From Akkermansia muciniphila (GTDB lineage: Bacteria > Verrucomicrobiota > Verrucomicrobiia > Limisphaerales > SIAT01), in contig CAMASG010000005.1 in NCBI GenBank assembly GCA_945860945.1, positions 1 through 55,751 on the forward strand: a stretch of DNA of 55,751 bases. Direction: 5' to 3'. Positions 1 through 55,751 of this stretch are shown in pieces. Numbering within the stretch: position 1 is the first letter of the stretch; each line of letters opens with the position of its first letter. Under the pieces are notes generated by a model. The model was not told the origin of the DNA and searched no databases. It saw nothing but the letters and a program-made list of their open reading frames with translations. A program made the translations under genes and the position numbers.

Positions 1-389
1 TAGGCGGTGAGCGTGGCGGGGCGGCACCCTTCGCTGCGTTTCTCCGCGAGGAACTCCTCAACCAACACCGGGCTGGCCGGCATCGGATGCGAGGCTGTGG
101 AAACATCTCGCTGTTTAACGAACGCCTCGGCGGCGTCCATCAAGCGGAACCCCTCGCGTCGGCTGAATTCAAGCGCGGCCACGATGTCCGCCATCTGCGA
201 CGAGGTGGCCTGCGCGATCTCGGGAGGGAGTCCGCGAGCGCGCAGTTTTTCATGTTCACGGAAAAATCGCTCGGCATCCGCGCGCGATTTGAACCGGCGC
301 TGCACCGGTCCCTTTTTGGCGGGGGAATAAAAAACGAGAAGCCACCGCTCGACCGCCCGTACGCCTGTTTTGATCAGGGTGATTTTCAT
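1..389 (-). CDS. Site-specific tyrosine recombinase/integrase, N-terminal part (runs off left edge)
   Basis: The reverse strand is open from an ATG at 389 to the window edge, giving 129 codons with no stop. The translation begins MKITLIKTGVRAVERW and ends in a stretch (VEEFLAEKRSEGCRPATLTA) that resembles the start of the SAM-like core-binding domain of phage-type integrases. The part in between is rich in Arg, Glu and Lys and helical in character, as in the N-terminal arm region of such enzymes. The catalytic domain (R-H-R-Y) lies beyond the window, so the assignment rests on the N-terminal pattern alone. The gene starts 161 bp from the 3' end of a tRNA-Arg gene and reads away from it, a common arrangement for integrative elements that use a tRNA 3' end as attachment site. 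No clear Shine-Dalgarno precedes the ATG. It could instead be another DNA-binding protein. Confidence 0.6.
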   Translation of the reverse strand, partial: MKITLIKTGVRAVERWLLVFYSPAKKGPVQRRFKSRADAERFFREHEKLRARGLPPEIAQATSSQMADIVAALEFSRREGFRLMDAAEAFVKQRDVSTASHPMPASPVLVEEFLAEKRSEGCRPATLTA

Positions 390-550
390 CTGACGCAAAA
401 AGTTAAACTATTTATGAACTACTTCAAGGGGCATTCGGCGACATTGAGAGACAAGGGTGGAAAAGCGGCTTGCGAAAAGCCCAGACTTTGAAAAAGCTGT
501 TTTGCTCAATAAAACCAATGGTTTATCGGCGTTTTGTGGAGGTGGAGAAG

Positions 551-627
551 TGGTGCATCCGCATGGAGTTGAACCATGAACCTTCTGATCCGTAGTCAGA
601 TGCTCTATCCAATTGAGCTACGGATGC
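551..627 (-). tRNA. tRNA-Arg (anticodon ACG)
   Basis: Read on the minus strand, positions 627 to 551 fold into a complete cloverleaf. The acceptor stem pairs GCATCCG with CGGATGC, the D stem is GCTC/GAGC, the anticodon stem TCTGA/TCAGA encloses the loop CTACGGA, and the T arm is CATGG-TTCAACT-CCATG. The loop gives anticodon ACG, which reads CGU and, after inosine modification, CGC and CGA arginine codons. The discriminator base is A, and the CCA end is encoded (551-553). The 3' end faces the integrase-like gene at 1-389, so it is a candidate attachment site. Confidence 0.96.
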
Positions 628-690
628 AACCCAGACGGATTTTTTCGCACGACTCGCGCCTTGCGGCAAGCGCAAACTACGAGTGAGGGT

Positions 691-714
691 GCCCGCGGCC
701 ATCGCGGCGCGGGC
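691..714 (-). terminator. GC-rich hairpin downstream of the esterase gene (possible terminator)
   Basis: A 7-bp perfect stem (GCCCGCG / CGCGGGC) around a 10-base loop lies just past the stop codon of the minus-strand esterase. It has no run of T after it on the minus strand, so intrinsic termination is uncertain. It would separate the esterase transcript from the tRNA-Arg gene downstream. Confidence 0.35.
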
Positions 715-728
715 GTTAGTTGAGCCGC

Positions 729-1619
729 TTACTTCGCGAACCCTTGAACCTTCAGCCAGCCGGCGAGCGCGCTCGTCCACGGGTGCAGTTGCGCCGTCTT
801 CTCCGGCGTGAAATCGCGCAGGCCGAGGCCGAGACCGTGCCCGCCCTTTTCGTACACGTGGAAGTCGAACCGCACGTTGTTGGCTTGCAGAGCGGAGACG
901 AACCCGAGCGCGTTCTCGATCTTCACTCCCTTATCTTCCCACGTGTGCCAGACGAAACAGGGCGGGGTTTCCTTCGTCACCTGTAGTTCGCTGGAGAGGA
1001 GCTTCACGAGCTCGGCCGACGGCTCTTTGCCGAGCAGGTTGTTCTTCGAGCCTTGATGCGTCACCGCTCCCATCGAGATGACGGGGTAGCAGAGGATGCC
1101 CAAGTCGGGCCGTGAACCGGCGCGCTCGATCGGGTCGGCGGCGTCGGGCTTGCCGGCGTCGAAGTGCGTGACCGCCGTGGAGGCGAGGTGGCCGCCGGCC
1201 GAGCTGCCCATCACTCCGATGCGTTTCGGGTCGAGCTTCCAATCGGTAGAATTCGCGCGCACGGTGCGGATGGCGCGGTTCACGTCGTTGAGCATGGCGG
1301 GGTGACGATAGCCTGCCGAGCCGAGCCGGTACTTGAGCACGAAAGCCGCGATGCCGTGGTGATTGAGGAAAAGCGCGTAATCCTTGCCCTCGTGTTGCGC
1401 CAATCCGCCGTAGCCGCCGCCGGGACAGATGACGACAGCCGCACCCGTGGCTTTCGTCGGATCGGGCCAGAACGGCGTGAGCGTCGGAATGTCCTTCACC
1501 GGATCGGCGCCCAGTGCGCCGGGCGTGCCCTTCGGCCAGAGCGGGAAGGATTCCTTGGGCTGCGCCAAGGCGATGGAGACGAAAGCGAACAGGACGGCGG
1601 TTGCGGTGCGGAGAATCAT
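729..1619 (-). CDS. Secreted alpha/beta-hydrolase, esterase/lipase (BD-FAE / acetyl-xylan-esterase-like)
   Basis: This 296-residue protein begins with a typical signal peptide (MILRTATAVLFAFVSIALAQ), so it is probably exported to the periplasm. The mature part shows the alpha/beta-hydrolase pattern: an oxyanion-hole segment CPGGGYGG, the nucleophile elbow GSSAGG (serine at about residue 140), an Asp region near the C-terminus, and the catalytic-His segment GGHGLGLG. Such proteins hydrolyse ester decorations (acetyl, feruloyl) on plant or algal polysaccharides or small esters; the substrate here cannot be read from sequence. The spacing and the xPKESFPLWPxGTPGA start match the esterases common in Verrucomicrobiota and Planctomycetota. 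It is the last gene before the tRNA-Arg and is followed by a GC hairpin. It is probably transcribed alone, because hscB ends 73 bp upstream. Confidence 0.85.
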   Translation of the reverse strand: MILRTATAVLFAFVSIALAQPKESFPLWPKGTPGALGADPVKDIPTLTPFWPDPTKATGAAVVICPGGGYGGLAQHEGKDYALFLNHHGIAAFVLKYRLGSAGYRHPAMLNDVNRAIRTVRANSTDWKLDPKRIGVMGSSAGGHLASTAVTHFDAGKPDAADPIERAGSRPDLGILCYPVISMGAVTHQGSKNNLLGKEPSAELVKLLSSELQVTKETPPCFVWHTWEDKGVKIENALGFVSALQANNVRFDFHVYEKGGHGLGLGLRDFTPEKTAQLHPWTSALAGWLKVQGFAK

Positions 1620-1692
1620 AGCGATGCGTTTATAGCCGAGCCGCGCGACCGTTCCACTCTTTTTTCCGAAGGGCAGGCGACGAAGGCCGCAC

Positions 1693-2292
1693 TTACAATG
1701 CGAGCCGCACGAAACGCTCCTGCAACTGCTGCTGCCAGCGCGTGAGATAACTCAAGCGGTGGAAGATTTGTTCGAGTCGATCGAGCGGACGCGCGCCGGT
1801 CTGCCACTCGGCGTCCATCGCCCGTAACGTGACGTCGGCTTCCTCGCGCTGGCCGCCAATCTTTTTCTGAAGCGCAGCGATGCGATCGCTCCAGTCGGCG
1901 GCCTGTTGGAAAAGTTGAGCTTTCAGCAAGGACGAAGAGGCGCGGTCTTTCTCGGCGAGAAAGGTGTCCACGCTGCGACAGAGTTGGCCGATCTCGAGAA
2001 ATAAATCAGCCGTGCCGGGCAGAATAGCGTGAACCTCGGCGGGCTTGGCGCCGCGCTCGAGCGTGAGTAGATGTTGGAGGCGCTCTTTCGGTTCGCGCAG
2101 ACAATTGTAAGCGGCGTTGAGTGATTGGAAACGGGTGTTCGCGGCCTGTTTCTCCGTATCGCTCGCGTTGTGGAAACGGTCGGGATGCGTCGTGGACGAG
2201 AGGGTGAGAAACTTGGTCTTGAGCACCTCGGCGTCCAGCCACGGCCTGCGAGGTTCGTCGAACAGGGCGAAGTGGTCCGGAACCACGCTCAC
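1693..2292 (-). CDS. hscB: Fe-S cluster assembly co-chaperone HscB (J-domain)
   Basis: HscB delivers the scaffold IscU to its Hsp70 partner HscA and stimulates ATP hydrolysis during iron-sulfur cluster transfer. The J-domain with its diagnostic HPD triad (HPDRF, residues 36-38 from the chosen start) fills the N-terminal third. The C-terminal part is the helical oligomerisation/IscU-binding domain (HSCB_C), with heptad-rich, Arg/Gln-rich helices. I chose the GTG at 2292, giving 199 residues, because it overlaps the iscA-like stop as GTGA, a typical translational-coupling junction, and because HscB proteins start close to the xxxHFALF segment. An upstream ATG at 2319 would add nine residues and lengthen the overlap. 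The nearest neighbour is an A-type carrier; no iscS, iscU, hscA or fdx is in the window. Confidence 0.85.
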   Translation of the reverse strand: MSVVPDHFALFDEPRRPWLDAEVLKTKFLTLSSTTHPDRFHNASDTEKQAANTRFQSLNAAYNCLREPKERLQHLLTLERGAKPAEVHAILPGTADLFLEIGQLCRSVDTFLAEKDRASSSLLKAQLFQQAADWSDRIAALQKKIGGQREEADVTLRAMDAEWQTGARPLDRLEQIFHRLSYLTRWQQQLQERFVRLAL

Positions 2293-2681
2293 GCGCTGAA
2301 GCTCTCGCCGCAGGAGCAACTCGTGGCGGCGTTCGGGTTCTTCACTTTGAAACCGCCGTCGGTCAGCGCCTCCACGTAGTCGAGCTCGCTGCCGGTCACG
2401 TAAAGCGCGCTTTTCGGATCCACCACCACGCGAACGCCGGCGCTTTCGACGAGGAAATCGCGCGCCGCCGGGCTGTCCTGCAAATCCATCTTGTATTGCA
2501 GACCGGAGCAGCCGCCGCCGATCACTGCCACGCGCAGCACGCCGGCGGGCCGGCCCTGCTTGGTGAGCAGCGCGGTGACTTTGCGCGCGGCGTTGGCGGT
2601 GAGCTTCACGAGACGCTCATCGCCCACGCGAAAACTTGGCGTCGTCGCGACCGCTGATTTGATTCCCGTTCCTGCAATCAT
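2289..2681 (-). CDS. A-type iron-sulfur cluster carrier (IscA/ErpA/HesB family)
   Basis: This 130-residue protein is an A-type carrier that receives Fe-S clusters from a scaffold and passes them to apo-enzymes. The family signature is complete: Cys58 in GGGCSGLQY and Cys122/Cys124 in the C-terminal SCSCGESF motif, the three cluster ligands. The central DPKSALYVTGSELDY segment is also typical. An N-terminal extension of about 20 residues precedes the usual start. It could be IscA, ErpA or SufA, and sequence alone does not decide. The gene overlaps hscB by four bases (GTGA) and lies upstream of it, so the two are likely co-expressed. The divergent cardiolipin-synthase unit lies 68 bp further upstream on the same strand. 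Confidence 0.9.
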   Translation of the reverse strand: MIAGTGIKSAVATTPSFRVGDERLVKLTANAARKVTALLTKQGRPAGVLRVAVIGGGCSGLQYKMDLQDSPAARDFLVESAGVRVVVDPKSALYVTGSELDYVEALTDGGFKVKNPNAATSCSCGESFSA

Positions 2682-2749
2682 TCCAATGCGAAGCTATCGC
2701 CGTGCGGGACGAGCGTCAATGGCGGCCTCGGCCCACGATTCTTCTCCGT

Positions 2750-3964
2750 TCAACGCAGTTGGCGCAACTGACGTCGCGCGAGGTAAGTGTCGAGCCGCGA
2801 GAGAAGGAAACGCGCCCAATACGATTTGATTCGTTCCCAGAAAGTCCATTCGCGCCGCCACGCTTCGAGCCGCACGGCGCGGCTGTGAGGGAGCATCTCC
2901 TCGAAGATTTCACGCGCCTCGGCCGCGAGCGCGGCGTGCGGCAGGCGCAGCAGCAACTCGTAGTTGATGCGCAGACCGCGTTGATCGAGGTTCGCCGATC
3001 CGGCGTACGCGATGCGGTCCACCACGATGAGTTTCGTGTGGAGAATCTGCGGTTGATATTCGTGAATCTCCACGCCCGAGCGGAGCAACAGCGAGTAGAA
3101 AGCGCGGCCGGCGAGTTGGCTTACGGCGACATCGGTCTTGCCCGGTAGAAGGAGACGAACACGTCCGCCTGCACGCGCCACGCGGGCCAGCGCGCGGGCG
3201 AGTCGCCACGTGGGCAGGAAATAAGCGGTAGCGATGTCCACTTGTCGCGCGTGCGCGAGGTCGTTGAGCAACGTGTTGATAATCGGGTTGTGCCGCGGGC
3301 CGGGAGCTTCGGATAGAATCGTAGCTTCGGACGAATGGACAGTCTCGTCGCGCGTGCGTTGCCTCCACCAACGCGCGAGACGCGGATGCTCGTGGTCAGC
3401 GCGCGCGAACATTGTGTCGAAGGTTTTCGCCAGTATCGCGGCGAGTGGCCCGGTCGCGCGCAGTCCGAGGTCACGCCACCCGTTCGCCACGCCGTCCCCG
3501 TCGTATTCCGCGCTGATGTTGAATCCGCCGACGAACGCGGTTGTCTCGTCGCACACGAGTAGTTTGCGATGATCGCGAAAAATCGCGTGCTCGAGCATCA
3601 GCGGATTGAACGAACGGAACTCGCCTCCGGCGCGTGTGAGCGGCGCCCAGTAATCCTCGGGCAATTCGTGCGAACCCCACGCATCGAGCAGCACTTGCAC
3701 GCAGACACCGCGAGCACGCGCTTCGGTCAATGCGTCACGGAAAGCGTCGCCCGGCGTGCCGGCGCGGAAGATGTACATTTCCAACCGCACCGATTGACGT
3801 GCGGCGCGGATGGCTTCAAGCATCGCAGCCAGTCCCGCCGCGCCAGTGCGCAGCCAGTCAAAACGGGTTGGAGTCTCCTGAAGCACACCGGACGTTAGCG
3901 CAGCGGTCGGCTGTTTGGCAAACCTGCCGAAAAATCGTTCCAACCGCACCGCTGCTTCTGGCAT
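2750..3964 (-). CDS. Cardiolipin synthase, phospholipase-D family (ClsB-like)
   Basis: The 404-residue protein carries both HKD catalytic motifs of the phospholipase-D superfamily: HRKLLVCD (His132) followed by GGFN, and HTKLIVVD (His309) followed by GSANLDQRG. These half-sites make one active centre that joins phosphatidyl groups, typically forming cardiolipin at the inner face of the membrane. The length and the lack of N-terminal membrane helices match ClsB-type rather than ClsA-type enzymes. The ATG at 3964 is only 9 bp from the divergent dsbD start. A shorter start inside the first 47 residues is possible, because the conserved domain begins at about residue 33. Confidence 0.88.
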   Translation of the reverse strand: MPEAAVRLERFFGRFAKQPTAALTSGVLQETPTRFDWLRTGAAGLAAMLEAIRAARQSVRLEMYIFRAGTPGDAFRDALTEARARGVCVQVLLDAWGSHELPEDYWAPLTRAGGEFRSFNPLMLEHAIFRDHRKLLVCDETTAFVGGFNISAEYDGDGVANGWRDLGLRATGPLAAILAKTFDTMFARADHEHPRLARWWRQRTRDETVHSSEATILSEAPGPRHNPIINTLLNDLAHARQVDIATAYFLPTWRLARALARVARAGGRVRLLLPGKTDVAVSQLAGRAFYSLLLRSGVEIHEYQPQILHTKLIVVDRIAYAGSANLDQRGLRINYELLLRLPHAALAAEAREIFEEMLPHSRAVRLEAWRREWTFWERIKSYWARFLLSRLDTYLARRQLRQLR

Positions 3965-3973
3965 ATTGGCGGC

Positions 3974-6031
3974 GTGAAGCGCTTGTTAACTCTGCTCCTG
4001 CCATTCCTGCTCGCGGTTTCATCCGCCTTCGGTCAACTCATTCCGGGCAAGACCAAAGTGAGCCTGCTGCTCGATAACGAGCAAGCGCGCGCCGGTACGA
4101 CCATCACCGCCGCCGTGCGATTGCAGATGCCGCGCGGTTGGCACACCTACTGGCGAAACCCCGGCGAGTCGGGCGACCCGACGAAAATTAAATGGACGCT
4201 GCCTGCGGGCGTGACCGCCGGCACTATTCAATGGCCGGTGCCGGAGAAGATGTTCGCGCAGGAAATCTACACATACGGATATCACGGCGAAGCGCTGCTG
4301 CTCGTGCCACTGACGTTGGCGGCCGATTTGAAGCCCGGCCCGCTCATTCTCAAAGCGAAGGTGAGTTGGCTCGAATGCGAGGAGTTGTGCGTGCTCGGTG
4401 ACGCCGAAGTGAGCGCGTCGCTCGTCGTCGGCGCGGAGACAAAGCCGTCGCAAGACGCCGCCGCGATTGAAGCGGCGCGCAAGAAATTGCCCGGCGCACG
4501 CATTAATTACACCGCCGCGTGGGATGGTCCCGCCGCGGGCGATAAGCGTCCGCTGCTGATCGAGTTCGCCGCCAAAGAATCAGCCCGCCAGTTCGATTTT
4601 TTCCCACAGCTTGGCGACGGTTGGTCGGTCGAAGCGAAGACCGAGGCGAGCGCGGCTGACGGCAAAGTGCTTCTGCGCAAGTTCGTGAAAAAGACTGGAG
4701 CCACGTGGCCGACGCAGATTGAGGGTCTCATCGTCGAACACGACAAAGAGCAATTCATCGCGGCCAATGAAGCGTTGGTGGAAATCGCGGAGAAGCCGTC
4801 CGCAGCCCCGCCCGTCGCGGGTTCACTGCTCATCCAGATGCTGCTGTTCGCTTTTCTCGGCGGCCTCATCCTGAACGTAATGCCGTGTGTGTTGCCGGTG
4901 ATTGCACTGAAGATCCTCGGTTTCGTTCAGCAGGGCAAAGGCGAGACGGGCGCGGTGCGCAAGCTCGGCGTGGCGTACACGATGGGTGTCCTCTTCTCGT
5001 TTCTAATTCTCGCGGGCGTGGTGATCGGTGTGCAGCGCGCGGGCGGCGCGGCGACGTGGGGGATGCAGTTCGCTGATCCGCATTATCTTCTCGTGCTGCT
5101 GGTGATCATGACGTTGGTGACGCTGAACCTGTTCGGCGTGTTCGAGGTCATGCTCGGCGGTTCGACGATGACGGCGGCGAGCGAGTTGGCGTCGCGGCAG
5201 GGAATCTCCGGCGCGTTCTTCAACGGCATTCTCGCCACCGCGTTGGCCACGCCGTGCACCGCGCCGATTCTCGCCGAGGCGCTCGGGTTTGCTTTCAGTC
5301 AACCGCCGCTGATTGTGGTGTGGATGTTTCTCGCCATCGGACTTGGTCTCGCTTCGCCGTATCTCGTACTTAGCTTTCAGCCGGACTGGCTGAAATTCTT
5401 GCCCAAACCGGGCGCGTGGATGGAGCGGTTCAAAGTCGCGATGGGTTTCCCGATGCTCGCGACGGTGTTCTGGATTCTGTCGGTCACAGCGTCGCACTTC
5501 GGGAAGCGCGGCACATTGTGGCTCGGCATTTTCGTCACGTTCGTCGCGTTGGCGGCGTGGGTGTGGGGCGAGTTTGTTCAACGTGGCACGGCCCGGCGCG
5601 GTCTGGCGAAGGTCGTCTGTCTGCTGCTGTTCGCGGTCGGCTGCGGTTACAGCTACACGCAACTCACGGGTCGCGACGAGATTCCGTGGAAGCCGTGGAG
5701 CACGGCGGCGGTGGCGCAGGCGCGCGCCGAGAAACGCGTGGTGTTGGTGGATTTCACGGCCGATTGGTGTCTCACTTGCAAAGCGAATAAACGGACGAGC
5801 ATCGAGGTTTCCTCCGTGCGCGCGAAGTTGAAAGAGGTCAACGCTGTCGCCTTGCTCGCCGATAACACGCAGAGCCCGCCGGAGATTGCCGCGGAGCTGA
5901 AGCGTCACGAGCGCGCGGGTGTGCCGCTGGTTTTGATTTATCCGAAGGACGGCACGTCGCCGCCGTTTGTGCTGCCGACGTTGCTCACGCCGGGCACCGT
6001 GCTTGAAGCGTTGGAGAAGGCGGCGAAATAG
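3974..6031 (+). CDS. dsbD: Thiol:disulfide interchange protein DsbD-like
   Basis: This 685-residue protein should pass electrons from cytoplasmic thioredoxin across the inner membrane to periplasmic disulfide reductases. A signal peptide (MKRLLTLLLPFLLAVSSAFG) leads into a periplasmic N-terminal DsbD-alpha-type domain (about 20-270) with the Cys pair in ECEELC. A polytopic membrane domain follows (about 280-570), with the two conserved redox cysteines Cys305 (MPCVLP) and Cys428 (TPCTAP). The protein ends in a thioredoxin-fold domain with WCLTCK (Cys599, Cys602). All six expected cysteines are therefore present. The GTG start at 3974 is chosen because it begins a perfect signal peptide. The start lies 9 bp from the divergent cardiolipin-synthase start, so the promoter must overlap coding sequence. 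Confidence 0.93.
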   Translation: MKRLLTLLLPFLLAVSSAFGQLIPGKTKVSLLLDNEQARAGTTITAAVRLQMPRGWHTYWRNPGESGDPTKIKWTLPAGVTAGTIQWPVPEKMFAQEIYTYGYHGEALLLVPLTLAADLKPGPLILKAKVSWLECEELCVLGDAEVSASLVVGAETKPSQDAAAIEAARKKLPGARINYTAAWDGPAAGDKRPLLIEFAAKESARQFDFFPQLGDGWSVEAKTEASAADGKVLLRKFVKKTGATWPTQIEGLIVEHDKEQFIAANEALVEIAEKPSAAPPVAGSLLIQMLLFAFLGGLILNVMPCVLPVIALKILGFVQQGKGETGAVRKLGVAYTMGVLFSFLILAGVVIGVQRAGGAATWGMQFADPHYLLVLLVIMTLVTLNLFGVFEVMLGGSTMTAASELASRQGISGAFFNGILATALATPCTAPILAEALGFAFSQPPLIVVWMFLAIGLGLASPYLVLSFQPDWLKFLPKPGAWMERFKVAMGFPMLATVFWILSVTASHFGKRGTLWLGIFVTFVALAAWVWGEFVQRGTARRGLAKVVCLLLFAVGCGYSYTQLTGRDEIPWKPWSTAAVAQARAEKRVVLVDFTADWCLTCKANKRTSIEVSSVRAKLKEVNAVALLADNTQSPPEIAAELKRHERAGVPLVLIYPKDGTSPPFVLPTLLTPGTVLEALEKAAK

Positions 6032-6098
6032 TCTGAAGGACGAACGTCATTCGAAGCTGGACGCTTTTGGAACGTCCCGTTAGAACGTCCGCGCATTT

Positions 6099-6599
6099 AT
6101 GAGCACAAAACAACCGTTGGTCGGAATCATCATGGGCAGCCACTCCGATTGGGAGGTGATGCAGCACGCGTCCGAGCAACTCAAGGCGCTCGGCGTGCCG
6201 CACGAGGCGAAGGCGATCTCGGCGCATCGCACGCCGGAACTGCTGCGTGACTACGCGGTCGGCGCAGCGGGGCGGGGGCTTGAAATCATCATCGCGGCGG
6301 CCGGCGGCGCGGCGCATCTGGCGGGTGTGACGGCGGCGTTCACCGCGCTGCCTGTGCTGGGAGTGCCGATGGAATCGCCCGCGCTGAAGGGGATGGATTC
6401 GCTGCTCTCGATGGTGCAGATGCCGGCGGGCGTGCCGGTGGGGACGTTGGCCATCGGCAAGGCCGGCGCTCGCAACGCGGCGTTGCTGGCCGTGGCCATC
6501 CTCGGCAATAAATATCCGCAATACCGCGCGGCGTATGAAGGTTTCCGCGCGGAGCAGACGGCGCTCGGGGTGGCCAAGCAAGATATCGCCACGAGCTAG
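6099..6599 (+). CDS. purE: 5-(carboxyamino)imidazole ribonucleotide mutase PurE
   Basis: PurE converts N5-CAIR to CAIR in de novo purine synthesis. The 166-residue length and the motifs are those of class I PurE: GSHSDW near the N-terminus, the active-site SAHRTP loop, and [11 protein letters not shown]. No purK is nearby, so the partner that makes N5-CAIR lies elsewhere. The gene follows dsbD by 67 bp and is followed 120 bp later by prs, another nucleotide-precursor gene. No strong Shine-Dalgarno is visible before the ATG. Confidence 0.95.
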
Positions 6600-6719
6600 C
6601 GCGCAGAAAGCGCTTGCGCGAGCGGGGCCGATTGTTACAGTTCCGCCTCTTTTTATGGCCGTTGGGATGTGATGAACGCGTCTGCAGCGGCCTTTTTATC
6701 CGTAAGACAAATTGGAACG

Positions 6720-7664
6720 ATGAAAATTTTCTCCGGTACATCGAACCGTCCGTTGGCCGAGGCGATCTGCAAGAATATTGGCATGGAGTTGGGCAAATGT
6801 ACGTTGGCTGCATTCCCTGACGGCGAGACGTTCGTGAAGATCGAGGAGAACGTCCGCGGCGAGGATGTGTACGTGATTCAGTCCACCTGCCCGCCGACGA
6901 ACCACAATTTAATGGAGCTGTTCATCATGATGGACGCGCTCCGGCGGGCCAGTGCTTCGCGCATCACCGCGGTGCTGCCCTTTTACGGTTACGCTCGGCA
7001 GGATCGCAAAGACCAACCGCGCGTGCCCATCACCGCGAAGTTGGTGGCCAACCTGCTCGTCGCCGCCGGCACGAACCGCGTGCTCACGATGGATTTGCAC
7101 GCGCAGCAGATCCAAGGTTTCTTCGACATCCCCGTGGACCATCTTTATGCCGCGCCGGTGATGTACAAGTATCTCAAAGAAAAAAACCTGCCGGACCTCG
7201 TGGTGGTCAGCCCTGACGTGGGTGGCATCAAGATGGCGCACGCGTATTCGCAGATGCTCGAGGCGGGCCTCGCCATCGTGGCCAAGCGCCGCAAGAGCGC
7301 GACGGAGATCGAGGCGATGACGGTCATCGGCGAGATCCGCGGCAAGACGGTGCTGCTGGTGGATGATTTGACGGAGACGGCCGGCACGCTCACCGCCGCG
7401 GCGAAGTTGCTCAAGCGCAAAGGCGCCCGTTCCATCATCGCCTGCGTCTCCCACGCGTTGCTGAATGAGATGGGGATTGAGCGCCTCCGCAAATCAGCTA
7501 TTGACGAACTTGTCACAACAGATACTATCCTCCGCCCTGCGATAGCTGGGGTGAATATCACCACGCTGTCGGTCGCAGGTTTGTTAGGTGAGGCCATTAA
7601 ACGGATTCACAGTAATTCGTCGGTGACCTCGTTGTTTGAGTTTAAGGGCGGACGGACGAGTTGA
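6720..7664 (+). CDS. prs: Ribose-phosphate pyrophosphokinase
   Basis: The enzyme makes PRPP from ribose 5-phosphate and ATP, the precursor for purines, pyrimidines, NAD, His and Trp. Visible signatures are MKIFSGTSNRPLA at the start, FPDGE, the FYGYARQDRK ATP-site loop, MDLHAQQIQGFFD (metal/ATP), and the PRPP-binding VDDLTETAGT. The open frame extends upstream to 6669, but the start at 6720 gives 314 residues, the family's normal length, with the conserved MKIFSG beginning. It is followed by rplY after 38 bp, and the prs-rplY(ctc)-pth order is widespread in bacteria. Confidence 0.95.
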   Translation: MKIFSGTSNRPLAEAICKNIGMELGKCTLAAFPDGETFVKIEENVRGEDVYVIQSTCPPTNHNLMELFIMMDALRRASASRITAVLPFYGYARQDRKDQPRVPITAKLVANLLVAAGTNRVLTMDLHAQQIQGFFDIPVDHLYAAPVMYKYLKEKNLPDLVVVSPDVGGIKMAHAYSQMLEAGLAIVAKRRKSATEIEAMTVIGEIRGKTVLLVDDLTETAGTLTAAAKLLKRKGARSIIACVSHALLNEMGIERLRKSAIDELVTTDTILRPAIAGVNITTLSVAGLLGEAIKRIHSNSSVTSLFEFKGGRTS

Positions 7665-7702
7665 CCTGGAGGTCGGCGCGCCGGACGAAGTAAGAACTGA
7701 AT

Positions 7703-8449
7703 ATGAAATCGGTAGCATTGACCGCGCATCCGCGCACAGTCGCGAAGCGCAACAAAGTGAAGAAACTCCGCGCTAGCGGACGTATCCCGGCCGTTATCTA
7801 CGGTCGCCACAACAAACCCGAGAGCCTCGAGTTGATTGCGAAGGAGTTCAAGAATCTCCTCCATCAGGCCCACTCCGAGCATTTGCTCATCGATCTCACT
7901 GTGGCCGGCAGCGCCAAGCGTCTCGCCCTGCTGCAAGAGGTCCAGCACCACGCGCTCAGCCGCCAGGTGCTCCATGTAGATTTTCACGAGGTGAAAGAGA
8001 ACGAGAAGGTCATCATCACCGTCGAGACTGAAGCCATCGGCGTGTCCGTCGGCGTCAAGGCTGGCGGCGGTGTTCTCGAGCACGTGCTTCATCGCGTCAA
8101 GGTTCGTGCTTTGCCGAAGGATCTCCCCGAGGTCGTCGAGATTGATGTCACCGCGCTCGAGATTGGCAAGGCCATCCACATCGGCGAGATCAAGGCGCCC
8201 CCGGGCGTCGAGATTCTGGGCGACAAGGGACTTCCTGTTTTTTCCGTCGCCGCGCCGTTGACCGAAGAGCAGGCGACCGCCGCCGCCGCCGCCGTGACCG
8301 CTGCCGATGCTGCGAAGCAGCCCGAGATGACCAAGGAAAAGAAGGTGGAGGGCGCTGCCGCTGCCGCTGCTGTTCCTGCGAAAGGTGGAGCTGCCAAGGC
8401 TGGAGCTGCGAAGCCCGAGGAGAAGAAGCCGGCCGAGAAGAAGAAGTAA
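7703..8449 (+). CDS. rplY: 50S ribosomal protein L25 (Ctc/TL5 type)
   Basis: This protein binds 5S rRNA in the large subunit. At 248 residues it is the two-domain form: an N-terminal 5S-binding L25 domain (about 1-95, with RIPAVIYG and HVDFHEV) and a C-terminal TL5/Ctc beta domain (about 96-190). A low-complexity tail of about 55 residues rich in Ala, Lys, Glu and Pro follows, ending in EKKPAEKKK. The tail is probably disordered and is longer than in most relatives. The gene sits between prs and pth, its usual place. Confidence 0.93.
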   Translation: MKSVALTAHPRTVAKRNKVKKLRASGRIPAVIYGRHNKPESLELIAKEFKNLLHQAHSEHLLIDLTVAGSAKRLALLQEVQHHALSRQVLHVDFHEVKENEKVIITVETEAIGVSVGVKAGGGVLEHVLHRVKVRALPKDLPEVVEIDVTALEIGKAIHIGEIKAPPGVEILGDKGLPVFSVAAPLTEEQATAAAAAVTAADAAKQPEMTKEKKVEGAAAAAAVPAKGGAAKAGAAKPEEKKPAEKKK

Positions 8450-8500
8450 CGTTTTACGCCGCGCCCGTCGGCCAGCGGGGCGAGGAAATCTGGTCCGGCA

Positions 8501-9094
8501 ATGGAGAATTTGCATCTCATCGTCGGGCTGGGAAATCCGGGCAAAGAATATGCCCGCACGCGGCACAACGCTGGGTTTCTGGCGGTGGAGCAGTTGGCCG
8601 AGCGCTGGAAGTCCGGCTGGGAACTGGAGAAGAAGTTCCAGTCCCGGCTCGCAAAAGGCGAGCACTCGGGGAAACGCGTGGTGCTTTGCGAGCCGCAGAC
8701 GTTCATGAATTTGAGCGGCGAGGCGGTCGGTGCGTTAATGGATTACTACCGAGTGGCGGTTGCTCGGTTGCTGGTGGTGGTGGATGATGCGGATTTGCCG
8801 TTGGGCGAGTTGCGGTTGCGGCCGCAAGGCAGCAGCGGCGGTCACCACGGGCTCGAGTCGATCGAGCAGCATCTCGCCAGCCGTGAGTATGCGCGGTTGC
8901 GGATCGGGATCGGGCGGCGCGAGGGCGCGCGGCAGATCACCGGCCACGTGCTCGGCGCATTCAGCCGGGACGAGTGGGAAGTGATGGAGAAAGTTTTGTG
9001 CCGTGCGGCCGACCAGATGGAATGCTGGCTGGCCGAGGGCGTCGGGAAGGCAATGAACAAGTTTAACGGGGCGGTTGACCGTCCCGAGAAGTGA
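8501..9094 (+). CDS. pth: Peptidyl-tRNA hydrolase
   Basis: Pth releases peptides from prematurely dissociated peptidyl-tRNA. At 197 residues it is normal in length. The active-site set is present: Asn12 in GLGNPG, catalytic His22 in TRHNAGF, the QTFMNLSG segment, and the Asp in DDADLPLG. It lies 51 bp after rplY, and its stop nearly abuts rpsF. The pth-rpsF-ssb-rplI order is a common bacterial arrangement. Confidence 0.96.
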   Translation: MENLHLIVGLGNPGKEYARTRHNAGFLAVEQLAERWKSGWELEKKFQSRLAKGEHSGKRVVLCEPQTFMNLSGEAVGALMDYYRVAVARLLVVVDDADLPLGELRLRPQGSSGGHHGLESIEQHLASREYARLRIGIGRREGARQITGHVLGAFSRDEWEVMEKVLCRAADQMECWLAEGVGKAMNKFNGAVDRPEK

Positions 9095-9102
9095 GAGCGA
9101 CA

Positions 9103-9420
9103 ATGAAAAAGTACGAAGGTCTGTTTATCCTGAACACTGCCGGCCGTGAGGAAGGCGTGAAAGAGGCCATTGATAAGGTCTCGAAGGAAATCACCAACGC
9201 CGGCGGCAAGATTGAAGCGGTCCAGAAGATGGACAAGCGCGCTTTCTCCCGCGTGGCCAACAAGAAGCACAGCTCGGGCTTTTACGCGAACATCGTGTTC
9301 GAGGCCCTGCCGTCCGCCATCGCCCCGCTTCGCGCGAAATTCGGGATAACCGAAGAGGTTTTCCGCGTCTCGTTCACCAATGCGCCGGTGATTGCCCCCG
9401 CTATCATCAAGGTGGCGTAA
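9103..9420 (+). CDS. rpsF: 30S ribosomal protein S6
   Basis: S6 binds the central domain of 16S rRNA as a partner of S18. The protein has 105 residues and the usual start MKKYEGLFIL. I chose the ATG at 9103 rather than an in-frame GTG at 9091, which would overlap the pth stop and add four residues with no family support. The mid-protein KKHSSGFYANIVFEA is typical. The gene is followed by ssb after 12 bp. Unusually, the S18 gene (rpsR) is not in this operon. Confidence 0.94.
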   Translation: MKKYEGLFILNTAGREEGVKEAIDKVSKEITNAGGKIEAVQKMDKRAFSRVANKKHSSGFYANIVFEALPSAIAPLRAKFGITEEVFRVSFTNAPVIAPAIIKVA

Positions 9421-9432
9421 CCAGCTCGCTCC

Positions 9433-9903
9433 ATGGCCAGCTTTAACAAAGTCATCCTCATCGGGAACCTTACGAGGGATCCCGAGCTCCGCTATACGCC
9501 CAAGGGCACGGCTATCGCCAAGATTGGCCTCGCCGTGAACCGTAATTGGACTAGCGAGACCGGTGAGAAGAAGGAAGAGGTCACGTTTGTGGACGTGGAC
9601 GCTTTCGGCAAGCAGGCAGAGGTGATTGGCCAGTATCTCAAGAAGGGCCGTCCAATCATGGTCGAAGGCCGCCTCAAGCTCGACCAGTGGGACGACAAGC
9701 AGACCGGCCAGAAGCGCAGTCGCCTCGGCGTGGTGCTCGAGCAGTTTCAATTTATCGATTCCGGTCGCGGTGGCGAAAATCAAGGCGGCCAAGCTGGACA
9801 CGGTGGCGGCGAATCCGCCCCGCGCCCCGCGCGTCCTGCAGGAACCGCCCCAACGAAGGACGCTGACGCGCCTCCGCTCGAAGACGACGACGTGCCGTTC
9901 TGA
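9433..9903 (+). CDS. ssb: Single-stranded DNA-binding protein
   Basis: This SSB coats single-stranded DNA during replication, repair and recombination. It has 156 residues: an N-terminal OB fold (about 1-108, beginning MASFNKVILIGNLTRDPELR and containing TFVDVDAFGKQAE), a Gly/Gln/Pro-rich linker, and the acidic C-terminal tip DDDVPF that binds partner proteins. It lies between rpsF and rplI in the conserved ribosomal/replication operon, where rpsR would be expected next. Confidence 0.96.
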   Translation: MASFNKVILIGNLTRDPELRYTPKGTAIAKIGLAVNRNWTSETGEKKEEVTFVDVDAFGKQAEVIGQYLKKGRPIMVEGRLKLDQWDDKQTGQKRSRLGVVLEQFQFIDSGRGGENQGGQAGHGGGESAPRPARPAGTAPTKDADAPPLEDDDVPF

Positions 9904-9951
9904 ACCATTTTATCCGCGTGTGCGGGCCGCAATATTTAACCCATTTTTCCT

Positions 9952-10506
9952 ATGAAGACTGAAGTCATCCTCACTCACCAGATCGCCGGTCTCGGCGGCG
10001 AATCCGATCAGGTCAAGGTCGCGGCCGGTTACGCCCGCAATTACCTTTTCCCGCAAGGCTTGGCCATCCCCGTCACCGCGTCCAACAAGCGCCGTCTCGA
10101 CGCTCTGCGCCAGCGTCGCGGCGAGCGCGAGTCGCACGAACTGAATTCGATGACCGAGATTTCCAAGAGCCTTTCGAAGCTCGTCCTCATCATCAAGGTG
10201 AAGACCGGCGACGACGGCAAGATGTTCGGCGCTGTGACCGCCGGCACCATCGCCGACGAGTTGAAGACGCAGTTCGACGTCTCGCTCGATAAGAAGAAGA
10301 TTGTTCTGCCGCAGTCCATCCGGCACGTCGGCGATGCCGAAGTGCCGCTCAAGTTGCACGCGGACGTCTCTGGCGTGCTCAAGATTCGTATCGAGAGCAC
10401 CACGCCGGCGCCCGCGCCGGTTGAAGAGCCGAAGGGCAAAGATGCCCCCAAGCCCGAGCGGTACGACCGCAGCCAGCAGCGCGTCATCAGGTCGCCCAAG
10501 GCCTAG
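9952..10506 (+). CDS. rplI: 50S ribosomal protein L9
   Basis: L9 binds 23S rRNA at the base of the L1 stalk. The N-terminal domain carries the conserved VKVAAGYARNYLFPQGLA segment, followed by the long connecting helix and the C-terminal domain. The protein has 184 residues. That is about 35 longer than E. coli L9, because of a Pro/Lys-rich C-terminal tail containing PAPAPVEEPKGKDAPKPE. A rho-independent terminator begins 24 bp after the stop, so the operon appears to end here before dnaB. Confidence 0.94.
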   Translation: MKTEVILTHQIAGLGGESDQVKVAAGYARNYLFPQGLAIPVTASNKRRLDALRQRRGERESHELNSMTEISKSLSKLVLIIKVKTGDDGKMFGAVTAGTIADELKTQFDVSLDKKKIVLPQSIRHVGDAEVPLKLHADVSGVLKIRIESTTPAPAPVEEPKGKDAPKPERYDRSQQRVIRSPKA

Positions 10507-10529
10507 TAACAGCAGCGTTTCGTTTTCAC

Positions 10530-10557
10530 AGGCGGGCCTTTAATGGCCCGCCTTTTT
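10530..10557 (+). terminator. Rho-independent terminator after rplI
   Basis: An 8-bp perfect GC stem (GGCGGGCC / GGCCCGCC) with the loop TTTAAT is followed directly by five T. It closes the prs/rplY-pth-rpsF-ssb-rplI unit and separates it from dnaB. Confidence 0.92.
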
Positions 10558-10668
10558 ACTTTTGCAGTGCGTCGTGAAGTTGTGCCACGAGGTTTGTGAA
10601 AAAGTTGCGAATGACTTCGCACAACTCCGCGTTGCTACGCCCGCCTCTTTCTCGTTTCCTTCCTGCGC

Positions 10669-12183
10669 ATGATTGACGCCAATGAGACTCCCGTGAACCC
10701 GCCCGCCGACCTCGCCCGCGCGCGTCGGCGCAAAGCCGTTGTCGCGTCGTCGCATGTGGATCGCTTGCCGCCGCATTCCATCGAGGCCGAGCAGGGTGTG
10801 ATCGGCTGTCTGCTTATCTCCCCGAACGAATGCATCACCAGCTGTCTCAAGCTCATTCGTTCTCCGCGTGTGATCACGGAGACTCGCAGGAAGGATGCGG
10901 ATGCTGAAATTCAAACGGCGTTCTTCTACGATCTGAAGCATCAAGCCATCTTTGAGTCGCTCGTGGATATGTACGAGCAGAAGGAGGCCATCGACATCAT
11001 CACGCTTCAGCAGCGGCTCAAGGATAAGAAGATTCTCGATCAGGTCGGCGGCGTGGCCTATCTCTCCTTCCTCATCGACTCCGTCCCTTCAGCGGCGAAT
11101 CTGGACTTCTATCTCAACATCGTTTGGGACAAATATATCCTGCGAAAGATGGTGCAGACGTGTCTCTCGATGGTGAGTCAGGCCTACGAGTTCGAGGGCG
11201 AAATGCCGCGACTGCTCGATGAGGTGGAGAGCCGCATCTTGAAGATCAGCGAAGAGCGCGTGAAAGAGTCGGGCAACACGATGAAGGAGTTGGTGCAGGC
11301 CTCCATCGCCAAGATCGAGGAATACCACAGCCGAAAAGGGGCCATCAGCGGGCTCGCCACTGGCTTTCATGACTTCGACAAGATGACCGATGGGCTGCAT
11401 CCGGGAGAGATGATTGTCATCGCCGCGCGTCCTGCGATGGGCAAAACCTCCCTGGCGATGAATATCGCCGAGCACGTGGCGATTGATCTGAATCTCCCCG
11501 TCGCCGTGTTCAGTTTGGAGATGACCGCCGAATCGCTGGTGACGCGTACTCTCTTCAGCCGCGCCCGGATGAATCTCAAAAGCGTGCGCGACGGATTCAT
11601 GGCCAACCGCGATTTCCCCAAGCTCCTGGCCGCCGCCGGCAAGCTGACCAACGCGCCGCTTCATGTGGATGATACACCGGGCCTTTCCATCCTCCAACTG
11701 CGCGCCCGTGCCCGTCGTTTGCATCAGCAGCACGGCATAAAACTCATTGTAATTGACTATCTCCAGCTGCTTCACTCTACTTCGCGGCGCGCGTCGGACA
11801 ATCGGCAGCAGGAGATCGCGGAGATCTCCGGCGGCGTGAAAGCGCTGGCCAAAGAGCTGAGCCTTCCCGTAATCGTGCTGGCCCAGCTCAACCGCGAAAT
11901 GGAACGCGAGAAAAACCGCAAGCCGCGGCTCTCCGACCTTCGCGAATCCGGCGCGATTGAGCAGGATGCCGACCTTGTTGGCCTGCTCTATCAGCCGAAT
12001 AAGGGCGAGGACGAAGATGGCGCGCCGCGCGAGGACGTTCCCGGCGAGGGAGTCCCGACGAACTTGGTCATCGCCAAGCAGCGTAACGGTCCGACGGGCG
12101 ACGTGAATCTCACGTTCCTCAAGTCGTACACGCGCTTCGAGAGTGTAAGCCGGGTCAGCCCGGAGGATGTGCCGACTGAATGA
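10669..12183 (+). CDS. dnaB: Replicative DNA helicase DnaB
   Basis: DnaB is the hexameric 5'-3' helicase at the replication fork. The 504-residue protein has the N-terminal primase-interacting domain (about 35-170, starting LPPHSIEAEQGVIGCLL). A RecA-like motor domain follows, with Walker A ARPAMGKTS (near residue 255), Walker B LIVIDYLQLL, and the C-terminal LSDLRESGAIEQDAD motif. The first ~30 residues are an extra basic extension. No intein is visible. The stop overlaps the bamA start as ATGA, which links replication and outer-membrane assembly genes in one transcript. The 110 bp between the terminator and this ATG must hold the promoter. Confidence 0.96.
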   Translation: MIDANETPVNPPADLARARRRKAVVASSHVDRLPPHSIEAEQGVIGCLLISPNECITSCLKLIRSPRVITETRRKDADAEIQTAFFYDLKHQAIFESLVDMYEQKEAIDIITLQQRLKDKKILDQVGGVAYLSFLIDSVPSAANLDFYLNIVWDKYILRKMVQTCLSMVSQAYEFEGEMPRLLDEVESRILKISEERVKESGNTMKELVQASIAKIEEYHSRKGAISGLATGFHDFDKMTDGLHPGEMIVIAARPAMGKTSLAMNIAEHVAIDLNLPVAVFSLEMTAESLVTRTLFSRARMNLKSVRDGFMANRDFPKLLAAAGKLTNAPLHVDDTPGLSILQLRARARRLHQQHGIKLIVIDYLQLLHSTSRRASDNRQQEIAEISGGVKALAKELSLPVIVLAQLNREMEREKNRKPRLSDLRESGAIEQDADLVGLLYQPNKGEDEDGAPREDVPGEGVPTNLVIAKQRNGPTGDVNLTFLKSYTRFESVSRVSPEDVPTE

Positions 12184-14813
12184 AAATCAACCGCCGCTTT
12201 TTTCGACGCTGGGGCATGGCCATGGGCCTGTTCCTCGCTTTCGCCCTGCCGTTGCTCGGCCAGGAGATCAAGTTCCCCGCGCCGATTCAGGAGATTGAAA
12301 TCCGCTACGCCGGCCCCAAGACCGTCGGCGAAGATTACGTCCGCTCCCACATCCGGCTCAAGAAGGGCGACAGCTACACTCCCGGCGCTGACAACGACGA
12401 CATCAAGAATCTCAAGGCCAGCGGCCGTTTTCATAACATCCGCACCGCGCTTGCGCCGGTCACCGGCGGCATCAAGCTCATCTACGAGGTGCAGTGCAGC
12501 CTCAACGTGACCAGTGTCACGATTCAGGGCGTCGAGGGTGCCCGTGTGGTTCCCGCTTCCAAGCTCAAGATTAAGCTCTCCAAACTCGAGGCCGCGCTCG
12601 GAACCAAGATTGGCGCGCCGCTCTCCGACGTGAAGCTTTTCCTCGACCGCAAAGCGCTTGCCGACCTCTATCTCAAGGACGGCTACCATCAAATCCAAGT
12701 CGAAGAGCCGCGCCAATCGATCAAACTCGATGACGGCACGGTGGAGATTACTTTCCGGGTTTACGAAGGCGAGAAGGTCAAGATCGACAAGATTGAGATG
12801 ACCGGCGCGAAGGCGTTCACCGCCGACAAACTCAAGGGTGTGGTCAAGACCCGCGAACGTCGCCGCTGGTGGAATCCGATTTCGTGGTTCACCGGCGACG
12901 GGAAGTTGATCGCTGACCAGATTCAGGACGACGTCGATGCGTTGATTGAGCATTATCAGTCCGAAGGTTTTCTCGATGCCGCGGCTGAAGTGGAAAAATC
13001 CACCGACAAGGAAGCGACCGCTTTCATCGCTGCTCGCGACCAGTTCCGTGTTGCCCAAGAAGCTGAGGAAGCGGCCACCGTGAAGCTCGCCCGCGCGAAA
13101 CGCGCTAACGACAAGCTCGTAATCGAGACCGCAGAGAAGGAGTTGGACGCCGCTGAAGATAAGGCCAAGGACGCGCGCAAGGCGTATGAGAAGCAGGCGG
13201 ATGCCATCTCGCTCGCGAAGGTGACTTTCAAGATTAACGAAGGCGCGCGGTATCGCGTCGGTACCATCAAGATAGAGAAGGCGCGTCTGGAAGGTGAGGA
13301 ACTTGGCAAGCTGCTTTTCCCTGCGGAAGAGATGGCCGCCGCGCTCCAGCTTCGGTCCGGTGCGATTTTCCGGCCGAGTCTCGCCAACAAGGATGAGGAC
13401 AGCATCCGCGAGTATTACGGCAGCCGCGGATACGCCAACACCCGCATCGGCGTGCGTCGCGCGCCGAACGTGCAGACCGGCGCGATGGACATCGTTTATT
13501 TGGTCACCGAGGGAGCGAAAACCTCCATCGAGCAGATTCGGATCGAGGGCAACGAAAAGACGAAGGACCTCGTCATCCGCCGCGAGTTGGCGATCGCGCC
13601 CGGCGAACAGTTCGACCTCGGCCGGATGCGCTTGAGCGAGCAGCGCATTGAGGGTCTCCGCCTTTTCGAGCGTGTGAAGGTGGACTACGAGCCCATCGAA
13701 GACCAGCCCGGCCGCGCCAACGTGATTGTCTCCGTCGCGGAGAAGGACTCGGGCCGTTTCGGCATCGGTGCCGGTTTCAGCACCGACTTCGGCGTGTTCG
13801 GCAACGTCAGTTTCTCACAGGAGAACTTCGATCTGCTCCGCTGGAAGACGCCGCACCTGATGCAAGGCGCGGGCCAGAAGCTCCGAGTGAACGCCACCGT
13901 CGGCTCCGAGTTGCGCCGGTACGAGCTTCAGTTCATCGAGCCGTGGTTGCTCGGTCGCAAGCTCGAGTTGGACGTGAATCTCTTCAGCCGCGAACAGTAT
14001 TTCTACAGCCAAGTGCAGACGAGCGATCGGCTTTACACCATTGATGAAACCGGTGCGAGTGTTGGCATCACCCGCACGCTCGGCAACGATTTCCTGCGCG
14101 GCAGCTTGAGCTATTCGCTTCAAAGCTCCGGCCTGACGGATGTCGCCTCGACCGCCTCCAGCGAAATTGCTCAGGAAGCTGGGCGCGACATGATCTCGAA
14201 GTTCGGCGGCGCTCTCGCTTATGACACGCGCAACGCCGGCGTGCGCAGCCGCATCCCCGATGCTGGGCAAAAAACGCAACTCAGCGCGAACGTCGCGGGC
14301 GGACCGATGATGGGCGACGCCGACTTCTACGGCGTGGATCTTTTCAGCGCGTGGTATTTCAAGGGCTTTGGCGAGGATCACGTGATCGAGTTGGTTGGCC
14401 AGACTTCGGTGGTGAACAACTTCGGCGACTCGACCCGTGTACCGCTTCTGCACCGCCATTTCCTCGGCGGCTCGAGTAACCTGCGCGGCTTCGGCTATCG
14501 GCAGGTCGGTCCGCGCGACGCCAACGGCGAACCGGTCGGCGGCAAGACGATGTATCGCGGCACCCTCGAATACAGCGTGCCGACGCCGCTCGAAATCCTC
14601 CGCGCCGCGGCTTTCTACGACGTGGGCGGCGTCTCGCGCGACGCGCTCAACTACGACCTCAGCGGTCGCAACGACAACTGGGGTCTTGGCCTTCGGATCG
14701 ACATCCCGTTCCTCGGCCCGCTCCGTATGGATTACGGTTTCCCCATCAAAGATGACGGTCGCAACGGCGGCGGTCAGCTCAACGTTAGTTTTGGCTACAC
14801 CACCGCATTCTGA
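12180..14813 (+). CDS. bamA: Outer-membrane protein assembly factor BamA
   Basis: BamA inserts beta-barrel proteins into the outer membrane. The 877-residue protein has a signal peptide (about 1-28) and a chain of POTRA domains to about residue 520, with repeated VxIxGVEGA / IRIEGNEKT segments. A C-terminal 16-strand barrel carries LRGFGYRQVGPRD (strand-16/loop-6 region) and ends in Phe, the beta-signal. Between residues about 270 and 347 (12985-13218) a Lys/Glu/Ala-rich segment of about 77 residues interrupts a POTRA fold. It looks like a helical hairpin or coiled coil and is not present in E. coli BamA. The ATG overlaps the dnaB stop by four bases, and skp follows after 12 bp. Confidence 0.93.
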   Translation: MKINRRFFRRWGMAMGLFLAFALPLLGQEIKFPAPIQEIEIRYAGPKTVGEDYVRSHIRLKKGDSYTPGADNDDIKNLKASGRFHNIRTALAPVTGGIKLIYEVQCSLNVTSVTIQGVEGARVVPASKLKIKLSKLEAALGTKIGAPLSDVKLFLDRKALADLYLKDGYHQIQVEEPRQSIKLDDGTVEITFRVYEGEKVKIDKIEMTGAKAFTADKLKGVVKTRERRRWWNPISWFTGDGKLIADQIQDDVDALIEHYQSEGFLDAAAEVEKSTDKEATAFIAARDQFRVAQEAEEAATVKLARAKRANDKLVIETAEKELDAAEDKAKDARKAYEKQADAISLAKVTFKINEGARYRVGTIKIEKARLEGEELGKLLFPAEEMAAALQLRSGAIFRPSLANKDEDSIREYYGSRGYANTRIGVRRAPNVQTGAMDIVYLVTEGAKTSIEQIRIEGNEKTKDLVIRRELAIAPGEQFDLGRMRLSEQRIEGLRLFERVKVDYEPIEDQPGRANVIVSVAEKDSGRFGIGAGFSTDFGVFGNVSFSQENFDLLRWKTPHLMQGAGQKLRVNATVGSELRRYELQFIEPWLLGRKLELDVNLFSREQYFYSQVQTSDRLYTIDETGASVGITRTLGNDFLRGSLSYSLQSSGLTDVASTASSEIAQEAGRDMISKFGGALAYDTRNAGVRSRIPDAGQKTQLSANVAGGPMMGDADFYGVDLFSAWYFKGFGEDHVIELVGQTSVVNNFGDSTRVPLLHRHFLGGSSNLRGFGYRQVGPRDANGEPVGGKTMYRGTLEYSVPTPLEILRAAAFYDVGGVSRDALNYDLSGRNDNWGLGLRIDIPFLGPLRMDYGFPIKDDGRNGGGQLNVSFGYTTAF

Positions 14814-14825
14814 TTCAATCACACC

Positions 14826-15515
14826 ATGAAAATCGCACTTCGTTACCTCGTTCTTGCCACACTGGCATTCATCGTCCCCAGCATCTCCGCCGCCGCTGAA
14901 CTGAAGCTCGCCACGGTGGACATGCGCAAACTCTTCGACGGCTACTGGAAGACGAAGCGGGCCGAGGCCGACCTGAAAGACAAAGCCACCGGCTTCGAGC
15001 AGAAGTTCAAGACGATGGCCGATGACCGTCAGAAATCCATCGAGACGCACCAGAAGATGGTAGGCAACGCCAGCGATCCCGCTCTTTCGCCTGAGGAACG
15101 CGAGAAGCGCAAGAAGCTCATCGAGGGCAAGGTGATCGAGATTCGCGAGATCGAGCAGGCGCTCCAGCAGTTCGACCGCTCCAGCCGCGAGACACTCACC
15201 ACCCAGCGACGCAACATCACCGAGAAGCTCACCGCGGAAATCCGCGATGTCATCAACGCCAAATCCAAGGCCGCCAGTTACGCGATGGTCTTCGATTCCT
15301 CCGGTATGTCTGGCCCGTTCGCTCCCGTTGTCATGTACCACAATGGACAGAGCGATTTGACCGACGACGTCCTTAAGCAGCTCAACGCCACCGCCCCGCC
15401 CGAGACTACGCCCGTGCCGCCGAAGAAGGAAGTCACCCCCGGCGAGACGAAACCGGCTCCGAAAAAGGACGAGCCGAAAAAGGACGAACCCAAGAAGGTC
15501 GAGCCGAAGAAATAA
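14826..15515 (+). CDS. skp: OmpH/Skp-family periplasmic chaperone
   Basis: Skp-type chaperones hold unfolded outer-membrane proteins in the periplasm for BamA. The protein has 229 residues: a signal peptide (about 1-24, ending ISAAA), the family start KLATVDMRKLFDGY, a long Lys/Glu-rich coiled-coil arm (about 45-150), and the return strand with AMVFDSSG. The last ~40 residues are a Pro/Lys/Glu tail of DEPKK-type repeats, not found in E. coli Skp and probably disordered. It is directly downstream of bamA, as in many Gram-negatives, but lpxD, the usual next gene, is about 38 kb away on the other strand. Confidence 0.9.
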   Translation: MKIALRYLVLATLAFIVPSISAAAELKLATVDMRKLFDGYWKTKRAEADLKDKATGFEQKFKTMADDRQKSIETHQKMVGNASDPALSPEEREKRKKLIEGKVIEIREIEQALQQFDRSSRETLTTQRRNITEKLTAEIRDVINAKSKAASYAMVFDSSGMSGPFAPVVMYHNGQSDLTDDVLKQLNATAPPETTPVPPKKEVTPGETKPAPKKDEPKKDEPKKVEPKK

Positions 15516-15527
15516 CACCGACTGCCG

Positions 15528-16691
15528 ATGTCACCGGCTGTATCAATCAAGCCCGTGTCGTGCGGCCGAGAAGCGCAGTTTCGCCTCGCGATTGTCGCGG
15601 CGGCCTTGTTATTCAGCGGTGTTTTGTCCGGGTTCGCCGAGGATGCGTGGACGAAGATTGCTCCGCATTTTCAGCCGCCCGCAGAGTTCAAGGGTCAGCT
15701 CGGTTCTTACCAATCCCCGTTGCGTTTCGCCGATGGCCGGCTTGCGAAAACTCCTGAAGAATGGGCCAAACGGCGCGCTGAGATTCTCTCCGAATGGCAT
15801 CGGTTGATGGACCCGTGGCCGCCGCTTCTCGAGAAGCCACAGCTCGTCTTCCACGAGCAGACGCGTCGGGAGAACTTTCTCCAGCACAAAGTCACGGTGC
15901 CGATTGCGTCTGGTCAAACCGTGCCTGGCTACCTGCTCGTGCCGGAAGGGAAGGGGCCGTTCCCCGCAGTGGTGGTTCCATTCTACGACGCTGAAACCAG
16001 TGCTGGCTCGAACGAAAAGCAGCATCGCGATTTCGGCCGACTGCTTGCGCGACGTGGCTTTGTCGCGCTTTGCATCGGCTCGCCGAGCGGCGACGCGCGC
16101 AAGCCCGAACCGGGCCGTCCGGCTTGGCAACCGCTTTCGTTCCTCGCCTACGTCGCTGCGAACTGCCACACGCTGCTCGCGCAGCATCCGTCCGTGGATC
16201 CGGCCCGCATCGGTGTGGTCGGCCATTCCTACGGCGGGAAGTGGGCGATGTTCGCCTCGTGTTTATACGATAAGTTCGCTGCCGCCGCGTGGAGCGATCC
16301 GGGTATCGTTTTCGACGATGCGCGATCCAACATCAACTATTGGGAGCCGTGGTATCTCGGCCGCGACGAGAAGATGGTTCGCAAGCCCGGTCTCGTGACG
16401 CCCATGAACCCCCGCACGGGTGCATACAAAACGATGATGGAGGCGGGTCGCGATCTCCACGAACTGCACGCGTTGATGGCGCCGCGGCCGTTCCTCGTCT
16501 CCGGTGGCGCGGAAGATCCCCTGAAGCGCTGGGCGGTGTTGAACCACGCCGTGGCCGTGAATGCGTTGCTCGGTCAGACTAACCGCGTGGCGATGACGAA
16601 CCGCAAGGAGCACGGGCCGGATGCCGATTCGAACGAGCGGCTCTGCCTGTTCTTCGAGCATTTTCTGAAACCCACAAAAGCCGTCCGCTGA
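15528..16691 (+). CDS. Secreted alpha/beta-hydrolase, dienelactone-hydrolase/acetyl-xylan-esterase-like
   Basis: This 387-residue protein has an N-terminal hydrophobic export segment (about 20-38) and an alpha/beta-hydrolase fold. The nucleophile elbow is GHSYGGKW (serine at about residue 231), the acid is probably in the SGGAEDPLKRW segment, and the catalytic His lies in RKEHGPD near the C-terminus. Related secreted hydrolases of Verrucomicrobiota and Planctomycetota are annotated as dienelactone hydrolases or acetyl-xylan esterases (AXE1-like); the real substrate is unknown. It follows skp by 12 bp and precedes slyX by six, so it may be read through from the bamA transcript. No functional link to outer-membrane assembly is evident. 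Confidence 0.8.
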   Translation: MSPAVSIKPVSCGREAQFRLAIVAAALLFSGVLSGFAEDAWTKIAPHFQPPAEFKGQLGSYQSPLRFADGRLAKTPEEWAKRRAEILSEWHRLMDPWPPLLEKPQLVFHEQTRRENFLQHKVTVPIASGQTVPGYLLVPEGKGPFPAVVVPFYDAETSAGSNEKQHRDFGRLLARRGFVALCIGSPSGDARKPEPGRPAWQPLSFLAYVAANCHTLLAQHPSVDPARIGVVGHSYGGKWAMFASCLYDKFAAAAWSDPGIVFDDARSNINYWEPWYLGRDEKMVRKPGLVTPMNPRTGAYKTMMEAGRDLHELHALMAPRPFLVSGGAEDPLKRWAVLNHAVAVNALLGQTNRVAMTNRKEHGPDADSNERLCLFFEHFLKPTKAVR

Positions 16692-16697
16692 TTGCAC

Positions 16698-16910
16698 ATG
16701 ACTGATTCTCGGGAAGAACGATTGGAAAAGCTGGAGACGCAGGTCGCGTTCATGGAGCGGACGGTGGATGAGTTGAACTCAGTCCTGGTGGAGCAATCCA
16801 AGCAGATCACGAAGCTGCAGACGCAGCTGCGGAAGCTGTCCGATTCCGTCGAGTCGCAGGAGATGGAGCGTATCCGCTCGACCAATTCCAAGCCGCCGCA
16901 TTACCAGTAG
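16698..16910 (+). CDS. slyX: SlyX-family coiled-coil protein
   Basis: This 70-residue protein is almost entirely a heptad-rich coiled coil beginning MTDSREERLEKLETQVAFME and ending with the family's PPHYQ-type tail. That tail is the best identifier of SlyX. The molecular role of SlyX is not settled. I chose the ATG at 16698 over an in-frame TTG two codons upstream. It is the last gene of the plus-strand run that starts with dsbD; the 72 bp to the convergent aldo/keto reductase stop show no clear terminator. Confidence 0.8.
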   Translation: MTDSREERLEKLETQVAFMERTVDELNSVLVEQSKQITKLQTQLRKLSDSVESQEMERIRSTNSKPPHYQ

Positions 16911-16982
16911 CGAATGATTGGCGGTTGATGGTTGGTGACGAGAAAGAACGCGCACCTCGATCCATCAGCCATCGGCATTCCA

Positions 16983-18164
16983 CTAACTCTGGCTCAACCG
17001 CTGCTTCGGCGCGTCGAGCAACAGTTCGTGCGCTTCGCGTAGAATCTCAGGAATGCGCGGGGCGAATGGGCTTTGGGCGATGGTGTGTGGGAGATTCTGC
17101 CAATCCGTTTTGCCGACATTTTCGCCGGGGAACCAGTGGTCGGCTTGACCGAGGAGATTGTAGCGCATTTTTCCCCAGTCCACGAGGTCGAGCGATTTCG
17201 CGTACGTCCAGAGGCGAAGGATCTCGTTGACGTTCACTTCGCCCGGCACGGTCACGTAGTGCGGCAGCCCTTCGTGCCAGCGCGCGCACCAATCGGCGCC
17301 GAGCACGCGTTCCATTTCGGCGCGCAGCCGCTTCTCGATGGCCGCGATGGTTTCGGGAATCTTGTCATAAAACTCCAGCGTGGCGACGTGCTCATCGAAA
17401 TCGCTCGGCCGCGCCGCACCGCAGCTCAGCGTGTGCACCTGCGGCCGCGAGAGGCAGTAGAGGCTGTTGAATTGCATCGGCGAAATCGGCGCGCAGAGCT
17501 GAACCATCTTCGGCGGCGGCGCGTAAAGTTTTCCGCCTTTGTCGTTGGGGCTGATGATGAAAATGCCCATGTCGCGCTTGGCCGCTTCTTCGATTGCCAC
17601 CCAGTTCAAATCGTTCACGAAGTACCAGTGCAGATTCACGTAGTCGAACTCGTCGCTCCGCACGGCGTCGAGGATGATGTCCGTCGTCGCGTGAGTGGAG
17701 AAGCCGACGTGGCGCACGCGGCCGTCGCGCTGCAGTTGGCGCATCGCTTCGACACAGCCGCCTTTGCGAAGCGACCAGTCGAGGAACTGGCGGTTGTTGA
17801 TGCCGTGCAGCGAAAGCAAATCCACGTAGTCCAGCTTCAGATAATCCATCGAGCGATTGAACGTCTCGATGAACTCCTTCTGCGTGGTGGCTGGCGCGAC
17901 CTTTGTCTGCACGATCAGCTTTTCGCGTGGAAGTTTCGCAAGCACGGGGCCGAGCTGCATCTCGCTCGAGCCGTAACCGCGCGCAGTCTCGATGTGATTG
18001 ATGCCGAGCGCGACCGCGCGGTGAATGGTCGCCTCGAGATTGGCCTGACCTTCGGGCGGCACCTCGCTCCACGGGACGTCCTGCCACTTGTGCTGATAAC
18101 GCATCCCGCCGCAGGAGAAGACGGGCAGTTGCAAATTCGTGCGGCCGAAACGGCGATAGCGCAT
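16983..18164 (-). CDS. Aldo/keto reductase family oxidoreductase
   Basis: The protein folds as an NADPH-dependent aldo/keto reductase TIM barrel. It starts [20 protein letters not shown], the standard beginning, then shows [13 protein letters not shown] (catalytic Asp replaced in part by Glu-Thr-Ala-Arg, Tyr kept), KVAPATT with the catalytic Lys, and [10 protein letters not shown] with the His. I chose the ATG at 18164 (393 residues); the frame is open to 18209, but the extra 15 residues have no family resemblance. The C-terminal ~110 residues, with CARWHEGLP and [13 protein letters not shown], are longer than in classical AKRs and resemble a verrucomicrobial/planctomycetal subgroup. Substrate unknown. 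The canonical D of the D-Y-K-H tetrad appears as HIETARGYG here, so activity should not be assumed. Confidence 0.85.
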
Positions 18165-18278
18165 GGGCTTGTTATGCCATCGCTCGGCATCGTGTAGCAA
18201 TCCCCCCATTGCTTTGGGAACAGTTTTCGCTGAATGAGGAATACGATCCGACTGGATGCCGGAGTGGCGGCGGCGCGT

Positions 18279-18842
18279 TCAGATTAACACATTCCGTCTC
18301 TCGGTTTCGCTCATGACAATCCATTTTCCTGCCGGTAAGTTTCCAAGATAGAACGCCCCGATTCGCACGCGGATAAGTCGCAATGTGGGATGGCCGATGG
18401 AGGCGGTCATTCGGCGCACTTGCCGGTTTTTCCCTTCCACTAATTCCAATCCGATCCAACAGTCGGACACGTTTTTGCGGTGACGGATCGGCGGTTCGCG
18501 TGGCGGCATTTCCGGTTGTGGATTGAGCAGCCACGTCCGGCAGGGAAGGGTTTTGTATTCTTGGATGACGATGCCCTTCTCCAGTTTCGCGAGCGCTGCG
18601 CTCGTCGGGACACGCTCGACTTGCGCCCAGTATTCGCGCTCGTGCGCATGGCGCGGGTGAAGGAGGCGCGTGTTCAGACCAGGCTCATCCGTGAACAGCA
18701 GCAACCCCTCGCTGTCGGCGTCGAGTCGGCCGATGGGATAAACATTCTTTGGGAAACCGAACTCCGCGAGCGGCCGATTCGGCGAGTCGTCCGGCGTGAA
18801 CTGACTGAGGACGCCGTAGGGCTTGTGAAAGGCGATGAGCAT
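18279..18842 (-). CDS. rluE: 23S rRNA pseudouridine synthase, RluE/RsuA family
   Basis: This 187-residue enzyme isomerises a uridine in rRNA. The catalytic Asp is in the family box GRLDADSEGLLLFT, and the C-terminal EGKNRQVRRMTASIGHP motif is diagnostic of the RsuA/RluB/E/F group. The lack of an N-terminal S4 domain and the start LIAFHKPYGVLSQF fit RluE (which modifies U2457 in E. coli numbering) better than RluB, RluF or RsuA. It is probably transcribed alone and reads toward the aldo/keto reductase gene. Confidence 0.88.
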   Translation of the reverse strand: MLIAFHKPYGVLSQFTPDDSPNRPLAEFGFPKNVYPIGRLDADSEGLLLFTDEPGLNTRLLHPRHAHEREYWAQVERVPTSAALAKLEKGIVIQEYKTLPCRTWLLNPQPEMPPREPPIRHRKNVSDCWIGLELVEGKNRQVRRMTASIGHPTLRLIRVRIGAFYLGNLPAGKWIVMSETERRNVLI

Positions 18843-18910
18843 CTGCTGGATTCCACAACGCCAAGAAGCCGCCGCAGAGACAAGCCTTTTCGCGCCCGCT
18901 TCGGGGTTCT

Positions 18911-18940
18911 TTGAGAATGTTTTTGGTTAGACCGTATATG
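18911..18940 (+). promoter_or_regulatory. Putative sigma-70-type promoter for the 65-aa small protein
   Basis: TTGAGA (18911-18916) and TATATG (18935-18940) stand 18 bases apart in an AT-richer stretch, 45 bases before a strong ribosome-binding site (GAAAGGACC) and the ATG at 18986. This is pattern only; no conserved upstream elements were tested. Confidence 0.45.
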
Positions 18941-18985
18941 TCTATCCTCGTGCGATAGGTTTGTCGCGTAACTGAAAGGACCAAT

Positions 18986-19183
18986 ATGAATACGCCGAAC
19001 ACACAAATGGAAATCAACTTCGACAGCAACCCGCCGTCTCGCTGCTTTCCGCGTCAACGGACGCGGATGGAACAGGCGCAGTGGTGGTTTGCGCGGATCC
19101 GGCAAGTGGTGAATGCCGCCGGAACAGCGCAGCCAGCTCCGACGGCGCGTCCCGTGCAGGAGCGTTTCGAAATCGCTGCATGA
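18986..19183 (+). CDS. Small hypothetical protein, 65 aa
   Basis: I do not recognise a named family. The protein starts MNTPNTQMEINFDSNPPSRC, then has a basic, aromatic core with RTRMEQAQWWFARIRQVVN that should form an amphipathic helix, followed by an Ala/Pro-rich tail. It has no signal peptide or membrane segment. The ATG is preceded at a good distance by GAAAGGACC, one of the clearest Shine-Dalgarno sequences in the window, and by a plausible promoter, so it is probably expressed. It stands alone between the divergent rluE and the M50 protease gene (90 bp downstream). The Arg-Glu-Gln-Ala-x-x-Trp-Phe pattern suggests a small cytoplasmic protein that binds a partner or nucleic acid; this is speculation. 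Confidence 0.65.
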   Translation: MNTPNTQMEINFDSNPPSRCFPRQRTRMEQAQWWFARIRQVVNAAGTAQPAPTARPVQERFEIAA

Positions 19184-19273
19184 ACATGGTTGGGGAGCGA
19201 ACCTTGGCGACGATGAAACTGGCGCGGAAAGCCTTATAGCTCAAAAGTCTTTTGAGGAACGTGGTCGGCTGCT

Positions 19274-19957
19274 ATGCTAGCGGCGATGAATACGCAGGTA
19301 TTGATTGACGGCTTAATTAGTTATCTCTGCTTCATCCCGTTGCTGACCTTTCATGAGTTCGCGCACGCGTGGGTGGCGTGGAAGTGCGGCGACAACACGG
19401 CGCGGGATCAAGGTCGAGTGACGCTCAACCCGATCGCGCACATCGACACCGTCGGCACAATCGTGCTGCCGCTCCTCAGTGTTTTTCTCGGTGCGACGGC
19501 CGCGTCGGGCCTCTCGTCGTTCATCATCGGCTGGGGCCGGCCGGTGCCGGTGAATTTGAGCAATCTCTCGAAGCCACGCTGGCACGACACGCTCATCGCG
19601 CTGGCGGGCCCCGCGATGAACGTGCTACTCGCCATCGCCATCGTGGGCATTGGCAAGATTGCGGGAATGTTCGGAGCCGCTGCGGTCGTCGAGATGGCGG
19701 ATCGGTTGGCGGTGCTCAGCTTGTTCCTTTGCTTCTTCAACATGCTGCCCATCCCGCCGCTCGACGGCTCGCATGTGGTGAAAAATCTCATCCGGATGAA
19801 ACACGAGACCTACTGGCAGCTCTGCCAATGGGGATTCATCGCGGTAATCATCATCTGGCAAATCCCCGCGGTGCGCATGGCAGTCGGGCTTGCGACGGTA
19901 CTCTGTCTCAACGTGATTCGCTTCGCCTTCGCGCTGCCGCCGTTCCGCGGATTCTGA
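19274..19957 (+). CDS. Site-2-protease-type membrane metalloprotease (peptidase M50)
   Basis: This 227-residue protein has about five membrane helices. The zinc motif HEFAH lies in the first third (residues about 27-31), and the third zinc ligand is in NMLPIPPLDGS, the standard second motif of M50 proteases. No PDZ or CBS domain is present, so it is the minimal-core type found widely in bacteria; it may cleave membrane-embedded substrates, possibly anti-sigma factors. Two in-frame ATGs (19274 and 19286) give nearly equal products, and the second, MNTQVLIDG, may be the true start. It is followed three bases later by the Ppx/GppA gene, so they are likely co-transcribed. Confidence 0.88.
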   Translation: MLAAMNTQVLIDGLISYLCFIPLLTFHEFAHAWVAWKCGDNTARDQGRVTLNPIAHIDTVGTIVLPLLSVFLGATAASGLSSFIIGWGRPVPVNLSNLSKPRWHDTLIALAGPAMNVLLAIAIVGIGKIAGMFGAAAVVEMADRLAVLSLFLCFFNMLPIPPLDGSHVVKNLIRMKHETYWQLCQWGFIAVIIIWQIPAVRMAVGLATVLCLNVIRFAFALPPFRGF

Positions 19958-19960
19958 GTG

Positions 19961-20926
19961 ATGAACCCCGCCGCGCCGCCGCCAAACTCCGGGGCCACGC
20001 GCCGCGCGGTGATTGATGTCGGCACCAATTCCGTGAAGCTCCTCGTGGCCGACGTGGTCGGGGATCGCGTCGAAACCATATTGGAACGCAGTGAACAAAC
20101 GCGGTTGGGCGCGGGCTTTTACACGGATCACCGGCTGCAGTCGGAGAACATCGCCGCGACCGCGCGTGTGGTGGCGGAGTTCGCTGCGCTGGCGCGAGGG
20201 CAGGGGGCGACTGCGCCGCGTGTCATTGCCACCAGCGCGGCCCGCGAGGCGGTGAACGCGGGGGAGTTGCTTGCGGCAGTTCAAACGTCCGCCGGTTTGC
20301 AAGTCGAGGTGATTTCCGGCGAGCAGGAAGCCGAGTGGGTTTATCGAGGCGCGACGCAGGGACTGAATGCGGACGATCGGTTATTTCTCGTGATGGACTT
20401 GGGTGGTGGCAGCACCGAATTCATTCTCGGTCACGGCGGACATCAGGTGGCGCGGTGCAGCGTGAAGCTCGGCACCGTGCGTTGGTTGGAGCAAATGCCG
20501 CCGAGCGATCCGCCGACGGCGGCGGAGTTGGAGCGATGCCGTGCGAGTTTGCGTGAGTTCCTCGCGAAAGAGGTGGAACCATTGCTGACCGCCGCGTGGG
20601 ATTCGCTTGGCCGACGTCCGGAATGCCTCATCGGGACCGGCGGGGCCTCGACGATTCTCGCGCGGATGGAGAAGCGTCTAATCAAGCACGACAGTCAGCA
20701 AATCGAGGGAACACAACTCACTGCGGTGCAGGTGCGCACGCGCGTGGAGGAGTTGTGGGGGCTGCCGCTGGCGCGCCGGTGCGAAGTGCCGGGACTGCCG
20801 GCGAATCGCGCGGACGTGATGCTTTTCGGCGCGGCTATTTACGAGGCGGTGATGGAGCGGTTCCGCATCTCGGAGCTGCGAATGAGGACGCGCGGGTTGC
20901 GTCACGCGGCGGTGTTGGCGGATTGA
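19961..20926 (+). CDS. Exopolyphosphatase/guanosine pentaphosphate phosphatase (Ppx/GppA N-terminal domain type)
   Basis: The 321-residue protein belongs to the ASKHA fold family of Ppx/GppA phosphatases. The phosphate-1 loop AVIDVGTNSVKLLV, the conserved ISGEQEAEWVYRGA segment, the phosphate-2 box MDLGGGSTEFI and the adenosine-type GTGGAST are all present. It is the short form with no C-terminal HD-like domain, as in Aquifex-type enzymes. It may hydrolyse polyphosphate or pppGpp; the sequence does not say which. The ATG at 19961 follows a GTG at 19958. It lies directly downstream of the M50 gene. Confidence 0.9.
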   Translation: MNPAAPPPNSGATRRAVIDVGTNSVKLLVADVVGDRVETILERSEQTRLGAGFYTDHRLQSENIAATARVVAEFAALARGQGATAPRVIATSAAREAVNAGELLAAVQTSAGLQVEVISGEQEAEWVYRGATQGLNADDRLFLVMDLGGGSTEFILGHGGHQVARCSVKLGTVRWLEQMPPSDPPTAAELERCRASLREFLAKEVEPLLTAAWDSLGRRPECLIGTGGASTILARMEKRLIKHDSQQIEGTQLTAVQVRTRVEELWGLPLARRCEVPGLPANRADVMLFGAAIYEAVMERFRISELRMRTRGLRHAAVLAD

Positions 20927-21011
20927 GTTGCCACTCAATCGTCACAGAAGCACGGTTTGCTTTTCTTCCAGCTAAGGCTAGTTTGGTTCGGAATCCAACG
21001 AACGGATACCT

Positions 21012-21764
21012 ATGCGCTCCAGCCAAAGCCAGTCGTATCAATTCCCCGCACTGCGAGCCTTCACGCTCATCGAACTGCTCGTGGTCATCGCCATCATCGG
21101 CATTCTCGCCAGCATGCTGCTGCCGGCGTTGGGCCAGGCGAAAAAGCGCGCGCACGCCACCACGTGCCTTTCGAATATGAAGCAGTGGGCGACGAGCATC
21201 CATATGTACCTGAATGACAATCGGGACATTTTTCCGCACGAGGGAAACTCCGGCGACATCAGCACGGCGAAAAACCTGTCCGCGTGGTTCAACCAAGTGC
21301 CGCTGTTGATGAGCCAGACGCCGCTCAAGGATCTTTATGCGGCGGGGTTGCCGCCGCTTCCCAACGCCAAATCCATTTACGGCTGCCCCAGCACGATGAC
21401 GAGCCTGACGGTGACTCCGACGGTCACCAAAGCTTTCTTCATGTACGCCTTCGGCAACCGCATGGATCCGAACGACACAATCACGGGCCAAAACAACCGT
21501 TTCTTCACGAGCGATCAGGTGGTGAATCCGTCGCAGACCGTGATTTTCACGGAGAACAACGAGGACAATTTCCCTTCCTCCTCCGGCCTCTACACGCTGG
21601 CCCGGCACGACCGGAAGGCGAACCTCGCGATGTGCGATGGCAGCGCCAGTATTGTTCCCGATGCCGACTTCCGCCGCACCGCCGCCGAGGACAATAGTTC
21701 CGTCGTGGAGTGGGCCGTATCGCGCAAGGTGTACTGGTATCCCTTCACCGGCGCGGCGAACTAA
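21012..21764 (+). CDS. Prepilin-type N-terminal cleavage/methylation protein with H-X9-DG C-terminus
   Basis: This 250-residue protein has a type IV prepilin-like leader and hydrophobic stretch: [18 protein letters not shown] at residues about 17-34, with the prepilin-peptidase site before Phe. A Gln/Lys/Ala-rich helix follows, then a globular region of unknown function, and near the C-terminus an H-X9-DG motif ([13 protein letters not shown]). Many such proteins occur in Planctomycetota and Verrucomicrobiota genomes, where they are annotated as pseudopilins of type II secretion-like systems. No secretion genes are near it, so it is an orphan here. The first codon is ATG at 21012, giving a short polar leader of 16 residues. 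Confidence 0.9.
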
Positions 21765-21770
21765 GCTGCG

Positions 21771-22922
21771 TCAGCCCTTCGCCCCGACCAATCGCTCGTG
21801 CTCGATTACAAGGTAGCGATCGGTCATGCCCGCGAGATAATCGCAAATGGCGCGCTGTTTGCCTGCCTTGCGGAGCCGCTGCCGCGACTGCGTGCCGAGC
21901 TGCTGCGGATGTTCGAGGAAGTAGCGGAATAAATCTTCCATCAGTCGCACGGCGCGAATATTTGGCTCGTGGACGACGGGGTTGAAATAGAGGTTGGCGT
22001 AAAGATATTCGCGCAGTTCCGCGTTCAGATTCCGCCGCGTCGCGCTGTATTGAACGAGCGGTTTCGCGTGCAGACGCACCTCATCGGCGGACTTCACGCC
22101 GGCGTCGCGAATGTGCTGCTCGGTGGTCGTCACCACGTCTTTCACCTGCTCATCAATGAGGCAGCGGATGATGAAGTAACGTCGGCATTCGTCGGCCAGT
22201 TCGCCGTGCTCCTTTCGGATGCGCCGTGCCGCGCGGCCCCAGAGCGTGACTTCGCGCGCGAGTTTCCGCTCGTCGAGTAGGCCGGTGTCGAGGCCGTCGT
22301 CGAGGTCGTGGTTGTAGTAGGTGATCTCGTCGGCGAGGTTGGCGACCTGCGCTTCGAGCGCGGAATGCTTCGCGTCGAATCCGCGCCGGCGGCTTGGATG
22401 ATCGTAAGCAGTGTAATGCTTCACCAGTCCTTCGCGCGTCTCCCATGTCAGGTTCAAGCCGTGGAAACCGGGATACTTCTGCTCGAGTTCCTCGACGATG
22501 CGAAGGCTCTGGCTGTTGTGCTCGAAGCCGCCGTGGCGGCGCATCAACTTGTTCAACGCCGCCTCACCTTTGTGGCCGAAGGGGGAATGGCCGAGGTCAT
22601 GCGCGAGCGCGATGGTCTCGGCGAGATCCTCGTTCAAACACAGCGCGCGCGCGATGCTGCGGGCCGTGGCGGCGACCTCCATCGTGTGCGTGAGGCGCGT
22701 GCGCAGATGATCGCCCGTGCCGTTGAGGAAAACCTGTGTCTTGTATTCGAGCCGGCGGAAAGCCCGCGAGTGAATCACACGGTCGCGGTCGCGCTGATAC
22801 TCGGTGCGCCAGTCGGGCGATGTCTCCTTGTGCTTGCGACCGCGGGTGTCGGCGGAGAATTGCGCGTACGGAGCGAGGTGCTGCCGTTCGAGTTGCTCGA
22901 GTTCTTCGCGCGTGCGGGGCAT
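21771..22922 (-). CDS. dgt: Deoxyguanosinetriphosphate triphosphohydrolase-like protein
   Basis: This 383-residue protein is an HD-domain dNTPase that cleaves dGTP or other dNTPs into deoxynucleoside and tripolyphosphate. Metal-binding HD residues are in RTRLTHTMEV and AHDLGHSPFGHKGE, and the type-2 dgt segments RDRVIHSRAFRRLEYKTQVF and TYYNHDLDDGLDTG are present. The short length fits the YpgQ/Dgt-like group rather than the 505-residue E. coli Dgt. It is separated from ispH by 14 bp on the same strand and ends next to the pseudopilin gene, convergently. Confidence 0.93.
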   Translation of the reverse strand: MPRTREELEQLERQHLAPYAQFSADTRGRKHKETSPDWRTEYQRDRDRVIHSRAFRRLEYKTQVFLNGTGDHLRTRLTHTMEVAATARSIARALCLNEDLAETIALAHDLGHSPFGHKGEAALNKLMRRHGGFEHNSQSLRIVEELEQKYPGFHGLNLTWETREGLVKHYTAYDHPSRRRGFDAKHSALEAQVANLADEITYYNHDLDDGLDTGLLDERKLAREVTLWGRAARRIRKEHGELADECRRYFIIRCLIDEQVKDVVTTTEQHIRDAGVKSADEVRLHAKPLVQYSATRRNLNAELREYLYANLYFNPVVHEPNIRAVRLMEDLFRYFLEHPQQLGTQSRQRLRKAGKQRAICDYLAGMTDRYLVIEHERLVGAKG

Positions 22923-22936
22923 CGGATGGAAAGAGA

Positions 22937-24175
22937 TTAGCTGTTGGCGAGTAATTGCTCGAACGGTTCGCCCTTCAACTCGAACAGGCGGCGCATCACA
23001 TCCTCGATCAGATTGTTCGGGCAGGAGGCACCGGCGGTGACGCCCACGATAATTTTTCCGGAGGGAAGCCAGTTGCGCGTCTCCATTTCTCGGTGCTCGT
23101 GGATATTGTAATGCGTGATGCTCTCGACTGAGGTCATCGTAGTGGCGTTCTTGATGAAATAGGTCGGCAACTTGGCCTCGCCCATCTCAGCGAGATGCGT
23201 GGTGTTCGAGGAGTTGTAGCCGCCGATGACGATGAGCAGGTCGACCGGTTCTCGCAGTAGCTTGCCCAAAGCGTCCTGTCGATCTTGCGTGGCGCCACAG
23301 ATGGTATCGAAGAAACGGAAATGCTTGGGAAGTTCGGCGCTGCCGTGTTTCTGCTCGATGGCGGCCTTGATGCGGCGCTGCACCTCCTCGGTCTCGCGGC
23401 GCATCATCGTGGTTTGGTTTGCCACGCCGACGGCTTGCAGATGCTGATCGGGATCGAAATCGGGCGAATAGGCTCCTTGGAACTTTTCAAGAAAGGCCTG
23501 TTTGTCCCCGCCGCGAAGGATGTAGTCGCAGACATAATCGGTCTCGGCGAGATTGTACACCACGAGGTAGTGGCCAGTGCCGTAGGCCGTGGCCTGCGAG
23601 GTCGTCGCCTTCGTCTCCTCGTGCTTGGCCTTGCCGTGGATGATGCTCGTGATCGACTCCTTCGAGTACTGCCGCACACGTTTCCAGACGCTCATTACGT
23701 CGCCGCACGTCGTGTCCACGGTTTGGCAGCCGATGGCTTCGAAGCGCCGCCGCGTGCTGACTTCGGTGCCAAAAGCGGGAATGATGATCACGTCATCCGG
23801 GGTGAGGTGCAGCGCGTCGATCTCGGCTTCCGTCGGCTTGGCCGAGACGCTCACAATACCCAGTGCGCGGATCTGATCGTTCACCTCATGGTTATGAATG
23901 ATCTCGCCGAGAAGGAAGATGCGCGTGGGCGCTGAAAAAACCTTGCGCGCGGCGTAGGCGAGGTCGATGGCGCGTTCGACGCCGTAGCAGAAGCCGAACT
24001 CCTTCGCCAGCTTCACGGTGAGCAGACCGTCGGTGGAGGAGACCGACCCAATGGCACGCATCCGTTCGACGAGTTCGCTCCGGTAGTGCGTGAACACCTG
24101 CGTTTGCACGGCCTCCATCACATCGGGACGACGGAGGTTGACCTTCTGCGGCGCGCTTGGCACGGGCGTTGACAT
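22937..24175 (-). CDS. ispH: 4-hydroxy-3-methylbut-2-enyl diphosphate reductase IspH (long form)
   Basis: IspH is the last enzyme of the MEP pathway, reducing HMBPP to IPP and DMAPP with a 4Fe-4S cluster. The cluster ligands are visible as Cys63 in GFCYGVERA, Cys157 in DTTCGDV and Cys293 in DTICGATQDR, and the ASCPNNLIED motif is near the C-terminus. At 412 residues it is about 90 longer than E. coli IspH, in the size class of the cyanobacterial/plant type. The extra length is an N-terminal extension of about 50 residues and internal segments. It is co-directional with dgt and argF, with 50 bp upstream of the ATG. Confidence 0.94.
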   Translation of the reverse strand: MSTPVPSAPQKVNLRRPDVMEAVQTQVFTHYRSELVERMRAIGSVSSTDGLLTVKLAKEFGFCYGVERAIDLAYAARKVFSAPTRIFLLGEIIHNHEVNDQIRALGIVSVSAKPTEAEIDALHLTPDDVIIIPAFGTEVSTRRRFEAIGCQTVDTTCGDVMSVWKRVRQYSKESITSIIHGKAKHEETKATTSQATAYGTGHYLVVYNLAETDYVCDYILRGGDKQAFLEKFQGAYSPDFDPDQHLQAVGVANQTTMMRRETEEVQRRIKAAIEQKHGSAELPKHFRFFDTICGATQDRQDALGKLLREPVDLLIVIGGYNSSNTTHLAEMGEAKLPTYFIKNATTMTSVESITHYNIHEHREMETRNWLPSGKIIVGVTAGASCPNNLIEDVMRRLFELKGEPFEQLLANS

Positions 24176-24225
24176 AGCAGTGTCCAGTCTAATGCTGCGG
24201 GCGTCGGCGTCGAGCCGAAAGCCGA

Positions 24226-25191
24226 TCAGGAAACCAGCAGGTTGAGAATCGCCTTTTGCGTGTGGAGCCGGTTCTCCGCCTCGTCGAAGACGGTCTCGGC
24301 GTGCGCTTCAAAGGTCTCCTCGTCAATCTCTTTGCCCCGATAAGCGGGCAGGCAATGCATCACGAGCGCGTCCGGCTTGGCGAGTTTCACGAGCGCCGCG
24401 TTGATCTGGTAACCGGAGAGATCTTGGATGCGCTGCGCCGTCTCAGATTCTTTGCCCATCGAGACCCACACGTCAGTGTAAAGCAAATCGGCTCCGCTGG
24501 CGGCCAGCGCCAAGTCCGAGGTGATCACAATCTTTCCGCCGCTCGAGCGAAAATCTGCGCGGATGATTTCGCCGCTGGACTGGGCTTCGCTGTGAACGTG
24601 GCTCGCGCCCGCGCGTTCCAGCAATGCGAGCGGCGGCTGGTACGCTTTCGGCGCGGCGATGCGCAATTCGAAGCCGAGCTTCGCCGCGGCGAAGATCCAC
24701 GAGATTGGCACGTTACACGCACCGTCCCCGACAAACGTCACCACCTTGCCCTGAATCGGTCCACGCTTTTCCTGATAGGTGAAAATGTCGGTAAGAATCT
24801 GGCACGGATGCTCGTCGTCGGTGAGCGCGTTGATGGTCGGGATGCCGGAGAACTTGGCGAAGTCCTCCACATCGCTTTGCGCGAAAGTGCGAATCACCGC
24901 GCCGTGGATCATCCGGCCGAGAACGCGCGCGCTGTCTTTGATCGGCTCGCCGCGGCCGAGCTGGATGTCGTTTGCGTTGAGGAAAAGCGGGCGGCCGCCG
25001 AGTTCGTGGATGCCAACCTCGAACGACACGCGCGTGCGTGTGGAGGATTTCGAGAAGATGAGCGCCCACGTCTGCCCCGCGAGCGGTTGATGCTGTGCGT
25101 CCTTGCGCTGCGCCTTGAAGACGGCGGCGTTTTGCAGGACGACATCCATGTCTTTGCGCGACATGCTTTCGAGGCTCAACAGATGTTTCAT
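24226..25191 (-). CDS. argF: Ornithine carbamoyltransferase
   Basis: ArgF joins ornithine and carbamoyl phosphate to citrulline. All the signature motifs are present: the carbamoyl-phosphate loop SSTRTRVSFEVG, the HPCQILTD box, and the ornithine-site MHCLPAYRGKEID. The product is 321 residues. The frame is open upstream to 25416, but the ATG at 25191 gives the normal MKHLLSLESMSRKDMD start. The gene follows alkA by 64 bp and is the last member of the argJ-argB-argD-alkA-argF cluster. Confidence 0.96.
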   Translation of the reverse strand: MKHLLSLESMSRKDMDVVLQNAAVFKAQRKDAQHQPLAGQTWALIFSKSSTRTRVSFEVGIHELGGRPLFLNANDIQLGRGEPIKDSARVLGRMIHGAVIRTFAQSDVEDFAKFSGIPTINALTDDEHPCQILTDIFTYQEKRGPIQGKVVTFVGDGACNVPISWIFAAAKLGFELRIAAPKAYQPPLALLERAGASHVHSEAQSSGEIIRADFRSSGGKIVITSDLALAASGADLLYTDVWVSMGKESETAQRIQDLSGYQINAALVKLAKPDALVMHCLPAYRGKEIDEETFEAHAETVFDEAENRLHTQKAILNLLVS

Positions 25192-25255
25192 AATCCAAAT
25201 GCGGTTCGAGACTGCCGGTGAAAGGGTGTGTAAATAGCGGATGGCACGCGAGTCG

Positions 25256-25879
25256 TCACGCTGATTTCTTGGCGCGATCCGCCGCGCGCCAGAGATACCA
25301 AGCGGCGGTGGTGCGAAACGGCCGCCAACGCTCGCCGTGCGCGAGCAATTCCTTGACGGTCGGCATTTCGCGCCGGCGATAAGCGGCGCGGAAACCGCTG
25401 CGCACACCGAAGTCATCCGCCGGCAACACGTCGGGGCGGCCGAGTTGGAAAATCAAAAGCATCTCCGCCGTCCACCGGCCGACCCCGCGCACTTCAGTGA
25501 GGCGCGCGACGATCTCATCGTCAGTCAATCGGCGAATCTGGCGCGAAGGCGGCACGATGCCTTCCAAAGTTTTCGCACTGATGTCGCGAATCGAAGCGAC
25601 TTTGGCGCGCGAGAAGCCGACACCGCGCAACGCATCGTCCTCAACGGCTGACAAATCTTCCGGACGCGGAAAGCGGCGTCCGGGAAAAAGTTTCGTGAAC
25701 CGCCGCAGGATGGTGTTCGCGGCAGTGCCGTTCAATTGCTGGTGAGCGACGGCGAGAACGAGTGATTGAAAGGGCGGTCGCCGCGTCTCCGGCTTCAATG
25801 TGCACGGGCCGATTTCACGGATCAGCCGTTTCAGAACGGCGTCGCTTGCGGACAAATGATGGAGTGCGTCGTCGGTCAC
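25256..25879 (-). CDS. DNA-3-methyladenine glycosylase, AlkA/Mag HhH-GPD family
   Basis: The enzyme removes alkylated bases from DNA. The 207-residue product has the helix-hairpin-helix LTEVRGVGRWTAEM and the catalytic Asp in the LPADDFGVRSG segment, the HhH-GPD hallmark, plus an N-terminal four-stranded-type region with LVLAVAHQQLN. The open frame runs to 26473, but the GTG at 25879 is the best start: it leaves an 11-base gap after argD, and upstream residues do not resemble the family. Its place between argD and argF, genes of one pathway, is unusual and probably a local insertion. No Ada domain or methyltransferase is fused. Confidence 0.88.
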   Translation of the reverse strand: MTDDALHHLSASDAVLKRLIREIGPCTLKPETRRPPFQSLVLAVAHQQLNGTAANTILRRFTKLFPGRRFPRPEDLSAVEDDALRGVGFSRAKVASIRDISAKTLEGIVPPSRQIRRLTDDEIVARLTEVRGVGRWTAEMLLIFQLGRPDVLPADDFGVRSGFRAAYRRREMPTVKELLAHGERWRPFRTTAAWYLWRAADRAKKSA

Positions 25880-25890
25880 AGCGGGGAAGT

Positions 25891-27177
25891 TCAGACGAGG
25901 TTGGCGATGACGGATTTGATGACGTGGATGCCCTCGGCGGCCTCCTCGGGCCGCAGGTTCAACGCGGGCAGCAACCGGACGACCTGCGTCCCGCTCGGAA
26001 TCGTGAGCACACCGGCGTCGTGCAGGCGGTTGACGAACTGTAACGCGGATGTTTTGTCGTTCGCGGCGAACGCCGGGATTTGCTCCTTGCCCGCCAACTC
26101 GATGCCGATCATGAGGCCGATGCCGCGCACGCTCTTGATGACGTGCGGATATTTCGTAGCCAGCTTCAGTAATTCGCTCTTCAGAAACTCGCCCGTGTGG
26201 CGTGCGTTGTCGGCGAGTCCTTCGCGTTCGATGACTTGAAGAATCCGGAGCGCCACGGCGCAGCCGAGCGGTGTACCGCCGTAAGTCGTGCCGTGTGTGC
26301 CCGGCCCGAGCAGGTCGGCGTGCGGGCCGCGCACCCAGAACGCGCCGATGGGGAAACCGCCGCCGAGCGACTTGGCCATTGAGATGCCGTCGGGCAGAAA
26401 AGTTTCGCCACCCGGAACTCTCTCGAGGATGCGCTGATAACTTTGAAAACGTCCGGTGCGGAAGTGGCCGCACTGCACGCTGTCCATGAGCAGTAATAGT
26501 TTCTTTTCGTCGCAGAGTCGCCGCAGCTCGAGCAGATATTCCGGCGTCGCCGCCGTGATGCCGCCTTCGCCTTGGATCCCTTCGACAAGAATGGCGACCG
26601 TGGCCGGCGTGATGGCTGCGCGCATGGCGTCGAGGTCGCCATACGGAACGTGTTTGAAGCCGGTCACAATCGGCTCGAAACCCTTCTTCACTTTGTCCTG
26701 ACCGGTCGCGGCGATGCCGCCGAGGGTCCGTCCGTGGAATGAATTCTGCGCCGTGATGATTTCGAACCGACCCTCGTCGTGGCCGAACTTACGCGCGAGT
26801 TTGTAGAGGCCTTCGTTCGCCTCCGCACCGCTGTTGCAGAAAAAGATTTTTCCAGGACCAATCAAGCCCGCGAGCTTTTCGGCGAGGCGACCCTGCGGCT
26901 CGTGGTAGTAAAGATTGGAGATGTGGACGAGCTGTTTGGATTGCTCGACGAGCGCCTCGGTGATCTCCGGATGCGCGTGGCCGAGCGCGCAGACGGCGAT
27001 GCCGCCGCCGAAGTCGAGATAGCGCTTGCCGTTTACGTCCCAGAGATGGCTGCCGATCCCGCGTTTGAAGGCGAGGTCGAACCGGCCGTAGCTCGGCACA
27101 ACATGTTTCTGGAACAGCTCCTGAATGGCGCGCTGCTCGTTTTGAACGATGGGTGGCTGCGGAACAATCTCTTTCAT
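25891..27177 (-). CDS. argD: Acetylornithine aminotransferase
   Basis: ArgD is a PLP enzyme that converts N-acetylglutamate semialdehyde to N-acetylornithine. The 428-residue protein has the class-III aminotransferase signatures: FCNSGAEANE, NSFHGRTLGG, and MAKSLGGGFPIGA with the PLP Lys269. The usual DEVQ box is DSVQ here: Asp232, which binds the PLP ring nitrogen, is kept, but the following Glu is Ser233. This may be a lineage feature. The ATG overlaps the argB stop by four bases, and alkA follows. It could also act on related diamine substrates, but the arg neighbours make ArgD the natural reading. Confidence 0.92.
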   Translation of the reverse strand: MKEIVPQPPIVQNEQRAIQELFQKHVVPSYGRFDLAFKRGIGSHLWDVNGKRYLDFGGGIAVCALGHAHPEITEALVEQSKQLVHISNLYYHEPQGRLAEKLAGLIGPGKIFFCNSGAEANEGLYKLARKFGHDEGRFEIITAQNSFHGRTLGGIAATGQDKVKKGFEPIVTGFKHVPYGDLDAMRAAITPATVAILVEGIQGEGGITAATPEYLLELRRLCDEKKLLLLMDSVQCGHFRTGRFQSYQRILERVPGGETFLPDGISMAKSLGGGFPIGAFWVRGPHADLLGPGTHGTTYGGTPLGCAVALRILQVIEREGLADNARHTGEFLKSELLKLATKYPHVIKSVRGIGLMIGIELAGKEQIPAFAANDKTSALQFVNRLHDAGVLTIPSGTQVVRLLPALNLRPEEAAEGIHVIKSVIANLV

Positions 27178-28055
27178 AACACCACCTCCGTGCCGACGCC
27201 GGCGTCAGTGAAAATTTCGAGCAACACCGAGTGCGGCGAGCGGCCGTCCACGAACGACACTTTCTCGACGCCTGATTTGATTGCCATCACCGCGCTGTCC
27301 ACTTTCGGAATCATACCTTTGTCCACGATGCCGGCCTGCTTGAGCGCGGGCACTTCGCTGATTTGCAAATGAGTGATGAGCGTAGCGGGATTCTTCGGGT
27401 CGCGCATCAGGCCGGGCACGTCGCTCATGAAGACGAGCCGGCAGGCCTTCAGCGCGATGGCCACTTGCGCGGCGGCGACGTCCGCGTTGCAGTTGTAAAT
27501 CTTTCCATCCTCGCCGCGCGCGGTGGGGCTGATGACCGGCGTGATGCCCTGCTCGATGCACTCAAGGAGCGGCGCGGTGTTCACCGCCACCACTTCGCCG
27601 ACATAACCGATGTCGAGCTTGCTGCCGGGCTTATCTTTGTCGTCCAACCAAAGTTTGCGGCAGGTGAAGATGTCAGTGCCCGCGAAGCCGCGCGCCTTGC
27701 CACCGAGTGAATTGATCGTAGCGACGACCTCGGGGTTGATCTCGCGCGAGAGCACTCGGTCCACGACCGCGACGGTCGCTTCGTCGGTGACGCGTTGGCC
27801 TTGGATGAAGTTCGCCGCGAGCCCGGCCTTTTCCATCGCGCGGGTGATGGCTTTGCCGCCGCCGTGGACGACGATCGGATTGATCTCGACCGACTCGAGG
27901 AAAACGATGTCGCGCGCGACGCCGTTGCGCACGGACGCGTCGGGCGAGTCCATGAAGCTGCCGCCGTATTTCACGACGAACGTCGCGCCACTGAACCGCT
28001 GGATATACGGCAGCGCCTCGAGCAGCGTCGCGGCTTTGGAGATGAGGTCTTGCAT
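27174..28055 (-). CDS. argB: Acetylglutamate kinase
   Basis: ArgB phosphorylates N-acetylglutamate. The 293-residue protein has FVVKYGGSFMD at the N-terminus, the substrate loop VVHGGGKAIT, and GRSPHSVLLEIFTDAGVGTE at the C-terminus. The C-terminal GRSPHS stretch resembles the arginine-sensing region of feedback-inhibited hexameric kinases, but it lacks an obvious N-terminal helix, so regulation cannot be called. The frame is open to 28838; the ATG at 28055 begins MQDLISKAATLLEALPYIQ, a good start, 11 bp after argJ. Confidence 0.95.
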   Translation of the reverse strand: MQDLISKAATLLEALPYIQRFSGATFVVKYGGSFMDSPDASVRNGVARDIVFLESVEINPIVVHGGGKAITRAMEKAGLAANFIQGQRVTDEATVAVVDRVLSREINPEVVATINSLGGKARGFAGTDIFTCRKLWLDDKDKPGSKLDIGYVGEVVAVNTAPLLECIEQGITPVISPTARGEDGKIYNCNADVAAAQVAIALKACRLVFMSDVPGLMRDPKNPATLITHLQISEVPALKQAGIVDKGMIPKVDSAVMAIKSGVEKVSFVDGRSPHSVLLEIFTDAGVGTEVVL

Positions 28056-28066
28056 CGTCGAAAAGA

Positions 28067-29404
28067 TTAGCCGCCGAGCGTTGTTGGGTCCGTCACGTCG
28101 CCCTTGTTGAAATCCACGTATTCCTCGGTGAGGTCGCACGTGTACATCACGGCGCTGGCCTTGCCGAGATTCAGATGGATGTGAAGGTCGAACTCCTTCG
28201 CCGCCACGGCCGCACACAAAGTCTTGAACGGCGTCTTCGTCGGCTGGCCTTTCTTCAACGAGTGAACCTGCTTCTTCGAGCCGGGCGCGCTGTAGGCGAT
28301 GTCCACCTTCTCCTCCACGATCGTTGCTGGCGAGTAACCGAGCGCATCGATGATGCGGCCCCAGTTGGGGTCGCCGCCGAACCAGCTCGTCTTCACGAGC
28401 GTGCTGTTGGCCACCGCGCGGGCCGCGGCATCGGCGTCCGCGAAGTTTTTCGCGCCGCTCACGCGCACGGTGATGAAACGCGTCACACCTTCGCCGTCGC
28501 GCACGATCATCTTCGCCAGTTCGAGGCAGACGTGGCTGAGCGCGGCTTGGAACGCGGCGAAGTCTTTGTGTTTCGCCGACGAGATGTTTGCGTTCTCCGC
28601 CAAACCGTTCGCGAGCACGAGCACGGTGTCGTTCGTGCTCATATCGCCATCCACCGTGATGCGATTGAAACTGTGGGCGACGGCTTCTTCTAGTGCGACG
28701 TGCAGCGCCTTTGATTCGATGGCGGCGTCGGTGGTGATGAAGCAAAGCATCGTGGCGTGAAGCCCGCCGTGGGGTGCGGCGGCGGGGCGCGAACCAGTGG
28801 CGCTCATGCCGGGTTGAATCATGCCGGCACCTTTGCAAATGCCGCCGATGCGAACGGTCTTGCCGCCCAGTTTGAATTCAACCGCGACCTGCTTTGGCCG
28901 CGTGTCGCTGGTCATGATCGCCTCGGCGGTCTCGGTGGCGTGCTCGGGCGCGTCGCCCAAAAGTCCGGCGCAATCGAGGATGCCGCTCTTCACGTTCGCC
29001 ATCGGCATGGTCACGCCGATGCGGCCGGTGGAGGCGACGAAGACGTGCTCGGCCGGCAGGTGGAATTGTTTTGCGACGAGGTCGCTCATCGCGAGCGCGT
29101 CCTTCATTCCCTGTTTGCCGGTGCAGGCGTTGGCGTTGCCGGAGTTGACGACGATGGCCTGCGCGATACCGGCCTTCACGCGTTCAGCGCAGACCTTCAC
29201 CGGCGCGGCGCAAATCTGGTTCGTGGTGAACATCCCCGCCACGGTCGCAGGCATCTCGGAGACGATCAGTGCGAGGTCGCGTTTTTTGCCTTTGGCGGAA
29301 CCTTTGCCGGTGCCGAGCCGCTTGATGTCGCAGAAGACGCCGGCGGTGAGGAATCCTTTCGGAGCGACGATGGCTCCGGGGATGGTTTTAAAAACAACGC
29401 TCAT
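28067..29404 (-). CDS. argJ: Bifunctional glutamate N-acetyltransferase/ornithine acetyltransferase ArgJ
   Basis: ArgJ recycles the acetyl group from N-acetylornithine to glutamate and in many bacteria also uses acetyl-CoA. The 445-residue protein has the usual fold marks, including VNSGNANACTG, the GMIQP segment, ATMLCFITTDA, and VDGDMSTNDT. The precursor normally cleaves itself between Ala and Thr of ATML, leaving Thr218 as nucleophile. Here the highly conserved PxMATML run is split: 16 residues (SATGSRPAAAPHGGLH) separate the GMIQPGM part from ATML, encoded at 28757-28804 in frame. The autocleavage pair itself is intact. A TTGACA hexamer at 29549-29554 (minus) might be its -35 box, but no good -10 follows. 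Confidence 0.93.
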   Translation of the reverse strand: MSVVFKTIPGAIVAPKGFLTAGVFCDIKRLGTGKGSAKGKKRDLALIVSEMPATVAGMFTTNQICAAPVKVCAERVKAGIAQAIVVNSGNANACTGKQGMKDALAMSDLVAKQFHLPAEHVFVASTGRIGVTMPMANVKSGILDCAGLLGDAPEHATETAEAIMTSDTRPKQVAVEFKLGGKTVRIGGICKGAGMIQPGMSATGSRPAAAPHGGLHATMLCFITTDAAIESKALHVALEEAVAHSFNRITVDGDMSTNDTVLVLANGLAENANISSAKHKDFAAFQAALSHVCLELAKMIVRDGEGVTRFITVRVSGAKNFADADAAARAVANSTLVKTSWFGGDPNWGRIIDALGYSPATIVEEKVDIAYSAPGSKKQVHSLKKGQPTKTPFKTLCAAVAAKEFDLHIHLNLGKASAVMYTCDLTEEYVDFNKGDVTDPTTLGG

Positions 29405-29578
29405 TGAAAAATAAATGACTTAGTCGGCGGTAGTGAGAAAAGGAAAATGCGGCGAACCGCGAAGGTTTTATTCGCGGCGGAAGGAGTAATTGGCTTTAGC
29501 GTCCAATTGCATCGTGCGATGGCTACAGAAACCAGTTTCATGCCACGCTGTCAACTTCGCTTCGTGAACATTTGCGTG

Positions 29579-30505
29579 TCAGCGGCTCACGAGCACCAGC
29601 GCGACCGCGCCGGCCACGGCGACCGCGCCGCCGGCCAGCGCGCGCCGACTCGGGCGTTCCTCGCCCATCCAGATGGCGAAGGGGATCACGATGAGCGGCG
29701 TGATGGCGACGATGGGCAGTACCACGCCGGTGCCTTTGGTGAGCAGCGCCCACTGGTAACAGCTCACGCCGAGCGTCGGGCCGACGAGCGCGTTGAACGC
29801 GAGCCACGGACCGGCCGCGCGCCATCTTTCTTTTGTCGTCAACGTGGGCGTGGTTGAAACGGGTTCTTCTTTTGCGCCAAAGATTTTTTTGCGCTGCAGG
29901 AAAAGCAGGAACAACGCGGTGATGAAAAGTCCGCCGAGAACGCGTTGGTAGGCGGCGGTGATGCCGTCCACCGGTTCGCCTGCGGCTTCGGCGACGGCGT
30001 AAGCTTTGCGGCTGATTACTGCGCCGAGACCTTGACCGAGCCCAGCTAGCGTGCCGAAAGCGATGCCGGCCGTGAGCGTGCGGCGGTCGAGGTGCGCGTT
30101 CTCGCCCGGCGCGAGCGCCATTCCCACGCCGCCGAGAATGGCGGCGCCGCAGGCGATTTCGGCCACGCTGAGGCGGTTGCCGAGCCAGAGCCATTCCGTC
30201 AAAGCCGCGAACGGCGGGGCAAGACAGTTCACCATCATGATCGTTAATCGCGTGCCGAGGCGCGGATAAGTCTGGAAGAGCGCGATGTCGCCGAGGCCGA
30301 ACCCGATAGCGCCGCTGATGAGGAAGATCGCCAACGCGCCGCCGCCCAAGCCGCCGCCCATCGTGTGCGCCCACGCGCCGAGCAAGAGAGTCGCTAGCGT
30401 GAGCCGCCAGAAATTAACCTCCGTGCCGGGCAGCCACTTGACGAGTTGGCGGCCGGAGACGGCGGAGCAGGAGAACAGGAGGGTGGCAAGAACGGCGCCG
30501 AGCAC
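29579..30505 (-). CDS. EamA/DMT-superfamily transporter
   Basis: The 308-residue protein is an inner-membrane transporter with about ten hydrophobic helices in two EamA repeats (about 1-133 and 145-308). The duplication is visible in the Gly-rich helix pattern and the terminal GGAVAVAGAVALVL stretch. A polar loop at about 205-230, rich in Lys and Glu, joins the halves. The substrate is unknown; family members export amino acids, amines or nucleotide metabolites. A GTG at 30505 is the start. The gene stands alone between argJ (174 bp away) and the DUF1501 gene (58 bp), all on the minus strand. Confidence 0.87.
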   Translation of the reverse strand: MLGAVLATLLFSCSAVSGRQLVKWLPGTEVNFWRLTLATLLLGAWAHTMGGGLGGGALAIFLISGAIGFGLGDIALFQTYPRLGTRLTIMMVNCLAPPFAALTEWLWLGNRLSVAEIACGAAILGGVGMALAPGENAHLDRRTLTAGIAFGTLAGLGQGLGAVISRKAYAVAEAAGEPVDGITAAYQRVLGGLFITALFLLFLQRKKIFGAKEEPVSTTPTLTTKERWRAAGPWLAFNALVGPTLGVSCYQWALLTKGTGVVLPIVAITPLIVIPFAIWMGEERPSRRALAGGAVAVAGAVALVLVSR

Positions 30506-30563
30506 GGGGCGAAGTTGTTAGTCGTGGCGCGACGTGTTGTCAGCAAAGAAACGTCGACTCACG

Positions 30564-31988
30564 TCACGCGAGCAGTTCGCGGACGAGTTTGCCGTGCACG
30601 TCGGTGAGGCGGTAATCCCGCCCGCCGTGACGGTAGGTGAGTCGCTCGTGGTTGAGGCCGAGCAGATGCAGAATCGTGGCGTGCAGATCGTGTACGTGGA
30701 CGCGGTCTTGCGCAGCGTGCCAGCCGAAGTCGTCCGTCGCGCCGTGGACGTGTCCGCCTTTCGCGCCGCCGCCCGCCATCCACATCGTGAAGCCGAACGG
30801 ATGATGCTCGCGGCCGTTGTTGCCTTCGGCCGTCGGAGTGCGGCCGAACTCGCCGCCCCACACGACGAGTGTGTCCTTCAGCAGGCCGCGCGCCTTCAGA
30901 TCCTTCAGCAACCCAGCGATTGGTTTATCCACGGAAGCGCAGTTGGCTGGCAATTCCACGCGCAGATTTCCGTGCTGATCCCAGAGTTGGCAGCTCGAGC
31001 GTTTGTTCGTCTGCGTGTGATAAACCTGCACCATCCGCACGCCGCGCTCGACGAGTCGCCGCGCCATCAGACATTGCTTGCCGAAAATCTCCGTCGTCGG
31101 CTCGTCGAGGCCGTACAGCTTCCGCGTCTCCGGGGATTCGAGCCCAGTGTCGAAGGCCTCGGGCGCTTCGCGCTGCATCCGGAAGGCGAGCTCGAACGAC
31201 TCGATGCGCGACGAGAGCCGCGAGTCTTCCTCGCGCTGCGCGGCGTGAAGACGGTTCAGCTCCTGCATCAAATCGAGTTTTCGCCGCTGTGCTTCGGACG
31301 AACCGCCGGCGAGGTTGGCGATTGGTTTTTTGAGGTCGGTGACGAGTGTGCCTTGATAAGCCGCGGGCAGAAAACTCGAGTTCCAGAGCGGCGCGCCTTG
31401 TGCGGGCTGCGCAGGGCTGATGACGACGAAGCCGGGCAGATTTTGATTCTCGCTGCCGAGGCCGTAGAGCAACCACGAGCCGAGGCTCGGACGCGAGAAG
31501 GCCTGCTCACCGGTGTTCATCTGCAGGCACGCGCCGTTGTGGTTGATGTTGTCCGCGACCATCGAGCGGATCACGCAGATGTCGTCCGCGCAGCCGGAGA
31601 GGTGCGGCAGAAGTTCGCTTATCTCGGTGCCACTTTGCCCGTGCTTTTTGAACGTGTACGGCGAGGCGAAGAGATTGCCCGTCCGCGTGCGCTCGAGCTT
31701 CGGTCTCTCGATCGGGAGCGGCTTACCGTTGAGTTCGGCGAGCTTCGGTTTGGGATCGAACGTGTCCACGTGCGACGGCCCGCCGGACATGAAAAGGAAG
31801 ATGACGCGCTTGGCTTTCGGCGCGAAGTGCGGCGGGCGGACAGTGAGCGGGTTTGATGAAGGGGCTGCGAGCGCGCGGCTGGCGAAGTCGTCGGATAGCA
31901 ACTGCGCGAGGCCGAGCATGCCGAAGCCGTTGGCGAAGTGGCCGAGCATTTGTCGGCGGTTCAGCGTATTGTCGAAAGGATTATTCAT
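30564..31988 (-). CDS. DUF1501 protein (planctomycete/verrucomicrobial, Tat-exported)
   Basis: The 474-residue protein belongs to DUF1501, a family related to alkaline-phosphatase-fold sulfatases. A twin-arginine export signal with Arg11-Arg12 (RRQMLG) opens it. The segment FLFMSGGPSHVDTFDPKP carries the fold's typical metal-loop start, and the central VWGGEFGRTP and the C-terminal GLNHERLTYRHGGRDYRLTDV are DUF1501 hallmarks. Biochemical function is not established for the family. It follows the DUF1549/DUF1553 gene by 18 bp on the same strand, the usual partner order, so the two are one transcription unit. Confidence 0.9.
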   Translation of the reverse strand: MNNPFDNTLNRRQMLGHFANGFGMLGLAQLLSDDFASRALAAPSSNPLTVRPPHFAPKAKRVIFLFMSGGPSHVDTFDPKPKLAELNGKPLPIERPKLERTRTGNLFASPYTFKKHGQSGTEISELLPHLSGCADDICVIRSMVADNINHNGACLQMNTGEQAFSRPSLGSWLLYGLGSENQNLPGFVVISPAQPAQGAPLWNSSFLPAAYQGTLVTDLKKPIANLAGGSSEAQRRKLDLMQELNRLHAAQREEDSRLSSRIESFELAFRMQREAPEAFDTGLESPETRKLYGLDEPTTEIFGKQCLMARRLVERGVRMVQVYHTQTNKRSSCQLWDQHGNLRVELPANCASVDKPIAGLLKDLKARGLLKDTLVVWGGEFGRTPTAEGNNGREHHPFGFTMWMAGGGAKGGHVHGATDDFGWHAAQDRVHVHDLHATILHLLGLNHERLTYRHGGRDYRLTDVHGKLVRELLA

Positions 31989-32006
31989 CGCAACAGAGGT
32001 TCGGTT

Positions 32007-34898
32007 TCAGTCCACGTAAATGAATTCATTCGCGCAGAGCAGAGCGTGGCAATAGCGGTCCAGCCGATCCTCCACAGTGCCGCCGGTCTCGGGCGCGAGT
32101 GAGGCGATGCCGAGCGCGGTCTCCTTTCCGAGCGGCGGCCGGCCGTAGAGGGTTTGATAGAGCCAGCCGATTTGCGCGGTGGTTTCGGCGGGCGCTTCCT
32201 TCGCTGCGCGTCGGGCGAGTGCTTTCGCCTGCGCCTGCGCGAATGGATGGTTGAGAAGAAAGAGTGCCTGCGGAGCGACGGTGGATTCGGTGCGTTTCTC
32301 GACGATTGAGTCGGGATCGGCTGCATCAAACAATGTGCGATAATTGCTGCGATCGGAACGAGCAGTCATCAGATACAACGTGCGCCGCGGGGTCTCCAAT
32401 TCGCGAAAGGAAGGTCCGCCGAGAGTGAAATCCAGCGCGCCAGCGGCGGCGACCAGCGAATCACGCAACGCTTCGGCATCCAGCCGTTGCCGATTCTGTC
32501 GGCCGAAGAGCCGGTTATCGGGATCGCTTCGCGCCGTCAACGAAGAGCCGGAGCTTTGCTGGTAGGCGGCCGAGTTCACCATGAGTCGGTGCATCGCTTT
32601 GAGGCTCCAGCCGGACTCGGTGAAACGGCTCGCGAGCCAGTCGAGCAACTCCGGGTGCGTGGGAGTCTCGCCGAGCTTGCCGAAATTATTCGCTGTGCGG
32701 ACGAGGCCTTCGCCGAAGTGATGTTGCCAGAGGCGGTTCATCATCACGCGCGCGGTGAGCGGGTTCTCCGCGCTGGAAATCCATCGCGCTAAATCTAGCC
32801 GACCGCTGCCGCTCGCGATCCGCGGCTGCGTGGTGGCGAGCACCACGGGGAAGGCGCGTGGCACGACGTCGCCGAGCCGGTCGTAGCGGCCGCGGCCGTG
32901 CAAGCGAACGTCATTAAACCCTTCGTATTCCGTCTTGGGAATTCCGCCTTCCTGAAAACCGTGCGTCATCGCCGGCGGCTTCAATTCGGAGGTGAGGCGT
33001 TTGCGCTCCGCTTCGAGCGCGGCGAGATCGGGCTTGTCATTCGCGAGCTGCGCGCCTTCACCGGCGCAAATCCACCAGAGATTGTCCTGCCCCTGTTTGG
33101 CGCCGTTGATAAGCGCTTCGTGCAGTGACCATGCGCGTCCATCTGCGGCTTTGATTCGGAACTCCACCTGCGTCGAGTCGCACGAGTAATCGTTGCGCGG
33201 GCCGATGATGAGCTGCAGCAGGTCGCCTTCCGCGACGGTCACTTCCTGTTCCGTGAACTCGACATTTTTGCCGTTGTCCATCGCGCCTTCAGAGAGCGTT
33301 TTGCCGGCGTGCCGCACAGACCACGTGACGCCGTTACCACAGGTTGGATCCACGTCGATGAGCTTCGCGCTCACGCGCACGCGGCCGGCGAGCGGACTGC
33401 GCCACGCGGCGGTGACGGGCGTTTTCGGGCCGGGATGCAGCGCGATGGCGCGCGCGGGAAGCTTGATGGTGATGAAGGCGACGGCGTTCGTGGTGGTGTT
33501 GATGACGAGGGAAGGATTGGGCGCATCCTTCGGCGACCATGAGTGGAGGCCGGGTTTGTTTTGGACATCACGCTGGACCACGGTGAACGGCACCAACCCA
33601 CCGGCGATTTTCGCATCGATAGCCGCAATCCGTTGCTGCAATGCATCGCGCGTGGCTTGCTCGGTGGGCGGCGCGATCGGGATGCGCATGATATTTTCGC
33701 CCGCGGTGGGCGCGTTGAACTTTGCGAGGATGCGGCTGCTGAAGAAAAATCCCGCGAGGCCGTAATAGTCGCGCTGCGTGATGGGGTCGAACTTGTGGTC
33801 GTGGCAGCGCGCGCAGGCGACGGTGAGGCCGAGGAACGCGCGGCCGGTCACGTCGATCTGGTCATCCACGATGTCGGTGTAAACCTTCTTCTTGTCCGAG
33901 TCACCGTTGCCCCAACTGCCGATGGCGTAAAGGCTGGTCGCGATGATTTTGCCTGCGTCGAAGGGCGCGTTGGTTTGTGCGGCGAGGATGTCACCAGCGA
34001 TTTGCTGACGGATGAATTCGTCGTAAGGCAGGTCGCGGTTGAGAGCGTCCACAACCCAATCGCGATAACGCCACGCGTCGAGAATATCGCCGTCCTTGCC
34101 GAGGCTGCGCGCATCGAGCGAGTCGGCGTAGCGCACCACATCGAGCCAATGCCGCGCCCAGCGTTCACCGTAACGCGGGCTGGCGAGTAGACGATCCACA
34201 ACCTTGGCGAATGCGGTGGGCGAACTGTCCGCGAGGAAACTCGCGGTCTCCGCGGGCGTCGGCGGCAGGCCAGTCAGATCGACCGTGACGCGCCGCAACA
34301 GCGTGCGTTTGTCGGCCGTCGGCGCGGGGCGGAGACGGTTCGCCTCGAGCTTCGCGAGAATGAAACGGTCGATGGGCGACTTGGGCCACGACGTATCCTT
34401 CACCGACGGCGTCGGCGGATTGGTCGGCTTCGCGAAGGCCCATTTCTTGCGCTCGGTCGCGAGGTCGAAGGGAAGCGTGACTGCGGACGGAGAGATGGTA
34501 GCAGACGGAGCGTTGGTGCGCGGGTCGATCGCGCCCGTGCGAATCCATGTCTCGAGGTCGGCGATTTGTTGGGGCGCGAGCCGCTGGTTTTTCGGCGGCA
34601 TCTGCAATTCCTTGTCCGTATAACGCACGGCGCGGATGAGCAGGCTTTCGTCCGGTTTGCCGGGGCGAACAGCCGTGCCGCTCTCTCCGCCTTTCACCCA
34701 ACCGTCGCGCGAATCGATCCGCAGACCGCCCTTTTGCTTCTGCTCGCCGTGGCATTCGTAGCAGCGCTCGGCGAGAAGTGGACGGATGCGTTTCTCGAAG
34801 AACTCGATTTGATCCAGCGCAGGCGCGGCGGAGAGAGAGGTCGTCGCAGCCATCACGGCAGTCAGGAGCAGCGCCAATGTTTTCCGAGAGTGAATCAC
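32007..34898 (-). CDS. PSD1 and planctomycete cytochrome c domain protein (DUF1549/DUF1553)
   Basis: The 963-residue exported protein has a signal peptide (about 1-24) and a small cytochrome-c-like domain with heme motif CYECH (Cys46, Cys49, His50) and a possible Met ligand in ELQMPPKNQ. DUF1549 follows at about 150-390, with a second CxxCH-type motif ACARCHDHK (Cys362, Cys365, His366). A central beta-rich part contains a CBM-like region, and the C-terminal DUF1553 starts in the GGIPKTEY region and carries RVMMNRLWQHHFGEGLV. These proteins and their DUF1501 partners are abundant in Planctomycetota and Verrucomicrobiota; roles in sulfated-polysaccharide use and electron transfer are proposed, not proven. 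It is the promoter-proximal gene of the pair. Confidence 0.92.
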   Translation of the reverse strand: MIHSRKTLALLLTAVMAATTSLSAAPALDQIEFFEKRIRPLLAERCYECHGEQKQKGGLRIDSRDGWVKGGESGTAVRPGKPDESLLIRAVRYTDKELQMPPKNQRLAPQQIADLETWIRTGAIDPRTNAPSATISPSAVTLPFDLATERKKWAFAKPTNPPTPSVKDTSWPKSPIDRFILAKLEANRLRPAPTADKRTLLRRVTVDLTGLPPTPAETASFLADSSPTAFAKVVDRLLASPRYGERWARHWLDVVRYADSLDARSLGKDGDILDAWRYRDWVVDALNRDLPYDEFIRQQIAGDILAAQTNAPFDAGKIIATSLYAIGSWGNGDSDKKKVYTDIVDDQIDVTGRAFLGLTVACARCHDHKFDPITQRDYYGLAGFFFSSRILAKFNAPTAGENIMRIPIAPPTEQATRDALQQRIAAIDAKIAGGLVPFTVVQRDVQNKPGLHSWSPKDAPNPSLVINTTTNAVAFITIKLPARAIALHPGPKTPVTAAWRSPLAGRVRVSAKLIDVDPTCGNGVTWSVRHAGKTLSEGAMDNGKNVEFTEQEVTVAEGDLLQLIIGPRNDYSCDSTQVEFRIKAADGRAWSLHEALINGAKQGQDNLWWICAGEGAQLANDKPDLAALEAERKRLTSELKPPAMTHGFQEGGIPKTEYEGFNDVRLHGRGRYDRLGDVVPRAFPVVLATTQPRIASGSGRLDLARWISSAENPLTARVMMNRLWQHHFGEGLVRTANNFGKLGETPTHPELLDWLASRFTESGWSLKAMHRLMVNSAAYQQSSGSSLTARSDPDNRLFGRQNRQRLDAEALRDSLVAAAGALDFTLGGPSFRELETPRRTLYLMTARSDRSNYRTLFDAADPDSIVEKRTESTVAPQALFLLNHPFAQAQAKALARRAAKEAPAETTAQIGWLYQTLYGRPPLGKETALGIASLAPETGGTVEDRLDRYCHALLCANEFIYVD

Positions 34899-35023
34899 GC
34901 AAAGAGGCTAGTACGGCGCGCGACAAAGTAAAGCGGCCGTTGCGTGAGCGCGGTGCCGTGCTGTGAATAAAACGAACAAGAATTGGTTGAGGCGCGGACA
35001 AAACTCCGTAGAATCCACGAGCG

Positions 35024-36022
35024 ATGACACAAAACTTTTTCCTCACTGGATTCGCTTGCGCCGCCGGCCTCGTTTTCGGAGCTCAACCGCCGCCGTCCGC
35101 GGTGCCCGCGAAACCGCAGACTCCACCGCCGACAGCCGAGCAGGAGGTTTTCATGCGCCAGTCGCGCGAATCGTTCCGCAACGGGAAGAACAAGGAGGCG
35201 ATCACCTTTGCGACGAAGGCCGTCACCGCATCGCCGCAGAATTTTTACGGCTACCATTTCCGTGGCCAGTTGCATGAGGCGCTGCGGATGAACGACGAGG
35301 CGGTGCAGGATCTCAGCCTCGCGCTGCGGATCGATCCATCGCAGGCCGAGGTTTATCAGATGCGCGGTGGTTGCCAGTTCAAGCTGGGACGCTTCAAGGA
35401 ATCCGTCGCCGACTTCGACACGTACATCCGGTTTCAACCGAAGCAGGAGCCTCACCATTGGCAGCGCGGCATCTCCTACTATTACGCCAAGCGTTACGAG
35501 GAGGGTCGCAAGCAGTTTGATTGGCATCAGACGGTGAACCACAACGACGTGGAGAACGCTGTCTGGCATTTTCTCTGCGTGGCACGCAAGGACGGTCTCG
35601 AGAAGGCGCGCGAGAAAATCATCCCCATCGAGGGCGACAAGCGCGTGCCGATGATGGAGGTGCATAAACTTTTCGCCGGCAAACTGAAGCCGAGCGAGGT
35701 GATGGCCGCCGCCAAGGCCGGCAATCCGCCGCCCGCCGAACTCGAGTACCGGCTCTTCAACGCGCATCTTTATCTCGGCCTTTACTACGACGTGACCGGC
35801 AAGACGGACCTCGCGCTGCCTTATCTGCGCCGTGCGGCTGAGAAGTCGGAGAAGTTCGGCTACATGGGCGACGTCGCGCGCGTTCACGCTGATTATATGC
35901 AGAAGGAACCGGTCGTGACGCCGAAGGGCGCGGTCGCTGCGCCGAAAGAAAAAGCGGTTGTGCCGAAGGAGAAAGAGCAGGGGAAACTGGAGAGTTCGGA
36001 AAAGGCACCGAAGCAAAAGTAA
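35024..36022 (+). CDS. Exported tetratricopeptide-repeat protein
   Basis: The 332-residue protein has an N-terminal export signal (about 1-20) and about four TPR units at residues 40-170. These show the typical A-x-x-x-Y/F-x-G-x-x-x-x-L-x-x-x-x-x-A periodicity, for example in YHFRGQLHEALRMNDEAVQD. A further helical stretch contains HLYLGLYYDVTGKTDLA. The last ~40 residues are a Lys/Pro/Glu tail (PKEKAVVPKEKEQ). TPR proteins are scaffolds, and the partner is not visible. The stop is 31 bp upstream of the enolase-superfamily gene on the same strand, so they may be co-transcribed. The resemblance is general (NlpI-like) rather than to one family. Confidence 0.85.
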   Translation: MTQNFFLTGFACAAGLVFGAQPPPSAVPAKPQTPPPTAEQEVFMRQSRESFRNGKNKEAITFATKAVTASPQNFYGYHFRGQLHEALRMNDEAVQDLSLALRIDPSQAEVYQMRGGCQFKLGRFKESVADFDTYIRFQPKQEPHHWQRGISYYYAKRYEEGRKQFDWHQTVNHNDVENAVWHFLCVARKDGLEKAREKIIPIEGDKRVPMMEVHKLFAGKLKPSEVMAAAKAGNPPPAELEYRLFNAHLYLGLYYDVTGKTDLALPYLRRAAEKSEKFGYMGDVARVHADYMQKEPVVTPKGAVAAPKEKAVVPKEKEQGKLESSEKAPKQK

Positions 36023-36053
36023 GTCACGTTCTCCGCCGTCCGTTTTTCCCTTC

Positions 36054-37457
36054 ATGTCCAAGCCCGCCGACATCCGCTGCATTTCCAGCGCGCTCCATTT
36101 CCTACCGGTCCACACGCGCATGCCGCTGAAGTTCGGGCCGGAGACGGTCACATACGTCACCTGCGCCCGTGCCCGCGTCCGCGTCGCGGATGCGAGCGGT
36201 CGCACTGCCGAAGGTTGGGGCGAGACGCCGCTCTCCGTGACGTGGGTCTGGCCGAGCGCGTTGCCATACGAGGAACGCCACACGGCGTTGAAAGATTTTA
36301 CGCTGATGCTTGCGCGTGCGTGGACAGAGTTCGCCGCGAGCGGTCATCCGATCGAACTCGGCCACGATTTCCAGAAGCACGCGCTGCCGCAGTTGCTCGC
36401 CGAGGCGAACGCCGCGCGCGCCGGTCGCGAACCGATGCCGTGGCTGGCGGCGCTGGTTTGTTGCTCCGTGCTCGATCTCGCGGTGCACGACGCCTACGGC
36501 AACTTGCACGGCCGGCGCGTTTACGAGTTGTACGGCTCGGAATGGATGAGCCGCTCGCTCGCGGATTTTCTTTCGCCCGTTGGCACCGATGTTTCATTTG
36601 CCGGCAAGTTTCCGAGCGACTTCTTCGTCTCGCCTGCACCGCAGCGGTTGCGCGCGTGGCATTTGGTCGGCGGACTCGATCCGCTGGATGAATCGGAATT
36701 GAAAGGCACGGAGCCGAAGGATGGGTATCCCGTGCTGCTCGCGGACTGGATCCGGCGCGACGGATTGAAGTGTCTCAAAATCAAACTGCGCGGCAACGAC
36801 ACGGCGTGGGATTTTGCGCGCACGGTGAAGATCGGCGCGATCGCCGTGGCTCACGGAGTGGAATGGTTGACTGCTGATTTCAACTGCACCGTCATGGAGC
36901 CGGCGTATGTGAACGAGATTCTCGATCGCCTGCGCGACGAGCATCCGCGCCTGTACGGCATGTTGCTCTACGTCGAGCAGCCGTTTCCTTACGAGCTGGA
37001 GAAGCACCGCATCGATGTGCGCAGCGTCGCCGCGCGCAAGCCGCTTTTCCTCGATGAAAGCGCGCACGATTGGGAACACGTGCGGCTTGGGCGCGAGCTG
37101 GGCTGGACCGGCGTGGCGCTCAAGACGTGCAAGACGCAGACGGGCGCGCTGCTCTCGGCCTGCTGGGCGAAGGCGCACGGGATGACGCTGATGGTGCAGG
37201 ATCTTACGAACCCGATGCTGGCGCAAATTCCGCACTGCCTGCTTGCGGCGCACACTGGCACGATTCAAGGCGTGGAGACGAACGCGATGCAGTTTTATCC
37301 GGAAGCCTCGACTGCCGAAGCGCAGGTGCATCCGGGCCTGTACGCGCGGCGCGATGGCTGTGTGGATCTCGGCACGCTTCGCGGCGCGGGCTTTGGTTAT
37401 CGCGTGGAAGAGATCCGGCGCGAACTGCCGGCAGCGGCGGGGGAGTTCGGGAAATGA
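36054..37457 (+). CDS. Enolase-superfamily enzyme (mandelate racemase/muconate lactonizing type)
   Basis: The 467-residue protein has the capping domain (about 1-210) and a TIM barrel with the expected active-site residues. These are Lys242 and Lys244 in LKIKLRG, metal ligands Asp275 (TADFN), Glu308 (YVEQP) and Asp334 (LDES), and Lys357 in ALKTCKTQ on the opposite face. The two Lys groups fit the MLE/dipeptide-epimerase subgroup, which does 1,1-proton transfer, cycloisomerisation or dehydration. The substrate is unknown. The frame is open upstream to 35958, but the ATG at 36054 is the first that avoids overlapping the TPR gene and has a normal N-terminus. Its stop overlaps the O-methyltransferase start by four bases (ATGA). 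Confidence 0.86.
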   Translation: MSKPADIRCISSALHFLPVHTRMPLKFGPETVTYVTCARARVRVADASGRTAEGWGETPLSVTWVWPSALPYEERHTALKDFTLMLARAWTEFAASGHPIELGHDFQKHALPQLLAEANAARAGREPMPWLAALVCCSVLDLAVHDAYGNLHGRRVYELYGSEWMSRSLADFLSPVGTDVSFAGKFPSDFFVSPAPQRLRAWHLVGGLDPLDESELKGTEPKDGYPVLLADWIRRDGLKCLKIKLRGNDTAWDFARTVKIGAIAVAHGVEWLTADFNCTVMEPAYVNEILDRLRDEHPRLYGMLLYVEQPFPYELEKHRIDVRSVAARKPLFLDESAHDWEHVRLGRELGWTGVALKTCKTQTGALLSACWAKAHGMTLMVQDLTNPMLAQIPHCLLAAHTGTIQGVETNAMQFYPEASTAEAQVHPGLYARRDGCVDLGTLRGAGFGYRVEEIRRELPAAAGEFGK

Positions 37458-38494
37458 TGGATCTCACCGATCTCACGCGGGCGCCCGAGACCGACCCGCT
37501 GCCGATCTTCCGCCAGCGCGACGGCATTTACGCCACCGATCTGCTGGGTGCGGCGGTGGCGCATCTCGATTTCTTCACGTGGCTCGACAAAAATCCGTCT
37601 GACATCGCTACGATCTGCCGCGCGTTCAGTTTTCACCAACGGCCGGTGGACGTGATGCTCACGCTTTTCTGCGCGATGGGGCTTGTAGAGAAACGCGCCG
37701 GCGTGTTTCACGTTTCGGTATTGGCGCGCGAACATCTCGTTGCCGGTTCGCAATGGAATCTCGGGCCGTATTTCGGTTCGCTCAAGGAACGTCCAGTTTG
37801 CCGCGATTTCGTCACCATCCTGCGCACCGATAAACCCGCGAACTGGGGTAGTTACAAGGACGAGCGCGAGTGGGCGAAGGCGATGGAAGGCGAGGAGTTC
37901 GCGCGCGGCTTCACGGCGGCGATGGATTGCCGCGGCGTTTATCTCGGCCAAGGACTCGCGCGGCAGGTGGATTTGAGCGGCAGCCAACGACTGCTCGACA
38001 TCGGCGGAGGCTCGGGCATTTACGCCTGCGCGCTTGTGGCGCGGCACACGCATCTGCGCGCAGCGGTGCTGGAACGCGCGCCGGTGGACGCGATCGCGCG
38101 CGCGAAAATCGCCGAGCGCGGCCTGGCCGACCGCGTCGAGGTGGTGACAGGAGATTTCTTCGCCGGACCGTTGCCGGACGGGTTTGACGCCCATCTTTAC
38201 TCGAACGTGCTGCACGATTGGGATGCGCCGACGGTGCGATCTCTCCTCGCCAAATCGCACGCCGCGCTGCCGGTGGGCGGACGGTTGCTCATTCACGACA
38301 TGCATTTGAACGCGGAGAAAACCGGACCGCTGCCAGTCGCCAGTTACTCGGCCATTCTGATGGCCGTGACGGAAGGCCGCTGCTATTCAGTGGCTGAACT
38401 GGAGGCGTGGTTGCTGCAGGCCGGCTTCGCCGAAGTGACCTTTGCGTCGACGGCCGCGGACCGCAGCGTGATTGCGGCACGGAAAGCGCGTTGA
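37454..38494 (+). CDS. SAM-dependent O-methyltransferase (COMT-like, dimerising)
   Basis: The 346-residue protein is a class-I SAM methyltransferase with an N-terminal winged-helix dimerisation region (about 15-100, with LDFFTWLDKNPSDIATI) and a Rossmann domain. The SAM motif is LLDIGGGSGIYACALV (residues about 176-191). The HDWDAPT segment after LYSNVLHDW is the catalytic-His motif typical of PF00891 O-methyltransferases used on phenolics, polyketides and quinones. Substrate unknown. It is translationally coupled to the enolase-superfamily enzyme, which suggests a two-step modification of one small molecule. Confidence 0.85.
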   Translation: MMDLTDLTRAPETDPLPIFRQRDGIYATDLLGAAVAHLDFFTWLDKNPSDIATICRAFSFHQRPVDVMLTLFCAMGLVEKRAGVFHVSVLAREHLVAGSQWNLGPYFGSLKERPVCRDFVTILRTDKPANWGSYKDEREWAKAMEGEEFARGFTAAMDCRGVYLGQGLARQVDLSGSQRLLDIGGGSGIYACALVARHTHLRAAVLERAPVDAIARAKIAERGLADRVEVVTGDFFAGPLPDGFDAHLYSNVLHDWDAPTVRSLLAKSHAALPVGGRLLIHDMHLNAEKTGPLPVASYSAILMAVTEGRCYSVAELEAWLLQAGFAEVTFASTAADRSVIAARKAR

Positions 38495-38630
38495 AGAAAC
38501 GTGCTGTTGTCGCTGAATATTTGATTGCGGTCGGGGTCGAACTGGGCGAGAAATAGGATGTAGCTTTTGGGTCGATATGATGCGCAGCAACCCAACGCGT
38601 TTTTCAGCCGGTTTGGGAGGTCTTATTGCT

Positions 38631-41600
38631 ATGATGATTCGTTTGTTTCGCCACGGCTTGGCATTGGCCGCACTGTTCGCTCTGTTGAACGCGGCGCACT
38701 TCGCGCCGGTGGTTTTCGCGCAGCAGAATAATGACCCCGCCCTCGAGCTCTATTTCAGCGCCAACGGCCTCTACAATCGCAAGCTCTACGAATTGGCCGC
38801 GGGCGACTACAAAAGCTTCCTCACCAAACATCCTCGGCACGAGAAGGCGCCGCACGCGAAGCTCGGTTTGGCGTTGAGCCTCTTCAACCTCGGCCGTCAC
38901 GCCGAGGCCGAACCGGTGCTGGCCGACCTCGCGTCGAGCTCGAAGTCGCCCGAGCCGGAGCAGGTGCATCTCGTGTGGGGTCAGTCGCTGCTGATGCTGA
39001 ACAAAGCCGCGAAAGCGGAGGAAGCTTTCACGAAAGCGCTCAAGCAGGAGAAGGCTGTGCTGCGCGACAACGCGGTGGCCGGTCTCGTCGAGGCGCTTTT
39101 CCAGCAGCAGAAATGGAAAGAGGTCATCACTCGCGGCGATGAGCTGGCGAAGGGGAAGGCTGCCTACACGCCGCGCGCGAAGTTTCAGGGCGCCGTTGCC
39201 CGCTACGAGTTGAAGCAATACAAGGAAGCCGCTGGACTACTCGGCGAGCTGGTGACTGAGGCGAAAAACCTCCCCTTCGCGCAGCAGTCGATCTTCTTGC
39301 TCGCCGAATGCAAACGCGAGCTGGGCGACCTCGCGGGCGCGGAGACGCAGTATGATGCTACGCGCAAACTCGACGGACAGTTTACCGCTGACGCGCTCTT
39401 CCGACTCGGTTTCGTCCGGTTCCAGCAGAAGAAATTCGCTGCGGCTGCAGCCGACTTCGCCGAGTTGCGCGCGAAGCACAAGAATCATTCTTCCGCCAAG
39501 TCCGCTGCAATTTATCTCGGCCGCGCCCAGCTTGAGAACCGCGACTTCAAGTCCGCCGAGACCACGCTGGCGGAGCTCGCCGCTGAGCCCGCCGCCAGTG
39601 GGGACATCGCGCTTTGGCAGGCGCGCGCGTTCTCGCGTCAGCAGAAATACGCCGAGGCTTCGGACGTTCTCGGGAAGGCGGTGGTGCGTCACTCGAAAGA
39701 TCCGTTGCTGTCCGACCTACTCTTCGACCACGGCAACGCGTTGCTCGGTGCTGGGAAATTTGCCGATGCGGCCAAGTCCTTCGCGCGGATCACCGACGAG
39801 TTCCCCGAGTTCCCGCAAGCAATTGATGCGCTCCGGTTGCACGCGCTCTGCTTGCATCGCGCTGGACAGTTCGCCGCCAGCCACGCTCTTTGCAGCGAAT
39901 TTCTCGCGAAGAATGGCGATTCGCCCGCGACGGCCGAGATCGCCTTTCTTCAAGCGGAGAACCTTTTCTTCCAAGAGAAGTTCGACACGGCGCTGCCGGC
40001 TTATCGCAAGTTCATCGTCGCGCACGTCACCAGTCCGCAGCGTGCCGCCGCGCAACTCCGCGTGGGGCAGTCTCTCTATCAGCAGCAGAAATGGGCCGAT
40101 GCGGTGAAGGAGTTGGAGCCGCTCACCAAATCGAAGAAGACCGAGCCGCTCTTCGCGCAGGTGGAGTTCCTCCTCGGCGATTGCCTTTTCCAGCAGGAGA
40201 AATGGGCCGATGCGATCGGTGCGCTGAATCGTTTCGTGGCCTCGGAGCCGAAAGATCCGGACGCGGATACGGCGTTGCTCAAGATCGCTTTGGCGCACGA
40301 CCGGAATGGTGCGCGCGAGAAGTCCGCCGCCGCACTCGACCGTCTCGCGCGTGAACATCCGGCCAGCGCGCATCTGCCGCACGCGCTTGTCGAAATCGGC
40401 CGGTTGCGTCTGGACGCGAACGATCTCGTCGGCGCTCGCAAAGCGCTCTCGCAGGTTGCGTCCGCGATTGCTGCGCCCCGCACGGCACCGAGAGGTGCTC
40501 CTGAGCAAGGTTCGGGCGCGCGCGTGCTCGTGGGGTTGAATGGATCGAAGGCGCCGGCCACGCCCGCGGCTGCGGCGCAGTATTACCACGGCTGGGCGGA
40601 GTATTATCTCGCGTGGACCGCGCTCGGTGAGAAGAACGAGGACGAAGCGGTGAAGCAGTTCGGCATCGTGGCGGACAAGTTCGTCGGTCACTCGGCTGCG
40701 TCCGATGCGCGACTGCAGCTCGCCGTGCTTCTCGCGCGGCGGAATGACGCCGGTTCCGCCACCGCCGCGCAGGCCGCGCTCGCGAAGTTCATGAAGGAGA
40801 ATCCGAACGACGCGAAGATCGACCAAGCCGCGTTCCATCTCGGCAGCGTCTTCGCGAAGCAGCGCCAGTGGGCGCCGGCGCTCGAGCAATTCCACAAGGT
40901 CGCGTCGATGGAGAAATCCCCGCTGCGCGACCGCGCATTCTACGAAGCGGCGTGGGCGGAGAAGGGCGCGGGCCGTAACGCCGCTGCCGCGAAGGAATAC
41001 GAGGCGCTGCTCAGCAAGTTCGCGCAAAGCCCGCTGGCCGGTCCGGCTGCGTTCGAGTTGGCCGAGTTGGAATACGAGGCGAAGAACGTGGACGGCACCA
41101 TCAAGCGACTCACGCGTCTGCTCGCCGACACGAAGGACGCCGGCCTGCGCAGTCGCGCGCAGTATCGTCTTGCGTGGTGTCAGTTCGACAAAGGCGACTT
41201 CACCGCGGCCGCGAAATCTTACGAGACCGTGCTTAAGGACGCGCCGCCCGAGTTGATTGCCGTGGCTTCGTATCAAGCCGGTGAATCGCAACTCAAGCTC
41301 AAGGCGTACAAGGCCGCGCTCGCTCACTTCCAGAAATCACTCGCTGATGCTGGTGGCGCGGAGGTGAAAGAACAGGCGATGCTCCGCACCGGCGAGTGTC
41401 AGGCGTTGCTCACTCAGTGGGCCGACGCGGAGAAGACGTACGAGAGCTTCACCGAGAAGTTTCCGAAGCACGATCTCGTTCGCCGAGCGAAGCTCGGGCT
41501 CGGTTGGTCGCGCGAGAACCAGCAGAAGTTCACCGAGGCGCTCCCGCTTTACGAATCAGTAATCACCAGTGGCGAGCGCGATGATCTCGCCGCGCGCGCG

Positions 41601-41840
41601 CAGTTCCAGACGGGCGAATGTCTTTTCGCGCAGAAGAAAAACGACGACGCCATCCGCGCGTTTATCAAAGTTGAAATCGGTTACGGCTACCCCGAGTGGA
41701 GCGCGCGTGCGCTGCTGCGCATCGGCAACGTGCTCGAGCGAAAGGGCGACCGCCCCGGCGCGCTGGAGCGTTTCAAGGAAGTCGCACAACGCTATCCCGA
41801 CACCGACGCCGCGCAAATCGCGAAGGAGCGGCTGCGCTGA
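38631..41840 (+). CDS. Large exported tetratricopeptide-repeat protein (CpoB/YbgF-like)
   Basis: The 1069-residue protein starts with an Ala/Leu-rich signal peptide (MIRLFRHGLALAALFALLN, cleaved near VFAQ) and then consists almost entirely of TPR/Sel-like helical hairpins, roughly 20 to 25 of them. Repeated phrases include FQQEKW/LYQQQKWADA, A-x-F-x-L-x-E-x-x-Y and ALxxFxxV. Tripartite repeats of this kind resemble the C-terminal TPRs of CpoB/YbgF and of BamD-like lipoproteins. A low-complexity Ala/Pro segment (about 615-645) interrupts the array. I chose the ATG at 38631 because GGGAGG sits 10 bases upstream; the frame is open to 38577. It ends 8 bp before the transducer-like gene, which it probably serves in the periplasm. 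Confidence 0.88.
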   Translation: MMIRLFRHGLALAALFALLNAAHFAPVVFAQQNNDPALELYFSANGLYNRKLYELAAGDYKSFLTKHPRHEKAPHAKLGLALSLFNLGRHAEAEPVLADLASSSKSPEPEQVHLVWGQSLLMLNKAAKAEEAFTKALKQEKAVLRDNAVAGLVEALFQQQKWKEVITRGDELAKGKAAYTPRAKFQGAVARYELKQYKEAAGLLGELVTEAKNLPFAQQSIFLLAECKRELGDLAGAETQYDATRKLDGQFTADALFRLGFVRFQQKKFAAAAADFAELRAKHKNHSSAKSAAIYLGRAQLENRDFKSAETTLAELAAEPAASGDIALWQARAFSRQQKYAEASDVLGKAVVRHSKDPLLSDLLFDHGNALLGAGKFADAAKSFARITDEFPEFPQAIDALRLHALCLHRAGQFAASHALCSEFLAKNGDSPATAEIAFLQAENLFFQEKFDTALPAYRKFIVAHVTSPQRAAAQLRVGQSLYQQQKWADAVKELEPLTKSKKTEPLFAQVEFLLGDCLFQQEKWADAIGALNRFVASEPKDPDADTALLKIALAHDRNGAREKSAAALDRLAREHPASAHLPHALVEIGRLRLDANDLVGARKALSQVASAIAAPRTAPRGAPEQGSGARVLVGLNGSKAPATPAAAAQYYHGWAEYYLAWTALGEKNEDEAVKQFGIVADKFVGHSAASDARLQLAVLLARRNDAGSATAAQAALAKFMKENPNDAKIDQAAFHLGSVFAKQRQWAPALEQFHKVASMEKSPLRDRAFYEAAWAEKGAGRNAAAAKEYEALLSKFAQSPLAGPAAFELAELEYEAKNVDGTIKRLTRLLADTKDAGLRSRAQYRLAWCQFDKGDFTAAAKSYETVLKDAPPELIAVASYQAGESQLKLKAYKAALAHFQKSLADAGGAEVKEQAMLRTGECQALLTQWADAEKTYESFTEKFPKHDLVRRAKLGLGWSRENQQKFTEALPLYESVITSGERDDLAARAQFQTGECLFAQKKNDDAIRAFIKVEIGYGYPEWSARALLRIGNVLERKGDRPGALERFKEVAQRYPDTDAAQIAKERLR

Positions 41841-41848
41841 ATGATCTG

Positions 41849-44800
41849 ATGCCGACACGCCACAACTGCAATGTTCCGTCGCCGCGCCCCGCGCGGAAGG
41901 GACGTCGTTGGCTTGTGGCGCTCGGTTTCGTTGCGTGGGTTGGATTGCTTTCGAGTGCAGAGCCATCCGTTCCCGCCGCAGTTTCCGCCGCTCCACTCCC
42001 TTCCGTGGCGTCGGACAAGATCGAGGCCGTGCTGCACACGCTCGTGCAGTACAAGTGGTCCGTGCTCCTGCTGCTCCTCTCGCTGATCGGGCTCATCCAC
42101 ATCGCCCGCAAGCTTGCCACCGAGAGCGAACGGCGCAAGCTGAACATCATTCAGCGCTGCCTCATCGGCTCAATCATCCTCCATTTGTTGGCGGGCTTCT
42201 TCTTCACCGCGTGGGTGGTTTCAAACGCTGTGAAACGTTCCGTGATCGAAGTCTCCGCCGAGTCGAACCTCGTGCCGATTGATCTCGCGAGCCTCGACGG
42301 TCAGGGCGAAGGCGGTGGGGGCGAAGCCGACCCGCGTCTGTTGCAGGCGTTGCGCGAACAGGTTTCCAATCTACCCCGCGCGGCCGCGGGAATGTCCGTT
42401 GCCAGAGCCGCCGGACAATCGGGCGGCGGCGGTGGTTCGCCGATGCGCAACGGCAACGTGATGACCGGCGGCGCGACGGGTCGCACGGCGCCGTCAGCGT
42501 CGTTCACGGTCTCCGAGAGTTCTCCGACAGAGAACGGCCGATTGGAGACCGCGAGTTCCACCACGCTCGCTCCGCAGGCCGCGCAGATGAGCGGTTCACT
42601 CGAAGCCCGCGCCGACACGAGTGTGCCGCGTCCCGAGATGGTCCGTCCGTCGCTCGACCTCACCGCGCCGAGTCGGATGGCGGTGCAACAGGTCACGCCC
42701 GAGATGGCGCGGCCCGCGATGAACGTGCGCGTGCAGCGTCCCGGCACCTCGGCTTCGCGGATGGTGCAGGTCGCCACGGCGGAATCATCGGGCGCGACCG
42801 GCGAGTCCACCTCCGCATCGGCATCGCTCCCCGCAGCCAGTGCCGCTGGTGCGGCCAGCGCTTTGTCGGCGATGTCCGCGAACACCCCTTCCACCACCGG
42901 TGTGCAAATGGAATCGGCCCGGCCCGTGGCCGCCAGCGCATCTGGCCCGACGATGCAGAATCCTTCCAGCCGGATGGACACCGCGCGCGGCGAAGCGAAT
43001 GCCAGCGGCGCAACTTCCACGCGCGCCGAGATGAGCGCGAGCTCGCCCACGCGCGCGGCCACGGCACGCAGCGCGGCTGGTTCCGCCGTCGGCTCGTTCG
43101 GAGCGACGAGTGACAGCGCAACGCGGAGCGAGAGTTTGAGCGCAGCCAGTGCGGCCGGTGCGATGGCGGCAATGGCCGGCGGCAATGCCAGCGGCGCGGC
43201 ATCATCAGCGATGCAGATGGAAGCGGGCCGACTCGGCGGCAGCGCGACCGGTGCGACGTCGGGTGCAGGAATGGCCAGCGCCTCCAGTCGGATGGATGTC
43301 GCGCGCGCAGCGGGGAGCGCGGGCGCGAGTGGAAATAGTTCTGCCACGCCAGGCCGCGCGGCGATGGGCAACGGCGCTCTGGCCGGTGGCGCATCAGGTG
43401 CAGCGGGCGCAGCGCGCGGTTCTTCAGCGGTCGGTTCATTTGGCCCCGTGAGTAGCGGCAACAGCGGTGGCGGTGGTGAAGGTTTGGCGGCGGCGAATTC
43501 CGCCAGTTCACTTTCTTCATCCACCGGCAACGGTGCTGCTGGTGGCAGTGCCGCCGGCGGAATGCAAATGGAAGCCGGCCGACTCGGCGGTGGTGCGTCG
43601 GGCGCGCGATCGGGTTCGGGTCTTGCGGGCGCTTCAAGTCGCATGGATGTGTCGCGGTCGGGTTCGGGCAATGGCTCGAGCAACGGCGGTTCAACCGCGC
43701 CGGGTCGCGCGGCGATGGGCAACGGAGCATTGGCAGGCGGCCCCTCCGGTGCAGGGCAGGGCAGCGGATCTTCGGCAGTCGGCTCGTTCGGGCCTGTGAG
43801 CGGCGGCGGCGGTTCGGGCGGTGGTTTGGGTTCGGCGAGTTCTGCCGGTTCGCTTTCATCGATTGCCGGCGGCGGTTCTGCGAGTGGTAGTACCGGTGGC
43901 GGAATGCAAATGGAAGCAGGACGACTCGGCGGTGGTGCTGCGGACGCACGCTCAGGTTCGGGTCTTGCGGGCGCTTCAAGTCGGATGGATGTGTCGCGCT
44001 CGGGTTCGGGTAATGGGTCGGGTAACGGCGGTTCAACTCCGCCGGGACGGGCGGCGATGGGCAGTGGCACGGGGACTGGCGGCAAGAGCGGTGCGGGTCG
44101 CGGCACGGGTTCTTCGGCGGTAGGCGCGTTTGGTCCGGCGACCGGTGGTGGTTCGGGCGGTGGCGAAAGTTTGGGCGCGGCGGGAGCTTCGGGTGCGTTG
44201 GGTGGGACGCCTCAATTTGCGATGACCGGTGGCGGCGGTTTCCGGGCGGAGATGGCGTCTCCCGCCGCGGGCGCGGCCGGCAGAGGCTCAGACGTGGGAC
44301 GCGCCTCGAGCAAGGTGGGCGTGAGCCGCGCGAGTGGCGCTGGTAGTGGCGAAAGCGGCAGCGGTCCGGCGCGACTGGGCGGTCCGGGTGGAACCAGCGG
44401 TGGCGCGAGCAAGTTTGGTTCCTTCGCTGCAGCGCAGAAAGTGGAGTTCGGTTCCGGCACGAGCGATGGCGGCCGCGGTTTGGGCGGGGTGAATTTTGGA
44501 CAACCATCCGCAGCACCCAAGTTCGGCGAAGCGGATGTGAAGTTAGAGACGCGCCCGGCGAACATTGCCGCCACGCCGAAGCCGACGTCCGTTCCCGAAG
44601 CCCGTCCCTCTGCACCCATCGCGTCGATGAAGGCCGCACCGATTGTGACGAAAGTCGAACGGCCGGTGTCGTTGATCGCGAAGGCACCGATGGATTTGGC
44701 ACCGCTGCGCTCGGTGTTGCAGCCGTCAGCCAAGGTCGAGAGCGTTCAACTATCGCGTCCGTCGGAGCTGCCGACTTCTGCCGCGACGCGGTTGATGGAT

Positions 44801-45892
44801 ATGGCCGTGCCGGTGCGTCCGGCGGTCTCGTCTTTGATCGACACGAAGAACCCGCTCGCGCTGCGCTCGCCGGAGATGCGCGCGGGATTGCTCGAGCAAC
44901 TCGGCGGCAACGATGAGACGGAGGCGGCGGTGCGGCGGGCATTGGAATGGTTCAAGCGCACGCAGGAGCGCGACGGCCATTGGACGCGCGGCGGGCAGGG
45001 GCATCACTCGTCGGCGACGGCGCTGGCGATGCTCTGCTTCATGGGCTACGGCGCGAAGCACACCGAACCGGGGCCGTATCAAGAGACGCTTGAGCGCGCG
45101 ATGTCGTGGCTTTTGAAGCAGTCGAAGGCGGAGGGCGATGTGCGCGGCGACGGCGATTTGTACGATCAGGCGATCGTCACGATGGCGTTGGCCGAGGCGT
45201 TCAACCTCACGAAAGATCCACGACTGCAAGAGCCGGTGCGCAAAGCGGTGTCGTTCATCGTGACGGCGCAGAACAAAACAACCGGCGGCTGGCGTTACAA
45301 GCCGTGGGCGCGCGATCCGCAGGAGAAGGGCGATCTCTCGGTGACGGGCTGGCAAATCATGGCGCTGAAGAGCGCGTCGCTCGCGGGCGTGGAAGTGCCG
45401 AGTTCGGCGTTCACGGGCGCGGGGAAGTTTATCGAATCGCTCGGTCGCGGCCGGCATGGCGGGCTTTACGGCTATCGCTCGTCGGATCCGGAACCGAAGC
45501 CGACGATGACGGCGCAGGCGCTTTTCTCGCGGCTGCTGCTGGGGCAGGGAACGGGCGACGCGCGCACGGCGGAGACGCTCGTTTATATGCGCGAGCAATT
45601 GCCCAGCCTGCGCGAGGTGAATTATTACTACTGGTATTACGGCTGCCTCGCGCTTTATCAGCATCAGGGCGCGGTGTGGGAGGAATGGAACGGACGGATG
45701 CGGCCGATCTTCCTGAAGGCGCAGCGGCGCGACGGCCAACTCTCGGGAAGCTGGGACGCCGAGGGCGATCGCAAGGAAACCTACGGCCGCTTCATCACCA
45801 CCGCTCTCGCCACGCTTTCGCTCGAGGTCTATTATCGTTATCTGCCGCTCTACAAGCCGACGCTGACGGCTGCGAGCGAAGCGCAGAAGTAA
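41849..45892 (+). CDS. Membrane-anchored protein: TonB/TolA-like S-x3-H helix, Gly/Ser/Ala repeat linker, C-terminal alpha/alpha toroid
   Basis: This 1347-residue protein has three hydrophobic segments (21-37, 71-87, 104-127). The Arg/Lys-rich loop 88-103 is cytoplasmic by the positive-inside rule, so the rest is periplasmic. The third helix contains Ser108-x3-His112, the spacing seen in TonB (S16/H20) and TolA. After it come ~890 residues of Gly/Ser/Ala/Met-rich repeats, then a squalene-cyclase/prenyltransferase-like toroid (about 1020-1340) with QW-type motifs QERDGHW, QNKTTGGW and QRRDGQLSGSW. Cyclase catalytic residues (DXDD) are not evident. Co-directional with the 8-bp-upstream TPR gene. 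I chose the ATG at 41849; upstream residues lie inside that gene. Alternatives are a structural surface protein or an inactive cyclase-like domain. The domain order is clear; the function is inferred. Confidence 0.82.
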   Translation: MPTRHNCNVPSPRPARKGRRWLVALGFVAWVGLLSSAEPSVPAAVSAAPLPSVASDKIEAVLHTLVQYKWSVLLLLLSLIGLIHIARKLATESERRKLNIIQRCLIGSIILHLLAGFFFTAWVVSNAVKRSVIEVSAESNLVPIDLASLDGQGEGGGGEADPRLLQALREQVSNLPRAAAGMSVARAAGQSGGGGGSPMRNGNVMTGGATGRTAPSASFTVSESSPTENGRLETASSTTLAPQAAQMSGSLEARADTSVPRPEMVRPSLDLTAPSRMAVQQVTPEMARPAMNVRVQRPGTSASRMVQVATAESSGATGESTSASASLPAASAAGAASALSAMSANTPSTTGVQMESARPVAASASGPTMQNPSSRMDTARGEANASGATSTRAEMSASSPTRAATARSAAGSAVGSFGATSDSATRSESLSAASAAGAMAAMAGGNASGAASSAMQMEAGRLGGSATGATSGAGMASASSRMDVARAAGSAGASGNSSATPGRAAMGNGALAGGASGAAGAARGSSAVGSFGPVSSGNSGGGGEGLAAANSASSLSSSTGNGAAGGSAAGGMQMEAGRLGGGASGARSGSGLAGASSRMDVSRSGSGNGSSNGGSTAPGRAAMGNGALAGGPSGAGQGSGSSAVGSFGPVSGGGGSGGGLGSASSAGSLSSIAGGGSASGSTGGGMQMEAGRLGGGAADARSGSGLAGASSRMDVSRSGSGNGSGNGGSTPPGRAAMGSGTGTGGKSGAGRGTGSSAVGAFGPATGGGSGGGESLGAAGASGALGGTPQFAMTGGGGFRAEMASPAAGAAGRGSDVGRASSKVGVSRASGAGSGESGSGPARLGGPGGTSGGASKFGSFAAAQKVEFGSGTSDGGRGLGGVNFGQPSAAPKFGEADVKLETRPANIAATPKPTSVPEARPSAPIASMKAAPIVTKVERPVSLIAKAPMDLAPLRSVLQPSAKVESVQLSRPSELPTSAATRLMDMAVPVRPAVSSLIDTKNPLALRSPEMRAGLLEQLGGNDETEAAVRRALEWFKRTQERDGHWTRGGQGHHSSATALAMLCFMGYGAKHTEPGPYQETLERAMSWLLKQSKAEGDVRGDGDLYDQAIVTMALAEAFNLTKDPRLQEPVRKAVSFIVTAQNKTTGGWRYKPWARDPQEKGDLSVTGWQIMALKSASLAGVEVPSSAFTGAGKFIESLGRGRHGGLYGYRSSDPEPKPTMTAQALFSRLLLGQGTGDARTAETLVYMREQLPSLREVNYYYWYYGCLALYQHQGAVWEEWNGRMRPIFLKAQRRDGQLSGSWDAEGDRKETYGRFITTALATLSLEVYYRYLPLYKPTLTAASEAQK
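42824..44500 (+). repeat. Five decaying tandem repeats (~103-116 codons each) inside the toroid protein gene
   Basis: Units start near 42824, 43133, 43481, 43823 and 44168 (residues 326, 429, 545, 659, 774), spaced about 309-348 bases. The unit pattern is (S/G)L..AS.AG, then MQMEAGRLGG, then ASSRMDV, then PGRAAMGNG, then SSAVGSFGPVS. Units 2-4 are most alike; 1 and 5 are diverged, and the fifth loses the pattern partway. They encode a flexible linker. All spacings keep the reading frame, which points to duplication by slippage or unequal exchange under selection for an open frame. Confidence 0.85.
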
Positions 45893-45928
45893 GCGAAGCG
45901 AACGGCTGCGGCCGGCGTCGTTGAATTT

Positions 45929-47110
45929 ATGCAATCCATGAAAACTCCCTGTTGGTTTCGCTTGGCGTTCGCGTTCTCACTGTCACTGGTGGTGCTCGCG
46001 CGCGGCGCGGATGAAGGGCTTGTTCCGCTTTTCAACGGCAAAGACCTCACCGGTTGGGTGCCGGTGAATGTCGCGCCCGGTACCTTCACCGTGCGCGATG
46101 GAATAATCATTTCTACCGGCAAACCGACCGGCGTGATGCGCACCGAACGGATGTACGAGAACTTCATCATCGAGTTGGAGTGGCGCCATCTGAAAAGCGG
46201 CGGCAACGCCGGCCTTTTCATCTGGGGCGATCCGATGACGGCGCGCGGCACGCCCTTCGCGCGCGGTATCGAGGTGCAGATTCTCGACAACGGCTACGCC
46301 GCTAAAGGCAAGAACGAGTGGTTCACCACGCACGGCGACATCTTTCCGATTCACGGCGCGACGATGACGCCCGCAGGCCGCGTGGCGAAGAGCGGTCGGC
46401 GCAGTTTCCCTGCGGAGGATCTTTCGAAAAGTGCGCCCGAGTGGAACCACTACCGCGTCGTCGCCAACAACGGCGAGGTTCGCCTCAGCGTGAATGGTAA
46501 AGAAGTGACGGTCGGCAAGGAGAGTTCGCCGCGCAAAGGTTATCTCTGTCTCGAAAGCGAAGGGAGCGAGTGCCACTTCCGAAACATCCGCATCAAAGAG
46601 TTGCCCTCCTCGAATCCATCGCCCGAGCAGACCGCGAAGTTGGCGGAGGGTTTTATCACGCTTTACACCGGCGTGGATCTCGCCGGTTGGCGTGCGGATG
46701 CCGCCGCGAAGGAGCACTGGCGCGCGAGTGATTGGCGGCTCGAGTGCGATGCGAAGGCCGGCACGCCGCCGCTCACGACCGAGAAGGAGTTCGGCGATTT
46801 CGTGCTGATTCTGGATTGGCTCTCTTCCGCTAAACCGGATCCGGCGAAGCCCGCCGACGTGGGCGAGATTGCCCTGCTTGGTTCGTTGCCCAACGGATTG
46901 GCGCTCGTGAAATTGGATCGCGCGCAGGCCGGCACCTGGCATCGTCTGCAGATCACACGTCGCGGCGATGAACTGACTGTGGAGCAGGATGGCAAGCCCA
47001 CCGGCGAGAAGCGGCGCGTGGCCGGTCTGCCGAAGCGGGGTTCGATTGAGCTGCGCAGTGCGGGCGAGCCAATCGTCTTCTCCAATATTTTTCTGCGCGA
47101 GTTGAAGTGA
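45929..47110 (+). CDS. Exported DUF1080 protein with two concanavalin-like domains
   Basis: The 393-residue protein has a signal peptide (about 1-26) and two related lectin-fold domains. The first (about 28-225) is a classic DUF1080 domain: PLFNGKDLTGW, WRHLKSGGNAGLFIWG, IEVQILDNG and HYRVVANNGEVRLSVNGKEV. The second (about 240-393) repeats the pattern with TLYTGVDLAGW and the final FSNIFLREL, but is shorter and lacks the GNAG loop. DUF1080 includes 3-keto-disaccharide hydrolases, and glycoside binding or hydrolysis is likely but the substrate is unknown. It starts 36 bp after the toroid gene on the same strand. An in-frame ATG at 45938 is a possible alternative start. Confidence 0.88.
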   Translation: MQSMKTPCWFRLAFAFSLSLVVLARGADEGLVPLFNGKDLTGWVPVNVAPGTFTVRDGIIISTGKPTGVMRTERMYENFIIELEWRHLKSGGNAGLFIWGDPMTARGTPFARGIEVQILDNGYAAKGKNEWFTTHGDIFPIHGATMTPAGRVAKSGRRSFPAEDLSKSAPEWNHYRVVANNGEVRLSVNGKEVTVGKESSPRKGYLCLESEGSECHFRNIRIKELPSSNPSPEQTAKLAEGFITLYTGVDLAGWRADAAAKEHWRASDWRLECDAKAGTPPLTTEKEFGDFVLILDWLSSAKPDPAKPADVGEIALLGSLPNGLALVKLDRAQAGTWHRLQITRRGDELTVEQDGKPTGEKRRVAGLPKRGSIELRSAGEPIVFSNIFLRELK

Positions 47111-47119
47111 AAACGCCCG

Positions 47120-48097
47120 TCACTTCCGCTTCACGGTGAAGTCGAACGGCGCGGTCTTCGCGAAGGTTTCCCAGCGCTGGTTCAACGCGGCCACACTCGG
47201 CTTGCCGGCGTGGACGTAGATGCCGTAGCGGAGTTGAAGAGGCTTTCCAGCGGCGATGACATGCGGCCCGTCGAACGTGAGCGAAGAGCCCATCCATCCG
47301 TCGGAGCGCACGTGGAAGACGGTCGGATGATTCGGATTCGCGGGATGGTCGAAGAACGTGACGCCTTCGGTGGCTTTGGCGGTGACAGGCCCGGAGTAAT
47401 CGCACCACCTGGCCGGTTTCCAGAAGCAGCCATTCTCGCCCTGCTCATCCACATTGCCGGCGGAGTTGCGGATGGTGCCGCCGCCGTCGTTGATCCCCAT
47501 CGTCTTTGCCACACGCACAGCGAAAAGGCCGAAGGGCGTTTTGCCGAGCGTCGCCTCCTTCTCGCGCGGTTCGAGCTGCACATCGACGACGAGCAACGAT
47601 TCGCCGTTCGGTAAAGGCTGTATCGCCGTGCGGCGGCGCTCGATGAGCAGCACCTTGCCGGATTTATCCACCCAATGATTCAACGCAAGCACGGCTGCTG
47701 CGTCATCGCCGTCATCGAGTCGTTCGATGCGTTGATGGAGGATGCGACCGGTATTCGTGCCGCGGTCGGCCCAGAAGCTCACGCCGTTCACATCGTTGTG
47801 CGAGACCCAGCAGGAGTTGTGATGGCTGTGACCGACGGGGTCGTGCGGATGGCCCATCCGCGTGATCGGTCGGCCGCTGGGGCCGATGAGCGGAAAGACG
47901 AACGGCCGCTGAAGCGTGGGCGCGAAGTGATAACGGGCAATCTCGAGTCCGTCGCGTTGGAAGGAGATTTGATCGTGCGGCTGCGGCATGGCCTGCATCA
48001 GCGGAATCGGCTTGGCGGTTTGCGATGTCGCCGCCGAATCGGCGAGCAGAAATAGGACAGTTAGAAAACAGAGGCGGAACGTGGCGTGCGGTTGCAT
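47120..48097 (-). CDS. Exported PmoA-like (DUF6807) protein
   Basis: The 325-residue protein has a signal peptide (about 1-25) and a beta-rich fold seen in the PmoA/DUF6807 family of Planctomycetota and Verrucomicrobiota. Recognisable segments are PFVFPLIGPSGRPITRMGHP, DPVGHSHHNSCWVSHNDVNG and GCFWKPARWCDYSGPV. The His-rich HSHH stretch is a possible metal site. Despite the historic name, there is no evidence that it is a methane oxygenase; a role in sugar chemistry with Gfo/Idh/MocA and ThuA proteins is more likely by context. It converges on the DUF1080 gene with 9 bp between stops. Confidence 0.85.
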   Translation of the reverse strand: MQPHATFRLCFLTVLFLLADSAATSQTAKPIPLMQAMPQPHDQISFQRDGLEIARYHFAPTLQRPFVFPLIGPSGRPITRMGHPHDPVGHSHHNSCWVSHNDVNGVSFWADRGTNTGRILHQRIERLDDGDDAAAVLALNHWVDKSGKVLLIERRRTAIQPLPNGESLLVVDVQLEPREKEATLGKTPFGLFAVRVAKTMGINDGGGTIRNSAGNVDEQGENGCFWKPARWCDYSGPVTAKATEGVTFFDHPANPNHPTVFHVRSDGWMGSSLTFDGPHVIAAGKPLQLRYGIYVHAGKPSVAALNQRWETFAKTAPFDFTVKRK

Positions 48098-48188
48098 AGC
48101 TTCAAGAAAGACGAAAGGGCACGAGCCGTCGAGCCTGAGTTTGAACGGATGATTTCGCGCAGCGAAAAAGCGCGATCAGTCGCCGACT

Positions 48189-50579
48189 TTACGAACCGGG
48201 CTTGCCGAAGCGCGGGGCGGGTTTGACGGTCGGCGGCCGCACGGCGGGCTTTTCCAGCGAGAGGAGGCGTTTGGCTTCTTCGAGCAGGAAGTCCACCTGT
48301 TGAAACGGTTGGTAGCTGATGTCCTGCCAGCGCACGCGGCCCTCGCCATCGATCAGGAAGATGCCGTGCAACGGCGTCTGCTCGAAGTCGTCGTAGGCAC
48401 GGTACGCTTTGAAGGCGCGCTGGCTGGCGTCGGAGAGGAGCGTGAATGGGAACGCGCTGCCGAGTGTGGTTTTGTCGAAGGTCGCTTTCAGTCCAGTACC
48501 GCTGTCAGTGCTTACGCCGACGAGCGTGATGCCGAGCTTGGAGAAGTCATCCGTCGCCGGCGCGAAGACATTAAGCTGCTCGATGCAATGCGGGCAACCG
48601 GCACCGAGGTAGAAGATGAGAACGATTGGCCGGCCTCGGAATTGGGCGAGCGAAAACGTGCGGCCTTTATTATCAGCCAACGACCATTCGGGCGCGGGCA
48701 TCGGCTGCCAGCGGAAGGGGCCGAGCGAATCGAGTGGCGGGCGCGGACCGAGATCGGCGGCGGGCGCGGGTTTGGCCCGCCAATCGGCGGGAAGACCAAG
48801 CTCCTTCGCGAGTGGTGCGAGGCGCGTGAGCATCGGGAGATCGATATCGGCGAACGCGGCCTGTTCGCGAAGTTTCTGGAAGGCGTCGCGGGCCAGTTGT
48901 GTTTTGCCGCTCTGATGGAGGATGTGGACGTAGGTGGCGAGATGGCGGACCTGATTGGTCGCGCTCTTCACGGCTTCGAGCGCGAGTTGTTCGGCTTTGG
49001 CGTTGTCACCGAGCGCGAGGTGGAGGCGGGCGAGTTCGTCCTTCGGCAAATCTTTCGCCTTGGCGAGATGGGTGAGCGCATTGGTTTTGTTGCCGGCGCT
49101 GAGCGCGGAATAGGTGCGCGCTTCCGCGATGGCGGACTCAACCTGCTGCATTCGCGAACTGGGCGTGGCGGCTTTGCTCGCGGTCTTGGCAGGGGCATTC
49201 GTGGAAGGAGCGTTCGTCGTGGGAACAGTCTTCGGTAATTGCTTGGCGCGTTCGAGGGCCAGCGACTTTTCGAGCAGCGCGAGTTGCTGCTGACCTTCAT
49301 TCGTGCGGCCGAGATTGAAGTGTGCCTTGGCGAGCAGCTTGGCAATTTTGATCTGGTCTTCGATGTCCTTTGACGCGGTTGCGAGATACGAAGTTTGTGC
49401 GAGCGCGGTCAGTTCGTTCCACAGTTCGTAGTTGTTCAGCAACGCGAGCAGATGAGTGCGGCCGTAAGCGTGGCTGCTGGTTTTGGAGATGGAATAAGAA
49501 GCGGCGGCGTTGGTGCTTTTTGAAATCTGCGGAATGCGCGGCAGCTCGATCATGTTCTTCGCGAGCGCGACGGCATCGCGTACGCGGCCGACGTGGCTGA
49601 GATCGCGCGTGAGCCATTCGTTGTTGTGGGCGTAGTTGTGGATTTGATCCGGCAACACGCGGTCGCGCATCGTGTGAGCGTGATCCACGCGAGCGGAGGC
49701 TTCCTGCTGCCACGCGGCATCGGCGTAACGATTCAGGCGCGAATAGATGTGGCCGGGCATGTGCCACATGTGAGCGATGCCGTCGGCGATGGGGCCGCAC
49801 TGGGCGGCGTTCTCGAGCGACTGCTTCGCGTCGCGGTAATCCCAGAGATGAATGCGGTAATGGTGCGCGGGATGATCCGGATGCGCGGCGAGCAACGGCT
49901 TGAGGATTTTCTCAACCTCGGTGTACGGGCGTGACGGAGAAATCTTCTCGCCGTCCGACCAGATTTTCAGAGCGAGGAAGGCTTTCGCTTCGATGTCGTC
50001 AGGAAACTTCTCCGAGATAGCAGTGAGCTGATCGATGTGGGCTTTCTGGCGGGCTTTGGCATCCTTGGGTTCGTCGGAATAAAGCGTGGCGAGAGCGTCA
50101 ATCCAGAGGCGTTCGCGCGGGCTGGCCGCGGGCTTGAGGGCGACGGCTTTCTTGATGAATTCTTTGGCGCGCTTGTTGTTATTGACGTTTGCCATCGCCA
50201 AACCCCAGTGGGCCATTGCGCACTGTGGATCGAGCGCGGCGACCTGGCGGAACGAGCGTTCGGCCTCGAAATACCAAAAGCCGTGGAGCTGGGCGACGCC
50301 TTGATTGAAGAAGGCCTGCGCTTCGCTGGCCGTTGTCGTGACTGGAAACTCGACGTGGCCAACGCCGGACATTAGATAGGCGCGCTGACGTGGCCCCTCG
50401 TTGAAGGCATCGCCGTGGATCGAATGGCCGGGGCGCGGTCCCGTGGTGTCGAGCGTGGTCTGAGCCGCGAGCGGCGCTGCGGCGAATACCACGAGCGCGG
50501 ACAGCCAGAGTGTTATCCAATCGCGAAGCACGCGATGACTCTGCCCGCCCATCGGCTGATTGCAAGCGGCTTTCGCCAT
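48189..50579 (-). CDS. Exported TPR protein with C-terminal redoxin domain
   Basis: The 796-residue protein joins an export signal (hydrophobic stretch about 20-42), a TPR-rich body (about 70-560) beginning around VGHVEFPVTTTASEAQAFFNQGVAQLHGFWYF, an Ala/Thr/Pro-rich linker (about 440-470), and a thioredoxin-fold redoxin/AhpC-TSA domain at about 620-790. The redoxin centre is Cys662-Pro-His-Cys665 in YLGAGCPHC, and the domain ends with RVRWQDISYQPF. The ATG at 50579 is preferred over a TTG at 50594. The CxxC arrangement and the FYLGAGCPHC start look like TlpA/AhpC-like disulfide reductants. The TPR part may recruit a client. It lies 18 bp after the ThuA gene on the same strand. Confidence 0.88.
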   Translation of the reverse strand: MAKAACNQPMGGQSHRVLRDWITLWLSALVVFAAAPLAAQTTLDTTGPRPGHSIHGDAFNEGPRQRAYLMSGVGHVEFPVTTTASEAQAFFNQGVAQLHGFWYFEAERSFRQVAALDPQCAMAHWGLAMANVNNNKRAKEFIKKAVALKPAASPRERLWIDALATLYSDEPKDAKARQKAHIDQLTAISEKFPDDIEAKAFLALKIWSDGEKISPSRPYTEVEKILKPLLAAHPDHPAHHYRIHLWDYRDAKQSLENAAQCGPIADGIAHMWHMPGHIYSRLNRYADAAWQQEASARVDHAHTMRDRVLPDQIHNYAHNNEWLTRDLSHVGRVRDAVALAKNMIELPRIPQISKSTNAAASYSISKTSSHAYGRTHLLALLNNYELWNELTALAQTSYLATASKDIEDQIKIAKLLAKAHFNLGRTNEGQQQLALLEKSLALERAKQLPKTVPTTNAPSTNAPAKTASKAATPSSRMQQVESAIAEARTYSALSAGNKTNALTHLAKAKDLPKDELARLHLALGDNAKAEQLALEAVKSATNQVRHLATYVHILHQSGKTQLARDAFQKLREQAAFADIDLPMLTRLAPLAKELGLPADWRAKPAPAADLGPRPPLDSLGPFRWQPMPAPEWSLADNKGRTFSLAQFRGRPIVLIFYLGAGCPHCIEQLNVFAPATDDFSKLGITLVGVSTDSGTGLKATFDKTTLGSAFPFTLLSDASQRAFKAYRAYDDFEQTPLHGIFLIDGEGRVRWQDISYQPFQQVDFLLEEAKRLLSLEKPAVRPPTVKPAPRFGKPGS

Positions 50580-50597
50580 GGTGACGCGTCGCAATCC

Positions 50598-51551
50598 TCA
50601 GTTTGCGGCCACGCCGCTGGATTTTTCCGCGCTGGGGAAATTGGCCGGAATCGCGAAAGTCACTTTGTCGGTGGCGAGCCATTCGCAGGCGCGATTGAGC
50701 GTGGTGATGAAGCCGACGCATTGGAGCGCCTTGCCGTTCTCGTGGCCCATCGGCGTGTGGAAGACGAGGCCTTTACCGTGTTTGATGACCATCATCATCG
50801 GTTCGTGGCGCTTGGTTTTTTCGCACCACGTGGTGGCGAGAATCTCCATGTTTTCGGCCGGTCCGCGCAGTGAATCGTACAGTTCATCCTGAGTGTGTTT
50901 CCACTTGGCCGGCATGCCCTGCGTGATCGGGTGCTTGGCGCCGCGCAACTCGATGGTGAACTCGTGCTGCGGTCCGTGGCTGCCGCCGTTGCCCGGTTTG
51001 GTGTCGCGCACTTCCTTGCCCGCGTTGTCATAATACACATACGGGCCGTGCTTCTCGGTGCGACCGCCCCAGCCGCCGAGTCCGATCATCTGGTTATACT
51101 CGAGCCAGTTTGGGAACGAGTTATCGGCGGCATGCACGCAGACGAACCGTCCACCGTTTTTCATGTGGCTCTCGAACGCGGTCTTCACCGGTTGCGGCCA
51201 ATCCTGTCCGTTGTAATTGCTGATGATGACGTCGTACTTGGCGAAATCCGGCCGCCACGCGTCCCAGTTGCTGGACGCCTCTTTCTTCAACTCGGCGTTG
51301 GCCTGTTCGGCTTTCGCTTTCTGCTCGGCGGTCAAACTTTTCGGCGCGTTGGGCGTGGTGGACGGCGTGGTGGAAATATCGACAGTGAAGCGTCCGGTCT
51401 TCTCGAGTTGCGCCTTCATGAAGGGCGACATGGCCTTCCAATTATGGTTGTTCTGTCCGTCGATGATCAGGATTTTAATCGGCGCCGCGTTGGTCACGGA
51501 ACCAAAGGCGAACAGTGCGACGGTCAGCAGGAATGTGAAGAATCGTTTCAT
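50598..51551 (-). CDS. ThuA-domain protein (trehalose-utilisation-like), exported
   Basis: The 317-residue protein has a signal peptide (about 1-23) and a ThuA/GATase1-like fold. It begins IKILIIDGQNNHNWK, with GGRFVCVHAADNSFP in the middle (His of the family box), EFTIELRGAKHPITQGMP, and a C-terminal GKGLVFHTPMGHE. ThuA proteins act with Gfo/Idh/MocA dehydrogenases in sugar catabolism; the reaction is unclear. The His and Asp pattern is complete. It is upstream of the TPR-redoxin gene by 18 bp, the two forming a possible operon with argC 79 bp further upstream on the same strand. Confidence 0.88.
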   Translation of the reverse strand: MKRFFTFLLTVALFAFGSVTNAAPIKILIIDGQNNHNWKAMSPFMKAQLEKTGRFTVDISTTPSTTPNAPKSLTAEQKAKAEQANAELKKEASSNWDAWRPDFAKYDVIISNYNGQDWPQPVKTAFESHMKNGGRFVCVHAADNSFPNWLEYNQMIGLGGWGGRTEKHGPYVYYDNAGKEVRDTKPGNGGSHGPQHEFTIELRGAKHPITQGMPAKWKHTQDELYDSLRGPAENMEILATTWCEKTKRHEPMMMVIKHGKGLVFHTPMGHENGKALQCVGFITTLNRACEWLATDKVTFAIPANFPSAEKSSGVAAN

Positions 51552-51630
51552 GATGTGTGCGGGATGAATTTAATGCGTGAGTGATGATAGCTGGCGCCGC
51601 GCCGCTGCCAAGCCTGTTTCTGGGCGTGAT

Positions 51631-52695
51631 TCAAATCAAGCCGGCGGTCTCGGGGAAGCCGCAGAGGATGTTGAAGCTCTGCACGGCTTGGCCGCTGGCG
51701 CCTTTCACGATGTTGTCCTCGGCGCTCATCACAATCAGGCGACCAGTGCGCGGATCGAGTCGCCAAGCGATCTCGATGCAGTTCGTTCCCACCACGTTCT
51801 TCGTGTCGGGCAACGCATTCCCATCGAGCAATCGTATGAACGGCTCGTTGCCGTAGGCGGCCTGATAACAGGCGGTGATCTGTTTTGCCAACGTCTCCAT
51901 CTCGGCGGCGTTGGCGAAGTGCTTCGCGGGCGCGAGATAAAGCGTGGTGAGGATGCCGCGGTTCACGGGAATGAGGTGCGGCGTGAACTGGAGCGTGACC
52001 TCGGAGCCGGCGGCTTTCGTGAGTTCCTGCTCGATCTCCGAGAGGTGCCGGTGCTTCGGCACGCCGTACGGGCGCACGCTTTCGTTGCACTCCACGAAGA
52101 GATAATCGAGATCGGCTTTGCGTCCGGCACCGCTCACACCGCTGAGCGAATCGGCGATGATGCCGTGCGGCTTGATGAGCCCGGCGCGCAGAAGCGGCAA
52201 CGTCGGCAGCAGGATGCTGGTGGGATAACAACCCGGCGAGGCGATGAGCGTCGCGGTTTTGATTTCGTTTCGATAAATCTCCGGCAACCCGTATACGGCC
52301 TTGGCCAACAGCTCGGGCGCGGGATGATCGTGCGCGTAGAATTCCTTGTAGGTCGCGGGGCTGCGCAATCTGAAGTCCGCACTGAGGTCGATGACCTGAC
52401 AGCCGAGCTTGAGCAGCGGCACGGCGAATTCAGCGGCGACACCGTGGGGCAGGGCGAGAAAAACCACCTGCGCCTGCGTGGCGAGCAGCTCGGCGTTCGG
52501 CTCCACGAAGCGCAGTGTCTTGGCGCGCGGATGGCTGGCGAACTTGGGGAAGATTTGCGCGACAGTCTGGCCGGCTTGCTGGCGCGAGGTGACGGCGACC
52601 AGTTCGGCGTGCGGATGGTGGAGCAGCAGGTTCACGAGCTCCTCGCCGGAGTAGCCCGAGGCGCCGACGATGGCGACTTTGACGGTCTTGTTCAT
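51631..52695 (-). CDS. argC: N-acetyl-gamma-glutamyl-phosphate reductase
   Basis: ArgC reduces N-acetylglutamyl phosphate to the semialdehyde with NADPH. The 354-residue protein has the NADP-binding start KVAIVGASGYSGEEL, the catalytic Cys in LIASPGCYPTSIL, and HRHLSEIEQEL and HLIPVNRGI, which carry substrate residues. It is 22 kb from the argJBDF cluster, in the same orientation, and not in an arginine operon. The upstream region contains the terminator of rpsI, so argC has its own promoter in the 107 bp between them. Confidence 0.95.
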   Translation of the reverse strand: MNKTVKVAIVGASGYSGEELVNLLLHHPHAELVAVTSRQQAGQTVAQIFPKFASHPRAKTLRFVEPNAELLATQAQVVFLALPHGVAAEFAVPLLKLGCQVIDLSADFRLRSPATYKEFYAHDHPAPELLAKAVYGLPEIYRNEIKTATLIASPGCYPTSILLPTLPLLRAGLIKPHGIIADSLSGVSGAGRKADLDYLFVECNESVRPYGVPKHRHLSEIEQELTKAAGSEVTLQFTPHLIPVNRGILTTLYLAPAKHFANAAEMETLAKQITACYQAAYGNEPFIRLLDGNALPDTKNVVGTNCIEIAWRLDPRTGRLIVMSAEDNIVKGASGQAVQSFNILCGFPETAGLI

Positions 52696-52752
52696 TTTGA
52701 CGATGGAGTTCTAACGCAGCAGAGCAGCGGTGCGGAGTTAATTTTTCGTGAA

Positions 52753-52783
52753 AACAAAAAACCCGCTGGTTGCCCAGCGGGTT
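52753..52783 (-). terminator. Rho-independent terminator after rpsI
   Basis: On the minus strand a 9-bp stem (ACCCGCTGG / CCAGCGGGT) with a four-base loop is followed by a T run (52755-52760 as A on the plus strand). It ends the rplM-rpsI operon before argC. Confidence 0.9.
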
Positions 52784-52802
52784 TCGAGTAAGTGAATGCA
52801 GC

Positions 52803-53204
52803 TTAACGCTTGCTGAACTGGAAGCGTTTGCGGGCGCCGGGTTGGCCGTACTTCTTACGCTCTTTCTCGCGGGCATCGCGAGTGAGCAGGCCTTGGGCTT
52901 TGAGAGCGGGGCGCATGGCAGCGTCCACCTCGAGCAGGGCGCGGGAGATGCCGTGGCGCACGGCGCCAGCTTGGCCGGAAGGTCCGCCGCCGGCGACGTT
53001 CACACGGACGTCGAACTTGCCGTTCGATTCGGTGACGGCGAAAGGCTGGATGACCATCGCGCGCTGATCTTCCACGTGGAAGTAGGCGTCGTAGGCGCGG
53101 CCGTTCACGACAATCTTGCCGGAGCCGGTGGCGATGCGCACGCGGGCGACGGCGGTTTTACGCCGGCCGGTGCCGAGGAATTCCTTGATCTTGGTCTTGG
53201 CCAT
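52803..53204 (-). CDS. rpsI: 30S ribosomal protein S9
   Basis: S9 lies in the small-subunit head, with its tail near the P-site tRNA. The 133-residue protein has the family start with [14 protein letters not shown] and the conserved end RKRFQFSKR, whose last Arg contacts tRNA. It lies six bp after rplM, the standard rplM-rpsI pair, and is followed by a terminator. Confidence 0.97.
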
Positions 53205-53210
53205 AAAATA

Positions 53211-53645
53211 TTACTTCACGACAGCTACGACATCGGGTTGCTGGGCTTCGTGCGGGTGCTTGGTGCCCTGATACACTTTGAGCTTGGTGAGAAGCTGATC
53301 GCCGAGGCGGTTCTTCGGGATCATCCCTTTCACGGCGTGCATGATGAGGCGCTCGGGGTGCGACGCGCGGACTTGCGCGACGGTGCGATACTTTTCGCCG
53401 CCCTTCCAACCGGAGTATGACATGAACTCCTTGTCGGTCTCTTTCTTGCCGGTGAGGCGGATCTTCTCGGCGTTGATGACGACGACAAAGTCGCCGGCGT
53501 CGAGGTGATGGGTGAAAATCGGCTTGTTGCGGCCGCGCAGGATGTTCGCGACCTGGACGGCGAGGCGTCCGAGCACGGCACCATCGGCATCAATCACGTG
53601 CCACTTGCGCGCGTCCAAATCCACTTTCGGGAGAAACGTCTTCAT
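53211..53645 (-). CDS. rplM: 50S ribosomal protein L13
   Basis: L13 is an early-assembly large-subunit protein. The 144-residue product has the usual start with TFLPKVDLDARKWHVIDADG, the GRLAVQVANILRGRNKPIF box, and the MIPKNRLGDQLLTKLKVYQG end. It is the first gene of the rplM-rpsI operon. The 84 bp upstream to lpxD would contain the promoter and leader; I did not find a convincing autoregulatory structure. Confidence 0.97.
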   Translation of the reverse strand: MKTFLPKVDLDARKWHVIDADGAVLGRLAVQVANILRGRNKPIFTHHLDAGDFVVVINAEKIRLTGKKETDKEFMSYSGWKGGEKYRTVAQVRASHPERLIMHAVKGMIPKNRLGDQLLTKLKVYQGTKHPHEAQQPDVVAVVK

Positions 53646-53729
53646 AAAACCCTTCGTAAAGGGGCGTAGAAAGTAACAAACGGTCGGAACAAGTCAACAG
53701 TCATTTCCAAAGAACGGTTCAATTGGTCT

Positions 53730-54755
53730 TTAGGCCTTCGGCGGCTGTGTTTTTAGCAGCTTTTCCAAGGCAGAAAGGCGGCGAAGCATCTCGGGCAATT
53801 TCTGGGAGGCGAGAAGCTGGCGCTTCATCTGCCGGTCGGGCTGCGCAGGTGTGCCGAACCATTTCTCGCCGACACCGATGTCGTGCATCACGCCGGATTG
53901 CGCGGCGATAGTTACTTTGTCGCCGATGCGCAAGTGTCCTGCGAGGCCGACCTGTCCAGCGAGCGTGACTAAGTCGCCGAGTTTGGTGCTGCCGGCGATG
54001 CCCGCTTGCGCGACGATGAGGCAATGTTCACCGGTCACCACATTGTGCGCGATCTGAACGAGGTTATCAATCTTCGTGCCTTTGCCGATGACGGTCGGTC
54101 CGAGGGCGCCGCGATCGATTGTCACGTTCGCGCCGATCTCCACGTCGTCGTGGATGATGACGTTGCCGATTTGCGGCACCTTGCGGTGTTCGCCTTCATC
54201 GAAGACGTAGCCGAAGCCGTCCGAGCCGACGACTGTGCCGGCGTGGATGCGCACGCGGTCGCCGATGACCGTACGCGGATAGAGCGTGACGTTGTGAAAG
54301 ATGACAGAGCGCTCGCCGATCTGGCAGCCGACATCCACGTAAATGTTCCCGTGCAGACAGGAATGTTCGCCGATAGTCACGCCCTCGGAGACGATGCAGT
54401 GCGGACCGATGCGCGCGGTCGGATGAATCTTCGCCGTTGGCGCGATCGTCGCTGACGGATGGACGCCGGCCGGCGGCATCGGCTCGGGGAAAAAGAGCGG
54501 CAGTACTTTGGCGAAGGCGCGGCGGGAATCCGCCACGCGGATGAGCGTTTTCTTTTCCGTCGTGAACGGCTTGTCCACGATGATGGCCGCGGCGGCGCTT
54601 TGCTCGGCGCGTTCGAAGAAAGTTTTGTTCTCGGCGAAGGTGAGGTCGCCAGCCTTGGCCTTGTCGGCCGCGGCGAACGTGGTGAGGACGAGGCTGGCGT
54701 CGCCTACGACTTCGCCGCCTAAAAGCTGAGCGATTTCGGCTACGGTGAAGGACAT
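53730..54755 (-). CDS. lpxD: UDP-3-O-acylglucosamine N-acyltransferase LpxD
   Basis: LpxD adds the second N-linked acyl chain in lipid A synthesis. The 341-residue protein has an N-terminal uridine-binding domain ([17 protein letters not shown]) and a left-handed beta-helix of about ten hexapeptide repeats with the IG/IA rhythm. The catalytic His is in [10 protein letters not shown], and a C-terminal helix ends the protein. It is evidence for lipopolysaccharide. It lies four bp after panD on the same strand, far from bamA-skp, whose usual downstream partner it is in Proteobacteria. Confidence 0.95.
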
Positions 54756-54759
54756 GTGG

Positions 54760-55122
54760 TCAGATTCCGCGTTCGGTCACGATGATGTTGTTTTCCGCGA
54801 GCACAAGCACGCGGGGTTGCCAGTTCGTCGCCTGAGTTGCGTCGATCTCAGTGAAGCTCATGATGGTGAGGCGGTCGCCCTTCTTGCCGAGATGAGCCGT
54901 CGCGCCATTCAAGATAATCGCGCCCGAGCCGCGCTCGCCGGCGATCGCGTACGTCTCGAAGCGTTCGCCGTTGCCCATGTTGCCGCAGAGGATCTTCTCA
55001 TACGGCAGCAGGCCGACGCGCTCCATCAAGTCCGCGGCGATAGTGAGACTCCCCTCGTAGTTCACGTTGGAATCCGTCACCTGCGCCCGGTGGATCTTCG
55101 ATTTCAGGAGATGAACTAGCAT
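54760..55122 (-). CDS. panD: Aspartate 1-decarboxylase
   Basis: PanD makes beta-alanine for pantothenate. It is made as a proenzyme cleaved between Gly24 and Ser25, leaving a pyruvoyl group. The motif NYEGSLTI is exactly at this place when the ATG at 55122 is used, giving 120 residues starting [19 protein letters not shown], with Lys9 also in place. The frame is open to 55158 but the extra 12 residues have no support. The gene is followed by lpxD at four bp. It diverges from the Gfo/Idh/MocA gene over 87 bp. Confidence 0.95.
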
Positions 55123-55209
55123 ACACTCAAGTCCATTGACTTGAAAAACGGGCGTCACTATAAAGGCCGCGCATTCGTATTCAACACCTACTTTGATTCC
55201 ATTTCACTT

Positions 55210-55751
55210 ATGAGCAGAAAAATTCGTTACGGCATGGTCGGCGGTGGGCGCGGCGCGTTCATCGGTGCGGTGCATCGCATCGCGGCGGCGATGGACCAGC
55301 AGGTTGAGCTCGTCTGCGGCGCGTTCTCCAGCGACCCCGAGCGCTCCAAGGCCAGCGGCGCGGACCTCTTCCTGCCGCCAAGCCGCTGCTACGGCACCTT
55401 CGAGGAAATGATTCTCGCCGAGAAGGCCCTGCCCGCCGACCAGCGCATGGACTTCATCGCCATTGTCACGCCGAACCACATGCACTTCCCGCCCGCGAAG
55501 ATGGCGTTGGATAACGGCTTTCACGTCCTCTCTGACAAGCCCGCCACCTTCGACCTCGCCGAAGCCAAAGCCCTCGCCGCACTCGTCAAGAAGACCGGCC
55601 TCCTCTACGGCCTCACGCACAACTACACCGGCTACCCGCTCGTGAAGCAGGCGCGCGACATGATCGCCACCGGCAAGCTCGGCAAGCTCCGCAAGGTCGT
55701 CGTCGAGTATCCGCAGGGCTGGCTCGCCACGCGCCTCGAGGCCAGCGGCCA
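55210..55751 (+). CDS. Gfo/Idh/MocA-family oxidoreductase (partial, runs off right edge)
   Basis: The visible 180 codons start MSRKIRYGMVGGGRGAFIGA, with a Gly-rich NAD(P) Rossmann loop. A VTPNHMHFPPAKMAL segment follows, then the DKPATFDLAEAKAL variant of the EKP motif, which carries the conserved Lys-Pro, and LTHNYTGYPLVKQARDM. That combination identifies the Gfo/Idh/MocA family of sugar or inositol dehydrogenases. Substrate is unknown. The C-terminal substrate domain is outside the window. Such genes are common beside ThuA and PmoA-like genes in this phylum; here they are 4-7 kb away and separated by other genes. Confidence 0.92.
   Translation, partial: MSRKIRYGMVGGGRGAFIGAVHRIAAAMDQQVELVCGAFSSDPERSKASGADLFLPPSRCYGTFEEMILAEKALPADQRMDFIAIVTPNHMHFPPAKMALDNGFHVLSDKPATFDLAEAKALAALVKKTGLLYGLTHNYTGYPLVKQARDMIATGKLGKLRKVVVEYPQGWLATRLEASG

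Follow-up and report, generated by a model that had tools for sequence, protein, structure and literature searches.

A putative TonB/TolA-like force transducer with an alpha/alpha-toroid head, and its motor-linked relatives in Verrucomicrobiota, Planctomycetota and neighbouring phyla

Introduction

What is known of force transduction across the bacterial cell envelope comes mainly from TonB and TolA, both of which carry a Ser and a His separated by three residues (S-x3-H; S16/H20 in TonB) in the single membrane helix that contacts ExbB/ExbD or TolQ/R. The two residues are part of a longer motif, Ser-3X-His-6X-Leu-3X-Ser (SHLS), and contact ExbB/TolQ at the motor rim (PMC12905483). TonB-like transducers whose head is a vWA domain were described from PVC bacteria by Williams-Jones et al. 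(2025; PMC12204202); their genes follow TPR, tolQ-like and paired tolR-like genes, and the motor-binding His is conserved. The words toroid, cyclase and squalene are absent from that paper, and an arrangement of ExbB/ExbD together with a toroid, a squalene cyclase or a prenyltransferase is undescribed in the open-access literature that we searched. Here we analyse a toroid-tipped protein encoded in a 55,751-nucleotide stretch of verrucomicrobial DNA (contig CAMASG010000005.1; hereafter, the window), which probably works as a periplasmic force transducer in the manner of TonB and TolA.

Results and discussion

Anatomy of the toroid-tipped protein

The gene (41849..45892, plus strand, as are all features given with coordinates below) encodes a protein of 1347 aa, starts 9 bases past the stop codon of a TPR gene and has orthologs in related genomes; its frame shows the third-position GC typical of coding sequence. 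The original prediction, made from the DNA letters, had described three N-terminal hydrophobic segments, a Ser108-x3-His112 pair within the third, a very long low-complexity linker and a QW-motif alpha/alpha toroid, and all four elements were recovered. Segment 1 (residues ~21-36; 41909..41956) is, by sequence and hydropathy, a signal-peptide-like stretch that follows RKGRR (RKGRR-WLVALGFVAWVGLLSSAEP). It is probably a signal peptide, and the core of the protein would thus be a two-helix hairpin rather than a single TonB helix. The first hairpin helix, Segment 2 (residues 72-90; 42062..42118), is defined by hydropathy and by alignment with proteins of genomes G292 and G447 and with a paralog in G269. 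It is followed by a strongly basic loop, the RKLATESERRKLNIIQR region (42119..42163), predicted to be cytoplasmic from its sequence and the positive-inside rule, and by Segment 3 (residues 106-124; 42164..42220), which hydropathy, alignment and relatives mark as a putative TonB/TolA-like motor-docking helix. Segment 3 reads IQRCLIGS(108)IILH(112)LLAGFFFTAWVV, and the positions of Ser108 and His112 were confirmed (42170..42184; Ser codon 42170-42172, His codon 42182-42184). Beyond the hairpin lies a linker of about 880 aa (residues 131-1010; 42239..44863), composed of 19% G, 19% A and 17% S and containing an internal 114-aa (342-bp) repeat, which leads to the C-terminal toroid (44864..45889).

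The C-terminus matches the Pfam family SQHop_cyclase_C (E 1.1e-6). Pfam and NCBIfam profile searches detected no TonB/TolA domain in the window protein; the same search recovered TIGR02794/TIGR01352 in the TolA/TonB-like proteins of its own genome. There was likewise no Pfam match to a vWA domain and no match to phage-defence models.

Conservation of the S-x3-H helix and architecture of the relatives

Scanning the genomes of 84,980 species, we found relatives in Verrucomicrobiota, Kiritimatiellota, Sumerlaeota and Planctomycetota, including Kuenenia. Among 81 non-redundant relatives (<60% identity, complete N-termini), 53 contain S-x3-H and 70 possess a His within an N-terminal membrane helix, compared with S-x3-H in 8 of 1391 control helices, that is, predicted membrane helices of other genes at the same loci. 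The Fisher p value of this enrichment (~1e-67) is only indicative, since it contrasts proteins with helices and the relatives are not fully independent of one another; the control ORFs were, moreover, mechanically called, so that this and the motor counts given below are to be read as a strong effect and not as an exact probability.

In alignment A1, which joins the window hairpin to propeller-bearing, motor-adjacent homologs, a Trp, a Cys, Ser108, His112, a Phe and a second Trp are invariant. Conservation of the Ser/His pair, which the original prediction had proposed as a check, holds across several phyla but is not universal: the position of Ser is occupied by Thr in sister lineage G224 and by Ala in family f28, and the membrane His is missing in one motor-bearing genus (G130, G432, G437 and the related G443 and G447b), as well as in the divergent G301. 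Only half of the SHLS motif is present in the window protein, in which the positions at +7 and +11 from His are Phe119 and Val123; Leu occupies +7 in 20 of the 53 S-x3-H relatives.

The relatives vary in what surrounds this helix. Many carry a PD40 (TolB-like) beta-propeller ahead of the hairpin, and the proteins of G292 and G447, with ExbB and ExbD encoded directly upstream, follow the order TM1, PD40 propeller, TM2, basic loop, TM3 with S-x3-H, linker and toroid. Helices 2 and 3 of the window protein align with the hairpin of these two proteins, and the window protein therefore corresponds to the same architecture minus the propeller. With the motor genes adjacent, the Sumerlaeota genome L192 encodes a protein of the same propeller-less plan as the window protein, a signal-peptide-like start followed by hairpin, linker and toroid. 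Many members carry the motif in the second hairpin helix, which might suggest that Ser and His serve only the packing of the two helices or dimerisation, with no docking on a motor. We regard this as very improbable, however, since single-helix members (G139, G119) carry S-x3-H as well and are encoded beside ExbB/ExbD/ExbD.

Motor genes beside the relatives

Genes for both ExbB and ExbD lie upstream on the same strand in 48 of the 81 relatives, mostly as a TPR-ExbB-ExbD-toroid cassette, and neither motor gene is found nearby in 27. The membrane His is present in 46 of the 48 relatives with both genes upstream versus 18 of the 27 without any adjacent motor gene (Fisher p 0.001). Within the same syntenic block, between the genes for a 3-keto-disaccharide hydrolase and a methyltransferase, the sister lineage G224 encodes TPR-ExbB-ExbD-toroid, an arrangement shared, within the same taxonomic order, by G130, G432, G433, G437, G443, G447 and G292. 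More distant families show the variants ExbB-ExbD-ExbD-TPR-toroid (G030, G055) and TPR-ExbB-ExbD-ExbD-toroid (G139, G119). The Pfam families MotA_ExbB and ExbD were confirmed for G292, G224 and G130. As judged from their sequences, the cassette ExbDs retain the membrane Asp: 75 of 95 ExbD-like ORFs conform to a strict pattern, and an MID/LVD-type Asp is visible by eye in nearly all of the 15 exceptions listed. Thus, the motor genes that the original prediction had suggested seeking in related genomes are present directly upstream of orthologs, but none is located beside the gene in the window's own genus.

Fold of the toroid

The AlphaFold2 model of the toroid, built on 55 natural sequences, is all-helical (mean pLDDT 90.6, pTM 0.89), and its top fold matches in the PDB are alpha/alpha toroids, namely, SHC, the terpene cyclase MstE, complement TED, GH76 and cellobiose epimerase. 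At the profile level, the C-terminal 340 aa match squalene-cyclase barrels. DxDD, the catalytic motif of class II terpene cyclases, occurs nowhere in the toroid of the window protein, and terpene cyclase function was rejected on this ground. The conserved Asp site of the toroid family instead reads GDxSVxGW (GDLSVTGW in the window protein).

By sequence as well as by fold, most relatives of the toroid are enzymes (SHC, MstE, GH76 mannanase, cellobiose epimerase), which would be in keeping with a membrane-tethered enzyme or glycan-binding protein, cyclase-like or, by fold, GH- or epimerase-like, that merely shares an operon with the motor. We consider this improbable: the DxDD acid is missing, with D-x-S-V at the conserved site, and such a function leaves unexplained both the conserved membrane S-x3-H and the His in 46 of the 48 motor-linked proteins. 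A force-transducing role, with the toroid as its periplasmic head, remains the preferred reading.

Probable motor loss at the window locus

Immediately upstream of the toroid gene, the window encodes a YbgF/CpoB-like TPR protein of 1087 aa with a signal peptide (38577..41840), the conserved partner of the cassette. Its repeats match the tol_pal_ybgF (YbgF) model TIGR02795 with 281 bits over 10 stretches, and CpoB is matched as well. A 3-keto-disaccharide hydrolase gene lies downstream of the toroid gene. No Pal, TolB or motor gene is found at the window locus, and ExbB/ExbD are absent from this locus in each of the three genomes representing the genus (G000, which is the window genome, G269 and G388). 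These three genomes form one clade (support 100/99), sister to the motor-bearing G224 (98/98) and nested among motor-bearing lineages. Judging from this tree and the synteny, exbB and exbD were therefore most likely lost from the locus in the window's genus, so that its protein must either borrow a motor or be uncoupled.

Three ExbB/ExbD-type pairs are encoded elsewhere in G000, none adjoining the toroid gene: a canonical Tol-Pal operon (TolQ-TolR-TolA-TolB-Pal) on contig C87, an ExbB/ExbD pair with two TonB-like genes on C23, and an ExbB/ExbD/TonB-like set on C6. The C23 ExbB matches TolQ/ExbB structures (E 5.5e-12). Orthology of these pairs to the cassette motor is not supported, because their neighbours differ and signal peptides are missing.

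We also asked whether the window protein had arisen through a single deletion that fused an ExbB signal peptide to the hairpin; in local alignments of the N-termini with ExbB starts, scores fell mostly inside the range of the signal-peptide controls. The only hint of such a fusion is the similarly short spacing that separates the TPR stop codon from the toroid start in the window and from the exbB start in G292.

The motorless locus raises the question of whether the protein of this genus is a decoupled relic, in which the hairpin only anchors the toroid as a static scaffold or binding domain. Consistent with this are the absence of exbB/exbD from all three loci, the nesting of the clade (98/98) inside motor-bearing lineages, and the fact that the other ExbBD pairs of G000 are not of the signal-peptide-bearing cassette type. 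Yet the three genomes of the genus agree at Ser and His as well as at the neighbouring C, F and W positions, which recur in the motor-bearing homologs, and a second TPR-ExbB cassette is kept in G269 (contig C67). E. coli TonB, too, works with exbBD encoded elsewhere. We therefore consider a relic unlikely, although it deserves to be taken seriously, and favour a coupled transducer that has come to depend on a motor encoded at another locus.

Proposed mechanism

By domain content, the window protein does not belong to the TonB/TolA family; most likely, it acts like a member. We infer motor docking, use of the proton-motive force, a partner in trans and a target of the toroid, as follows. Given a cytoplasmic basic loop, helix 3 would run from inside to outside, like the TonB helix, placing linker and toroid in the periplasm. 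Segment 3, with Ser108 and His112, would dock on the outside of the ExbB pentamer, and proton flow via ExbB/ExbD would move the docked helix. The long flexible linker would relay this motion across the periplasm to the toroid, which may stand in for the C-terminal domain of TonB/TolA and grip a partner. The first candidates for that partner are the co-encoded YbgF/CpoB-like TPR protein or an outer-membrane component held by it. Like E. coli TonB, the protein of the window's genus would rely on a motor provided in trans, here an ExbBD or TolQR pair encoded elsewhere. The proton-driven transducer with a toroid head that had been predicted for this gene thus gains from the conservation of Ser and His, the motor synteny and the toroid fold, but has to accommodate a locus devoid of motor genes, an incomplete SHLS motif and a hairpin in place of a single helix.

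A broader reading, for and against which we see about equal chances, is that Planctomycetes, Verrucomicrobia and their neighbours share, in addition to Ton and Tol-Pal, a third machine spanning the envelope. Its parts would be an ExbB/ExbD motor, a TPR protein resembling CpoB, and a transducer in which a TolB-like propeller and a toroid head are fused with a docking helix of the TolA/TonB kind; the window's genus would have lost the dedicated motor and the propeller and would run on a borrowed motor.

Comparison with known systems

The toroid resembles squalene-hopene and other class II terpene cyclases in its QW-motif alpha/alpha barrel, by both sequence and fold. It differs from the known alpha/alpha toroids (SHC, thioester proteins, MstE) in being a single barrel of ~340 aa without DxDD, tethered to the membrane by a linker and linked to a motor. 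The accessory proteins of the Tol-Pal system, TolB and CpoB/YbgF, find counterparts in the PD40 propeller of the relatives and in the adjoining YbgF/CpoB-like TPR array. In the relatives, however, the propeller is fused into the transducer, and the window locus lacks Pal, the canonical operon being separate on C87. With TonB and TolA, the protein shares an S-x3-H membrane helix, a long disordered linker, a globular periplasmic C-terminus and, in relatives, adjacent ExbB/ExbD, whereas its C-terminus is an alpha/alpha toroid instead of an alpha-beta domain, its membrane part is a two-helix hairpin with an incomplete SHLS motif, and many relatives add a propeller.

The closest published precedent is provided by the vWA-domain force transducers of PVC bacteria and other phyla (PMC12204202), and the toroid class fits the same principle. 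Both combine a TonB-like helix containing His with a linker and a foreign C-terminal domain, and the toroid relatives also have TPR and motor genes upstream and a membrane His, although the window locus keeps only the TPR gene; the head is vWA in one case and a toroid in the other. The motor genes adjoining those of the relatives across Planctomycetes and Verrucomicrobia point to an undescribed variety of energy-driven cell-envelope machine. This reading offers a concrete, testable function for many genes that sequence matches link to nothing but squalene cyclases. The toroid-tipped class is common among PVC bacteria, frequently with a fused TolB-like propeller, and adds to the notion that heads of very different kinds can be driven by one docking helix.

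Motor and toroid genes at other loci

A second cassette with TPR and ExbB genes is retained in the window's genus, in genome G269, where it is interrupted by a contig end; two toroid proteins carrying the TolB-like PD40 propeller lie at another contig end of the same genome (contigs C67 and C10; loci L172 and L048). These pieces probably represent a single broken cassette. In G447, a motor-bearing relative from the same order, two motor-toroid cassettes appear to form a tandem pair (C54 and C171; L095 and L094), one with a single-helix toroid protein lacking the membrane His and the other with a propeller and a hairpin.

The verrucomicrobial toroid proteins of family f25 (L103, L104, L118, L128, and L129) have one N-terminal helix devoid of the His, no ExbB/ExbD genes lie upstream of their genes on the same strand, and some of these genes are arranged as tandem triplets. 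In a group of Planctomycetota (L226, L228, L229, L237, L238, L240, L241, and L243), an ExbD-like gene stands ahead of the one for the toroid protein, and no ExbB was recognised nearby, the latter being either divergent or missing.

The window's own genome (G000) carries an ExbB/ExbD/TonB-like set on contig C6 (L056, 8972-10787). Its ExbD-like protein has Ala/Cys in place of the membrane Asp, and its TonB-like partner has Gln instead of the helix His (likewise in G269 and G388, the other genomes of the genus); these substitutions suggest a degenerate or altered motor.

Other features of the window

At 52948-53042 (+), ARAGORN calls a tRNA whose type is undetermined and whose anticodon has four bases (ggtc); it lies opposite a protein-coding region and is probably a false call. 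On the minus strand, a planctomycete-type cytochrome/DUF1549/DUF1553 gene (32007-34898) is followed by its apparent DUF1501-type partner (30564-31988), a pairing frequent in PVC genomes.
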